Shown here one piece after another: positions 1 through 64,000 of a stretch of 64,000 nucleotides of DNA. The DNA comes from Rhodotorula mucilaginosa. Taxonomy: Eukaryota; Basidiomycota; Microbotryomycetes; Sporidiobolales; Sporidiobolaceae. The translations under genes were made by a program, and so were the position numbers. The notes beneath the pieces are model-generated. The model saw only the letters and a list, made by a program, of their open reading frames with translations. It searched no databases and was not told the origin of the DNA. The stretch spans positions 248,001-312,000 of the forward strand of contig CP137872.1 of assembly GCA_034406715.1 (NCBI GenBank), in the 5' to 3' direction. Position 1 is the stretch's first letter, and each line of letters starts with the position of its first letter.

Positions 1-212
1 GGCGGTACCGCGTTCGCTTCGGCGTCTTCCGTATCTTCGGAGCCGGTCAGGTCCAATACTTCCACCTTTGGCGACTTCTTTTCCGCGGAGACGGGCCTCT
101 GGCGAACAGGAATCGGCTGGCGAGGAGGTGAGGTGGTGGGCGAGAGGTACTGGGCCAAAACCGGGATTGAGCGGATCGAGGGCAAGGAGGGACGGTCCAG
201 GGTCCCAGGCAT
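1..212 (-). CDS. Partial unknown protein, N-terminus, runs off the left edge
   Basis: An open frame reads leftward from an ATG at 212 and stays open for 70 codons to the window edge. An in-frame TAG lies five codons upstream of the ATG. The visible peptide is rich in Pro, Ser and Arg and then turns acidic (VEVLDLTGSEDTEDAEANA), a composition typical of a disordered N-terminus. I do not recognise a family. The piece upstream could instead be an intron, because an AG lies just before the ATG, so this might be an internal exon. The next gene on the same strand stops at 488, which leaves 275 bp between them with nothing obvious. Confidence 0.4.
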   Translation of the reverse strand, partial: MPGTLDRPSLPSIRSIPVLAQYLSPTTSPPRQPIPVRQRPVSAEKKSPKVEVLDLTGSEDTEDAEANAVP

Positions 213-487
213 TTCGGCTAGAAGCTATAGGATATTTGAGCCCTAAGAGGGCGGAGGTGTGGGTTGAGCGAGCCATGAGGAAAGAGAAGAAGGGAAAGAA
301 GATGAAATCGGATCACGTCGTGTCCGACAAGGGGACGGCGCTCGAACCTCTCGGTCCGTGACGTTCCGCACCAGCTGACCAGCCCAGGGGACATGTGACG
401 TGAGAGATAAGGCAGCCGGGTCGATCCGGAACGAATCGGTCTTCATTGCGGGCTGGTTTTGTAGTACAAGGTCGCGAGAACACGGGC

Positions 488-2912
488 TCACTCGGACCGC
501 TCGGCGCGAGGATCTGGCGTGCCTGACGAGCGAGACCGAGGCACCGGATCACGGAGCAAGATCGTCGATCGCGAGAGCGGCGACCGGAGAGCGTTCTTGC
601 GAGCTGCAAAGGCGGCAGCAGCTGACGCGGCGTGCGCACTCACTTCCTCTCGCGCCTGCGCCGTCTCCAACTCGCGAAGCACCAAGCGCGTCCCCTTGAG
701 ACAGACTTCGGCTCGCTCCTCGGTACCTTCGACGCCACATTCGAGCAGCTCCTCCACGCTCGAGCAGAGGGAGAGATGGTCGTCGAGGGCGACCTGCGCA
801 GCTTGAGCGAGCGCATTCGAGACGCCTTGCCTTCGCGCCAGTGGGAGCGTCGTCGATACCGTCGTTGTTCGCTCGACGGTTACGACGACGGGTAGTGACG
901 GCTGCGTTGCGGAAGTCGGGATGTATACGGTACAACCGCCGAGCGGACCGGGTTGCAGAGCCGGATCCCTGGCAGACGGGTCATCCCGCTCGACCGGCGA
1001 GAAGAGCGAGTTGGACGACGTTGGGCGCTCCGCCGTCGAGCGATCGTCCTCACCGGGACGACGCAACGAGACTTTGCTGCGCCATAAGCCGGAACCTTCG
1101 CCTCCAATCTCCTCCGCTTCTCGACGGAGGTCGAACCGATTCACATCCTCGGGACGCGGCGGGAGGTCCCAATCCAGAGTCCACGCCTTGGGATCGACGT
1201 GGCGCACCTCGACTTGGAAGCGCCCTCTGCCAAAACAGCCGCCGAAGAAGCGGATCCGGGCTTGGTGGTTCGGGTCGTCACGAGCCTCCGCCGAGACGGT
1301 GAACACGACGCGGTACTTTCCGGATTGGGTGTCGAACGACTCTTCACGGATGTGCAGATGTCCGCACGCGCGAGACAGGTAAGGGGCAAAGCCGTGGGTA
1401 GCGAGATATCGACCGATCGAGGCAATGTTGAGTGGCAGGAGGACCGAAAGCTGGTCGACCGTCGTCTGCGGCAAGTTATAGCCGGGCAGAGCATGGATGA
1501 CCATTGAGACGGCGAGACCTGGCCCGTCCGAGACGGGTGGCGCCGGTCCGCCCCGCTTCTGCAGAGCGAGTTGACCCGCCCCCTGAGTGAGAAACGTCAT
1601 GGGCGGATAAGGCCCGGCGACGTCGCTTGGCGATATCGATCCGGTGTAGCCGTAAGAGCTCGTCGCGGAGGTATAATTGGAAAGGGTGTGGAGCAGCGGG
1701 GGTGGTTGCGGATGACCGACATGCGTTTGGGCGCTGAGCAGGCGTGGACGAATCGCCGACGTAGGCTCGTCGGACGACTTGTCTTCCGTCTGAGGAGGAG
1801 GAGGGGGGACGGGCGGCAGCGGGATAGTTCCGAGCAAGCTGCTCGTTGTATGTAACGCCGATGCGGTCGAGCGATTCCGACGGTGGGCTGGACGGGTCGG
1901 CGGAGACCCATTCGTCTGACGAGTCCTGCTGCTCGGGCTCGGCCAAAGAGCCGGTGCCTCGTAATGCGGAGGTCTTGGGAGGGATCGCAGCGCAAAGGCG
2001 TTCAGGTGAACGGTGGTGGTGGCGCTCGAAGGCGGAACCAGTGGGTCCTCGACCGAGGCGCTCAGCACATAAGTCACGTTCGATTTTTCGGGTCGGTCAT
2101 CGGCTAAGCTTGAGGTGACGACACAGAGGTCGCGATCGGATACGAGGCTGCTCTTGAGGTGCGTATGGCATAGGGAGTCGGTCTCGTTCAGGTGTTCGAT
2201 AACCTGACTCCGCGCTCGCTCGAGCTTCGAGTCCCACACCGACCTCGCATCCAGCGAGACGATCGTGGCTCTGCAGGCGCATAATGTCAGCCTCCTTCCG
2301 GCGAGTTTACACGCGCGGGGACCAAAGCCTGCAGTTCCGGCGAGTTGACTCGCGCCCGGACCAAAGGTCGGATTCTCCAAAATAACAACGTAGCGAAAAC
2401 AAGCGGACTCACGCGACATCCTCGCGTTTCCAGCTGCCCTCGATCCATCCCTCTCCACGAAAATACGGAAGCGGCTCGTCGGCCCTCAGTCCGCGCGAGT
2501 TTGGATGGCTGCTGTTGCTCCTCGCGAGCGACAAGGCCGGTCTCGAGCGGTCGAGTCGCGCTTCGACGGGGACCTGCGCAGCCGAGTGAAACATGCGCAC
2601 TCCGCTCGTCGTCGTATGGTGCACCCAGCCTCTCTTCTCCAAGCTGGCGATGATGCCGATGCCTTCATCCCTCGACGACTGCTCGGCGACGGTGAGCGCC
2701 TCGTCGATCTGGTCTGCGAGTCGCTGTGCTTCGTGGAGCGCGTCTCGGACAGCCTGCGCATGCCTGTGCGGTTCTACGCGCTGCCTCGGCCTGGCTGTTG
2801 ATGCAGAGCCCGCCGTTTGCGGGAGTGGGGCAGGCTGGGACGCCGGAGATGCAGCTGGAGGCGGATACGCGGGCCGCTTGAGCGCTGCATAGATAGGCGG
2901 AGCTGCAAGCAT
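488..2912 (-). CDS. START-domain lipid-binding protein (hypothetical)
   Basis: Two exons (2912-2413 and 2270-488) give about 760 aa. The ATG at 2912 opens a Pro/Ala-rich region with a short helical stretch. The intron 2271-2412 has a GTGAGT donor, a CTGAC branch-like motif and a CTGCAG acceptor, and the phases agree. Just after the junction comes a START-like segment (SLDARSVWDSKLERARSQVI, then HLNETDSLCHTH and SVEDPLVPP), matching the usual Trp-Asp, Thr-Asp and Val-x-x-Pro-x-x-Pro landmarks of the StAR-related lipid-transfer fold. A Pro/Ser-rich linker follows, then a second folded segment (FFGGCFGRGRFQVEVRHVDP) and an Ala-rich C-terminus. START proteins bind sterols, phospholipids or ceramide. 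The ligand cannot be told from sequence, and no membrane segment is evident. The intron contains a tandem duplication, reported separately. Confidence 0.68.
2296..2370. repeat. Decayed ~39-bp tandem duplication inside the START-protein intron
   Basis: TTCCGGCGAGTT at 2296 recurs at 2335. Both copies continue through a CGCG(C/G) stretch to a shared GGACCAAAG. The units differ at several positions. The duplication lies within the 142-bp intron 2271-2412. Confidence 0.7.
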
Positions 2913-3153
2913 CCTGCTTCTGACAGAATCCTCCCTGCAACAACAAAGGGACGCGAGGAGAGCGGAGCAGAGAGTCGCTCGAAATCAAATCGGTGACGGC
3001 AGCAGCGCACTCAAAAAAAGGTGTAGATTCATTCTCTATTCCAGATATATGTCCATGAAAAAAGTTCTACAGGGATAGGTCACAGTGTCGTAAAAGACCA
3101 GGGCTCGAAAGAAGTGACGGCGGGAGGATAATTCGAGAGGAGGTACCCTCGGA

Positions 3154-5223
3154 TCAAGCCTCCTCCTCCTTCTTGCAGGCGCCCGAGATGTCTCCGTACA
3201 GCTCCATCCGGCGCTCGACAAACTGCGCAAACTCGTCCATCTTGCATGAACCGCCGGGGCCGTCTTGGCACTCTCCGAGCGGCTGCGGCGCGCCGTTCAC
3301 CATGACGCGGATGTATTCCTCCTTGCGCCCCCTGGCGGCGGTCGTCAACGACGAGTGTTGCGGCGGCGCATCGCAGGACAAGCGCTCGATCGCGACGTGT
3401 CCGAGGAACGGGAGCAGGTGCGACGTCTTCCACAGCCGGTCCTTGGGCATCGAGTCGGTCGGGAGTTGCTCCGTCGTCGTGTTCCACAACCCGAGCGCGA
3501 CCAGCGCGACGGGCGGTTCTTCCCGGTGCGTGAAATACGGGAACAAGAGTTGCGTGTGGGTCGCGTCGGGCGGGAGGGTCGGGGCGGGCAGTTTCGATTT
3601 GAAAAAGGCGGCGAGTTTGCCCAACAGGGTGGTCGGGATCGGGTCCGGGTGGGGGTGCTTGGGAGCATAGGCGGAGAGGAGGTTGTGGGTCGAAACGTTG
3701 AGCCATTGAGCGCCGAGGTACGGGGCGACCTTGGAGCCGTAACCGACAAAGGCGTGGTAGTGCAGGTCGTTCCAGTAGCCGAAAGAGCGGAACTCGTCAT
3801 CTTGGAAGAGAGCGTTCGAGCAGAATGCCGACGTCCGGCGGTCGTAAATCTGGTCTCGAGGCAGCGAGTCAGCGCGAGCTCGAAGAAGACTATCCCTGAG
3901 GAGGACGAGTGCAATCGGCGGCGGTTGGGCGGCCGATCTCTCCTCCCCTCGTGGATGAGGCACACACTTCGACTTACCACCGTCTCGTAGCCACACAGCA
4001 TTTGCATCGCAATGACATCGTTCAGTTCGAACGAGATCCCGTTGACGAGCCCATTCAACCGTTCGACGATCGGCGGACCATAAGTGTTGAGCCACGCCTG
4101 CGCCTCGGGCTTGCCCGCTTCCTTCGTAAAGGCGTCGCAGATCTTGTGCGGCGTGAGCGAGTTGGACCAGTTCGGATCCTGTTCCCAAACAAGGGTTAGC
4201 CCGACTTTCTTGCAGGGCTTTCCGCCGAGAGAGAGACCCACCTTGTTCGGGACCGCGACGAGTTTGACGACTTGCGAGTCGCCTTCGCCATCCTTGCCTT
4301 CTTGCCAGTGCGGGAACGCACCGCGGACCCAGGCCTTGCTCGTGTCGACGTCCCGGCCAGAGCTCGCCGACCAGACCTTGAACGGGACCTTGGGTTTCTT
4401 CATCCGCATTTCTTTCGCCTCGCGACGTTCTCGTCTCCGAGCGCGGGCACTTCGGTCCTTTCGCTTCTTGCGGTCCTCGCCGCCGTGGTGGCGGTGACCC
4501 TTTTTGCCGAGGTTCTTCGGCGGCATCAGCTGGCCGTACAACTCGCGGAACCGTTTCCCGAGCTGGTACGCATCCTCGATGCCCGGTTCCGTGACTTTTT
4601 CGAGGTTGTCGTCGTTGATCGGGCAACTCCAGTCGGCGAGGAACGCGAGCGGCGAATTGTCCGGGAAGCTGAGGTCGCCGCTCTTTTGCGCCTGCTTGAC
4701 GCGGTCGGCAAAGGGCGACATGTACTCTTCCCACTCGTCGTCGTTGGCGTAGATGGAAGAATGCCGGATGAGGAAAGCGGCGGCGACGACGGCGCAAGAG
4801 TCGGGAGGTGTGATGTTGGCACGAGGAGCGTCATGATAAGGAGCGATCCTGGACCGCCCTCTCCTTCAAGAGTCAGCCCTTGTCTTTCATACGCAGGTCC
4901 ACACTTCTCGAGCACTCACCCGCTCATGTGATCGAGCGGGTTGAATTTCTTGTCTGCATGCATGGCCATCGACGTCAGTACAAAGGTTCTCTGCCGGTGG
5001 CGCACCGCTGATCGCAAGCGTACGAGGGATCTTGGGAAGTCCTGCATCTGCAGCCGAGTCCGGAACATGTCAGTACAGCCTTTGGAAGGCGGGAGAGAGA
5101 GCGGAACTGCGTACTTTCAACATGAACAGCTGCGGGTTCACCGAACACGACTTGGTTGACGGGACTAGCACCAGCCGTAGACGCGAGGGCGAGCGCACAC
5201 GCTAGCAGGACCTTGATGCTCAT
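3154..5223 (-). CDS. Secreted histidine acid phosphatase (MINPP/phytase-like, branch 2)
   Basis: Five exons (5223-5115, 5047-5024, 4953-4920, 4848-3978, 3849-3154) join in phase to 577 aa. The start is the ATG opening a clear signal peptide (MSIKVLLACALALASTAGAS). Downstream come the branch-2 histidine phosphatase landmarks HKKFNPLDHMSG and FLIRHSSIYAND; the latter carries the expected Arg-His phosphate-binding pair, although the second Arg of the classic RHGxR motif is absent. A GHVAIERL segment near the C-terminus fits the distal His/acid region. The enzyme should hydrolyse phosphomonoesters such as inositol phosphates outside the cell or in the secretory pathway. A Lys/Arg-rich insert interrupts the fold (see findings). 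The second exon is only 24 nt, and its acceptor could lie 6 nt further on. Confidence 0.8.
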
Positions 5224-5462
5224 ACCCTCGACTCGGGATCGAGGCAACAGCAGAGGTCGAAAGCTGGGAAGAACCGCTCGTCTCGTTACGACTGCGCTCG
5301 ATCGAGGCAACGTCACTACTTCGGGCGATTTGACGGCGGTCTACTTTATTCAAAGCTCAAGGACACGCAGTATATATTCATATCGTAGCTGCAATCTACA
5401 GACAGTTCTTGTATATGTCTAGGGGCGCGAAGTGGCGTGTGGTCTGGGAGAGTCGCCGGCAA

Positions 5463-6732
5463 CTACGCGCTCTCTTCCTCCTCCTCGAGCGTCTTGATAC
5501 GGAGGGTGACCGCGTCCGCACTCGCCGAAAGGACTTCAACCCTGCGCACGAGATGCACGCATCAACACCTTGCTCGATATTCAACCGGATATGTTTTCCG
5601 GGGAGAGAGAGAGAGAGGAGAGAACGAACCTGGTCAAATCGAGCGCCTTGACCGTCGCCTCGAAGGTCCTGAACCGTTCGAGCGGCTGACCGGTTCCGAC
5701 TCCAAGGGTCTTGCACCCGGCTGCGAGTCCGGCTTTGAGACCGGACGGAGCGTCTTCAACGACGAGGACGTCCGACGGTTCGAACGCCACGCCGACCATC
5801 TTGCGAGCCTCTGCCACGGTGGAATCCGTCCCATCGTCAGCGGGCGCCATCGCCGTTGGAGAGAAAGGGAAGGGCCGCTCACCTTCCATGCCTTTCAGGT
5901 ACGGCTCCGGGTGAGGTTTGCCGTGCGTGACATCGTTGGCCGTCACGATGAACGGCACTTCGGTGATCTCGCCCGTCTTGAGCGCCGAAGAGGCGTATAT
6001 CCGGGTGGCTGCGGGTTGGTTGTAGCACCAGTGTCAATGTCAAGTCGGGGATAGGATACTGACAAGGGAAAACAGAGAGCAATTTGTGACGCCGAGAAAC
6101 GTACCGCTCGTGCAGATGCCCCATCGCGCGCCTCCCTTTTTGAGTGCCATCAAAAGCTCCTTTGCCCCCGGCAGCCTCTCGATACCTTTACCTCCCGCCT
6201 CGTGCATCAAGCGACCGTTCTCGGCAATCAACGCCTCGAGGCGGTTGACCGAGTCGTCGAGCTCTTCGGGCGAGAGAGTCGATCCAGGTACGGGCACGCG
6301 CTGGAACCGCTTCAGGTTGTCTTGCGTCCGAACGCCTGCGAAGTCGTATTCGTGGAGGTCAGTGGTGCTTGTTGACTCTCGGAATGGTGAAAGGGTGAGA
6401 GTGTGAACTGACCGTGCGAGTGCTGGAAGAATTCTGACGGCTCGATCCCTTGTTCGTGGCACCAGTCTCCCATGGTCTTTTCGACCTGCCGTCACAGAGA
6501 TGCGACCTTCAGTACGCTATTTGTCATTGTCTCCAGCGCACCGGAGGGCAGAGTGGACGCTGGGAAATTGGCCGAGAGAGAAAGAAGGACAATTCACCGC
6601 CGGAGTCGAGTCGACCAGGGTGCCGTCCCTGTTACAGAGGATGGGTCAGCCGGGGGGCAATAGCGCACTCTGTGAGCTAGTACGGGCTCACATGTCGAAG
6701 AGGATCGCCTTGACGGTAATGTCGACGGGCAT
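5463..6732 (-). CDS. HAD-family phosphatase (DOG/GPP type: 2-deoxyglucose-6-P or glycerol-3-P phosphatase-like)
   Basis: Seven exons (6732-6692, 6628-6598, 6485-6413, 6335-6105, 6008-5883, 5810-5630, 5541-5463) join in phase to 253 aa, the usual length for yeast Gpp/Dog enzymes. Motif I is FDMDGTLVDSTPA, split by an intron inside the Met codon; both nucleophile Asp residues are present. Motif II lies near GICTSATRIYASSALK, the Lys motif in DVTHGKPHPEPYLKG, and motif IV in VLVVEDAPSGLKAG. The helical cap between motifs I and II (DWCHEQGIEPSEFFQHSHG onward) is the type seen in small sugar-phosphate phosphatases. It is cytosolic with no targeting signal. The gene is divergent from LCB3 across 359 bp. 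Substrate cannot be resolved among glycerol-3-P, 2-deoxyglucose-6-P and other sugar phosphates. Confidence 0.85.
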
Positions 6733-7091
6733 TTTTTCACTGTGTTGGAGTGAAAAGAGGACTCGCGGGAAAGCGAAGCGAGTGGAGAGCGGTGCTGCGA
6801 ATAGCTGGCTGGATCAGTCGGTTGCCGAGCTAACAGATTGGACTGCTTGAGCGTACTGTAATGTACTGAAAGGCTGAGAGCAAACGACTGTTCAAGGTCA
6901 GACGTAGAAGAAGAGCGGCTTCTCGGCTTGACCGCCCACGCCCCCGACCGGGTGGAACGCGTCGCAAGAGCGTTCAGCTACGTCTTCTCGGCTATTTTGA
7001 ATTGATCCGCCAGCGCGAAAACTCGGGCGTGGGGCGAGGCGCCCTTCCGACCTGCAGCAGCAACAGCACGCGCCGTCATCAAGCCAAGCAG
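6733..7091. promoter_or_regulatory. Divergent intergenic region, HAD phosphatase / LCB3
   Basis: This 359-bp gap separates two start codons pointing away from each other, so it should hold both promoters. I see no convincing TATA box, RNA gene or repeat in it. Confidence 0.45.
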
Positions 7092-9291
7092 ATGTCGACC
7101 GTCACAGCCGCAAACGCGAGGACAGCGCCCAGCAAGGAGAAGCACGTCGACGACGATGCCGCCCTCGCCGACGACGCAGCCGCCGAGCTGATCGCGGTCG
7201 GAGTCGCGGACGAGCAAGTGTACCGGAGTGCGATGCCTCCCTGGCGGTTCAAACTGCGCCAGCTCGTCATGCGGCGCCTCGCAGGAGAGATGCGCGCACT
7301 CGAACACATTCAGGTGAGCTCTCACCCCAGTGTCCGGAACTCCTGTGATGGAAGCTGACATTTGACTCCCCCGAACAGACTTACTGGCGAACTCCGTTGC
7401 GCGACCAGTACTTTGTCAAGACGAGCCTCGCAGGAACTCACACGTGAGTTGCGGGTGACGACAGGCTATCCCGCTGGAAAGAGGAGCGTTGATCCGATCC
7501 GCCGCCCGCGCGCAGCTTCTTCATGCTCTTCTTGCCGCTGTGGTACTGGTTCGGACATCCTCAAGTCGGCAAAGGGTGCGTTTCCCCTCGAACTTACGAC
7601 CACGAAGTCCTGCCCTAAATAGCGGTCTTGCTCTCCCTCCTCGGCAGACTGGTCATTCTGCTCGCATCAGGTCCGTTTCCCGCTTTCTATCGATGCCGGT
7701 CTCGATTCGCAGGAGACCACTGAAATAGCTTCTCTCTGCCAAAACAAAACAGGCGCACACATCACCTCAGTCTTGAAAGATGCCCTCTCCGTTCCGCGTC
7801 CCTACTCGCCGCCTGTCGAGCGCCTCTCCGTGGGGACTCACCACCTCGAATACGGGTTCCCGTCCACCCACTCGTCCAACGCCTGCTCGATGGCACTCTT
7901 CTTTGGCTCGCTCGTCGTCCAGAACTGGACGGGCCACTGGAGCGTCATGGCCGCTGCGGTTGGGTTCGCCGCGTTCTTTGCGTGGAGTATCACCTTTGGT
8001 CGACTCTACACCGGCATGGTGAGTCTTCCTTCTTTCTTTGCCACTGGGGGCTCTCTGCGTGCGTAGAAGCACGACGACTGATTTGGTGAGGACACTCAGC
8101 ACTCGATCGTTGACGTCGCTGCCGGATCCACGATCGGGTCGCTCTTGTGGCTCGCGTACCACCTCTACTCGGACAAGATGGACGCCCTCATCATGCATTC
8201 GAGGTGGACCGGCACGTTGGTGACGATCCCGACCTTGCTCTTGTTAGTCACTGTCCACCCCGAGGTGAGGCGTGTCTCTCCTTATCCTGCCCTCTCGCCG
8301 CCAACTCGTTCTGATCCTCTCCATTCCTGAATCTGTACCCCCCACCTTCCGCAGCCCGTCGAGGAATGCCCTTGCTTCGAAGACGCCGTCGCGTTCCTCT
8401 CTGTCGTCGCAGGCATCATGATCCGCGAAGCGTGGACTCCCGCCGGCTTCGCCACCGCCACGTACGGTCACGAGTGGCGCTCGCCGACCGAGTTCGGGAT
8501 GTGGTGCGCGGCCGTGCTGGCCAAACTCCTCGTCGGTGCGTTACAAACGCTTCCTGGGGACTACTGCGATGTTGTGATCACCGGATTGATCGAAAAGCCC
8601 TCCCTCGCAGGCATCTCGACCATTCTCGTCTGGCGGATCGTCGCCAAGCGCGTCTGCCACCTGATCCTGCCGCCCTTGTTCCGCTTGTTCTCGCCGTTAT
8701 TGCAACTGCCGCGGCGAGGCTACAAGTCCGCAACCGAGTGTGAGTGGTCTTCCTTCCTTGCGGAGTAAGGCACCGTTCCCTTAGACTGACCTCGACGCTC
8801 TTTTCCTTCTCTCTCCAGACGACTCGTACTCGCCCCACCTCTCACTCAGTCCCGTTCCTTCAATTCTCGACCTCCCCTCCCTCGTCGAGGACTCGGCCGT
8901 CTCTCCGTCCACCGACGCCGAAGCCGTCGCGTCCGCCAACGAAAACTCTTCTCTTTCTTCTTCCGCTACTTCCAGTCCAGCGGGCTCGCTACGGAACCGG
9001 TCCTCGAACGGAAACGGTGGACCCAAAAAGTCGTCCAGTAGCACGGACCTCAAGGCCTCGGCGGCGACGAAAAAGCAGCGCGTCGAGCAGCTCCGCGCGA
9101 CCGAATCGGGCGGGACGGCCTCCTCGCCGCATCATCACCACGGTGACCCTTCCTGCTCCGACCTCCCGCAAGAGCACAAGGACGCCGACGTGTTGACCAA
9201 AGTGGTGGCGTATGTGGGGATCGGTTGGCTCGCCTCGACGGGCACGCCTTGGTGCTTTGAGCAACTCGGTTGGTCGGTGGCGGTTGTCTAG
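7092..9291 (+). CDS. LCB3: Dihydrosphingosine/phytosphingosine 1-phosphate phosphatase
   Basis: Nine exons (7092-7313, 7379-7443, 7516-7575, 7648-7670, 7753-8018, 8100-8264, 8355-8535, 8611-8739, 8819-9291) join in phase to 527 aa. The PAP2/lipid phosphate phosphatase triad is complete: KDALSVPRPY (KxxxxxxRP), then FPSTHSSNA (PSxH, with Thr for Gly), then GRLYTGMHSIVDV (SRxxxxxHxxxD-type). Several hydrophobic segments (FFMLFLPLWYWFG, the VMAAAVGFAAFFAW region and others) predict a polytopic ER membrane protein. Members dephosphorylate long-chain base 1-phosphates and feed sphingoid bases back into ceramide synthesis. The C-terminal third is a Ser-rich, low-complexity tail ending in one more hydrophobic stretch. 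A 23-nt micro-exon lies at 7648-7670. Confidence 0.92.
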
Positions 9292-9499
9292 ATCTTTTGC
9301 ATTCCCTCCACCCTTCTTTGTGTCATATCGTATGCTGTCCCCTCCTCCTCATCGTCATAAAAACACGCCATCCACCGCCTCTGCGTCTCCTGTGTGAGGG
9401 AATCCCGGGCGAGAGAGATTCTGATCCGAGACGGCGAAACGGACAGAGAGAAAAGAGCACTTCTACATTCCAGGGAGAGAGGGGCAGATACCCGGTCGA

Positions 9500-10348
9500 C
9501 TACGCGTGCGGAGCGGTGTCGTACAGGACCATCGGGAAGTAGGCGTTCGGGTCCGACGGGGCCTGTTCAGCCGAGGGCTTCCATCTGTAGGTCGTCGACA
9601 AGAGCCCAGTTAGACACGGCGGGACAGTGGTGGCAACCGCCTCTCAAGAAGGGACGCGACCTACGCGAACTTGAGGCCAGGAGGCTTGGGCGGGCGGAAC
9701 GAAGTGGTCGTGACCGAGGTGTTGGTCGAGTAGAGCGAGGCGAGCGACGGCGCGGGCGAGTCGGCCGTGATGGCGGTCGACTGGGCACCCTCGGCAGCCG
9801 AGACGGGCGGGAGCCTGGTGGCGTCGGGTGGTACAATGTCAGTTTCGGAAAATGGTCCCTTGAACAAGTACCTCTTGAACGGGGGCCGAGAGGACCGCGC
9901 GCGGCGCGACCGACTGACGATTCGAATCCGCCCTGGGCGATCAAGAGCTTTGCGAGTTCGGGCTGGGTGACGACCTCGGTCTTGGGGTAGTTGCGCCTCG
10001 TGTCGCGGCGGAAGTAGGGGTTCTCGGCGACGTCGGACGCCTTGGACGACGGGACCGAGAATCGCTCGGGTCGCGAGGCGGGTTCGGGCTGACGGTTCGC
10101 GATCGGGAGCGGGTTACCGGTCGACGAGTTGCTGCAGGAGTCGTGAGAGCGGGTCAGTGAGAGCGAGAGGAGGGCGACCATCACTCGCATCGCCCGCAGC
10201 GCCGGGCAAGGGAGGGAGATACGCACGGGTTCACGACGACAGCCTTGCGGACCTTGTCCCAGAACCCGGAGCTCTTTGCGTGGTACTCGAACGGGTCCGC
10301 CGAGAGTTGCTTCCGGACGACGCGGCTCGCTCGCAACGCAGTCTGCAT
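9500..10348 (-). CDS. NADH:ubiquinone oxidoreductase (complex I) 21 kDa subunit
   Basis: Four exons (10348-10227, 10131-9919, 9814-9665, 9584-9500) join in phase to 189 aa. The conserved block FWDKVRKAVVVNP, then GNPLPIANRQPEPASRPERF, then NPYFRRDTRRNYPKTEVVTQ is the signature of the fungal 21 kDa accessory subunit of mitochondrial complex I. The C-terminus (AYFPMVLYDTAPHA) also fits that family. The N-terminus has Arg residues and no acidic residues before residue 15, consistent with mitochondrial import. The GTAGGT donor of intron 3 overlaps an in-frame TAG, so a read-through protein would end there. The ATG at 10348 is the first reasonable start before the conserved block; upstream sequence lacks similarity to the family. 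Confidence 0.85.
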
Positions 10349-10823
10349 GGTCGCCTGCAGCGTGGATCGCGGGGTCAGCGTCGTCCTCAGGAGTACTCGC
10401 TTGTCACCTGGCTTACCGCGAGTGTTGTGGAAAGTCGAGTGAGCCAATCCGCTCTTCGCTCTCTTCGCTCTCCGAATTGCCCCAAGTCGGTCCAATTTCG
10501 CTCTTCATTGGGGCGCGTCTCACTAGCTTAGAGTAATTTACGACTATATAATATGGCTCATCCTGTCCGCCGGGTCCCGCCAGACTGCTCACCATCGACA
10601 ACCCTCGGAATTTCGCCTTTTCTGGCCGTGTTACTTCGGTACAGCATCCAGGGGACCTGAATACACCGGAGAGAAGCTGAAGACACAAAGTGAAAGACAC
10701 ATTCCAAAGCACGAAAGCGACAAGCGTACAATCCATGCAAAGCACCTCCGACGACGCCACCGCCTTCGTCAACCCATCTCATCCCCAGCGCATCCATTCA
10801 TCTCCTCTCCAAGCAGAACAAAC
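10349..10823. other. Intergenic, complex I 21 kDa promoter side / Ppo 3' end
   Basis: 475 bp between the start of the complex I gene and the stop of the Ppo gene, both on the minus strand. Part is noticeably more AT-rich (10510-10550). It should include the complex I promoter and the Ppo 3' UTR. No RNA gene or repeat seen. Confidence 0.4.
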
Positions 10824-13800
10824 TCAAGCCGGCGTGATCGTGATCGTCATGCTCGAAGGGAACGCAGTCGGCGGTCCGTCGCGCGCAAGGTAGACGTTGC
10901 ACTTGTTGTCGGCGCCGGCGACGCAACCGAGTTGGCCCGCCGGTCCGCGCGCGCGTTCGGGCGTCCCGAACGAGCAGAGCTGGGTCAAGATCGCGCACGC
11001 CATGACCGTGTTGAGCGACTGCCCTCCGCCTGTTCCCGGTGAAGAGTGGAGGGGGGTCAGCGGAGAAAACGCTCTCCCTCGACAGAAAAGCAGGAACTCA
11101 CGGCCGGCGAGGTTGCTGATGCGCTCGTTCATCGCGTAGACGTCCGACTTGCGACCGAGGTTGATCTTGTCCGGCTCGGGGAAGACTTGAGCGTCGCGGT
11201 TGACGGCGGCGGCGTCGATCCAGACGAGCTGACCGGCCTTGATCTCGCCGGCCGCAGCGAGGTGAACCGGCTTTTGGGCGCGACGAGCCGAACCGGCGAC
11301 GGCGGGGCGGAGGCGGAGCGCTTCCTGGACGAAGCGCTGCAGAGTCGAGGATCGTCAGCTTTCAGTCGGAGAAGGAGGGAAGGGAAGGAGTTCGGATTTA
11401 CCTGCATGGTGGCGACGTCGAGCAAGTTGTGCGCCTGGCGGGCGACCTTGCAGATGTCGTCGAGGGTCTTCTTGTTCTCCTCGCGGAGGTAAAAGTCGAT
11501 CACGCACGCTGCGTCTTTGAGTCGTTTGGCGGAGGAGGAGGTGATCAGCGGCGCGCCAAGTTTCGGAAAGGGCTCCCCTCGGAAAAGCAAAGAACTCACC
11601 AGAGACGGCCGTGACGAGGCGAATGGCAGCGATCGTGAGGCATCCGGCCACCTCGCTGATAGGGCGGTCCGTAGCGCGGAGAGCGCGGCCGCACGTCTTC
11701 CTCGCTTGCTCCGACATGACGACGCCTTGGCTCTCGATGCCGAACAAGTGCTTGATGTCGGTCAAGAGTTCGTGGATCGTGAACTGTTTCCACAAGAGCA
11801 TGTGAGCGAGCTGACAGAGAAGCCACTGAACGGATAGTGCGCCGACGCACAGGAGTTCCCTGAGACTGGAGGAGACGAGTTTCGATGACGGCGAGCAGCA
11901 TCTCGCTCGCCTTCATCGCCTTGTCGCGGAGCTTGAAGCCGAGGCCGGGGTCGAAGCTGTCCAGGGGAGAGGGCAGGCGTCAGTCTCATGGGAAGGTCAG
12001 CTTCGAAGAAGAGAAGGAGCCGAGACTGACTTGAGGTAAGCGAACGTCCAGCACTCGGTGAGCGCCTCGTAGAGCTGCTTCGACGTGAACAGGCCGAGCG
12101 GGTTCTCCTCCGACTTGAGCGGGATGCCAAACTCGTCCGCGATGAACTCGGTGACGACCGGCACGATCACGTCGGCGACGATGTCGACGGTGTGGTGAGC
12201 GGTCTTGGAAGGGCCCCAGGCGGTCGCGTCGAGGTGCTTCTTGACCAGCTTGGCGAGGTCCGGGTAGATCGCCGTCGACCACTGGCCCGAGTAGAACGTG
12301 GCGTCGATGACCTTGCTGAAGCTCTCGGACGACTTGGGCGACGTCGACAGCGAGAGGTAGTCGAGGAGGCCAGTTTCGTGCTTGCGGGTCATCTCGGCGA
12401 GCGCGGGACCGTAGACGTTCGAGAACGAGTCCGAGTCGGTGAAGACCCTCTCAGCCTCCTTGTACGACTTGACCTCGACCCAGCTCGTCGACTCGGCCGG
12501 AGGCGTAAAGTCGTACTTGTGGGCGATGCCGAGCTCGATCAAGATCTGCTTGTTGACCGCCGGCGTCGTGAACGGGAAGAGCGCGTAGACGCTGTTGTAC
12601 GTGTAGGCCTTGGGGAAGTGGCGCATGAGGAGCTTGCCGATCTGGCCGCCGAACGCGCCGTTCTCGTAGTCGGGCTGCAAGTCGCGGTAGTGGAACGACG
12701 TGACGCTGCCGGCGGTCGCCTCGTACGTGAACTTTGCCGCGAAGGGAGTCAGTACAAGGAAGTGACGGTCGCTTGGAACAGAGCACAATACTCACGAAAC
12801 GGTCGCCGCGAACGAGAGCAGCCGCGTCACTCAGGATCGCGCGCGAGATGGTGTAGCCTGGAGCGAGTCCGGAAGCGGGAGCGGACGGCTTCGGCTCCTC
12901 GCACATCAAGCCCGGGTAGAGCTCGAGGTTCTCGATGTCCTTGTAGAGGTGCTTCGCCGTGTTGGCGATCTCCGGGCTCGGGTTCCATTCCTCGAAGTTG
13001 TTGTACTTCTGGAGTCCGAGCATCTCGCGGAACCTGTCGGCGGACAGAGTGTGTCGCGGTCAGTAATGCTGCTCTGACCGAAGTCCGAGCCACCGAAGGA
13101 GGGAAGAAAGAGAACGTACTCATTGAGCGAAGCGCAGCGCCACTTGGTGCGGGCGGCGTCCATCCCGACGCAGTCGATGATGCGCATGACCTCCGGAATG
13201 CCTGTTGCGGGAAGGAACTGTCGTCAGGATCTTGCCGGATACGGTAGAGAATGGACCCTTTGAGAACTCACCGCGCGCCTTGAAAGCTCCCGCAACCCAC
13301 TCGGTCGCGTTCGTGAGCGTCGCGATGATGTCTTGGTCGCTGTGGAAAGAATGTTGCCGGTGTGAGCGACCGTCCTGCTTCGCTTGCTCCAAGTCGTGAG
13401 AAAAAAAAAACGCACCGGAACGGACCCGTCCCGTCTTTGCCGGTCCGCTTGAAGCCGCCAAAGGTAAACTTCCTCGGGTCGTCGCCGAGCTCCTTGTTCA
13501 TGCCGTCCCAGACCGCGCGAAGGTCATCCGGGGTCATCTAGAAAGGGAGTGTTGCGAAAGAAGTCAGTGAAGCCCGGGAAGTCACGAGGTCGGAAAAAGG
13601 AAGGCTCGCCTGGTCGAACGGGACCGACGTCCACTTGCGGACCTCGCCCTCGAGCCACTCGGTATCTTGGGCGCTGATGGCCATGTGCCAGCGGTAGAGG
13701 ATGTTGAACTCGGCCGAGACGTGGTTGCCCGTGCCCCTCGGAACCTGCCCGCCGATGAGCGACTTGATCTCGTCCGTCGGAACGAGCGACCACGTCGACG

Positions 13801-15263
13801 TCGTGCGGTTAACGTTCAGGATGACGCGGATGTAGTCCTGGAAGATGACCTCTTCGAACCAGAGGCAGTTGATGTTGCGCGCGAGGTTGAAGAGGGCGTG
13901 GTCCTGAAGGCGCTTCTCCTTGTCGTTGAGGCTATTCCACGGTTTGAACTGGCCGTTCTGGTTGACCTCGACGAGCTTCTTGGCGATCCAGTTGTGGTTG
14001 CGACTGAACACGAGGCCGAGAGCAACGGCGCCGGGCGACATGAGGAAGAGGCGGTTCGAGCTGAGGACGTCCGGGTAGATCTCGCCTTGGACGTGCGTGC
14101 GGATCTTGTCCTGCTCGGCCTGGTTGTTGCCGTAAATCGGCGACAGATCGAGGTACGAGCTCGCGTGGTTCATGTTGAGGTCCTCGTGGTCCGTGACGAA
14201 GATGCTGTGCGTGATCAGGACGGCCTACGTGCACGCGCGCACGATGAGAAGGATCAGCTCGGTCTGCACCAAAGTTCAGCTACCGAGCTCGATGTACGCA
14301 CCATAGCAAACAGCATCGACGAGATGCCCGAAGGGTGCGGGACAAACTTGTCGCGCCTCATGAGCGAGTCGAAGACGGTGGCGACATCGGGGAGATTCTC
14401 CGGGAACGGGTGCAAGTTCGGAGTCGTCCTGGCGTACGGCTGCCGGGCGGCGCCAAGCTCGGGGATGAACGGGTTGTTCTTCGATCCGTCCGCTTCGCGG
14501 TACTGGTACTGGCCGACGAGGGTCGCCGGCGGCTTGGGGATGTCGTCCCAGAGGACGCGGACTGGGTGGGAAAAGGGAACGGTGAGCTCGGCTGGACTCG
14601 GACTTCGGCGTGCGAAAGGGGTTGACTTACTGAAGAGGTTCTGGAGACTCGTCCCGACAGGCGAGTCGGGCGGGAGCGAGTACAGCAGGACGACGACTTT
14701 TTCGAGGAGCATGTTGCGGTCGTCCAGGCCGGGAGTCTTGCCCTCGACGCCAGCCTTGATCATCGAGATCGCGTCTTGTAGCGGCGAACGGCGTCGGGTG
14801 GTGAGCCGAGCGAGTCAGGCGAAATGCGGGCGAATGGCGTCGGGTGGTTAGCCGAGCGAGTCAAGCGAAGTGCGGACCACCCGCCGCCGAGTTTGCCACC
14901 GGACGAGCGGCCGGACCAAGCAAACGTACCACGCGCGAGAGTCTTGTGACTGATCTGCTCAAAGACGAGCTCGAGTTGACTCTTTCCGGCGTCGACCACC
15001 GACTCGACGGCCTTGACGGGCTCGGTATCGGCGAGAGCCATCGAGGCCATCTGCAACGCCTGAGAGCGCACGAGCGCATGTCAGACGGATTCGGACTCCA
15101 TGCAGTCACGTTCCGGAGTAAGTGTTAGACTCACAGTCGAAGCGGCAGCCTTGGCGCCGCCGAGGAGGCCGCGTTTCGAGGACGGCGACGGTGGCGCAGA
15201 CTGACGTTCTTCTTGGGGCTGACCAAAGACAGCAGGCGCCTTCGGGGGCGATGGAGTCGCCAT
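10824..15263 (-). CDS. Psi-factor-producing oxygenase / linoleate diol synthase-like (heme peroxidase + P450 domains)
   Basis: About 15 exons from the ATG at 15263 to the stop at 10824 give roughly 1,100 aa, the usual length of Ppo enzymes. The N-terminal cyclooxygenase-like heme peroxidase part contains LVGQYQYREADGSKNN, the distal-His region AVLITHSIFVTDHEDLNMNH, and EFNILYRWHMAIS with the catalytic Tyr and proximal His spaced as in PpoA. The C-terminal P450 part has the ExxR motif in QEALRLRP, but the heme-binding loop reads LAGRGGQSLNTV, with no cysteine at the thiolate position. Family members dioxygenate linoleic or oleic acid, and the P450 half isomerises the hydroperoxide to diols. 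Here only the dioxygenase step looks secure. Intron 13538-13609 uses a GC donor, and the intron around 14780-14935 carries a 46-bp tandem duplication. Confidence 0.87.
14784..14875. repeat. 46-bp tandem duplication inside a Ppo intron
   Basis: Two adjacent 46-bp units (14784-14829 and 14830-14875) match at all but about five positions. Each contains a GGCGTCGGGTGGT core followed by AGCCGAGCGAGTCA. They lie in the intron after the second Ppo coding exon, next to the CTACAAG acceptor. Confidence 0.8.
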
Positions 15264-15488
15264 GTTGTCGGTAGGCTGCGTTACCGTCTCTGTATGGGGG
15301 AGGGGGGAAGGCGGGAGGGGCAGAAGCGAGACCGCCACGAGTCGGGCTCGTGTACAAAACTTACAGGAGCTTAGGAGGCTCGAGCGTCAACTTCCCGCGA
15401 TGACGGCACCTCGCGCCAATCGACGACGAGGAATTGAAACGTATACTCTTACAACAGTCTACGCCTTTTTCGTACTCGCTGGCGTAGC

Positions 15489-18298
15489 TCAGAAATCTCC
15501 GTGGTAGTGCGCCAGGCCGATTCGACGATCAGGCTGTTTCCCGGCGCCCGGATCGAACCAGCTGTGCAGATGTTTATTGAGCTCGATGGAGATGACTATG
15601 GTATTGGAAGAAAATCATGGTCAGTCTGGGGCCCGCCAGAAAATCCGAGAAGACGCCGAGACGGACCATCGAGATTCAGGCGCATGTTGTTGGCGATGTG
15701 CAGACCGATGTCGGTGTTTTCCACATTGCCAACCAGTCCCGTTGAGTTGTATCTGCAGCAAAGAGGCACGCATGAGCTCTATCACCGAGTCTGCGCCACC
15801 GTGTGATGCGCCGAGAGCGGGTCAGAACGCACCCGTAAGCGTAAAGATTGACGTCGACCCCGCTGTGCCCAGCCGTGGACCAGCCTAGCTGCGCTCGCCT
15901 CGAGATCTGCAGACGACAACGACCATCGTGAGTGACGAGCGAGTGGTTCGAAAGCTCGCAGCTCGGAAGCGAGAAAAGAGTCAACTGACGGCGTCAGCGA
16001 GGAGTCGATTTGCACGGTAAGCGTTTGTTCGCGCCTTCCAGACGTCATCCAGCTCTTTTGAAGAGGCGTCGACGATGCCTAGTCCGCGTTCAAACAGCTC
16101 GGACTTGATCCAGTCCTCCGTGGGCTCTGCTTCGTCGGCGAGCTTGTGGCCGAGGAACGTCGTCGACTGAGTCGCGTTCGCCAACGTCTCGGGATACCTG
16201 ATAGCGGCCATAATCAAAGTCAGCTCATCCGCGCCAAATCAATCGCACTTCCGCGGTCGGATCGCTCGACCAATCAACCAGCAGAGACCAAGTGAACGGC
16301 TCCCGAGAGCGCACCATAGATATTCTGGATATTCAGACGTGATTTGCCTCCCGACTGACAAGCCTCCCGTCTCGTGATCGCTCACCGAGATCAGCATCGT
16401 CTGCGTGCCCCGTTCGTTCTGCGCCTTGACCCATTGCTGGACGTATTGAACCGTGCTCTGATACGAAAGCATGTCGTGGATGTGGCCGACCGGGTCGTTG
16501 TTATGGCTGAAGGCATGGGTTCAGAAATGAGACCTTGCGGTGAGAACGCGCGCAGCAAGAAGCGGAACAGCTCACCCTGCCATGTCGATCCGGCTCCCCT
16601 CGATCATGAGAAAGAAACCTTTGCGCTTCCCCTTCTGGCCCGCGGCCGACAGGTAGCGCAAAGCCTGCGTCGTCCTGCGTGAAGTAGGGAGTGGACCGGT
16701 CAGAGACGTCAGGCTCCGCTTTGCCGCAGCGCCAACTCACATCTCCTTCAGGCTCGGTTGTTCGTTCGTCAGAATCGTGTTCTTCTGTCGATCGATCTCG
16801 TAGTCCATGTGCTGCAAGGCATTCTAACGGTCAGCATACAGCCGCGTACACAGCACTCCGTTCGAGAACCCCGGAGGAACGCACATCATCGGCAAAGAGT
16901 CCGAGGACCGTCCCTTCGTCTCCTCCTCCTTGTTCACGGTACTCTCTCAGCTCGGCCATGCCCTGCACCACCTTGATCCCCTTCTCCTTCGCTCTCGCGA
17001 GTAGGTCTTTGTCGTCCGTCCTGCAACTGCCTTCGGTGCTGTTGGGGAGGAAGAAGCACCGGCCGCCGCCGAACGCAAAGTCAACCGGCAACCCTTTCAG
17101 ATCCGAGTCGTCTTCATCGACGAGGAAGTCGGCGATCTCGGTCTCGAGATCGCGATCCGGAACATGGGCATAGAAAGACGCTGGCGTGGCGTGCGTTAAT
17201 CGGGAGGTCGCAACGATACCGGTGGCGAAGCCTTGCCGTTTCGCCGCTTCGAGGACCGTTCCGCAAGGTTCCTGATTTGGCGTGATTCCGATTCCGCCAT
17301 TGTACGTCTTTAAGGCGCAGGAGAAAGCAGTCGCTCCGGCAGCCGAATCTGTTTCAAAGCGGAGTCAGCCTAGGGTTGCGCATGAAGTCGCTCTCTTGCA
17401 CCAGATTACACACCGGTGATGAGCGAATTTGAGGATCGGGTCTAAATGTCCGAAAGCAAACTCAGCTGCCGCTCTTACACGAAAACGAGGACGAGGGACT
17501 CAAGACTCCTCACCCTGGATGTGCCGACGAGCATGTCGTCGAGCGGCAAACGACCCTGCCCGTCCGGTCGACCACGGAAGCCGACTTCCAGGTTCGCCCA
17601 AAAGGATTCGTTCAGCAGAGATCGCGACTCGAGTGAGGTTGTCGAATTCGAGGACGCGAGGTATTGAACGTAGGAGCGTGCCAGCGTTTCGGATGCCGGA
17701 CCTGAGAAGGCTGGGGAGTTAGCGGTCCCTTCACCTTTTCTGGGCCCGCCGAAGTCAATGATGAGCTCACCCATTCCGTCGCTGATCATGAGGATGACCT
17801 GGATCGGTCCGCCGGACGACATTCCGAGACTGGACACCCACGTCGCGAGCCAAGCCGTTCCGAGCAAGCTGACGAGGCCGAGGAGGACCATTTTTATATG
17901 TCGAGGGCGCCTGCGCGGGTTCTGTTTAACCCCGTCGACCTCATCCCGAGTCGGTATCCGTATCGGTTCGCGGTTGGCGCGTTCGACGGGCCCACGTTCG
18001 CCGGACAAGAGACCCTGGCCGTCCAGATCCGACTCGTCTGTGGTCCCTCGTTTCTCGTCGTCCGCCGCCCTCCTCGGCGGATACGCGTCCGCGTCGCCAT
18101 TCAGCCTCGCTTCTGGTAGACCGAGCAGCGAGTCTGTATGCGACGACGTCGAGTTTCGCGTTTCCTGCGAGAGCGAGATAGAGTGGGCGCAGTGGGGCCC
18201 AGCAGCTAGGTCAGCCCTCGCCGCGTTTCGGGTCTTTTGAGGAGGCGCGCGCTCACTTCATCGAGTACAAATTGCTGCGGAGAGTTCGGCCGACTCAT
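15489..18298 (-). CDS. PHO8: Vacuolar-type alkaline phosphatase, single-pass membrane protein
   Basis: Twelve exons (18298-18257, 18164-17771, 17701-17514, 17441-17414, 17348-16885, 16823-16741, 16674-16576, 16506-16315, 16197-15990, 15888-15833, 15752-15667, 15595-15489) join in phase to 648 aa. A basic cytosolic tail precedes one hydrophobic anchor (MVLLGLVSLLGTAWLATWV), as in yeast Pho8, a type II protein sorted to the vacuole. Catalytic landmarks are metal-binding LMISDGMG, nucleophile Ser in DSAAGATAF (about S219), RIDMAGHNND, SVSDHETGGLS and GWSTAGHSGVDV. It hydrolyses phosphomonoesters in the vacuole lumen. The ATG at 18298 follows a five-codon upstream reading frame (see findings). 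The EYPEYLW/YPE junction across an intron matches the family exactly. The C-terminal 30 residues are divergent. Confidence 0.9.
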
Positions 18299-19349
18299 CG
18301 CGTGTCCATCGGCAGCGTAAGTCGCGTATCGGGTCGAGCGAAACCGCGGTTTCTCATCGCGCAAAGTCCTCGAGACGCTTCCGCGCCAAGTCGACGTCGC
18401 CGGGTCAGGGAGAAAAACTTTCGGGAATGGTGATATGCTTCTATAGCCACGCAGAATCGGAAGCTACGAGACTCCTCGCAGAGTTTGATACAGAGCCGCG
18501 GCACTGGCGGCATTCCCACGGCTTGTTGCCTGCTCCGTGGGCCCCATTCGAGGTCTTCAGACTCGCGTCGACACCCGGCCAGACTTGCGCGGTGAACCGC
18601 CTTTCTATGTCGCGAGATTTTCTACACCAAGCTAAGCGGCGGTGGAAGGACCTGCGGGAGCGTTCGATGCGCGACGATTCGGCTAAGAGCTGCAGACATA
18701 GTTTGTCGGGGTTGCGGAAACCTGCTCGGAGCGCCATGACGCGAGAGCCGCAGCAATGTCCTTGTTTGTTGCTAGATCCCGGTCGCTCCTTGGCGCGCCA
18801 AATTGACCGCGACGATGCCAACGGTGCGGAGGCAGAGGAGCGCAGCCCGTCTTGTGAATTGCCGATGCGGAGAGTCGACAGCCAAGGCCGTCTCAAGCCA
18901 TCCGACTGGAAGCTTTGCCGCAGTCTTGACAGGCTGTCGATTGCTCGCCTGCTTGTCGGGTCCGGACGGTCGTACCATGCTGCCACATGCAGCTTTTAGC
19001 TGGACCTAGAGTGCTTCAGACAGCAAGCCGACCGCGAGCAATAATTCGTTCCGACTCTTCCATGGCGGAACGCGACGCCCGCTGTTGTAGGTTCAGGCGA
19101 AAGTTGCTCAAGCGCGCAGCACGTAGCCCGATCGCGGAGGGGCAGCTTCACGTGCGTGCGAGAATTGGCGGAGTGGCGGGGGAAGGCAGCAGCCACACAG
19201 CGTTCACGGGCCGTCGGGTCTTTTTGTAAGGAGCAATCGCTGAGCCAGGATTGAACGTAGACAGCGTCCGCCGCGTTTGTGGCCGTGGGAAGAGGAGGAA
19301 AAGGTGCGCTGGTCACGTCGAGGCGCGGGTTGTTTGGGAGCCGGCCACC
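18299..19349. other. Long divergent intergenic region, PHO8 / TLG1
   Basis: 1,051 bp between two start codons facing away from each other. It presumably holds both promoters and 5' leaders. Open frames of up to about 190 codons exist on both strands but overlap each other and show no family resemblance. A 68-codon minus-strand frame from the ATG at 18978 has a mildly hydrophobic segment but no other support. No RNA gene or clear repeat seen. Confidence 0.5.
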
Positions 19350-20536
19350 ATGTCGGGAGATCCGTTTCACGAAGTCAGAGCGTGAGTCGGTAGCCATACT
19401 GGCCATCTTCAACGGGCACTGACCCGCAGCTCCGTTATCGCAGCGAGGTCGAAGCGGCGTTGCAAGAACTCTCGGCCGCCTCATCATCCTACGCCCGGCA
19501 AGCACGAGCAACGCCCAGAGCGCAGCATGCGGCCAGCAGCGAGCTGCAGCAGACGATCGCTCAATTGAGAGCTCAGCTGCTCGCAATCGAGCCGGACGTC
19601 GAGGAGCTGGAGGATGCGATCGCCGCGATAGAGGAACCAGGCGTTGCAAGGAGGCTCGGAATCAGCGACAGCGAAGTTAGGTCACGCAGGAGCGTCGTAC
19701 AGAGGATCCAGGGCGAACTAGAGGTATGTAACGGCCCTCATGCCGACCGGTCCGGTACCGTTTCCCTCGTTCGTCAAGACCTGATCACTATCTCCGACAA
19801 ATTCATGCAGGCAATACGAAAACAATGTCCAGCAGCAGTCTCTGTGAGTCCGTTGAAGTACATCGGTGCACCCGCACACCGACACGAGCCGCTGACGACC
19901 GAGTGGCTTTTCGTAGGATCCGACTCGAAGGAGACCATCTACGTCCTCGTCGGCCTATCCACCGTCATATCGTACAACAGAGTCCGGCTTGCCACAAGAG
20001 GACCCTTTAGGAGAGGAGCCTGATCCCAACGCAGCCTTTGAGATGCAACACCAGAGCGTGAGTACCCCTTTCTTTTTTCTCTCGAAACGCTCGCCTGACT
20101 TGTTCAGCTGACGTCGCGGCCTCGGCAGCTTCTCATCGAGCAGCAAGATCGGACGTTGACTGACATCTCGGGCACGGTGGGTTTGCTGCGAGAGCAAGCT
20201 CACTTGATGGGCCAGGAGGTGTTTGAGCAGAACCAGCAAGTGGCAATATCCAAATCGCGCGCAACTTGGGAGCCAGCGAGGCTGACGCCTTCCCCTTCCC
20301 TCAGGCTCATCAGCGAAATCGACGAACACGTCGACTCGACGTCGAGCCGACTAGCAAAGGCGCAGAATCGTATGGACCGATTCGTACGCGAGCACAGTGA
20401 GCACCACCTCCTCCTGCGGGCTGCACTCCTCATGTCGCGCTCACCGAACTGCGTCGCAGATTCGGGCTCAAACTGGTGCATCTTCATTCTCATGATTCTC
20501 CTGGCTCTCCTGCTTTTTGTCATCCTGTTCATGTAG
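19350..20536 (+). CDS. TLG1: t-SNARE of the syntaxin 6/10 (Tlg1) family
   Basis: Seven exons (19350-19381, 19444-19723, 19811-19843, 19917-20057, 20129-20235, 20305-20396, 20460-20536) join in phase to 253 aa. The N-terminus MSGDPFHEVRAEVEAALQEL carries the DPF..V..EV signature of the syntaxin-6 Habc-like domain. The Qc-SNARE motif runs from LLIEQQDRTLTDISGTVG to SRLAKAQNRMDRF, with the zero-layer Gln in LMGQEVFEQNQ, and a C-terminal anchor (WCIFILMILLALLLFVILFM) ends the protein. It should act in endosome-to-trans-Golgi fusion. Intron 20236-20304 must use a GC donor (GCAAGT) to keep the SNARE helix in frame. The gene converges on the neighbour with 116 bp between stops. Confidence 0.92.
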
Positions 20537-20652
20537 GAGAAAAGCGAGCAATAATCCATTCCTCGCCGTCAAGGAGATTACTCGAAGTGTTATTTTCAAA
20601 GAGGACGTATGGCTACACTAGGACTTCAAGCACAAGCTCTTATTTGTTACAC

Positions 20653-22838
20653 TCACCACTTCGCCCAGACGTGATTAGGCAAAATCTCCTGCATGACCTT
20701 CCAATGGACGCCGACCTCGTCGAGTTGCTCCCGCTCGACGTCGCGGACGTCTCGCTCGGTCCTGATGATCCACTTGTCCCCGTCGCTCGACGCCGCCTTG
20801 CTGCGGAACGCGGCGAGGTCCACCTCGCGAGAGCGGAACTGCGAAAAGACCTGCTCGCGCAAGCGGGGAGAAGGGCCTGCGGGCAGGTAATCCCCCGCGA
20901 TCGGGTCGCGAAGCTCGAGATTGACGAGCCAGTCCTTCGTGCACAGAAGGACAAGGTTCGAGAAAGTCTCGTCGGCTTTGTCGGTGGGGGATACCACTGG
21001 TGTCGGCGGACCGTCCGAGAAGGCGCGACAGCGCGGAAAGACCCGCAGCAGAGTCGTGAGGATCCGGAGAGACGAGAGGGAAGCTAAGTCGCCGGCGAAA
21101 TTGACGGCTATTACTCCCGACGGGTGGAGCAAACCGTACAGGTCCTTCAGAAAAGGCTCGGCGAAGAGAGCGGCAGGGACGGAGCCGCCGGTGAACTGCG
21201 AAGGGGCTTTGTGTGAGAGACACATCGCAGTCAGGACGAACAAGGCGATACTCACGACGTCGTGTACAATGTAATCGAACTGCGGATGAGGTGCAGAAGT
21301 CTTAGCTGCATGCTTGAAAGAGCCGAGTTAAACGGAAGTTCTCACCCGTCCCGCCTGATCCTGCCGCCGCGCCCAGGTCACGGCGTCCTCCAGAACGACG
21401 TCGCCAGCGCGGACTTCATCGACGCCGAAGTAAGCGACCGCGAAATCGTAGACAGCCGGGTCGATCTCCACCAGCGTCAGGTTGACCTTGTGCTGATAGA
21501 GCGCGCGAGCGGAAAGACCAGCGCCGAGACCGCTGTAAAACGACATGGTTAGCTCAAGAACCGGGTGGCTAAGGAGCAATAATTGTTGACTCACATCACG
21601 AGACCTTGTTCGGGCTTCTTGGATGGCAACTCCGGCGGGCGGATGACAAGTCGCACAAGCTCCTGCAGGAGGAAGGTTGAGTAGATTGCTTCCGCATTGC
21701 GGACAACGTCCTTCTCAGTCGCCTCTTGACGCGCTGCTTTGCGGCGCTCGAGCTCCCTCCTGCTGCGACCGACCCACAGCCCTCCGAGGAGGGAATGGTC
21801 CGCGCGGAGGTACCGCATCGTCAAGTGGTCGTCGTCCGACCCCAACCCCGGCATGTCGTGCTCGCCTACGCTGATCCAGCCCGTGACGCTTTTACGGCTC
21901 GCGAGTAGCCCGTCTCCGGCCGAGAGTGAAGGCGACGTGGGGCAATGAGTCGAGAATCGCGCCGCAAAGTGTGCCAGCGCAACGAGCGACACGAGGGCGA
22001 AGAGGCGGCTCGGAAGAGGCGAGTGCGCGATTTGCTGAGGAGGATGTGGATGTTGACTCGATCGAGGCACCTTGCGCGGCTCGGAGGACGGAGACAGGAG
22101 CGCGAGAGCGCTCAGCACGATTCCGTGGATCTGCAACCGCAACGAAAAGCAAGACGGCTGCTGTGAGCGGCGAATTTCGGTGTTTGTGAAGGAATCACTG
22201 CTCTTGTGACTCACAATGTAGCACTCAGGCACGCATCCAAGTCGCGGGAGCTCGAAAGGCCGTACTTGCGAGGCCAGAAGCGCGAAAGGCAGGAACCAAT
22301 TTGGGATCCAGTGTGCTCGCTGTACGGAATCGCAGGTCAGCATCGCCTCTCCTCCGTGATCCCGGTAGAAGAGAATCTTTCTCCGTACCTCCTTGCAGTT
22401 GAAGCTGTTGAGGACCCAGATCCAGGTGGCGACGTTCGGAACGGCGTCGACCAGAATACGTCCGAACACGACCCCGGGACCTAGTCCGCGCCGCATGAGT
22501 ACCTCGCCAAGGTTCACGATGAGCGGGTCAGTCAAGACCTTCCACGCTCCGAACACGAGCCAAAGCGTCCTCCAGGAGAGGCTGCGCGCCGCTTTCCGAG
22601 TCGAAATTGCGACGAGGAGCAAGAGCATGATCGCGGTCGCTGGAACGCTCGCCGAGAGAGCCCGCGTCGGGGCGGAAGAGAAGAGCGGATACAGCATTTT
22701 CCGCGCAGTTTGGGCGTGCCAGAGCGGCAGCGTCGCCGCCAGCATCACCAGAATGCGATGGATTGGTGCCGGTTGACGTCGGCCTCCGTCGTCACCACCC
22801 TTCTCCGCCCTTGTTTGCTTGCCCGACCTCTTCGCCAT
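20653..22838 (-). CDS. Membrane-anchored spermidine/spermine synthase-like SAM-dependent protein
   Basis: The start is the ATG at 22838; about six exons give roughly 590 aa. The first exon is membrane-like, with several hydrophobic segments (ATAIMLLLLVAIS, WRTLWLVFGAWKVLT, GIVLSALALLSP after splicing). The C-terminal half is a polyamine-synthase-type Rossmann domain: the glycine-rich loop LVIGLGAGLSARAL, which forms only after splicing at about 21599, the acidic VEIDPAVYDFA motif, and FDYIVHDVFTGGSVP with the catalytic-type Asp. The RYLRADHSLLGGLW segment is the gate region of this family. Proteins of this architecture occur in many fungi, but their reaction is not settled; polyamine aminopropyl transfer or another SAM/dcSAM reaction is possible. 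It faces the DUF1996 gene head to head across 473 bp. Confidence 0.75.
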
Positions 22839-23311
22839 GTCTCCGATCTTGCTTCTCTGCTGCCCGACTCGCCGTCCAGTCCCGAGTGGTTGGAGTCCGT
22901 ATGGCCGAGCCGGATGTTGAACGATTCGTCGACGCGGGCCAAAACCGCTGCCGGCGCTTCGCTGGGCGGCGGGTTGAGAGCGTCTGAGCCGAAGACGACT
23001 GGCTTATGCAGGGCGCACCGACTCTGGAAGCCCGACCGACGACTTGACGTTGGTGGGGAGCGAACACGCTCCTCCGCCCGCCTTCTCGACGCAACACCTA
23101 CGGCGTCCATATTGCGGCGTCGACCCCGCGATTTCCACCAAGCTTGCGCCAAGAGCCGCTGTGAATGGCGCGGGTCCCCGAAACGCACGCACCGCTCTTT
23201 GCGTGCAGGGACCTCTCCCTCCCCGGCCGCCTTGGCATCACCGCTCAACCGCACTTTCCGCTCCCAAAGCTTGCGCATACACGGCTACTAATTGTCATGC
23301 TAAAGTGACTC
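22839..23311. promoter_or_regulatory. Divergent intergenic region, spermidine-synthase-like / DUF1996
   Basis: 473 bp between opposing start codons, expected to hold both promoters. Open frames cross it on both strands without recognisable content. No repeat or RNA gene seen. Confidence 0.4.
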
Positions 23312-25527
23312 ATGCATTGCTATGTCACGCTACTTGCGGGCCTGTTGCTCATCGACGAGGCTCGCGCGTTTTGGCGCTTGCCGTGCCAGAGCGGTCCGCT
23401 TGTCGTCCAGCGTGCCGGTTCGTGCTACGCTTCCTCGCGCGAGATCCAGATCCCGTCGTTGACTAGCTAGCTCCAGATCCCTTGGCGAATCCGGGCGGGA
23501 TTTCCAGCCATGTCCATACGTGAGTCGGGTTCTTGCTGGCTACGAATACAGTGCGTGCGGATTAATGAACAGACTCGAAATGCAGCATCGTGGGCGGGTC
23601 GGGTTTCAACCTCGACATGGACTTTGAGGACGCGAAAGCAAGTCGATGTACGAGGTATGTAGGCCAGGGTTGTTCCAACAAGTTTCTGTGAAGCTGACTT
23701 CATCGAGGGACCGGCCGCCCAGCTGCCAGGTCAAACAAGATCTCAGCAATTATTGGACTCCTGCCCTCTATTTTGCGCATGCGAATGGAAGGCGAGCTCG
23801 TCCCCCTTGCCCAAGCACGCCACCTCGATTGACCACCTGACCCGGACCTCCCTCTCCGCAGCTTCACTCTCGTCGATGGAGGCGGTTTCTTGATCTATTA
23901 TCTACCCCGTCGGAACGCAGCAGACAAGGGTCCCGTCAAAGCTTTTCCAGACGGTTTCCGGATGCTCGCGGGGAATCCGTACAAGCGCAGCTTTGACGGC
24001 AGCCCCATGGCGAACGCGATCGGGATCAACTGCATCGGCGGAAAAAGCAAACCGACCAAGAAGCACGAGTTCCCGACGGAGAATTGCCCCGTACGTACGC
24101 AGAGATAGTTGAACCAGCTCCCTCGGCTTACACGAGACAACCGCTTGACAGGATGCGATGCGAATGGAGATCATGTTCCCGAGCTGCTGGGACGGAAAGA
24201 ATCTCGACTCCGCAAATCATCAGTCGCATGTCGCATGGCCCATTGGTGTGCGTACCACTGCACTGTCCTTCCCGGAAAGAACCGCTCACCGTTTGCTCCA
24301 ACAACGGAAAAGGGTGAGAACGGACCCTGTCCGGAAGGCTTCCCCGTTCGCATCGAGACACTATTTTACGAAGTCTGGTGGAGCACCGACCCCTGGAAGA
24401 ATCGGTGGAAGGAGGCCAAGAACCCGTCGCAGCCCTTTGTGCTGTCGACCGGTGATCCAACGGGATATTCGCTACATGGTGTACGTTCGCCTCTTACGCT
24501 TGCGCCGGTGGCCTTTAGATTTGCAGACCTGACCACTTTTCCCAACAGGACTTCCTGAATGGTTGGGACGGCAAAGTATTGCAAAAGGCGATCGAGGAGT
24601 GTACTGCAGAGAGCGGCGTTATCGAGGAGTACGTGCTTTCAAGCGAGCGTGGCGGCAGGGTTCAAGCGTCTGATCTTCCATCCCACCGCCAGATGCCCAG
24701 TCTTTGACCTCTACGACTACAAAGACCCGGCAAACAAGTGCTTTCAGTCCCCGGCTATCAATGAAAAGACGACCGGAACGCTCCCTGCTTTGCCTGGTTG
24801 CAACCCCATCGTGCGTAATCGACGGGCGCTTCGCTCTCTTCGAGACGTGCGCTGACCATGGTCTACTACGCAGTTCGCTGGTCCCGAGGACGTGACCGTC
24901 TGCACAGAGAAGAAACTGCCTGCCATCAACAAACAGATCACGGTCAGCGGCGGTCTCGCGGGAGGCGAACATACCCTGCCAGTCAAGACCAAGTCGGGTG
25001 ACCCCGTCCGCTCGGACTCGACTTCGCAAACCGCTCGCGCTAGCACCTCTTCTCTACGTCAGAATACTCTCGAGCCAACGCCGCTCCCCTCATCGCCGAG
25101 CACGACTGATCCCGAAACTCCACAAATTGCCACTCTCGACGAAACCGTCACTTTCGACAACGAAGCCCCCGTTTCCGCTTCGGACTCGACCGGAGATCCT
25201 GTCTCCCCTCCAATCAAGACATCCAGTTCGCTCTGGATCGCCTTGGCGATTGTACTTGTGCTCGCCTTGTTACTCGGCCTCGTTCTCTGCCGGCGAAACC
25301 AACCCGCCACCGCCCGAGAATCGTCTCTCGGCTCCGAAGAAAGTAAGTTCGCTCACCCTCGGAGGGTCTTCTCGTGACGCGGCATATCTGAAGCATCATC
25401 TACGTTCGCAGGCCGACGCCTCCGGAGAGGGACATTGGCGGGAATGAGCGAAGGAGAGAGTGAGGAAGAGCAGGACCGGCCGCTCATGCACGATTCAATA
25501 CCGTTTTACGCCGGGGCAAGGATGTAG
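23312..25527 (+). CDS. DUF1996 protein with signal peptide and C-terminal membrane anchor
   Basis: Eleven exons (23312-23411, 23471-23519, 23586-23654, 23723-23791, 23862-24090, 24152-24247, 24313-24480, 24549-24628, 24693-24810, 24874-25342, 25412-25527) join in phase to 520 aa. The ATG at 23312 opens a signal peptide (CYVTLLAGLLLIDEARA) directly followed by the DUF1996 start FWRLPCQSGPLVVQ. Later family blocks are SSHVHTIVGGSGFN, VKQDLSNYWTPALYF, IMFPSCWDGKNLDS and DFLNGWD. A Ser/Thr/Pro-rich stalk, one transmembrane helix (LWIALAIVLVLALLLGLVLC) and a short acidic tail follow. It is predicted to be a cell-surface type I protein. The domain has no established function; some members are wall-associated. 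The intron 23792-23861 needs a GC donor (GCGAGC). Confidence 0.85.
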
Positions 25528-25714
25528 CGTATTCGGACTTGCGATTACTACGCAAAATCGGTCATTCTTCCGGACAGCTAGTAGCGAATCAATGCTTCAT
25601 GCGAAAAGTTTTCGTTGCCGAAGGGCCGCGTGAAAGCGAGCCGGTGGATCTCAAATTTATGAGCCGCGACCTTCCACCCTAGAGCTCGGAGCGTGGCTAC
25701 AAGCACCCATACGC

Positions 25715-27241
25715 ATGGTCCGACTGCGTGTGGCGCCGTCCTGGCCGCTGGCGAGCCTGCGCTCCGTCTCACGACGCTCGTTCGCCTCCTCGACGTCGAC
25801 GACTTTTCCGGAAGCCGCGGCTGCTCCGCCCAAAGGCCCAGCGAGCGCGCCAGGAGTCGTCGGATCGGCGCCAGAGCTCTCGCGGCATCTCTTGATCCAC
25901 ACGCCGCACCCGACCGCGACCTGGCCGTCGCACCTGCATGCGACTTCGCCGCTCGCGAAACTCCTGCAGGATAAATGGCAGACGCAGCCAGAACTCGCCA
26001 AGCTTGGCTTCAACTTCACCGACGGTGGTCAAGGAACGGTCGCGCAAGCCTGGGACCCCAGTCGGACCAAGTTTGACGACCCGCCGGCGGATGCTGCAGT
26101 CGAGTGCGTCTTGCTGTCCCCCTTCTACCCGTCTCCTTTCCAGCTCGGATTTGTTTCGCTGACTGGGACAATCTGGTACAGACGCTACTCGGCGGTGATC
26201 TACCCCGACTTTGTCGAACTCCCGTCCTTCTCCATCGACGATCTGCCCGCTTTCGAAAAAGTCCTCGCGGAGCTTCCCGCTGCGAGTGCGCCATTACCCA
26301 GCACGACGAGCGGAGACGCCACAACACTACAACGGACGCACATCTTTGTCTGCACTCACCGCACCCGAGACTGCCGCTGCGGCGACATCGGCGAGCCGCT
26401 GTACGACGCGCTCTTGCACGAGATCAAGCGGCGAAAGTTGGGTGGGGAGCTCAAGTCGGGGACGGACGGCGTGCGGATAGCTCGGGTGGCGCACATCGGA
26501 GGGCACAAATGGGCTGGGAACGCCCTTGTATACCGGAGTGACGGCGTCGGCGACTGGTGCGTGTTTCGCCCCCTTGCTCAACTCGCAGAGGCAGTCGGAT
26601 TTTGAGTGAAGCTCATAGACCCCACCGCATACAGGTACGGCCTCCTCCGCGCCGAAGACGCCCCCAAGCTGCTCGACTACGCCACTTCGCCTTCCTCCCT
26701 CCCGTGGTTCTCGCGATGGCGCGGTCGCCTCGGACTCTCGTCCGATCAGGTTCGAGCGGCGTACGCTTCTCGGCCCGCGGCGGAAGCCGAGAACAAACTC
26801 GACGAGCCGCGGCACGAGTTGGGGGACAGCGTCGAGCTCGTGTTTAAGACCTTTGAAGGCGAGGAGCGCCGCGTCAGTGGCTACGAAGGCGAGAGCGTCA
26901 TGGTCCGTTTCTCCTCCCCTCGCAACAGACACGTGTGGGACGACATACTGAAACCTGATTGTACGTTCTCGCAGGAAACCGCTCGCCGGCACGAGCTCCC
27001 CTCGATCCTCGCCACGTGCGGCGGGCACTGCGAATGCGCAACTTGCCACGTCCTGATCCCGCCAGCCGCATCCGCCGGGGGCGACCCGCCCCTGCCCGAA
27101 ATGACGGACGAAGAGGACGAGCAGCTCGAGTTTGCGATCGGCGCGACGGACGACTCGCGCCTGGCTTGTCAGTTGCCCGTCACAAAAGAGCTCGGCAAAT
27201 GGATCGCGAAGGGCGGACGGATACAGCTTCCTCGATACTGA
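25715..27241 (+). CDS. Mitochondrial Aim32-like [2Fe-2S] protein fused to an adrenodoxin-type ferredoxin
   Basis: Three exons (25715-26556, 26635-26902, 26975-27241) join in phase to 458 aa. The N-terminus (MVRLRVAPSWPLASLRSVSR) looks like a mitochondrial presequence. Residues about 80-300 form the thioredoxin-like Apd1/Aim32 (sucrase/ferredoxin-like) domain. Its cluster ligands are visible as C213 and C222 (FVCTHRTRDCRCG) and H260 and H264 (HIGGHKWAGN), the Cys2-His2 pattern of that family. After the GDWYGLL block, residues about 345-458 form a plant/adrenodoxin-type [2Fe-2S] ferredoxin with C385, C391, C394 (TCGGHCECATC) and C435 (DDSRLACQLP). Both phases and the in-family GDW/YGLL junction across intron 1 argue for one protein. 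A role in mitochondrial redox or Fe-S metabolism is inferred. Confidence 0.85.
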
Positions 27242-27324
27242 ATCGGTCAGGTAGACGAGTGCAACTCTGGCGCACATACATGAAGCTAGAATCGTAGAAT
27301 CGGAGCACAGCATTGCGCAACACG

Positions 27325-29005
27325 TTATTTCTTCGAGCGCTCGACTACCCACGCTGCTGCTCTTCGGGCCGCCTCCGTTCGTATCCGTCCCCTCTGTGCC
27401 GCTCGAGCTCCTCGTTCTGCTTCGTCCTCACTCTCGTCCGCGTCCCATTCCTCGGCGACTTGCACAACCGGCCGCGCTCCGCGATCGACTTTCGCACCCT
27501 CCTCCTCCTCTCGAGCCCGCGCGTTCTCGAGTAGTTCAAATTCGACTTCGAATTCGAAGAGCAGTAGCGAACCGAGCCACTCTGTCGCATCGGGCGGGAA
27601 GCGATACGCGCGCTGTACGACGGGCCAGATCCGGTTCTGCCTCAGCCGGGGCACGAACGTCCGCAGCAAGGTCGCGAGCGGGTTGAATCGCTCGTCTTGC
27701 TGGCGACTTGGACTCGAGAGGTGCAATTCGCTGAGGTGGGCGAGGATGGAAGCGGGAGGCGAGGGGATCGCCTCGAGGGAGAGGAGGTTCGCGGCGAGAT
27801 CGGCGTACGAGTTGGCTTCGAGCGCGAGTCGTAATCGGAGGAGGAAATCAAGGTGCGGATCTGGATGATGGGAATAGGGTCTGCCCTCCGCGGTCGGGGA
27901 GGATGCCGTGCGTGTCGAAGGTATCGTCAGGCGGTTGGCGGAGAGAGCTGCTTCGAACGCGGGAAGGCAAGACGAAGCAGGAGGCGGTCCGCTCGACGCT
28001 GTCGTCTCCCCTCCGGCGACGGATTGCGGTGCGGCAGATTCCGCAGGTAGGAGTGACGAGTGCAGAAGATGGAGGGCGACGAAGAAGGCTCGATGGGCCG
28101 AGTCTGCCGCGGCGTTTTTGTGCGGAGAGGACAACGAAAGATCTGCGAGGCGACTCGCGATGCTGGACTGGTCGCCGGAGCGAGTCGAGGGCTGATTGAC
28201 TGGATCTTTAGAGGAAGAGGGGTCCAGACTGGTGAGATGAGAGGGGTACAGGGTCATGACGAGGTGAGGTAGCGCGCTGGCGAGTTGGGGCTCGTTCGAG
28301 TTGGCGAGTGCGAGCAGAACGGACGCTTCGTAGACTGGCGGAGTGCCGAAGCGATCACTCAGCACTCTGTGCGCTGTATGTAGATTGCGCGTCGTCGCCT
28401 GGACTGGATTGGCTCACCTTCACAGGCGAATCTGTCGATTCGGCGACTCGAAGTAACGCCTTCTCGCAATTTTCCTAGTACACCGGCGAGTCAGCGATGA
28501 TCTCTCCCGAGGTGGTTCTGACTGGAGCTCACGAAAGTCGAGCAAGATGGTTGCGAGCTCTTCCTGCCTCGAGGCGCGACGTCGAGGACCTGCCGCCCAA
28601 GTGTGCATCTTTGTCCGGAGATGGGCACGGAACTGCTCCTGCACCTGCGGGTTCCGGAGTCTGGCCAGGGTGTACGAGCGTCAACAAAAGTGCAAACATC
28701 CTGCATTCTCGCCAGGAAACGTACGAGGACTCGTCATCTTGAACTCCTCGACTGGGCGAGAGGAGCATCTCGAAGTGGTCCGGTCGCCTGCCGATGTCGT
28801 GCCTCGCGCGGCGGAGTCCTTCCCTCGAGATCTGCGCATCGTCCGCGTGCGCCGACACTCTCGCTTGTGGTCTCCGCCACGGTTGCGAGGCTGGACGGGG
28901 ACGAGTTGGCGCTCCACTTTGCCCGTCGACGGGTCGCGGGAGTGGTGAATGACCCGCATCTGCGTTTGCCCATTTGGATTGCGAGGTCCCCGTAGAATTC
29001 CGCAT
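27325..29005 (-). CDS. SAC3/GANP/Nin1-type helical-repeat protein (tentative)
   Basis: Four exons (29005-28725, 28660-28533, 28474-28418, 28364-27325) join in phase to 501 aa. The start is the ATG at 29005 (MRNSTGTSQSKWANADAGHS). The N-terminal 90 residues are polar and probably disordered. From about residue 95 the protein is helical, with EELATILLDFRKLREG, VYEASVLLALANSNEPQLAS and later AHRAFFVALHLLHS, LDFLLRLRLALEANSYADLA and a final VVQRAYRF. The order and spacing recall the SAC3/GANP family (also PCI-related Nin1/Rpn12), which scaffolds mRNA export or proteasome particles. I am sure of the gene but not of the family. The last intron needs the second of two AGs (CACAGAG) as acceptor. It is divergent from UTP13 over only 163 bp. 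Confidence 0.6.
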
Positions 29006-29168
29006 GCTCTCCCGAACTGCGTCTCTGCCAACAGCTGCTATGGTCAGCTGCAAGGAACGAGGCGGTGCAGAATGGGCTCACGCGGAAGCAGCTGCAAACG
29101 CACGGTCAAACCGCACAACAGCTCGACACCTCTACACGCCGTCCCAAAGACGCGTGCAGCTGTACAGC

Positions 29169-32100
29169 ATGGCGCAGCCGAGACCCAGGTTCAAGACCAG
29201 GCAAGTCACCGAAACAAGCTCGCCGTCTCGTCCACTTCTGCGCCCCGCTCGTCGTCCGCGAGCTCGACATCCAGCTACACGGCTACGCAGCGACTCGGCG
29301 CGCCATGGTCAGGTTGAGGGGGAGGGCCGTGCAATTCGCAGGAACATGCGCCATTGCCGTGCATCGAGCAGCTCCCTGCAGCAGGAGATTGCCGGCCGCG
29401 AAGCCCTCGACCCTCCCTCCCGATCAACCTTCTCAGCCTTGGAACAGCTCGCAACTGGAGGCTCCATTGTACTGATACCGCGTGCTTTGATATAACAGCT
29501 TCAAAGCGGTCAAGACCTATGCGCCGATCCACACCGGCGGAAAGGCGACGCTGTCCGGCGACGGCTCCTGGCTCATCTCGACTTTGAACGAGCAAGCACT
29601 CGTAACCGACCTCGAGACCGGCGAGGAAGTCCAGGAACTCAAGGGAGTGAGCTCAGAGGAGTAGTCTCTTCACCACCGCAGAGCCCCGCACGCACGGAAC
29701 TGATCCATCATTCCCGCGCAGGACACCTCGGCTGTTACGACGCTGGCCATCACTCCTTCGCCCGTCTCGCCCCAGGACGGCGGCTACCTCTTGACCTGCT
29801 GCCGCTCCCTCGCCATCCACATCTACTCCCTCCCGTCCCTCGCCCTGCACCGGCACATCCCGCGCGCGCACGACGCCCCCATCATCACCTCGTGCGCCGA
29901 CCCGACCGGAACCCTGTTCGCGACCGGAGCGGCAGACGGCACCGTCAAAGTCTGGGACGCGGCTCACGGGCACTGCACGCACGTCTTTAAAGGCCACGGA
30001 GGCGTCATCAGCGCCATGGTGTTTGATATCGCCAGTGCGGGCGACGGAGGTCGGCAAGGGCGTGCGCGGCTCGTCACCGGCGCCGACGACTGCAAGATCC
30101 GCGTGTGGGACTTGCGCACCCGCGAGGGCGTACACGTCCTCGACGGGCACGTCAGCGTCGTGAGGGGACTCGACGTCACCAAGGACGGGAAATTGCTCGT
30201 CAGTGGAGGGCGCGACAAGGTCGTCAACGTGTGGGACCTCGAACGCGGCGTCCTCCGCAAGACGATCCCGGTGTTCGAGACGGTCGAAGCGGTCGGGTTG
30301 GTCGACGTGCCGGAAGGGTCGGCGGCCGACCGGAAGGGCAAGGGCAAGGAGAAGGAGGGTCCGACGAGGAGAGCGATCTACACCGGCGGAGACAAGGGGT
30401 CGATCCGCCTGTGGGACTTGATGACGAACGAGCAGATCCAGGGCGCGTCAGACGAAGGTAGCACCACGTCAACATCGGCAACCGGCAAAGTGCACGAGAT
30501 CCTCGATGTCATGTATGAACCTTTCCCTCCCCTTGCCTTGGCCCCGGAGTACTGACGGGTTTGCATCGACAGCCACACTCCGGCGACCAGCTCTGTCACG
30601 GCTGTCTACGTCGACCAAAACATTGTCACTCAATCCCTCCCTTCCTTGACTGTGACGCGGCAAGTCATCGGCTTCAACGACGAGGTCATCGATTCTTGCT
30701 TCCTCGCGACTCCCCTCCCTTCCTCCTCATCCACCACCGCCATGTCCGACAACGACTCTGCTTCTTCGAGCCCGGAGAGATCGCTGGCAATCGCCACCAA
30801 CTCGGACCTGATCCGGATCTACGACCTCGACCGATTCAACACGACCTTGCTGGAAGGTCACGACGATGTCGTTCTCGGACTGGCGCGAAGCGGTGACGGC
30901 CAGTTGCTCGTCAGTGGATCGAAGGACAACACGGCGCGGGTCTGGCGTGCGCGGCCGCGGGCGACGGCGACCGGGACGGCAGAATGGTCCTGCATTGGAC
31001 GGGCCGAGGGTCACGTCGAGTCGGTCGGAGCTGTTGCGACTTCGAAGCGGGATCGCAGTTTCCTCGTGACGGCCTCGCAGGATAGGACCGCCAAGATCTG
31101 GGATCTCGGCGCCCTGTTCGACAAGAACGGCGATTCGGTCGACTCGGTGCAGCCGTTACGGTCCATGTCGACGACCAAGATCCACGACAAGGACATCAAC
31201 TCGCTCGACATTGCCCCGAACGACAAACTGCTCGCGTCGGGTTCTCAAGACCGGACTGCCAAGTTGTTTGCGGTCTCGTACACCGCCGCGACGAAATCGA
31301 CTCCGGCGTCGGCTTCGCTCTCCCTGCTCGGCACGTTCAAGGGCCACAAGCGAGGCGTCTGGAGCGTCAAGTTCAGTCCCGTCGATCAAGTCCTCGCGAC
31401 TGCTTCCGGTGACCGGACCGTCAAGCTGTGGAACCTTTCCGATTTCACTTGCGTAAAGACGTTCGAGGGACACTCGAACTCGGTCCTGCGGGTCGATTTC
31501 CTTACGCGCGGTATGCAGCTCGCGACTGCTGCGAGTGACGGGCTCGTCAAGATCTGGAACATCAAGGACGAGGAGTGCGCGACCACGCTCGATAACCACG
31601 AGGAGAAGGTCTGGGCGCTCGCCGTGTCCAAAGACGAGAAGTATGTCGTCTCGGGAGGCGCAGACTCGGTCATCACCGTCTGGGAAGACGTGACCGAGTC
31701 TGAAGAGCTCGAGAAGCAGCAGGAGCAGGATGAACTCGTCCTGCGGTACGTTTACCTTTGGTTGTGTTTGAGGCGGACGAGACCGAAAAGAGACTGACCT
31801 GTATTCGATTGCACGCGCGCGCAGGGAACAAGATTACGAAAACTTCCTCTCGATGAAGGATTACTCGAACGCAATCATGCTGGCCTTGTCGATGGACCAG
31901 CCTCGACGACTGCTCAACCTCTTTACCGAAGTTCGGCTCACGTCCGGCGCATCCGCTTCGTCCACCGACCCGACAGCAGACCTCCTCTCCTACACTGGCT
32001 CCCGACACGTCGACGCCGTGCTGAAGAATTTGTCGCCGCGCGAGATCCGGCAGCTCTTGGGCTACATTCGAGACTGGAACACGGTCTCGCGGTCCGCCGA

Positions 32101-32491
32101 GACTGCGCAGGGAGTCCTCCACGCGTTGCTCAAGATGCACGACGCCGACAAGCTCCTCGCTTACCTCGACGGCAAGGAGGGCGCAGGTGACGACGAAGCT
32201 GCGGCCGAGCTCGAGCGACTCGCGGAGGACGCGCTTGGCGACGAGGGAGAAGAAGGCGACGACGCGAAGCGGTTGGCCAAGAAGGGACCGCGGAAGCGAC
32301 CCGACGTCAAGGCCGGAGAGGTCCTCGCAGCCTTGGTGCCGTACACCGAGCGGCATCTCGCCCGCGCCGACAAGCTCGTGCGCGAGTCGTTCATCGTCGA
32401 GCACTTGCTCGGCATGATGGAGGGCTTTGACGACTTTGACGTCGCCCCCAACGGCGCGAACGGTCACGACGGCATGCTGGTAGACGAATAG
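29169..32491 (+). CDS. UTP13: U3 snoRNP / SSU processome WD40 protein Utp13 (TBL3)
   Basis: Five exons (29169-29200, 29499-29646, 29722-30512, 30573-31745, 31825-32491) join in phase to 936 aa. The N-terminus MAQPRPRFKTSFKAVKTYAP followed by PIHTGGKATLSGDGSW is the family start. About a dozen WD40 repeats follow (for example DGTVKVWDAAHGHC, CKIRVWDLRT, DKVVNVWDLE, DNTARVWRAR, DRTAKIWDLG, DRTVKLWNLS), forming two propellers. The C-terminal Utp13-specific helical domain has EQDYENFLSMKDYSNAIMLA and LSPREIRQLLGYIRDWNT. It acts in the nucleolus in 18S rRNA processing. The first intron, 298 bp, needs a GC donor (GCAAGT), because reading through hits a stop and no GT donor gives the right phase. 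Confidence 0.93.
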
Positions 32492-32666
32492 ACTTTTTGC
32501 GCAGAAAAGATATCTTCTCGCAGCGCAGGAGAAAATCTCGAAACGAGTGTCTGCGATTCACGTGAGCCCGTAAGGGGATATACTTTCATGCAAGTACGTG
32601 GATGTAAGGGTGGAAGGTATGACAGTGCGGGTCGATGAATAAATCGTACAGGGACGTCCGAGTCGT

Positions 32667-34822
32667 CTACAGCAGCAATGCGAGACTGACGAGGGAACCG
32701 GCGACGAGCGCGGCGAGCTGGGAGCCCGTCGGACGGCCTGCTGCACCCGAACTGGCACCCTGCGCGTTCGCTTGCGCAGCCTGGGCGTCGCTGCTCGCAG
32801 AAGGGGCCGCCGAGCTGCTGCTCTGCGTCGTCACCGCGACATTCGAAGTCTGCGTCGTGGCCTCGCTCGCGATCGAAAAGACCGTGAAAGTGAATCCGTC
32901 GCCGTTGGTCGAGGTGGTCGCGGCATCGCCTGACTCGGAGGATGCAGAGTCCGAGATGGAGCCGGCGTCGCTCGAAGGGGCGGCGGGGGCCGCCGTCGGG
33001 TCATAGGTCTTGATGCTCGTCGCGAGTGGCGCATTGGGACTGATCTGGGCGACCTGCGTGACGGTGAACCCACCGGCCGACGCGCCCGATTCTGCCGATG
33101 AGGCGGCCGTACCGTTGGTGGCGAGCGAGCCGGAAGACGCGGCGGACGCTCCACCAGCGGCGGAGGAGCCCGCAGCCGAGCCGGAGGGAGACGAGCTCGT
33201 CGCGGTGACCCCCGAGGTGATCGACGGAGCGAACGCGACAGCCGGGGCGCCATTGTTCGAGTAGGAAAAGACGCTGTACACGCTCTTGAGAAAGAGGGCG
33301 CCGATAATGGCGACCTGGTTCCCGTCGGCGTCGTACATGTCCTGACCGAGGATGCCGAGGATGCACTGGCTCTTGTCGGACGAGCTCGCATAACCGAGGT
33401 AGATGTCGGCGAGCGGGACGTTGTAGTTGACGCCGCCAAAGCTGAACCCGATCGCCTCGAACGGGCTGACGCACGGCACGTAGTACTCCCCGCTACCGTC
33501 ACCTGCCGGGGTGCCACCGATCTGGGCGTACAACGCTTTCGCGACGGCCGTCGGGACGTAGGTCAAACTCGTGCCGGTGTCGATGGCCGCCGCAAACGAA
33601 GTACCGTCGACGACGTTGTTATTGATCGTGATGCCGTCGGAAGGGATTTCCCAATACGCTCGTGCCGAGACGGGAATCCAGTTCCTGAGAGGAGCAAGTC
33701 GCCAGTCAGTCTCGAAAGCGGCTCGACGAAAGTGACTTCCAACTTACAAGCTTCCGGTGTACTTGGTGTTGTCGGTGCAGCCAAAGCAAAGCTGTCCGCC
33801 GCCGACCGTTCCGCTCGACTCGGAAGTGAGGTCCTTGGCGCGTTGAAGGTAGAAGCCAAACTCGGGCTTCGAGATCAAGCCTGCGCTGATGGCGTTCTCG
33901 AAGACGGTCGGCGCGCCCGACGTGGCGATGGTCGAGAACGCCAGACCGCAGATCCCGTCCGAGGGCAAGTTGGTGATGACGGTCGCGGTCGTATCGGCGA
34001 GCGCAAAGATCGTCTTCGGTACGGCGAGTCCGCCGATCGTGACCGTGTCGCGGGCGAGGTAGCCTGAGGAGGAACCGGTCCCGTAGGTGATGTCCCATTC
34101 GGCAGACGAGACTTCGATGGTGGACGAGTCGGCGGTCGAGAACTTCTGGTGCGAGGTCGTCGCGTTGGCAGAGGGGACGAAAAAGTCGGCAGAGCCGGTG
34201 TCGAAAATGACATCTGAGGGGTCATCTCGAGCGTCAGCCCTTCGGTGTGTCCGGCGTGTGTACAGACGACGCGCAAGTGGTATGCTCACCAAAAGTCTGA
34301 GTAGGCGAGCCGATCCCGATCGAACCGTAGTACGCCGCATCTTGGCCACCGGAGAAGTAGTCCGTCAAGCCGATCTGGCCACTCGAGGCGCGCTTGACCA
34401 CCTTGTTCCGCTTGCGGTGCGGCGCCGCGCGCTTGCTGCCGTCGCGCTTCGTCGCGAGGCTTTGCCGTTCGAGGCTCTGTGCGCGCGTGAAGACGTCGGC
34501 TTGCCTCTTGGCCAGAGTCGAGTCGACGTGATTCGCCTTGAAGTTGGTATTGGCCTTGGTGTACTTGTTGCTGGCGCGCTTGAAGTCGTTTACGAGGTAG
34601 CTGTGTGCGTGGTCGACGGCGTGGCTGGTGAGCGGACTCGCCGACTGCAACACGAGAGAGTGCAACGTACTCGGCATTGACGACTCCGTTTGGGTCGCAG
34701 AGGTCGGTCATTCGCTTGGCATGCTGTATCCGCTGGTGGCGGTGATCGCGTGCGTGGACGGGCGTGACTGCAGCGCACAGCGCGACGAGTACGGCGAAGA
34801 GGGACGCGGACGAGGAGAGCAT
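32667..34822 (-). CDS. Secreted pepsin-like aspartic protease with GPI-type C-terminus
   Basis: Four exons (34822-34671, 34624-34290, 34213-33748, 33684-32667) join in phase to 656 aa. The ATG at 34822 opens a signal peptide (MLSSSASLFAVLVALCAAVT). A basic propeptide with several Lys-Arg sites (TLAKRQ, NKVVKRAS) precedes the mature start. The two catalytic motifs are VIFDTGSADFFVPS and AAIDTGTSLTYVPT, with the flap region ITYGTGSSSGYLA. The last 150 residues are Ser/Ala/Thr-rich and end in a small-residue stretch plus a hydrophobic tail (LAALVAGSLVSLALLL), which fits GPI attachment as in yapsins. It would act at the plasma membrane or wall on secreted proteins. It is convergent with UTP13 over 175 bp. 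Confidence 0.9.
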
Positions 34823-35379
34823 GATCGTCGACGAACGAGTGACGAGGAACGCGCGTTGGTGTGTGTCGGAGAAGATGAAGAGATACAGGGCACAGAGCAG
34901 GCGAGTCGATAGGAAACAGGACAGGGCGGATGGATCGATATAGACGGACAGGCGGATGATTAGACGAACAGGGAGACACGGCGAGGGGTGCGAGCGGAGA
35001 GGAGGCGAACGTCCGGAGTCGGCGTGGCAGACCAGCTGCAGCTTAGTTCTCGGAAGGACGTGCGCGTTACTCGCCTGCAGAGGCAAGGGTCAAGAGTACA
35101 GTGAGCAGCAGGCGTAAGAGCTTCGCCTAGAAACCGTTGAGCGCGGGCACGTTGCTCGATCGACGCAAAAATGAGCGGCCGGCAAGTGTATGCGGCTGCG
35201 TCGCGACGCGTCGTGTCTCAAAAGATGAGCGACTGAGGGGAGGCAATAAGATGGTCTCGCCGGACTCCGCGGAGTTTGACTCGGGGTTGGGCGACGAAGC
35301 GAACCCGCACAGTCGGCCTACGACAGCCACCACTCGGCGAGCGTGAGCCAGGCAGGGAAAGCAGGACCGGGTCGCGGCA
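34823..35379. promoter_or_regulatory. Divergent intergenic region, aspartic protease / MED12
   Basis: 557 bp between opposing start codons. It should hold both promoters and 5' leaders. No RNA gene, repeat or supported small gene seen. Confidence 0.4.
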
Positions 35380-38300
35380 ATGTCCCGCCCTCCGCCGCCT
35401 TACCCTGGCTCGACGGCAGCTTCCAGCGGCGCATCTTCAACGACGAGACGGAACCACGCTGCGTCCTCCAAGGCGGGCGCCGGAGGGGACGGAAGTGCCG
35501 GCTCGAGTGCAGCGCAAGCCATCTCTGAGGCAGAGACGAGCCACACGTACCGACCGAGCCCGATCGACGGCATCCTCGCCGAACAGGGACTCGAACGCTA
35601 TCACCTTGAACCGCCGAGCTGGCGAGCGCCGTGGATCCTCCGCCCTCCTCCTGGCCCGTCCGCGCAGGCAGACAGACCGCCCGCGAGCAATGCGACCGTC
35701 GGACTCGGGCCGAACAAGAGCTTGATCCGACTCGCCGGCGCTCCTGCTCCCGTCGCTGGTCCAGGTGGGGCAGCCTCGTCCCTCAACACCGCCGACGGGG
35801 ATGGAGGCTGCACCGCGTGGCCCGTCTTTTATCCGCCTCACGACGGCATGGACGAGGACCGCTTGACCGAACAGGTCGTCAAGCACGGCTTTGCCGCGAA
35901 AAGTCTCGTCCAGGTGAGCGGCCTTGCACTGTAACGCATCCAGTAACCGCACTCGCTGACCCAGTTCCCCGATGCTTTTCGCAGGCCGAGACGTTCTCCG
36001 CGCACCAGCACATCTATGAAAAACTCAAGTCGGGCGACATCCTCGGCAACCTGTCCCGCCTCGTTTCCGCCGTCCGCACCAAAGCCGAGACGCAACTGCC
36101 CACATATGGGTGTGTTCCTGCTTGCTGTCACGTCCAGAGAGTACCTACAGTACTAGACGGCTGACATGAGAACCCCCGCCCGCAGACCGTCAACATTCCG
36201 GCTTCCGTCGCGGATCACCCTGACCGATTCGAAGCGGGAAGCGTGGTTCTCAGACCTGGCCTCACCGAGCATTCCCCTGAGCAAACTCAGCCGCAGCGTC
36301 CCTCACGGCTACAAGGGAGAAAAGGGGCTCGACATGCTCGCCCACCGCAAAGTCCAAGTCGACCGCGCAGTCTGGTTCGTCCGCGCGTTCGGCGGAGTCG
36401 AGATCCAGTCGCTCGCCAAGACGCGTCCGCAGGCAACGGCCATCTACCTCTACACGACCGAGTTTACCGGTGTCGTGTGCGACTTTTTGCGCAAGCAACT
36501 CTCCGAGGTGCTCCTCCCGAGGAGCGGGACAACTGCGCAGACTGCGACTTCCGTCCCGCCAACACACTCGAGCCCGCTCGGTCCGCCACTGACGACCACG
36601 GCGACAACCGCGAGGGCTCGAAGTGGGAGTCTGAGTATGCAGGCTAAGGCTGCCGCGGCTTCGGCGGCTGCCGCTGCCGCTGCCGTCGCTGCCAGCACGG
36701 CCGCGGGAAACGCAAGCGAGAACGGCGCCGCGGCTCTGCTGGACGAAGAGAAACGGAAAGCGTGGGAAGACAAGTACGAGTACACGTGAGTTTATCGTTC
36801 AGCGAGCCAGGTCGTTGCCCAACTGCCATCACTAACGCTTTGACCCGCATCCGCAGGGTCAAACTCACGGCTTCTTTGTACCACGAATGTTTGCTCGATC
36901 GCCTCCAGTTCTTGCGCTTCCTCGTCTCTCTCCTGGAATCGTCGCGTTCGGGGAATCCCAGCGACACGCTCGGGCAGTTGTCGTTTATCGTGACTCTGAT
37001 CGAGGATTACTGCGACGACATCCTCGAGAACGAACCAGAGACTGCTCGACTCGCCAGCGGCTGCATGACTCGACTCGACGAGGTGTGTCTTGAGCTTCCT
37101 CACACCCTTCACGGCACTGCGACACTGGACTGATCGCTTTCACGTGGGCGGGCAAACCAGCTCGAAGGTGTTCCCGACTCGTCTCTCCGGAACCGACTCC
37201 GATCCGCCCTGCAAGTCCTCGCCCGCAAATCGTTCGGACGGCACCCCGACTCGTTCGCGAGTCTTTTCCCCACTCCGGTCTTCCCATCTCCCGCCTTCTC
37301 GCCTACCGATCCGCCAAAGCTCCAGAGCCTCATCCAAGCGGGGCCTGTGTCACCTGCTGGCAGCAGCTGCACGTCCGCAGATGAGGCGGCCATGCGTGAC
37401 AGCATCTACGCTGACCTCGCCGACCTGCGAGCCCGTCGTCAACTCCTCTCCGCCACGCTGCAGGAGAACCTGGCCGCCGCGACACCCGACTCGGCGATGG
37501 AAGATCGTGCCCGGCTAGTCGCCATCGAGCACCTCGACGCGTTCGAGTTCCCCCACCGTGTCCGGGATACTCATCGCAGCATCTTTCTCGCTCCGACCGC
37601 CTCGCACTCGCTCACGTGGCCGGAGGCGTTGCCGCTCTTCTTCACCTACGCCGTCACGCCGAGTCGACCATGCAGCGGCCACCGGCGATACCTCGTCGCG
37701 CAACTCATCTCGATGGAGCGCGAGCGCCTGCAGAGCGGGAAGAAGCGCGTGACCCGATCCGCTGCGTCAACTCTGCCTGGAGCAGAGCTCCGAGTCGAAG
37801 ACGCGTTCGTGCGATGGATCGATACCCTCGATCCGAACCTCGCCGAGAAGCACGACGTTCGCCTTCTGGCGGAGGAGCTGTTCCGCGCGGGGGTCATGAA
37901 CTATGGCGCGTACTTGCAGCGCATGATCGCTCGAGGTGAGACCGAACGCGATCTCGACGGCGACAGCGAGTCCGTCCACCTTTGGATCTTGCGGACGGCT
38001 CCGCTCGATCCGAGCCTTGCGGGAGTCAAGCGGAGAGTCGCCTTCAGCAGCGATAAAGCGCCCGCGAAATCGACCCGAGGAGTGGAACCGAAACTCGCTC
38101 AGGCTCGCCACGATATCGAGCAACTGTTCGGCACGGCGGCCCGAGGCGCGCAGGCTTCCGTCTCAGACCTTCTCGAAAGCGTGCGGCAATTGGTCGAGGA
38201 CGGCTCTCAATGGGCGGTCACTCGAGATATCCTGCCTATTGCAGTTTCGGGTCGCATTGACCGCGCGACCGGCTGCCTGAACATCTCGCGGGATGTTTTG

Positions 38301-41300
38301 GCCGTCACTTGTCAGATCTACCAGTCGGTCAAAGACTGGGCCGGCTTACTGCAGGTAAGCGAACATGCACGCCCGTTTGTCCTTCCTGAGCCGTACTGAC
38401 TTTCCGCTTGTGCTTTCAGCTTCTCACCGTCATGATGCAACTGCGACCGAGCGACGAGGTCTTGACGCATATCATCGACATCGTCCATTCTCGACTCGAT
38501 ATTTGGGCATCTCTCGACGTCTTGTCCGATCTCGGCTCCGCACTCTTCGGCGCTTTTCAGCAGTCCAAACTCGATTCACCGACAGCGAACCGCCGACTTC
38601 TCCAATTGCTCCGCGATTTTGGCGAGGCAGGTCTCATTGACCACGAAGCGCAAACCGCGCTCAGGCAAGAGCTGCAGATGCTCGCATCAGCAGCCTCACC
38701 CTCCTCGGACCGCCAATCGCCGCCCGCCCTTCCCATTCCGCTGCCAGAGATGCAAGCCCTCCAGGCCGACGCTACCGCCGAAGCAGTCGCAAAGGTGGCG
38801 TCTTCTCTCTGGCATCGGTACCGAAGCCATCCGAACTGGATCACCGCGCTGTTGGACAGCGCTATCCTCTGCATCCGGCAGCTGGCGACGATCGAGCCTC
38901 TAGTCGACTTGATCCGTCAGCTCGAGGCCAAGATGCCGCTGGGCGGGTTCTCGAGCGCACTGGCACCGTGGACGGCCGGCATGCGTGCTGCACAGGCGGA
39001 AACGCTGTTCGGGGGTCCGTCGGGCGACGCCACCGCGTCCTTTTTCGCCGAACTGGCGGTTGCCGGAGTTTTCCATCCGATCGCCATCCAACAGCACCTC
39101 GTCGCCCCGGCTCGCCGCGTCATGCTGCGCCTACTGCTGCAAGCCGGTTCGACGGCCGACGTCGGCGCCTCCGTCACGACGGTCCTCCAAAATATTCAGC
39201 GCATTTTGGCGCCGATTGTCGGCAACATGGCGGGCGAAGGCGCGCGGTCGGGCGATTCCGTCACCGACTTGCCGAGACGGCAAATGATCGCTTCGCGGAG
39301 ATCGTCTCTCACGAGGCATGCGGGTCTACCGTCTATCGCGGGAGCTTTGGCGTCCTTGATCGTCGAGCAAGAGGTCGCTGCTAGACTCGGCCTCGAGGCG
39401 CATGCCCAGGCTACCGGTGCCTACTTTGTCCGACTTGCGAGCCTCCCGCGGCTACAAGCGCTGTTCTCTCGGGCGCCCAAAGCGCTGCGCGACGGCATGT
39501 TGGATTGCGCCGAGCTGAATTCGTTGCCGGGCGTCAAGGAGTTGCGGCCCAACTTGCTCGCCGGCTTGCTCGTCATCCTCAAGGACGGCGGTGCAGGTGA
39601 GCACTCCGTTGATGTGTCATGGGTCAAGTATACGAGTCTGACAAGCGTGCAACGAACAGCTTCCCCGGCGAGCCTCGGATCGACAGAGGAGCTCGACATC
39701 TTCTTGTCCGGCCTGACGATCTGGCGACTCAACATCTCGAAAGTCGAAGTCGTGGCCTGTCTCGAACGACTCGAGCTGGACCCGAGTATCTCGGCTTCGG
39801 AGCGTTACGCCGCTTTGCACACGCTCTCCAAGCACTTTCTCGAGCGCGTCTGCAGCGGCGACGGCAAGTCGTATTTGGGAGAGCAAGTCGTCCGTTGCTA
39901 CAGCGGGCCGGCTTCGGATGAAGTGAGTACACCGTGTACATACACAGAGATGAATAGCAGCTGACCCAAAGACGGCGACAGCTCGTCAGCGTCGCGTTCG
40001 AACGCTTGGCCGGTGCCGTCCGCGAGCTCATCGCCGCCTCACTCGACAAGGAGACACAGGAGCGACCCGAACTCGTTCTCCGGACTACGTCGGCGCTGCT
40101 GGACAAGCTCTTGCAGAACAGCACGGCAAACGGCCGAGCGAAATCCATCGACGAGCTCCTCGAGGCCGTCCGCGACTTGCTCGTCCACCAGGCGCAGTTT
40201 CGCACGGGTCCGGAGGAGGAGGCCGCGAGGCATCAGCGCGCGCTTCGGCCAGCTCACCTGATCGTCTTGGCCCTTCGCTGCGCTGGCAAGTCTACCGGGA
40301 AGCGGACAGCCGAGCTGTTCCGCGACTGCCTCGCGCTCATCGCCGCCAGTGCCGCGGTGAGTTTCGCCCTTTCTTTCGCCGCAGGTTGACGCGCAACTGA
40401 CAAGCCTTCTCTGTAGACGTGCGTGCGAGATGGACTGCGTCATGCGCAGCTGGCGACCCTCCTGCTCGACGCGTGTTCGGCCATTCTGTACGCACTGCCC
40501 GACCTGAGCTCGACCTTGCGAGCTCCGACCTTCTCTAGTCTCGCCAACGCACCCTTCCCCTACTGCTTGTCCTGCGACGGAATCCCGGACCCTGTCCTGG
40601 ACCGACTCGTCCGGCTTTTCGGACCGTTCGTGCCAACCTCGCCTGTCCGGAATCCGTGGGAACTGCTCGACCACGCCGATCCGACAACGACCCATTCGGC
40701 CATCGCTCGGAAAGCCGCAGCCGCGAACGACAAGTTCTTACCGCCACCGACTCAGCTGGTCAACCTCGGTCCGATCGACCTCGCGACATTCCGCGCGCGC
40801 ATCATTGCCACCATTCCGGCCGTGACCGCCCTCGACGCGAGCAGCAACGTCAGCACGTCCTCTGCTCACTCGAACAACTCGTCAAACGGAGCTCATCGGT
40901 TCGAGAAGGGTCGGCAGACAAACTTTGACTTTGAGACGCCGTGCACGACGCTGAGCGTCAGCGCGCGGGATCATCGGCGCACGCTGAATGTGACGCGACT
41001 GGTCTCGAGCCGGCTCGAGGCTGCGGCGGCTGCAGGTGCGCATGCGGCTGCTAGCGCTGCGAACGCGGCGGCTCAGATGAAGGCGTCGAGCGCGAGCGTG
41101 AGCGCGTCCGCGTCGAAAGCGGGGACTCCTGGCGCGACTGCTACGCAAACCACTGCCCCAGCCGGACGCGGTGTCAAGCGCCGCAACAGCCAGCAGCAGC
41201 AGCAGCCCGCCGCCGAGGTGGTCGTGATCGATAGCGACGACGATACCGTGTCGGGCGCAGCGGGTTTGGCCAAGACTGGCGCGACGCAGGCCAAGGCGAA

Positions 41301-41430
41301 AAAGGCCAAGACGACTTCGACTGCTTCCGCTGGAGCTGGTTCACAGGCTGCAACGGGTCGGACCGCGAGCAAGACGACTGCGGGCAAGGCGCCGGGGAAG
41401 ACGACGAGGAAGCGCAAGGCTGCGGCGTAG
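35380..41430 (+). CDS. MED12: Mediator kinase-module subunit 12
   Basis: Nine exons (35380-35913, 35985-36109, 36186-36785, 36857-37082, 37161-38354, 38420-39596, 39660-39922, 39982-40356, 40417-41430) join in phase to 1,835 aa. The Med12 N-terminal block is clear: PVFYPPHDGMDEDRLTEQVV, then PSRITLTDSKREAWFSDLAS with KLSRSVPHGYKGEKGLDML and VDRAVWFVRAFGGVEIQS. The central region is a long helical array typical of Srb8/Med12. The C-terminus is low-complexity, with Ala-rich and Gln stretches and a Lys/Arg-rich end (KAPGKTTRKRKAAA) that could be a nuclear signal. In the kinase module with Cdk8, cyclin C and Med13 it regulates RNA polymerase II transcription. The N-terminal 90 residues are disordered and Pro/Ser-rich. 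Its 3' end converges on the COX7C-like gene. Confidence 0.92.
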
Positions 41431-41675
41431 AGGAGATCGTCCGGAATCTGACCATTGCCTTCCCCTTCTGCGTTGCGAATCTCCAAAGGCTCTCCTTTGC
41501 TGACAAGCTGATTCTGGTCCGCCCCTTGCTTGCACGCGCGCCTACAAATGCCGGGGGGGGGAGGTGGTCCGGGTCGGGTGGCGGAGGCGTGTTCCAGCGT
41601 TCAGGAAGCCGCCTTCTTGCTGTGGGTACGGCCTCGCATGAGGTTAGCTCTCTAAGTACACTTTTGCGCTCACGC

Positions 41676-41992
41676 TCACAGAAACTGCACGTACAGCTGG
41701 AAAGCGGAGGCGAGGAAGGGGACCGAGAACCCGGCGGCGACGAAGGCGGCGAACCCGACCGTGAAGCGCGTCTTGGCCTCGCCTTCGTAACGGAACGGGA
41801 AGTTCTGGTTGACACGGTTCTCGACGTGGTAGTGGCGCCTTTGGGCGAGGCGCAGCTGGTTGGTCCGAAGAGTCCTAAGCGTCAGCGCGCCGTCGCTGCG
41901 TTGCGGTGGGGACTGGAAGGGCAGGAACAAGGACACACACGGCTCGCTTGAGCGCGGCGGACGACGGCGGAGGGAATGCTCTGGATCAACAT
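41676..41992 (-). CDS. COX8: Cytochrome c oxidase subunit VIIc/Cox8
   Basis: Two exons (41992-41937 and 41874-41676) give 84 aa. The first encodes a presequence-like peptide (MLIQSIPSAVVRRAQASR). The second carries the family signature HYHVENRVNQNFPFRYEGEA followed by one transmembrane helix (VGFAAFVAAGFSVPFLASAF) and a short tail (QLYVQFL). This is the single-span nuclear-encoded subunit of complex IV (Cox8 in yeast, COX7C in animals). Several overlapping GT dinucleotides exist at the donor; only the one leaving phase 2 (GTGTCC) joins correctly. It is divergent from RPR2 with 295 bp between start codons. Confidence 0.85.
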
Positions 41993-42287
41993 GCTCCTTT
42001 GTCGGCGCAAACTGAGCAAAAGAGGGTCGTGCAGAGGCGGACGAGCGAAAGACGGAGTTGCGCACGTGAAAAGAGTTTTTCGGTCGTTGGCGAAAAAAGA
42101 GCTCACCAGGTTCGAGCCGTTGTCTTCGAGTCTATAGATTGTAGTTAAAGTACTGTGCGGGTCTATAGAATCTGCAAACGTCCTCGACTCGAATCTGACT
42201 GTGCCACGATTTTGCGAGGTCGAGGTTCCCTCCTTTGACCTCACCACGGCCGCCACTGGGAGCGGGCTGACCGAGTACGCTACCGTG

Positions 42288-43196
42288 ATGGTCAAGAAGC
42301 GCAACGCGGCTGTGGAGCCCACCGCGGCTACGCCAGTCCAGACGCGCGAGTCGTTGCAGAGGATCAGCTACCTCATGCAAGCCTCGGTCCTCCTTCGCTC
42401 GCTCGTCAGTCCAGAGCTCGGAGCGGAACAGCAGCAGACTCCTACAGACCGACACGACGATCCAGCTGCAGCGACAAACGCCCAATCTGCGGCAATTCAG
42501 GGTGCTCGAGACGATGCACCGCTCGCTTCAGCCAACACAGCGCCAGGGGCGACGCGAAGGGCGGCACAGCCTCAGCCCGGCAAGGAGGGCAGGCGCAAGC
42601 GTCCCAGAAGGGCGAGCACGCAGGCACTCGAGCCGGTTTCGGATCACCTCGCAAGTCAGATGAGCTCCGTCGCGAAAAAAGCAACCGTCCGCATGTGAGT
42701 CGCTGGACACACCCGCACGCCCGAACAATGGACTGCGCTGACGAGATATCGCGTGTGCACAGGGATCCGGCCCTGAAGCGAGCCGTCTGCAGGTGCTGCG
42801 ATGCGGCGCTAATTCCAGGCTTGACGTCCACAGTCCGTGTCAAGCGTGAGTCGCCTGCAAGCCCCGTTGACTGCGTATGTGAGGGCTAAAACCACTCTCA
42901 AAACGACAGCATCAAAGGCACACGCGCATCTTCTCGTCTACACTTGTCTCGGATGCCATGCTCAGCGACGCATCCCGGCGACGCCGCACACGCCGCAGGA
43001 GCCTTCGACAGTTGCCGCCAACAACGAGGACTTCGCCAAGTCACAACAGGACAACGGATCTAGCTCGACATCGCTCACTAAGCGAGAGAGGCGAGAGAAG
43101 CGGCAAGCTCGGCCGCCGGTCTTTTTCGAGCGAACCGATCACGTCGTCGTGCGCGGGTCGGTCGTCCTCTCTCGGGACGAATATCGCGAGTCGTAA
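42288..43196 (+). CDS. RPR2: RNase P protein subunit Rpr2/Rpp21
   Basis: Three exons (42288-42694, 42763-42845, 42910-43196) join in phase to 258 aa. The conserved parts are the helical ESLQRISYLMQASVLLRSLV, then DPALKRAVCRCCDAALIPG with TSTVRVK, and HLLVYTCLGCHAQRRIPA. The two Cys pairs (CRCC region and CLGC) form the zinc ribbon of the Rpr2/Rpp21/Snm1 family, which binds the RNA of RNase P and matures tRNA 5' ends. A polar insert of about 80 residues separates the helix from the zinc ribbon, and the C-terminus is basic (TKRERREKRQAR). It is convergent with the MobA-MoeA gene, with 45 bp between stops. Confidence 0.88.
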
Positions 43197-43241
43197 CATG
43201 GGCGGACGACGTTTTCCTTTGCCTTCGGCTCGAAAATCTAG

Positions 43242-45529
43242 TCAGAACGGTCGCCAGAACACCTTGTCCTTTCCTCCTCCATTCGCAGCCCGGTCTGCCC
43301 GGATCCACGCGCCCGCGCCGATCAAACTCCCGAGCGCGCACGGCCCGGTCCTCCTCCCTGCCGAGAATATTCCTCGGAGAGTCGGCACACCCTGATCCGA
43401 CACCGGTAGAGCTGCAAAGGTCGACATGCCGGGTTTCAGGCGTTCGAGCCACTCTTGCCACGACGCGTTCTGCTCCACCTCCTCCTCCGAAAAGGGACCG
43501 AGATCGAGTTCCGACCAGCCCTCGCCGCCAGCACGTGATGACAACCCGTCGAGGATCGCGGCGCCGAACGATTGCATGCAGACGGCGCTGGCCATCGGAT
43601 TCCCGGGCAGGCTCAAGACGGGCGTGTTGCTCGCTCTGTGGAGGGACAACATGACCGGTCCGCCTGGCCGGATCGCGACGCCGTGGAAGAGCTCGTCCAG
43701 CTCGAGCGAAGCCAAGACGGCCGGCGTGTGGTCTGCGGAACCGAGCGAGACGCCCGCGACGGTGATGATGAGGTCGAAGGACTCGGACTCGAGCGCGGCG
43801 TCGAGGGAGGTGCGCAAGGCAGTCACAGAATCGCCGGCGGACGCGAGGAGAACGGGTTCGCAGCCGCGCGAGACGAGGGTCGCCTGCAGGAACGGCGTGA
43901 TGCAATCGATGACTTGACCCGTCTCGACGCGAGTGCCGCCCACAAAGTCGTTAAAGGGCACGACCTCCTTGCCCGTCGTCAAGATGGCGACTCGTCGCTC
44001 AATCTCGCGTCTCGGTCTCGCCGACGTGGTTGCTTGAACGTTCGTGATCCCGGCCGCTGCGAGTAGCATGACGTGCTCGGGTGTGATCACTTCTCCCGCT
44101 CGGAGGAGGAGGTCTCCCGCACGAAACTGTTCCCCTTGTTGTCGGATGTGCTGTCCGGACTTGACTGGCGCGGCGAAACCGACCAGTCCTCGGCCGAGCA
44201 AATCGGAGGGCAAAACATCTTCCACCTTGATGACGGCGTCGAAGGCGCCGGAGGGGAGGATCGCCCCGGTCATGACCTCCCAGCAGCCGTCTTGCGCGGG
44301 CGAACCGGTCGGTGGAGGCGCTTCTCCGGCCAGAATCCGACCCAAGATTGGAAGGAAGATCGGCGAATGGGGGGACGCATTGGCGAGACGCTTCGCGTTC
44401 ACGGCAAAACCGTCCATCGCCGAATTGTCTTCGAGGGGATGGGGCAGCACGGCATGAATGTCTTGCTCGGTGGCTTGGCCGACGCCTGCGAGGAGCGAGC
44501 TCGTGTTGTCCTCCTCCGGTGGCTGCAAGCCCATTCGGTATGCGGCGTCGCCAGTCGACGGTCTTCGTTTTCGAGGTTCGGGTAACGGCAAACTATGTGC
44601 AATCGCAATGGCAGCTTCAAATGGTAGAGACTTGTATGTGGTTCGCGAGAACGCTCGGCGGAGTCCTCCTTCCGGATTCTTTATTTGCTTGGGCGGGTTG
44701 CACTTTTCGCCAAACGGTACCTTGGAACGGCGAACAAGACATAGAAGGCGTCAACAAGCATGCTTACAACGTCATGGCTCAACTGGGGCCGCGCTCACGC
44801 TCTCTGAGAGCCCCAGCCGCCGTTGAACAGCTCGCCACTCGTCGGGGGTGTCGGCGTCGGTGATCCAATCCTCGGTCGGCACCTCGACTCCGCCCGCGCC
44901 TGGCCCGATCTTGCCGCCCCAGACATCCTTCGCCGCTCGACACGGTCCGCTCTTCCCCGCTCGACAGTTGCTCCGGAGCTGCGCGAGCGCGGTCGGCGTC
45001 CAGATGGAAAACAACGGTTCGGGATTGCCGTCGTCGCTATGCAGGTACAGCGACACGGGCGAATCTGTCAAATGCGCCTTCAAGAGGTGGAGGATAGAGT
45101 CGCGACTGATGAAAGGCAAGTCGACGGCCAAGATGAGCCAGGTTGCGTCCGATTTTGATGTCGCCGCTGTCAGGATTCCCGCCGCGGGCCCGATGTCGCC
45201 ATTCGTTTCCGGATCGTCAAGGACCGCTTGCACTCCCTGCATTCCTTCCGTTCAGCTTAGACAAAGTTGTCCGGTAGGCAGGAGCTACGCACCTCTGGTA
45301 GGGAAAGATCCGTCATTTGTTCTCTGCGCCCGCTCACAAAGATCCCTCCGGGGAATATCCCCTCGTCCGCTAGCTCGAGGAGCGTGTCGATATGATGTTG
45401 CCAAAGGGGCTTCCCGCTGCGTGGATGCGGAAGAAGGTGCTTCGGCTGCCCCATCCGGGTCGAGCGTCCGCCGAGCAGGAGCAAGACTGCCTGTCCGGGC
45501 ACAGGCGCCGCGAGGGCTAAAGTCGTCAT
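43242..45529 (-). CDS. MobA-like nucleotidyltransferase fused to MoeA (Mo insertase)
   Basis: Three exons (45529-45293, 45236-44799, 44720-43242), every junction in phase 0, give 717 aa. Residues 1-225 are MobA/MocA-like: AVLLLLGGRSTRMGQPKHLL (nucleotide-binding loop), SGKPLWQHHIDTL, DIGPAAGIL, LAVDLPF (metal-binding Asp) and ITDADTPDEW. Residues 250-717 are a complete MoeA: YKSLPFEAAIAIAHSLPLPE, DNSAMDGFAV at 323-329, the VAILTTGKEVV strand, GVSLGSADHTP and VLSLPGNPMASAV. MobA attaches GMP to molybdopterin to make MGD; MoeA inserts molybdate. The MoeA frame has no ATG before residue 288 of this model, while the preceding exon ends in a good GTGAGC donor and the 78-bp intron has a TTGAC branch-like site and an AAG acceptor. 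This supports one fused protein. It shares a 302-bp divergent promoter with the oxidoreductase. Confidence 0.82.
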
Positions 45530-45831
45530 GGCTGACCTCGGTCGAGTCTCTGACAGGAGCAGAGGTACGCCTGCGTGTCCAAGGGCGCAATCCTGTACGA
45601 CCTGGGACCCCTTCTCGATGATGCGCTGTGCTCTCGCTCTTCTTCGGACTCCCCCACACAGCAACCAGATGTCCGATCCGGAATCGGGAGCCGCGGTGGA
45701 GAAGTTCGGCCGAGAGCTTCGCCTCTCAATTTGGAACCAGAGCAGCTGATGACCCCCTCTGACCTCGCGAAGCGACCGCTGTCTTCCAGACTGCTTCAGC
45801 AGCTAGCTGTCTGGCTCGGCTACAGCGCGCA
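45530..45831. promoter_or_regulatory. Divergent promoter region, MobA-MoeA / molybdenum oxidoreductase
   Basis: 302 bp between the two opposing start codons (45529 and 45832). Shared control of cofactor synthesis and enzyme is inferred from this arrangement. I see no recognisable GATA, TATA or palindromic operator that I would defend. Confidence 0.5.
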
Positions 45832-48800
45832 ATGCCCAAGCTAAAGATCGAGCCGCTCGAGCACTATGGGAGTTGTGTTCAGATCTCGCGAAACGCTGCC
45901 GAACGGGATCAGATTTGGGGCGAAAGGCAGCCTTTTCACGGCGACGACAAGGCGTGGGAACCGCGTGTCGACTCGTGCTATGTCGAGTGAGTCGGTGGTC
46001 CTCCCCCCTGCGATTCCCGCGACCTGAGTAACTGACTACTCTTTGGAACAGACCGCCAGAGTCGATCGAATCTTGGGTGCAGTCTGCATGCGTACTGTAC
46101 GCTCTCTCGAGATCTTCTTTTCTACCCGTACTGCAGCAAATAAACGTATCTGTGCCACAGCTGCTCGAACGGTTGTGCGATGGACGTCGGTGTCAAAGAC
46201 GGCAAGGTTGTCGCGGTGAAAGGTCGGGCAGACGATCGCGTGAACAAAGGTCGCTTGGGACCGAAAGGGTGAGCGCAATCATGCGCAGTCAGCGAGTCTT
46301 AGCTGACCTCCTCGAGCGGCGCAGGATGTATGGCTGGGTCAGTATGCGCGCCGAAGACCGCCTCACGAAACCGGTGAGCCGGTGCAGGACCAAGCGCAAT
46401 CGTTTGTGCCAGCGTTCGGAGCACGCTCTTCTGACAATATGCTGATAAACGACACTTTCCCGATCAGCTCATTCGGAACAAGGAGACGGGGAACCTCGAG
46501 CCGGCGACATGGGATGAAGCGATGGACCTGATCGTCAAGAAGTCGAAAGAACTCATTGAGCACTACACGCCGCATTCGATCGCGTTCTACACTAGCGGTC
46601 AACTCTTTTTGGAAGAGTACCACACGCTGGCGATGATCGGAAAGGGCGGTCTCGGGTATGCGAAGCTTCGTCCTTTATTCGCTCGCCCGCACTTTTCGTC
46701 TGACTTTGCCGCACGCTCACAGAACGCTGCACATGGACGGCAACACCCGACTCTGCACAGCTACCGCAGCCGCCTCGATGCGAGAGAGCTTTGGTTGCGA
46801 CTCGCAGCCTGGTTCCTACACCGACTTCGTACGTGAACGCTCGCAATTTCCACGGGATCTTCTCCTCCCGCTGACTAGCTACGTTCCTTCTCTCAGGACC
46901 ACTGCGATACCTTGTTCATGGTCGGCCACAACATGGCGGCGACTCAGACGGTCCTTTGGTCCCGCATCCTCGACCGACTGGCCGGACCGAAACCGCCTTT
47001 CCTGATCGTCATGGACCCGCGGCGGACTTCGGTCGGACACGCCGCCGTCGAGAACGGCGGTATCCATCTGGAGCTCAGAGCGGGTACCAACCTCGCCCTC
47101 CTGAATGGTATCCTCAAGATCCTGCTCGAGAAGAACGAGTTCCACAACGCCGAGTTCATCGGTTCGTACGCATCTTTCACGCGAGATTTCGCCCCTGCTT
47201 ACACGAAAATGGCTTCCCTCAGACAAGCACACGATCGGGATCGATGCGCTTCGCGACACCGTGAAGGACTACGATGTTCAGCGCGTTTCCGAGATCACCA
47301 ACGTTCCGGTCGACCTCATCATCCGCGCGGCAGAAGCAATCGGACGCAGCGACAGACTCGTCAGCACCTGCCTCCAAGGTGTCTAGTGAGCTCTGCTTCC
47401 GTATTCGCTGTGCCGCATCGATCCGCTGTTGACAGTCTCGGAACTCTTTGACAGTCAGGCGAACCAGGCCACAGCCTCAGCGTGCGCGGTCAACAACATT
47501 CACCTTCTCAAGGGCGCCATCGGACGCGAAGGCGCCACCGTCTTCCAGTTCAACGGTCAACCAACCGCGCAGGTGAGTAGCTTTGATACGTCTCGCACCG
47601 GAAAAGTGTGCTCAAATCGTTTGCGCGTCTGCAGAACAATCGGGAATGCGGATGCAATGGCGAGTTCCCCGGTTTCCGCAACCCGAGCAACCCGCAACAC
47701 ATGCAAGACCTCGCGGATCACTGGAACATGTCGGTCTTTCAGCAGAGCCTTCTCACGTCCGTGGGATTGTCCTGACTTGCCTTCTCGTTCTCCTTTCTCA
47801 GCGACGTCAAGAAGCTTCCGCATTGGTCACAGCCGACACATATCATGAGTCTGCTCAAGTATATCGAGAACGGCTCTGTCAAGATGTTCTGGATTTCGGG
47901 GACCAAGTGAGTGGCTCTCCGCGCCGGATGCCGAGATTGACGGCGCGTGATTAACACTCGCTTCTGCCCGCAGTCCTGCCGTATCGATGCCGGAGCTCGC
48001 ACGCGTGCGGAAGAATCTCGCGAGCAAGGACCTGTTTGTGATCGCGCAAGACATTTTCCCGACCGAGACGACCGCGCTTGCCGACGTCGTCTTGCCGGCG
48101 GCACAGTGGTCCGAGAAGACGGGCACCTTCACGAACGTCGACCGGACCGTCCACCTCGCGCACAAGGCGGTTGATCCTCCGGGCGAGGCTTGGCCGGATC
48201 TGAAGATCTTCTCCGAATATGCTCACCGGATGGGTTTCAAGGACAAGGTGAGGCGAACTTCAGCTCTTTCCCCGCTCGCTCGAGTCTCACGCCCCGTCAT
48301 TGAACAGGACGGTGAACCGCTCATCAAATGGAGAAATGAGCCGGAAAAGGTCTTTGACCACTGGAAAGGGACGTCAAAGGTACGGAGATGCGTCCTTCAA
48401 CCTCTCTGAATCGACGCTAATTTTGCTTCGCACAGGGCCGCCCGGTCGACTATTCCGGCATGAGCTACGACAGTAAGTCTCTTTTCTTGTGCCTAAAGTG
48501 AGGAGGGAAGCTGATGACCTGCACCTGCAGAACTCACCGGCGGCAGCGGCGTGCAGTGGCCGTGCAACGAGCAATTCCCCGACGGCCGCGAACGCCTGTA
48601 CACGGACTGGATCTTCCCCACCACTCTCGCGGACGTCGAGTCGTACGGACACGACTTGTACACTGGCACGACGATCTCGCCCGAAGCCTACAAGGCGATG
48701 AATCCGAATGGTCGCGCGATCTTGAAAGCTTGCCATTTCTCGCCTCAAGACGAGTCGGCCGACGAGGACTACCCGTTCCTGCTCTTGACGGGTCGGGTCT

Positions 48801-50184
48801 TTGCGCAGTTCCACAGTACGATTTGCTCTCATGCGCCTCCTGCCTGCTCGTCATCGCTGACACCACCGGACAGCTCGCACGAAGACAGGCCGGTCGAAAG
48901 AGCTACACGACGCTGCGCCAGAAGCTTTCGTCCAGATCTCGACGGAGGACGCTCGCAAGCTCAACATCGACAATGGCGACATGGTCTTGGTCGAAGGTCG
49001 CCGTGGCAAGATCGAGGTGCCCGCTAAGATCGGCGAGATTGGCGTTGGCAATGTCTTCATCCCGTTCCACTACGGTTCGGCAGATCAGGAGGGCGGGGAC
49101 GGCCGGAAAATCAGATCTCGAGCTGCGAACGAGCTCACCGAAAGCTCGTGGGATTTCGTTTCCAAGCAGCCGGCTTTCAAGGTCTGTTCGCTCGTTTGCA
49201 CGCCTATAGCGTATCTCTCTGACCCTTCCCACTTGCAGTCCGGCGCAGTTCGCCTTACACGACTTGAGCCAGGAGTCCAAATCCACGCGCAGTCGCAGCA
49301 GTATGAAACGGAGCAGAAGAAGTCTCAAGCTGTCCGCTCGAACGGTGCAGGCAACCACGACCGGACGGAGCATCACCGCTACTTGCTCGATGCTATCGGA
49401 GAAGTAAGTCAAGGTATCTAGCCTCCAAGGAGGCCGGGAACCAGCTGACGAGGGTCGCTTTTCCAGTTTGAGGTCTTCAGTCGCGAGATCCTCGACTTGA
49501 TGAGCCAGCTCGCCAAGAAGTACTCTTCCGCGATGTATGTCCTTCGCGCGCCCGGTTCTTTCGCCTTGGATCGGTCTTGACGCAACCTGTATGTACCAAC
49601 AGGGAGATCTCGCACGGTCTGAAGCTGCACAAGAAGCTGTGCAAGGAGAACGTCGACAAGCTCCAGCCCTTTGTCGAGAAGTACAAAGACGACGAGCGCA
49701 ACGCAAAGGTTGACGTTGCCTCCCTTCGTGCTGCACTCTTCCCTGAGAACCGCAGAGAGTCCGGACCGTGAGTCTTGAGCTTGACGAGGTCTCTGGTTAG
49801 GACCTTCGCTGATTCGCTCGTCATGGCTCCGCAGGTACCAAACGATGATGGAGTATGTACTGGCCGTCGGATCAGCGCGCCAGAGCATCTGCTGATCTTT
49901 TACACGCGCTCTTTAGTCTTCAAGGTCTCGCCACGATGACGGCGCACCTGCTTGGCTGGCTCGCGGTTCTGAACCCGGCCTTGCAAGCGCTGCACGACGT
50001 TGACTTTGCCGAAGCGATCTCTCATGCCACCCGATCCTTCTCTATGCTCCGAGCGTGGTCAGAGTGCGAGATTCTTCTCTTCGTCTGCCGGCTCCAGAAT
50101 CAGCCACTGACGGTTCGACCTGCATGCAGAGACCACAACAAGGTGGCTGCCCCACAAACTCTTATCGTACCTGTAGTGTTGTAG
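45832..50184 (+). CDS. Molybdopterin oxidoreductase of the DMSO-reductase (bis-MGD) family, NapA/NarB-like
   Basis: 22 exons, all in phase, give 993 aa: 45832-45986, 46052-46096, 46161-46268, 46325-46373, 46468-46655, 46723-46828, 46897-47161, 47223-47385, 47455-47572, 47635-47729, 47802-47906, 47974-48247, 48308-48379, 48436-48472, 48531-48815, 48874-49181, 49239-49403, 49467-49534, 49603-49767, 49835-49852, 49917-50054, 50130-50184. The N-terminal Fe-S motif is CVLCSNGC (C65, C68, C72), but the fourth position reads GRLGPKG, Gly for Cys. The Mo-ligand loop is DGNTRLCTATAAA (C193), as in Nap/Nas-type enzymes. Further family blocks are ISGTNPAVSMPELARVR, AQDIFPTETTALADVVLPAA, GTFTNVDRTVHLA and the MGD-binding RAANELTESSWDFVSKQP. 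Residues 792-993 are a helical extension ending APQTLIVPVVL. No targeting signal is evident. The last intron is the least certain. Confidence 0.85.
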
Positions 50185-50209
50185 AGTGTTCGTTATGCAG
50201 CGAGAAATT

Positions 50210-53200
50210 CTACTGTTGTGACCAGTTCTGCCAGCCGCCCGCCAACCCGACAGACGCAGCCCAGTCGTGCTGCGAGAGGATCGAGTCGTCGAAGAGTGTC
50301 GGCTGGACCGCCAGGGACCAGTCGATCTCCATCTCTCCGGGCATCAAAGCCATCGTACCAGCGCCGTTCGCCGACAGGTCGAAGTTGTAGAGGTCGCCGA
50401 GATTCGAGCCGGCGAGCGGTGGCGGCTGCGGTGGCGCGGCAGTCGCCATCGGGAGAATCGCCGCCTCGGGCACGGTGCCATTCCCCGACAGGATGTCGCG
50501 CAAAGAGCTCGACGATGGAGTCGATACGTGCGACGCCTGGGCCGTCTTGGCCTCGTTGGGCGCAGCGCCTGGGGGGGTGGTCTTCTCGAGGAACTGGTTG
50601 CACGCGGCTCTGAAGGAGAGAGTGGAGAATCAGCGATGCATCTGCGCGAACGCGCAGCCGGACACTCACCGTAACATGGCGGCGTATCTCTGTGAGCCGG
50701 CAACCGTCGAGAGGAGTTCAGCCGTCTGCTGAACCTCTTGCACGAGCTCGTCGCGATCGACCAGATGCGGGAAGGCCGCCGCCGACTTGAGCAGGAAGAT
50801 CCCGGCAAAGCTCATGTCGGTGCGGAGCAGATAACCGGACCATTGTGTGCCGCTGCGGTAAACGGGAGATCCCAGTACCATCTGCAGGGCGGACCGTGCG
50901 TGACCGATGGCTTCTTGCACGATTTGGGTGATCTCGTACGTTGCAGTCGCGGGCGGGTCGAGCAGCTGCTGCTTGAAGGTCATCGTGATGAGACCGAGCT
51001 GAGCGTCGTGATATTGCCGATTATGACTCCGTCGAGGCCAGCTCATAGAGGAGGGTTGCCAAGACGCTGGTAGTAGAAGTGACGGACATGTCAGCTTTCA
51101 TCCCGGAAGGACGGAAGAAACACAAACAGCTCATGACTCACAGATCAAGGCATCGTAGTGTGCGTGCCAGTCCTGTAGGACTTGCTTCTTCTCGTAGAGG
51201 TACGAGATGAGTTCGCCAAACGCCGGCTCCGGATGCTGCGCGAGCGCCGCCGTCTCGTGGATGATCGAGCGAACGATCGACCCGAGTCGCAGATTGGCGA
51301 CATGGCGAAAGTCGGAGCTGATCGCAAACGGCAAAGAGAGCGCCCGGTCGGCCGACGACATGAGGGCATCAATGTCTTCCTGGCGCATGAGGGTCATCCG
51401 CCCCAAGTTCCGCTCGTGCTGCGCATTGATCGTGACGATGTAGATCCACGTTCGTAGCTGTGCCGTGAGACGCTGTGCCCGTTCGTCCGTCTTTGTCCAG
51501 CCGTGTTCCTCGATCTGCTCCACGGTCGTGTCGAGCTTGGCGACGAGCGCGAGCCGGAGCGCGACGCCCGAGAGGATGTACGGCTCTTGGTGGTAGCACG
51601 CCATGACCATCATCGCTTGGATGACCTCGAGCGTCGGTTTCGTCTCAAAGACCTGGTCGCGGGCGAATCGACTCGTCTCCTCCGAAGCGGCCAGCAGTTC
51701 CTTCGACGGCGGCGCGCATCGTTCGCGCGCTCGCAGCGCAGTGAAGACGACGGCGTTGAACAGGAAGGCGCTCCGCTTGCGCAGCGATTCGTACGTGTCA
51801 AAGTTGGCATCGAGGACGGAACAAAAGGGCTGACACTCCTTCATCCATAGGAGGACGAGTGCTCGAGCTTCTGTATCGCTGATCAAGCCTTTCGCAACGA
51901 GGTCAAATTGGTCCGGCGTCGGCGCCGTCATGGGTCTCGCGACTCGAGCTCGTTTCGCCGGCCGTTCGCTCGTCCCGCTGCTGCGCCCGTCCTTGTCGGC
52001 GCCGACATTCGCCCCTTTCGGATCGCTCGAGAGAGCTTTTTGGTTCAGAGGAGTGGTCGAGGCACCGCGATGACCGAGGCTCGGCTTGCGGTCTCCTCCT
52101 CCTCCTCCCGCTGCCGTACTCGATACGCCCTCGTGCTCTCCATCGCCCTCGAATGGTCCGTCGTCGGCGCTCGTCTCGCCCTCGTTGAGCTGCTCAACCG
52201 CATCCTGCAAAGCCTGAATGGGCTGCCTCATATGCGACGCGAAGCGGTGCACGTCCGGCGACGCCGACGAGGCGAGGTGGGCCAACGCGTCGAGCGCAGA
52301 GCCACGAGCGCCCGAGCTGGAGAGACTCGTTCGTCGGAGGGGGGGCGGATACGGTAAGCTGGAAGTGCTCGCGAGAGGGGAAGTCGAGTATGTCTGCTGC
52401 TGCTGCTGCTGTTGCGAAGTCGGAGCGAATTGCGAGATCGAGCCGAATCCGGGCGATCCAGCCGTGGATGGCCGTTGACGACCTAGCGACGGGTATGTTG
52501 GCGGAGTAGGGATTTGCGCGCCGGTGCTGTCTAGGTGGCTCGCAGCGTGCGGGGACAGGTGATTCCCGACGGTCGCTGGGCTTGTGCCGGGTTGGCTACC
52601 AACGGCCTGCTTGATCCGCTGAAGTACGTCGGTCAAGATGCCTGCATCGGAAACCGGGTTGTCAGTGGAGTACTTGAAGTGTACACATCCTGGAGAGAGC
52701 AGAGAGGCGTACTGGAGATCTCGCCAATCTGATTGACGACCGAGTCCATTCTGCGCTCGTTGGTGGCGAGAGCCGCCTCGATGCTCGCCAATCGAGTCAA
52801 GCCTCTATGGGACATGTGCATCAGCTTAGGATTCCGTGTGCCGAAAGCACTGTGGCGCGGAGAAAGGGAGACTCACGCATCTTCGACGACGCTCGAAGCG
52901 GGCTTGTCGAACACGCAGTCGGTCCCGTTCTGTTTGCACCGGACGCAAGGGGCCGTCCCTCCTTCGCACTGTAGAGGATGCAAGGTATCAATTGCGCCCC
53001 ATCCACAAGGCGCTCAGTTCGCAGCCGTACCGTCTTTTTCAATCTTCGACAGGAAACGCACTGCGCCGGCGGCCATCGGCAAGAAGAGGGCGTCAATAGT
53101 CGCGCGCGCGCGCGTGTGTAGAGGATGGTGACTCACGGCTCTGGCTCCTCGTTTGGCCTTTTCCCTGACGATGATCACGCTCTTGCCCTTGGCGGACTCC

Positions 53201-53328
53201 GTCTCGTCCAGGTCGTCCTGCAGCTGGTCGCCATTATTGCCCTGCTGCTGCACCGCCGTCCGGTCTTCCGTTCCGTCGCGCGAGACGTGCATGAGGTCGG
53301 GACTTGTTGCACCTCCTCCTGCTGTCAT
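50210..53328 (-). CDS. Zn(II)2Cys6 fungal transcription factor
   Basis: The ATG at 53328 opens an acidic polar segment. Splicing then builds a textbook binuclear zinc cluster across two introns: CVSCRRLKKT joins CEGGTAPCVRCKQNGTDC, giving C-x2-C-x6-C-x6-C-x2-C-x6-C. A coiled-coil-like stretch (RIEAALATNERRMDSVVNQI) and a Ser/Pro/Gln-rich linker follow. The regulator-type middle homology region starts near DLVAKGLISDTEARALVLLW and continues through VVFTALRARE, MMVMACYHQEPYILSG and LRTWIYIVTINAQHERNL. The C-terminus is acidic/hydrophobic (EMEIDWSLAVQPTLFDDSIL), a plausible activation region. It is a nuclear DNA-binding regulator, target unknown. Its stop lies 25 bp from the stop of the convergent oxidoreductase gene, so their 3' UTRs should overlap. 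A CG/TG alternating run lies in the first intron. Confidence 0.87.
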
Positions 53329-53977
53329 CCCTGCGCTTTGCTGCTTGGGCAGTGCTGCTGAACCGGCGATTGCGAAGGGCGCGATTCGCCGTACTGCACG
53401 CGCAGCACGTGCTTTATACGGTGTCCGTGCGGCTCGCTGATAGCTGGGTGGCGAGCACCTCTTCTCGACTTGCCCACAAGAGCTTTCTTGGGTTCAGGAT
53501 CGACGCGTCGAGAATAATGCGGAGAAGGAGAAGCGATGAGGCGGCGCAGGCGGACCGCTTTCGCCCCTCGCCGCCTACATGAGATAGGCATGAAGCCCGG
53601 ATCAGATAAAACCCCTCCTAACACTCAGAAAGTGACCGTTACACCTCCGCAAGCCAGGGAGTAGCGAAAAAGTCCCGTCAAAAACTCGCGGTGGAATCTG
53701 CCTGCTAATGCCGGCACATAATCCCAGCGACTAGCTCCCAAGCTGGACTTGTAACGGCATTATTCTCGACTGGAGCGCGCTGAGCAGCGAGGAAAAGCCG
53801 ACATGCTCGCATCCTGGCAGGCGAGGCCGAGTCGCGCCCTCAGAGAGGGAGCGCAAGGGGGGCGTAGTCAAGGAGTCAAAAAAATGCACAGCGTCCCTTG
53901 CCTCAGTTACACAGAGAGAGGAGAGAGGATCCTCTCTCTCTTCTCTTTTCGCGATCCCACCGTCGGCGGCGGCGTCT
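53329..53977. other. Intergenic region with a purine-rich palindrome
   Basis: 649 bp between the start of the Zn2Cys6 gene and the stop of the complex I B12 gene. It should contain the regulator's promoter. At 53921-53938 there is an 18-bp perfect palindrome centred on GGATCC inside a GAGA/CTCT-rich tract. No gene is supported here. Confidence 0.5.
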
Positions 53978-54456
53978 CTAGTGGTGCTCCTTCTTGGCGG
54001 CGTTGAGGGTCTCGTCGTAGGCGACGTAGGCGACAAAGGCGGCGAGGCCGAGACCAAAGCCGGGGAACAAGTTCCGGAACCTGACAGTTTGCGTATCATC
54101 GCCAGAGAGGCAGGAGGGCAAGAGGGAAGTCAGTTCCAAACCTCTCCGACGCCGCGAATGGCTATTCCCGGGAGAGTGCGCGTTCCGGCCTTGATGCTGT
54201 GGAGGAGAAGGGAATAACGACAAACATGGCCTTGTTGGAGAAGATGGGGTGCTGTAGCCGGCGGGGAGAGCGGGGTCAGTACGTTCGGGTCGAGGGAGGC
54301 CAGGAAGGAAGGAGCGAGGGGGACCTACTTTCCGCCATGCCTCGCGCTTCGCCCACGGGTCTGTACAAGTGCTAGGGTCAGTCTCGCGAATGGGCGTGGC
54401 TCGGCGTGGCCCTTGCGAGGTCCGGCTTAGAGAGGACGAGTCGCACCTCGGTACAT
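53978..54456 (-). CDS. NADH:ubiquinone oxidoreductase subunit B12 (NDUFB3-like)
   Basis: A very short protein of about 56 aa assembled from four small exons: MYR, then DPWAKREAWRK, then HPIFSNKAM, then FRNLFPGFGLGLAAFVAYVA with the tail YDETLNAAKKEHH. The DPWAKREAWR block followed by a single membrane helix preceded by RNLFPGFG is the signature of the B12/NDUFB3 accessory subunit of mitochondrial complex I. Start at 54456 follows from the MYRDPW context. The last intron uses a GTTTGT donor and is about 150 bp. The gene is divergent from TOP1 over 384 bp. Confidence 0.82.
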
Positions 54457-54840
54457 GGGTGGTGCGGGCACTGCAGTCGACAGGAGCAAACGCAGGACGG
54501 TCAGCCTGAGGTCTCACGAGGGAGTGGCTATGGTGCTCTACTCACTCTTGCTTGTCTCGGCGTCGCAGCGGCGTGCGAGAGAGAGACGACGGCGGCGGTG
54601 CAGCGAGGCGAGGATTCCGCGCATTTTTCCCGCTTTCTGACCACGTCTCTGGAGTATCTACGGACTGGACAATCTAATGTATGAATACCAATTGGAAATG
54701 CTGCTGCCCTTGTCCGACTCGCACTGGAGGAGAGCGAGTTCAAGCCGGAGTGAGGCAGCAGCTTGTTGCTCTCGCCCTCCCACACTCGACTCGCGTTGCG
54801 CACGAGCGAATCGAGTGACAGAAGGCTGCGGAGAGAAAGG
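54457..54840. promoter_or_regulatory. Divergent intergenic region, complex I B12 / TOP1
   Basis: 384 bp between opposing start codons. No repeat or RNA gene seen. Confidence 0.4.
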
Positions 54841-57800
54841 ATGAGCAAGCCTTACAAGAAGCGCATCATCCAAGCCGACTCGGACGAGTCCTCGTCAGAA
54901 GAGCCGCAGGTGAGCAGCTCTCGAGGGAGAGAGTCGCCACGCTCGCGACTGCAAGCTGACACGCGCACCGTGCCAACAGTTCAAGCGCCCGAAAGCGACC
55001 GGCGAGACTCTCGACCCTTCCACCGGTGCCTCGGCCGCCGCCGCCTCGTCGTCGTCGTCGTCGACGCAGCCGCTCGCCGTCCCCAATGGCGACGCCGCGA
55101 CCGGTCAAGTCGACACCGTCATGAACGATGCCACCGCCGAAGTCATCGACCCCAAGGCGAAGCAGCTCGCCATCTTCACCACCGGCGGGTCCGACGACGA
55201 CTCGGACGACGAAGACGATGTCCCGCTCGCGCAGCAGGCCAAGGCTGCTCACGTAGCTGGCAAGGGACCCGTGCCTGGAGTCGACAACGATGGCGAACAG
55301 CCCTCTCCCTCCTCCTCCGAAGACGAAAAGCCGCTCGCGCAAAAAGTCAAGGCCAACAGCAGCAACGGCGCCGCGTCCAAGAAGAAGTCCACGCGCAAGG
55401 ACCAGAGCGACTCGCCGACCGACTCGGAGGACGAAAAGCCCCTCGCCGCCAAGGTGACCCAGGCGAAGCGTCCGCGTGCCTCGACCAGCCGCGCCAGACC
55501 CGTCAAGAAGCAAGACCTCTCGGACGACGACGACTCGCTCACCGAACAGGAATCGGACGACGACGCGTACGAGAGCGATTCGGACGCTCCCCTCTCGTCG
55601 AAGAAGAAGGGGAAAGCAAAGGCCAAGGCCAAGGCCAAGTCGGCTTCCGCCGGCGCGACCAAGAAAGCCGCCGCTGCTCCGAAAAAGGCGACCCCGGCCG
55701 CGCGCAAGGTCAAGAAGGAGGAGAGCGAGGCGTCGGCCTCGCCTGCGCCGACCAAGAAGGGCAAGGGCAGGGCCAAGACCGAGGAGGAGGAAGGGTCCCT
55801 CGGCAGCGAGGACGACGACGTCCACAAGTGGTGGGAGGAGCAGAATGACGGCGAGGAAAAGGTGAGCGGGCGCACCGGTCCTTGCTCTTTGCGGTCGGCA
55901 GGATACGCTGACGAGAAAATGGGTTTTCTCCGCATAGTGGAAAACGCTTGAGCACCATGGTGTCATGTTCCCGCCCGAGTACGAGCCGCACGGTGTCCGC
56001 ATGAAGTACAACGGTGAGTGCGCGCGCTGTTACCGCCCTCGATCCAGGCCTGCATCGCTCATACGTCCTTCGCCCCCGCCTGTTGCAGGCAAGGAGATTC
56101 AGCTGTCTCCCGAGGCCGAGGAGGTCGCGAGCTTTTTCGCCGCGATCCTCGAGACGGACTATGTCAAGAACCCCGTCTTCGTCAAGAACTTTTTCAGCGA
56201 CTGGAAAAAGGTCCTCAAGCAGCACCCGTGTCCGGACGGCACCGAGATCAAAGACTACGACAAGTGCGACTTTACGCCCATCTTTGCCTACCTCGAGGCT
56301 GAAAAAGCCAAGAAGAAGAGCATGACGGCGGCTGAAAAGAAGGCGGCCAAGGCGGAGAAGGACAAAGTCGAGGAGAAGTACAAGACTTGTCTCCTCAACG
56401 GCCGCAAGGAGAAGGTCGGCAACTTCAGGATCGAGCCGCCCGGTCTTTTCCGTGGGCGTGGCGAGCACCCCAAGACGGGCATGCTCAAGGTGCGTCGTCG
56501 GCCCTCGTTTGGCCCTCGCTCCCTTCATACTCAGACTGATCCTCGTTTCTGAACACACACTCGCAGACCCGCGTCCGGCCCGAGCAGATCACGATCAACA
56601 TCGGCAAGGACGCGCCGGTCCCGCAACCTCCCAAGGGCCACAAGTGGAAGGACGTCGTGCACGACAACAACGTCACCTGGCTCGCGACCTGGAAGGAAAA
56701 CATCAACCAGAACGTCAAATACGTCTTCCTCGCGGCCGGCTCGTCGCTCAAGGGTCAGTCGGACCTGAAAAAGTTCGAAAAGGCGCGCGCTCTCAAGGTG
56801 GGTTGTCTCTTTGTTCTCCCTCATTCTCGTTGGAGGGACCGTTGCAAACTCACCTGAGCGTGTCGTGCGATCCGCCGATGCGTAGGAACACGTCGACCGC
56901 ATCCGCGCCGACTACACCGCCGACCTGCGCAGCAAAGAGATGGCGATCCGTCAGCGCGCGACGGCCGTCTACCTCATCGACCGCTTCGCGCTCCGTGCCG
57001 GTAACGAGAAGGGCGAAGACGAGGCCGACACGGTCGGCTGCTGCTCGCTCCGGTACGAGCACGTGACCCTCACGCCGCCGAGCAAGGTCTCGTTCGACTT
57101 CCTCGGTAAGGACTCGATCCGTTACACGAACGAGGTCGACGTCGACGAGCAGGTCTTCAAGAACCTGCGCATCTTCAAGAAGGAGCCCAAGACGGTCGGC
57201 GACTTGCTCTTTGACCGCCTGAACGTGGGTCCCTAGCCTTGCCGACTCGCTTTCCTCCTTCTCCGCTGATTATGCATCCGGAATGCACGCGCGCAGACTT
57301 CGGTCGTCAACAAGTACCTCGCTTCGTACATGGACGGGCTCACCGCCAAAGTCTTCCGTACCTACAACGCCTCGTGGACCTTTGCGCAGCAGCTCAAGAA
57401 CACGCCCGCGGACGCCTCGGTCGCCGACAAGCTCCTCGCGTACAACCGCGCCAACCGTCTCGTCGCCGTTCTGTGCAACCACCAGCGTGCCGTCTCCAAG
57501 ACGCATTCGGCCGCGATGGAAAAGATTCAGGACAAGGTGCCGCAGGGAATTCGGCAACTGTGATGACGACGTGACTGACTCTTGCATGTTACTTTACTAG
57601 ATCCGCTCGCTCAAATACCAGCGGATGAAGCTTCGGAAGCAGCTCTTTGCCAACGCGGACAAGCCGAGGAAGTACAAGGAGGAGTACGGGGATGACGAGG
57701 TCTGTCCGGGCGCAGTGATTTCGGGCGCAATGGTATCTGGGCTCGACAAGACAGCTACTGACCGTCGCCTTGTGTCCGTACAGTCTGACTTGGACGACGA

Positions 57801-58609
57801 CTGGATCCAGGAGCACGAGAAGCAGCTCGTCGTGCTCGAGGGTGAGAAGATCCGCAAGAAGTTTGAGAAGGAGAACGCGAAGCGCGAAGCCGAGGGCGAG
57901 AAGCCGCTCCCGGAGAAGGAGCTCAAGGAGCGGCTCAAGGCTGCGGACGAGCTCGAGAAGACGATCAAGCGCGATCGCAAGAACGGCTACGAGGAGACCA
58001 AGATGTCGGAGGAGAGGATCGTCGCGGCGCTGAAGAAGATGGACGAGCGCATCCAGGTCGCGAAGCTGGCCGCCACCGACAAGGACGAGGGCAAGGGTGC
58101 GTTCCAGCTCTCTCCTGCGCGCGACATTCGTGGGGGTCCGGAACTTGCTGACACGGACCTCTCATCTGTTTGTTCGCTCGGCTCCCTCTGCGCTGCCCAA
58201 CCGGCCTGACCTTGGTTTTCGGATTCTCGCTCATTCACACGACCCCATCTCGCGCGCGCTATGATCCGCCTCATCCCCTCCGCCACGCTCTCGATCTCAC
58301 CGCTCGACTCGCCGAACTGGCCGATTTCAATCATTCTCACCCTCTCCGTCTGCGTTCCGCCGGGTCACGCATACAGAGATCTCGCTCGGAACCTCGAAGA
58401 TTAACTATTTAGATCCGGTGCGTTATGGATCTTCCTCTATGACCCCCCCTGTGTGGTGCGCTCCTCCTGACTCCTGCGTACGCTTCCAACAGAGGATCTC
58501 CGTCGCGTGGTGCAAGCAGTTCGACGTCCCGCTCAACAAGGTCCTCACCAAGACGCTCCTCGAAAAGTTCACTTGGGCGACTCACGTCGAGGCCGACTTT
58601 GAGTGGTAA
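54841..58609 (+). CDS. TOP1: DNA topoisomerase I (type IB)
   Basis: About eleven exons from the ATG at 54841 ([20 protein letters not shown]) to the TAA at 58609 give roughly 930 aa. The N-terminal 300 residues are charged, with repeated Ser/Glu/Asp-rich and Lys-rich blocks, as in other eukaryotic Top1 proteins. The core begins [20 protein letters not shown] and contains [40 protein letters not shown] (catalytic Arg region) and [20 protein letters not shown] charged linker then leads to the C-terminal active site [18 protein letters not shown], whose Tyr forms the DNA-3'-phosphotyrosine link. The enzyme relaxes supercoils in the nucleus. The active-site exon ([14 protein letters not shown]) is only 14 codons and sits behind an intron of about 280 bp. 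Confidence 0.95.
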
Positions 58610-59010
58610 ACGAGCCACCGCGCCACTCCGCTTCGCCGTCGTCCTCCACCCCCTCGCCTGCCGCTTCCTTTCGAGACCGCTTGTTGCCAATCTACATGTC
58701 TTCCCTGGTCCATCCCCCCACGCTTGTGCCATCTGCATCCTCATACTCGTCGTTTTACGCCACGACCTCGTCCCTCGACATCCCCTGCATGAAATTCCCC
58801 CGCTTCGCTTCCCTAGCTTGTTACGTCACCTACCTGGCCGCCTGTTTCTCCGAGGCCACCTTAGCTTGAAATGTACTCTTAACGCTTGCATAGTCTGTCG
58901 CTCGGCCTGCTTCTTTCGGAGAGCGAGAGAGCAAAAGAAAGACAAAAAAGTCTGGCGAAAAATGAGCCGGCTCTGCTCCCTGCCGCTCGCATCTCCCCAC
59001 GGACGGCATT
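58610..59010. other. Intergenic, TOP1 3' end / RNase H2B promoter
   Basis: 401 bp between same-strand genes. It should contain the TOP1 3' UTR and the next promoter. Nothing else recognised. Confidence 0.4.
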
Positions 59011-60640
59011 ATGGAGCGCAAGCACGTCTGCATTCTGCCCACAGGTACGAATGACGCGTCTGCTGTGATCGTGCGGCCCTGACCGGTCCCGCATCGTGCA
59101 GACGTGCCCCTCGAAGCGAGCGAGTCATCTTGCTCGAGTTCGCGCTTCCTGCGGCTGCCACACCCGCGTACGAGTGAGTCGGTCGAGTTGTACTCGTTCA
59201 GAGACCCTTTTGACACGTCACGGCCCGCGCACAGACCAGCCGGCACTCTTCTTGCCGTACTCGCGGACCGGCCATTCCGCCAGCGGTCCGGATGCAGTGC
59301 TCGAGGTCCAGCGGATCTCGCCGGACGCAGACAAGCAGCGGTGCTGGTTCATTGGTCAGGAAGTAGCGTCGGGTGCGTGTCACGCTTACACTTGGCTCAG
59401 CGTCGTTGGATGTTGCTCACCCTCCCTCCCTCGGACAGACGGTTCCATCGCCATGTTGACCCCGTTCGACCCCGCCTTTTTCGCCATTTCCTATCTTTCG
59501 ACTCTTCCTCCACATTACCAAACGTACGCAGATCTGTGGGACGCCGTCTCGCAGAGGGCGTTCGAGCCGCTCGGAGAACTTTCGTCGAGTGCAAATGCGG
59601 GCGTATCCGTCGACGAGTTCGCAGAGGACTTGAGCCGGCTCGGGCAGATGCAGGCTCTCCGGGAACGGTTCCGTTGTGTGTGCGAAATGCAGCGTGCGTT
59701 CTGGCCATCCGTCCCGGGCGAGTGCGGCCGAGATTTTTGCCGCGTCGTCGCATACTGACGGGCTTAGCTATTCCCGCAGCTTCTGGCGACGGCGACGAGT
59801 CTCTCCTGCGGTACAGCCCTGCGAAAGCTCTGGACCTGTTGCGCTCGAAAGTCGACGCGTTGGCCAACCCCGATGGCGGTATATTCGGTCCGCTCGAATC
59901 GACCGAACCGGGAGAGGACCGGAAACCGCTCGCTGATGCAGCAGTGGACGCGGGCGCGTCGGCGTTCTCGAGCGCAAGACGCGGACTCGGGAAGGAGGAC
60001 GTCGGTAGCGGTCACGGCTTGAGCGCCGAGATCCAGACCGGTGAGCAAGCTTGCGACTTTCTCTGTGCTCCCTCGGGACGACTCGGTCGCGGTCCGGTCT
60101 CCATACGCATCGTCATAGGTTTGCTCAGAATCATCTTGTACGAACTCGCAGAGAGTCGGCAGAAATACGCGATCGGGATCATTGCCAACTACCTCCCGCC
60201 GGTTGTGACCAAGCAGTTGCTCGCTGCGTACGAGTGCGTCTCGCGTTCCCCCCACACTCCTCCTTGTGCATGTTGCTGATATGCTGCTCTCGCTCGCATC
60301 GGCGTGCAGCTTCCCCGCGTTGACCGCTTACCTGTCTTTGACGACGCCGAACTCGGTCGTCCTGAACACGACCTACCTCCCCGGCCGCGCTTCTGCCAAA
60401 TTCGACAACGCCACGGGCGACGATCTCGGTGGCGGCTCTGCAGCCAAGAAGCGCAAAGCCGTGGAGAGCAAGGGCAGTCGCGGCGTCGAGGCGCTCAAGA
60501 AGGTCAACACCAAGGGGATGAAGAGTCTGGCGGAGCTCTTTGGGAAGCAGACCGCCAAGGCGTCGGCGTCTTCCAGTGCGGCTGGCAAGAAGGCTGGAGG
60601 CGAAGAACCGCCGGCCAAGAAGAAGAAGCTGGCCAAGTGA
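59011..60640 (+). CDS. RNH202: Ribonuclease H2 subunit B
   Basis: From the ATG at 59011 (MERKHVCILPT) about eight exons give roughly 400 aa. Family blocks are SSRFLRLPHPRT, then PALFLPYSRTG, the VQRISPDADKQRCWFIGQEV strand and DGSIAMLTPFDPAFFAISYL, which form the triple-barrel domain, followed by YADLWDAVSQRAF. A helical part (SRQKYAIGIIANYLPPVVTK) follows. The C-terminus is Lys-rich with GMKSLAELFG, close to a PCNA-interacting peptide, and ends in a basic nuclear-signal-like stretch (PPAKKKKLAK). The subunit is structural in the nuclear complex that removes ribonucleotides from DNA. An alternative reading without the second intron would break the conserved order, so the spliced version is preferred. 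Confidence 0.88.
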
Positions 60641-60904
60641 GGCGGCACGTACGAATGGCCCTCGATTGCTTCGCACAAGTCCTTTTTTCGACCGGGCGTC
60701 GGAGCTCCGATCATGGTTTCTCTTATTCTGTACTGTTGCGCACCTTAACGTTATATTGTCATACTATATATTCCGAATCATCCCCGTTGAGACAAGTTCG
60801 ATCGCTGCGTCAAAGTTGCGTCGCCGACGACTTTCGACATGCAGCGCCTTGCTTTCCCCCGCATCTACAGCTTGGCTAGACAGTTCAGCACAAGCATACC
60901 CAAA

Positions 60905-62095
60905 ATGGCTCCTCCTCGTCTCAGTCAGTCCTGCCAGCTCTTTCCCCGTCCTCCTTCCCGACCGTCCAGCTGCTTCCCCTCAATTCGCCGTCATCACGCT
61001 GCTTGACGAATGGCTGGACACGCAACGAGCGCATCTGCCGACGTGAATAGCCTACGCTACGTCCCGCAGACGCGCGCACCTGTACACATGGCTGCAGCGC
61101 GCCGCGAGCAGACGCTGGCTGCTCCCGCTCACCAGGGCAAACCGCTGACCTCATGCCTCCACTTTGCATATACACGCTCGTGTGCAGACCACACCATGTT
61201 CCGCATCAAGGATGCCAAGGTCTCCCTCAAGTTCTACACCGAGATCCTCGGAATGGAGCTGGGTGAGTCCGACACCGAGTCTATCGATGTCGGAACCGAA
61301 CCGTACTGCTGACCCGCTGCTCCATCCGCACAGTCCACAAGTCGGACGGCGGCGACTTCACCAAGTACGTCGAACGGCAACGGGTCGACCCTGACGTGAG
61401 GAATGCATGACGAGCTCTTGCTGATCCTCATTCGCATCCGACTTCCTGCCCATCCTCTGGCCCCGCCACGTTCTCTCGATCTTTCCCTCCGCAGCTACTT
61501 CCTCGCTTTCCCCGAGGAGGGCAAGGAGCACCTTTCGGCCGAAGAGAAAGCTGATCGCAAGTTCATGCGAGAGGGCATCCTCGAGTTGTGCCACAACGTG
61601 AGTTTCTGCGGATTTTCGCTCGCGCGCGTCCCGGGCGGCATGGCCTTTTTTCGATTTCCGGACGCTGATCTGATCCTTACACGGCAGTGGGGCACCGAAA
61701 GCGACCCCGAGTTCAAGGGTTACGCCAACGGAAACGAGGAGCCGGGTCGCGGGTGAGTTGGGACCCGCTCGGCCTTCCTCTTGTGCCGCACACGCCCGCC
61801 AAGTAATCAACGCCCTGACGCGGCGTTGTATGTATTCGAACAGCTTCGGTCACATCGCCGTCTCGGTCGACGACGTGCAGGCCGAGTGCGACCGCCTCGA
61901 GAAACTCGGCGTCGAGTTCAAGAAGCGCCCGCAGGACGGCAAGATGAAGCACATTGCCTTCATCTACGACCCGGACCGCTACTGGTACGTTCCCGTTGTG
62001 ATCAGATTGCCTTTCTGTCCTTCCTGACGTCAAAAACTCTCGACAGGATCGAGATTGTGCCGAACGGTGGCAAGAAGGGCGAGAAGGGCATGTGA
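60905..62095 (+). CDS. GLO1: Glyoxalase I (lactoylglutathione lyase)
   Basis: Predicted from small exons starting at the ATG at 60905 (60905-60923, then a 12-nt exon 61070-61081, then 61188-61262 and further exons) to the TGA at 62095, about 160 aa. The conserved blocks are [20 protein letters not shown] with LGMEL, then [80 protein letters not shown] and the end WIEIVP. Metal ligands (His in HTM, Glu in ELCHNWGTE, His in GHIAV, Glu in WIEI) are all present. The enzyme isomerises the methylglyoxal-glutathione hemithioacetal in the cytosol. The conserved exons are certain; the first two exons were chosen because they keep phase and supply a start, and could be wrong. Confidence 0.85.
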
Positions 62096-62850
62096 CTCGG
62101 GCGGATGTAGACCCTCCCGAGGTCGATGTGAATAAAAAAACCGTTGTCCGTTCTTTGTAACTGGCTGTCGCAAGAGTATAGAGCCAAAGGATTGAACAGC
62201 TTCTCGGACTCCGATGCCTCGAATTCGTGCGAAAGCAGAGAGTGGAGGACTCGGCGGCGGTCCGGATTGCTACCGCAGGCTTTGCGTAATCTGAACTTGG
62301 CACGAGTCACCTGCTTTTCTGGAACGGGCGAGTAATGGTTCCACTCTGTCGATCGGCTACGGAAATCGCGAAACTACCAAGTCAGCACGCGTCGAAATCG
62401 GAGACTTAAGGACACTCGAATGCGCTTCGGCTTTGTACCAAGTTAGCCGCCTTGCGCAACCATTATAGCAAATATTTCGCAGTGTCTCTCGTACGGCCGG
62501 CTCTTTGGCTACCCAAGGGGCTTGCGGCCGAAACCTTGCGAGAGACGGCGAGAGCGCTACAAGACTGAACCTTTCTCGATCCCCCATTCCAACGTTCATT
62601 AACGCTATAGAAACGCCTCTCCGAAGTCTCTTGCGCGCTGCGAGGGCTGCACTACGCTTTGTTTTTCGGATTGGGAAGGTCGCCACCGATTGGACCCTGG
62701 CTGGCTGTTCTTCCTCCTCTTCATACAGAACAAGGTATACTCCTTGGACGTTTTGGAATCTTATGATGGTAGCTTCGCAGTGCACATCCGAGGTGCCCTG
62801 ACAACTCGCCTGCAGCAGATGCTGCTGACCGGAGCACCGAGGCTGGCCGT

Positions 62851-62885
62851 GGGGAAAAGAGCTTTGCTCCAAAGCTCTTTTCCCC
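62851..62885. repeat. 16-bp perfect inverted repeat with 3-nt loop
   Basis: The arm GGGGAAAAGAGCTTTG (62851-62866) is followed by the loop CTC and its exact reverse complement (62870-62885). Every position pairs. Confidence 0.9.
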
Positions 62886-63221
62886 CGAATTTGGCTTGGT
62901 TTGTATACAGTTGCAGCAACAGACTCAAGTGCAGGGGGAGCTTACTGCCCAGTGTTGATCTGTGTGACATGTGTAGCCAACGGGAGAGGGTGAGCTTGAC
63001 GCAATCTGGCTGATCAGGTAGGCCCTTGCTGTGCTCCTGCCCGTTTTGGTTCCCCTTTTCTGGCTATATATCTCTCGGCTTTGGGGCTATAAGGCCGCCG
63101 CCTCATGAGAGCTATGCAGGCTGTGGTTTGGTGAGGTCTGCTTGAAAGATTTGGCTTCTCCCGCTAATGTTTGAGCGAAAAGTTCTGGCTTCAAATCCGA
63201 GTTGTCGGAAAGGAATGCGGC

Positions 63222-63227
63222 AAAAAA
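63222..63227 (-). terminator. Pol III terminator of tRNA-Arg(CCG)
   Basis: Six T residues on the tRNA sense strand begin one or two nucleotides after the discriminator base, the usual RNA polymerase III termination signal. Confidence 0.8.
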
Positions 63228-63228
63228 G

Positions 63229-63342
63229 CGACCTCGGTGGGGATCGAACCCACGATTTCCAGCTGATCCTAACGAGGCACTCGAGGATGAAACTCGAGAC
63301 TCGTCATCGGAGACTGACGCCGTGCCACTTGGCCACGAGGTC
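63229..63342 (-). tRNA. tRNA-Arg (anticodon CCG) with a 42-nt intron
   Basis: On the minus strand the 5' end is GACCTCG, pairing with the 3' CGAGGTC to make a 7-bp acceptor stem, with discriminator G. The D stem is GCC/GGC. The anticodon stem is TCAGT/GCTGG (with G-T pairs at both ends) around the loop CTCCGA-A, anticodon CCG. The variable loop is AAATC, the T stem GTGGG/CCCAC and the T loop TTCGATC. A 42-nt intron sits between positions 37 and 38, the standard eukaryotic site, and itself folds (ACGAG with CTCGT; CTCGAG with CTCGAG). The mature length is 72 nt. A run of six T follows the gene (63222-63227 as A on the plus strand), a normal Pol III stop. It decodes CGG, a likely common codon in this GC-rich genome. 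Confidence 0.9.
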
Positions 63343-63887
63343 ATTTTGTTGTGTTGTTCCACTCCACTCTGGCGTACAAAGTGAGATGCAGCTTGATGGG
63401 CTCACTCGAGAAGGGATCGCCGCAGTCAAGACTCAAAAAGGCCGGAGGCAGCTCCTCGCTTGCAAGTATCTTTGCCTCTCTTGAGCGTTTGAATCAGTCT
63501 CCTTGCCCGCTGCACAGACTGTGCGGTACAGGGTTAGAATTGCATGCATGTCTCGCAAGACGCGAAGGGTGCCTAGGTGTGTGGCCGCCTCGAGAGAGCA
63601 AGTGCCTTGAGAAGGCTCGCAGCTCGAGCTCCTCCCTGCTTGCCTGCGGGGTCTATGCAGGGCGAGTACCATTGGAACTTGATGGCAAGTAGCTGTTGGG
63701 TGCATCTGTGGGCCATAGCAGGTTGCATACAGGCAAATGAGTCGACAAGAGGCTGTCTCAAGCGCAGATCAGATATCACGATGCTGGAACTTTTGAAACG
63801 ACTATGCCTGCAGAATGCGTCCAGATGCGAATCTGCATACTGTGAGATATGCACTGCTTTGCATGGTGGCAAGACTGCAAAAACCTT
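63343..63887. other. Unassigned spacer between the two tRNA-Arg copies
   Basis: 545 bp, AT-richer than most of the window, with no supported gene. It begins in the 5' flank of the intact tRNA and ends at the breakpoint of the truncated copy. If the truncated copy is the head of a Pol III element, this stretch would be its body; no tail or target-site duplication can be shown. Confidence 0.4.
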
Positions 63888-63988
63888 GATCGAACCCACG
63901 ATTTCCAGCTGATCCTAACGAGGCACTCGAGGATGAAACTCGAGACTCGTCATCGGAGACTGACGCCGTGCCACTTGGCCACGAGGTC
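63888..63988 (-). pseudogene. 3'-truncated copy of tRNA-Arg(CCG), intron retained
   Basis: Bases 63888-64000 match 63242-63354 with no difference I can see. The match covers the tRNA from its 5' end through the intron to the T loop, plus the 5' flank up to the window edge. It stops at GATC in the T loop, so the 3' half of the T stem and the 3' acceptor strand are missing and replaced by unrelated sequence. It cannot form a normal tRNA. Retention of the intron means a DNA-level copy rather than a reverse-transcribed mature tRNA. Internal A and B box sequences are largely preserved, so Pol III transcription is possible. Confidence 0.8.
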
Positions 63989-64000
63989 ATTTTGTTGTGT

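Follow-up and report, generated by a model that had tools for sequence, protein, structure and literature searches.

A divergent gene pair in the red yeast Rhodotorula mucilaginosa predicted to encode a DMSO-reductase-family enzyme and a MobA-MoeA fusion

The window, by which we mean the whole 64,000-nucleotide stretch of Rhodotorula mucilaginosa DNA that was analysed, lies inside a 1.23-Mb contig of a 20.35-Mb genome. Two intron-bearing genes within it point away from each other, with 302 bp separating the start of a MobA-MoeA fusion from that of a predicted DMSO-reductase-family enzyme. The spliced models bear out the coordinates of the original prediction, which had described such a divergent pair, and comprise the following features.

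43242..45529, minus strand: MobA-MoeA fusion gene, spliced model, 3 exons, 717 aa
45529-45293, 45236-44799 and 44720-43242, minus strand: fusion exons, ATG at 45529 and stop at 43242
45237-45292 (56 bp) and 44721-44798 (78 bp), minus strand: fusion introns, both GT-AG and in frame
44799..45529, minus strand: MobA-like part, exons 1-2, NTP_transf_3, with motifs LLGGRSTRMGQPK, GPAAG and AVDLP
43242..44720, minus strand: MoeA part, exon 3, MoeA_N and MoCF_biosynth, with motifs DNSAMDG, TGA, GVSLGSAD and LPGNP
45530..45831, no strand: intergenic region of 302 bp common to both divergent starts, from the gene models
45832..50184, plus strand: DMSO-reductase-family enzyme gene, 22 exons, 21 GT-AG introns, 996 aa
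46052..46268, plus strand: exons of the Fe-S site, with Cys65 (46089), Cys68 (46162), Cys72 (46174) and Gly100 (46258)
46754..46756, plus strand: Cys193, the predicted Mo/W ligand (DGNTRLC), aligned to the NapA RLC (2jim/2NAP)
49371..50184, plus strand: C-terminal domain starting at residue 836 (about 160 aa), which most prokaryotic loci encode downstream in a reading frame of its own

The enzyme model, which runs from an ATG at 45832 to a stop at 50184 on the plus strand, is identical at 996 of 996 residues to the deposited protein P0001 (JCM8115_005345 [Rhodotorula mucilaginosa]); of the 993-aa Nap/Nas-type enzyme first predicted, the Nap/Nas-like character stands and the length is corrected to 996 aa. 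The fusion is 65% identical, over almost its full length, to P0121 of R. pacifica. Considering that reviews, in the portions available, place this enzyme family in prokaryotes, could the locus be a misassembly, a contaminant or a decayed relic? Against this stand the 23 GT-AG introns across both genes, in keeping with the many introns originally described, the fungal genes Utp13 (29.7-32.5 kb) and DNA topoisomerase I (55.9 kb) flanking the pair on opposite sides, the conserved motifs, the separate fungal clade described below and the presence of the pair in eight other assemblies among the matches listed. The two locus tags are consecutive in all seven listed Sporidiobolales assemblies with a common tag prefix, so that the adjacency proposed for a synteny check is kept wherever tags are comparable; in an eighth assembly, the two proteins come from contigs of equal length. 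An artefact or relic is therefore extremely improbable, and the sequence evidence, as far as it reaches, refutes a bacterial-fungal misassembly.

All three Pfam matches of the fusion, MoeA_N (115.9 bits), NTP_transf_3 (82.9 bits, cut-off 27) and MoCF_biosynth (81.1 bits), exceed the curated cut-offs, which confirms MobA-like and MoeA domains in one gene. The matches listed here and below are the best 120 each of the 6818, 201 and 404 returned by three protein searches; among them, at least 16 fusion proteins of 611-737 aa (P0121, P0122, P0126-P0139) carry the same three domains, and the fusion is thus no accident of gene modelling. None of the NCBIfam models listed describes a MobA-MoeA fusion. 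Escherichia coli MobA and MoeA, and the bacterial MobB-MoeA and MoaC-MobA fusions, have the same domains and successive pathway steps as the yeast protein, which differs from them in placing MobA and then MoeA in one fungal polypeptide.

NTP_transf_3 occurs in this genome only at this locus, as judged by an exon-wise search. When a profile of eight MobA-like parts was compared with solved structures, E. coli MobA ranked first (E 3.6e-5) and MobA entries took ranks 1-6 of the ten matches. MocA differs from MobA at the GG of the LLGG motif, and at this GG the yeast MobA part matches E. coli MobA. The part scores 47.6 bits against an NCBIfam MobA equivalog cut-off of 151.85 bits, and this shortfall from the curated cut-offs would fit a different product, either a CMP adduct like that of MocA or none, with the enzyme using plain bis-MPT, as the accessible text of PMC9103625 describes for E. 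coli YdhV. Such a product is improbable, given that the MobA model outscores the MocA model (31.4 bits), that MobA entries lead the structural matches, that the GG is retained, and that the enzyme carries the dinucleotide-binding Pfam domain PF01568.

The MoeA part, too, stays under all listed NCBIfam cut-offs (at best 202 versus 534 bits), and MoeA_C (domain IV) has no match in the fusion at E 0.001 and is absent from all 16 listed fusions. It scores 106 bits with E. coli MoeA, 73 with gephyrin and at most 65.6 with Cnx1. MoaA-type and Cnx1-type genes are present in the genome, the latter (MogA plus MoeA) separately on contig C8, and the Cnx1 MoeA is 28% identical to that of the fusion. Although fungal Cnx1, itself MogA joined to MoeA, and gephyrin share with the fusion the MoeA fold and Mo insertion, the fusion MoeA is by these comparisons a bacterial-type copy, additional to the ordinary Cnx1. 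The retention of a Cnx1-type gene alongside an added bacterial-type MoeA also suits a tungsten branch, in which tungstate is inserted by the second MoeA to give a W-bis-MGD enzyme and the Cnx1 molybdenum pathway runs separately. There is a parallel in Methylorubrum extorquens, which has five MoeA copies, one of them biased towards tungsten and supplying MobA, according to the available part of PMC13197769. We consider a tungsten branch unlikely, as the best solved relatives of the enzyme are nitrate reductases.

The enzyme itself matches Molybdopterin (177.1 bits), Molydop_binding (87.5) and Molybdop_Fe4S4 (48.9), all above the curated Pfam cut-offs in a scan whose model still contained the last intron. 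Its best solved relative is NapA (389 bits, enzyme residues 58-754). Complex I 75-kDa subunits reach 37-41 bits among solved structures, and the NCBIfam NuoG model 114.6 versus 470 bits; placement in the complex I branch, raised at the outset as a possible refutation, is ruled out. Another PF00384 gene lies on contig C11 of the same genome. The Pfam domains of eukaryotic nitrate reductase and sulfite oxidase, Oxidored_molyb and Mo-co_dimer, are not found in the enzyme, and no signal peptide was noticed by eye. Taken together, domain content and scores argue that the enzyme is a DMSO-reductase-family member and neither complex I nor a eukaryotic nitrate reductase. Its active-site motifs, Cys193 and NGQPTAQNNRE, are Nap/Nas-like. 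Cys193 is invariant in 73 of 73 proteins and aligns with the RLC cysteine of NapA, which we take to be the metal ligand; a serine ligand, suggested by DSQPGSY, was rejected on the same alignment. Three Pfam domains and the RLC and GQP..RE motifs are common to the yeast enzyme and to NapA, NasC and NarB, and a Calothrix NarB-like protein is 33% identical to it. Unlike those enzymes, it has a glycine at the fourth Fe-S position, an extra C-terminal domain and 21 introns, and it falls short of every NCBIfam equivalog cut-off tried (NasC 385/1100, NapA 336/904, NasA_Halo 350/1000, Fdh-alpha 468/666 bits).

Where the Nap/Nas/Fdh-type subgroup has the four cysteines of a [4Fe-4S] site, the enzyme has three, with Gly100 in place of the fourth. 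The same pattern is seen in 22 of 22 aligned proteins, 109 of 120 listed proteins and 65 of 77 prokaryotic ORFs. Four of the 11 listed exceptions (P0046, P0062, P0099, P0109) have a cysteine one residue later (GRLGCKG), and the other seven are incomplete or irregular deposited models; 11 of the 12 prokaryotic exceptions were inspected, and all lack the cysteines. Some actinobacterial relatives have lost them, whereas the yeast enzyme keeps three. The C-terminal domain is encoded next to or inside the enzyme in 79 of 80 bacterial loci, and as a separate reading frame in 58 of 80 prokaryotic loci. A ferritin-like identity was rejected, as its matches were all sub-threshold: DUF2383 in one of four proteins (E 9e-5, 23 bits versus a cut-off of 30.8), DUF892 in a different one of the four (E 0.015), and YciE (E 0.37), ranked below designed proteins. 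The glycine at the fourth cysteine position and this bacterially conserved domain are the new features here.

Prokaryotic relatives, 46-61% identical to the yeast enzyme, come from Actinomycetota, Bacteroidota, Pseudomonadota, Nitrospirota, Planctomycetota and others; these uncharacterised molybdopterin oxidoreductases share with it the GRLGPKG and DGNTRLC signatures and the C-terminal partner. Within flanks of up to 8 kb per side, no MobA-like ORF was found at blastp E 0.01, and one ORF (L016) resembles MoeA. Of 80 prokaryotic loci, 15 have an HPP gene in the neighbourhood of the enzyme and eight have a SLAC1 anion-channel gene there, which hints at an oxyanion substrate; 12 genomes of this kind were searched, and in eight of them the neighbouring HPP gene was the sole match. 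A classical nitrate operon was not seen among the 20 neighbouring ORFs scanned, eight of which had no Pfam match. Tentatively, the substrate could be a nitrate-type oxyanion.

Might the enzyme then be a bacterial-type assimilatory nitrate reductase that replaces or backs up the eukaryotic one? Besides the Nap/Nas-like motifs and the NapA match, an exon-wise genome search found a single Oxidored_molyb/Mo-co_dimer gene, of 433 aa and sulfite-oxidase-like. Fer2_BFD, a mark of fungal nitrite reductase, gave no match, which speaks against such a role. As the sole Oxidored_molyb gene is sulfite-oxidase-like, the nitrate reductase implied for R. mucilaginosa (PMC6476726) may be this enzyme. The nitrate role is weakened, however, because the published R. 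mucilaginosa JGTA-S1 genome is described, in the text available, as lacking nitrite reductase and nitrate transporter, and that of CYJ03, with the same limit, as lacking the nitrate pathway; the ordinary pathway is reported, again in partial text, for 10 of 15 Rhodotorula strains. An assimilatory role therefore seems improbable.

The enzyme is not confined to this yeast, nor to Pucciniomycotina: by our count, at least 74 homologues with fungal names stand among the 120 matches listed. The 37 of these placed in a tree, which span Chytridiomycota, Ascomycota and Basidiomycota, are all separated by a single branch from many prokaryotic phyla. This single clade rules out recent transfer into Rhodotorula, and because of it the lineage looks old in fungi and its acquisition ancient. 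With one outgroup, the fungi are nested inside prokaryotes, the deep forks having supports of 94/88 and 89/82 and the outgroup branch being very long; a tree with four outgroups does not resolve the order of the deep branches. The fungal position within prokaryotes is thus weakly supported, and of the predicted gain from bacteria what holds is that a prokaryotic source is the natural reading for the gene pair. Outside Sporidiobolales, the only MobA-like protein with a species name among the matches listed is P0281 of Pyricularia oryzae, in which the enzyme is likewise present (P0016). It clusters with the yeast MobA (95/96) and, as deposited, lacks the stretch bearing the expected catalytic Asp, perhaps through mis-splicing. 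In a deposited Monosporascus model (P0102) the enzyme is joined to a MoeA, which groups with the fusion MoeA (97/95) on a long branch.

Our best reading is that the fusion is an assembly protein dedicated to bis-MGD, which supplies a cytosolic reductase of a nitrate-type oxyanion; the cofactor, substrate and location of this reductase are inferred. Molybdopterin would come from the ordinary fungal pathway and be adenylated by the MogA domain of Cnx1, molybdate would be inserted by the MoeA domain of the fusion, and the tethered MobA domain would take Mo-MPT, join two and add two GMP from GTP. The resulting bis-MGD would enter the apoenzyme, perhaps with the C-terminal domain acting as an integral scaffold. 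The holoenzyme would most likely reduce nitrate or a related oxyanion in the cytosol and play no part in this yeast's nitrogen assimilation. The pair is probably a functional bis-MGD enzyme together with the protein that makes its cofactor. We lean, by a small measure, towards the broader proposal that fungi of three or more phyla share an ancient bis-MGD system of their own, which would add a family to the eukaryotic molybdoenzymes and have its own late cofactor branch. It would include a second MoeA and a MobA (joined in one protein in red yeasts and perhaps adapted to tungsten), a three-Cys Fe-S site, an obligate partner domain and a reaction that nobody has assigned.

Of two recent reviews, PMC9370521 reports in the available text that dinucleotide forms of the cofactor are found in prokaryotes only, and that of PMC10609526 calls the most diverse Mo/W family exclusive to prokaryotes, leaving eukaryotes only some XO and SO enzymes. 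Literature searches on fungal bis-MGD, napA or MobA, with mostly open-access coverage, gave no paper on the enzyme in fungi among those listed. The deposited proteins from many fungal species seem at odds with the prokaryote-only view, and since the enzyme appears to have a long history and a broad distribution among fungi, there may be an additional type of molybdenum enzyme in eukaryotes. If MGD were found, the account of eukaryotic molybdenum would change, the roles of the odd Fe-S site and the partner domain would become testable, and tractable fungi would become models for bis-MGD enzymes.

First, the observation of two divergent, intron-bearing genes whose starts lie 302 bp apart is borne out by spliced models of both genes. 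The host genome is fungal, with 20.35 Mb in 19 contigs, and the window corresponds to C9:248001-312000. The genes considered here are as follows.

45832-50184, plus strand: DMSO-reductase-family enzyme gene, 22 exons, 21 GT-AG introns, 996 aa
45529-43242, minus strand: MobA-MoeA fusion gene, three exons, 717 aa
42138-43196, plus strand: gene resembling, by eye, that of an RNase P Rpr2-type zinc protein; its first ORF has no Pfam match
25634-26599, plus strand: gene of sucrase/ferredoxin-like (Suc_Fer-like) type
13541-14224, minus strand: gene with an animal-type haem peroxidase domain

The original prediction of a multi-exon enzyme gene holds, with its length corrected from 993 to 996 aa; 996/996 residues of the spliced product are the same as those of deposited Rhodotorula mucilaginosa JCM8115_005345 (P0001). 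The Pfam, NCBIfam, solved-structure and homologue searches used a 1018-aa version that retains the last intron and differs only near the C-terminus. Pfam detects all three DMSO-reductase-family domains, the top solved structure is NapA of the 2jim/2nap group (389 bits), and alignment to NapA shows the RLC and GQP...R motifs preserved. Complex I, the alternative identity raised earlier, was checked among the solved structures, and its subunits score 37-41 bits versus 389 for NapA. Some of the best 120 of 6818 homologues bear the source-given database names "nitrate reductase" or "periplasmic nitrate reductase"; we do not class the enzyme as a nitrate reductase because it falls far below the NCBIfam equivalog cut-offs of nitrate reductases and formate dehydrogenase.

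Second, the enzyme departs from the four-cysteine Fe-S site of the Nap/Nas/Fdh type. An alignment of 22 homologues from fungi and prokaryotes shows no variation at Cys65, Cys68, Cys72 or Cys193, nor at Gly100, which occupies the expected position of the fourth Fe-S cysteine; the sole deviating row among 73 aligned is P0061, with a gap at Cys68. Three cysteines plus glycine recur in 109 of the best 120 of 6818 homologues. Among the 11 exceptions, P0046, P0062, P0099 and P0109 read GRLGCKG, whose cysteine, one residue after the glycine, could restore an Fe-S ligand; P0011, P0052 and P0113 are exceptional through a later protein start (P0099 and P0109 likewise start further in), and P0023, P0061, P0078 and P0098 are irregular deposited models, perhaps mis-spliced. 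At 77 of 80 prokaryotic loci (all but L013, L053 and L086) the analysis recovered an open frame containing the Mo-ligand motif, and 65 of the 77 have the three cysteines and glycine. The cysteines are gone in the 11 inspected of the 12 non-matching frames (all but L056), every one actinobacterial (L044, L051, L066, L068, L076, L077, L079, L082, L083, L085, L089); a SxLHSNGD-like pattern replaces the three Fe-S cysteines while the DGNTRLC cysteine is retained, and these homologues have probably lost the cluster. Given the lost cysteines and the glycine substitution, the Fe-S site is thus reduced across the enzyme family and absent in one subgroup.

The enzyme also carries a conserved C-terminal domain beginning at about residue 836, four prokaryotic counterparts of which gave no Pfam match at cut-off. 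A profile built from 30 separate bacterial proteins matches 79/80 prokaryotic loci (21 fused, 58 in a separate frame), L053 alone being without it; the separate frame lies 2.3-2.8 kb after the match start in 57 of the 58, and 1.7 kb after it in L078. Among the best 120 of 6818 homologues, the profile matches 101, the domain being fused to the enzyme in all 74 with fungal names, and none of the 19 proteins lacking it, mostly short and of prokaryotic type, is fungal-named. One domain-less protein, P0115 (759 aa), has no species name yet stands on the fungal side of the 96-row tree considered below, and is probably truncated. From its presence at 79/80 loci and in 101/120 proteins, we therefore regard the enzyme as having a near-constant small partner, for which scaffold, chaperone and redox partner are candidate roles; weak hints suggest a ferritin-like bundle.

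Third, the divergent gene indeed joins MobA-like and MoeA domains, as NTP_transf_3, MoeA_N and MoCF_biosynth all exceed Pfam cut-offs. Another host gene with a MoCF_biosynth domain lies at G000:C2:818259-818459 (L005). For the MobA part, MobA models outscore MocA models, all under curated NCBIfam cut-offs; a profile built from eight MobA parts of Sporidiobolales has E. coli MobA as its top hit (E 3.6e-5), followed by GlmU, and an exon-wise search found NTP_transf_3 nowhere else in the host genome. The MoeA part resembles E. coli MoeA (106 bits) more than gephyrin (73) or Cnx1 (65.6 or less), and shares 28% identity over 263 residues with the pieced MoeA of the host's own Cnx1-type gene on contig C8. 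Synteny, proposed as a check, is upheld within Sporidiobolales: the two genes carry consecutive locus tags in 7/7 assemblies whose enzyme and fusion tags share a prefix (JCM10296v2, JCM3770, JCM8097, JCM1840, JCM11641, JCM8547, JCM3775); in JCM10213 the two are on equally long contigs, with tags from different versions. Outside Sporidiobolales, the Monosporascus sp. GIB2 model P0102 joins enzyme and MoeA, the latter clustering with the fusion's MoeA (97/95) on a long branch, pointing to an enzyme adjoining a second MoeA in an ascomycete too. The yeast MobA cluster holds 16 rows (95/96); among the matches listed, its relatives are eight nameless proteins and one species-named, P0281 of Pyricularia oryzae, whose deposited form lacks the stretch holding the expected catalytic Asp. 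Pyricularia also carries the enzyme (P0016).

Fourth, genomic neighbours bear on the substrate. An HPP membrane-protein gene (PF04982) lies near the enzyme at 15/80 prokaryotic loci and a SLAC1-type gene (PF03595) at 8/80 (examples are L023, L019 and L030; one neighbour of each kind was checked individually). HPP was searched in 15 genomes among these loci: 12 have it at the locus, as the sole HPP in 8, and of the other three, two have it elsewhere and one has none. Judged from plain counts, chance is an unlikely explanation of this proximity. In cyanobacteria and chloroplasts, HPP proteins transport nitrite. Such neighbours suggest an anion as substrate or product and, together with the Nap/Nas-like motifs, point to nitrate or a similar oxyanion as the predicted substrate. 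The yeast's own HPP genes lie away from the enzyme locus, on C1 and C7. An assimilatory role is disfavoured because the only Oxidored_molyb/Mo-co_dimer gene found in the host encodes a 433-aa sulfite-oxidase-like protein (G000:C1:1764821-1767979; L011, L093), that search detecting no eukaryotic nitrate reductase, because Fer2_BFD has no match in the host genome, and because passages of two genome papers describe the nitrate pathway as broken or missing in R. mucilaginosa strains (PMC6476726, PMC10662464).

Finally, passages of two reviews call dinucleotide cofactors and the bis-pterin family prokaryotic only (PMC9370521, PMC10609526), and no description of this fungal system was found in the portion of the published literature covered by our search; the proteins are already in public databases. 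The best 120 of 6818 enzyme homologues comprise 74 with fungal names, 2 with bacterial names and 44 without, and the fungal carriers among them include Pucciniomycotina, Tremellomycetes (Naganishia, Filobasidium), the agaric Crassisporium, Taphrinomycotina (Saitoella), Pezizomycotina and the chytrid Rhizophlyctis, lineage having been checked for five of the taxa. In a 96-row tree (37 of the 74 proteins with fungal names, 25 nameless rows, 34 of the 80 loci), one branch (SH-aLRT 100) separates all 37 fungi plus 8 nameless rows. With four outgroups, three on very long branches, 13 fungi and 4 nameless rows again form one clade (100), the deep prokaryotic order being without resolution. A careful search with one outgroup and 31 rows places the fungal clade (100/99; 8 fungi and 2 nameless rows assigned to fungi beforehand) inside prokaryotes, next to L014/P0112 at a modest 89/82. 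The L014 homologue lies on a contig of 4.6 kb whose binning, to a Methanomicrobiales archaeon, may be wrong. From these sequence trees we conclude that the fungal enzymes are one old lineage, with a prokaryotic source likely. The observation itself is confirmed, and its earlier interpretation, a candidate bis-MGD enzyme encoded beside its putative cofactor maker, was right in its core, with cofactor and substrate as predictions and the system older and wider than supposed.
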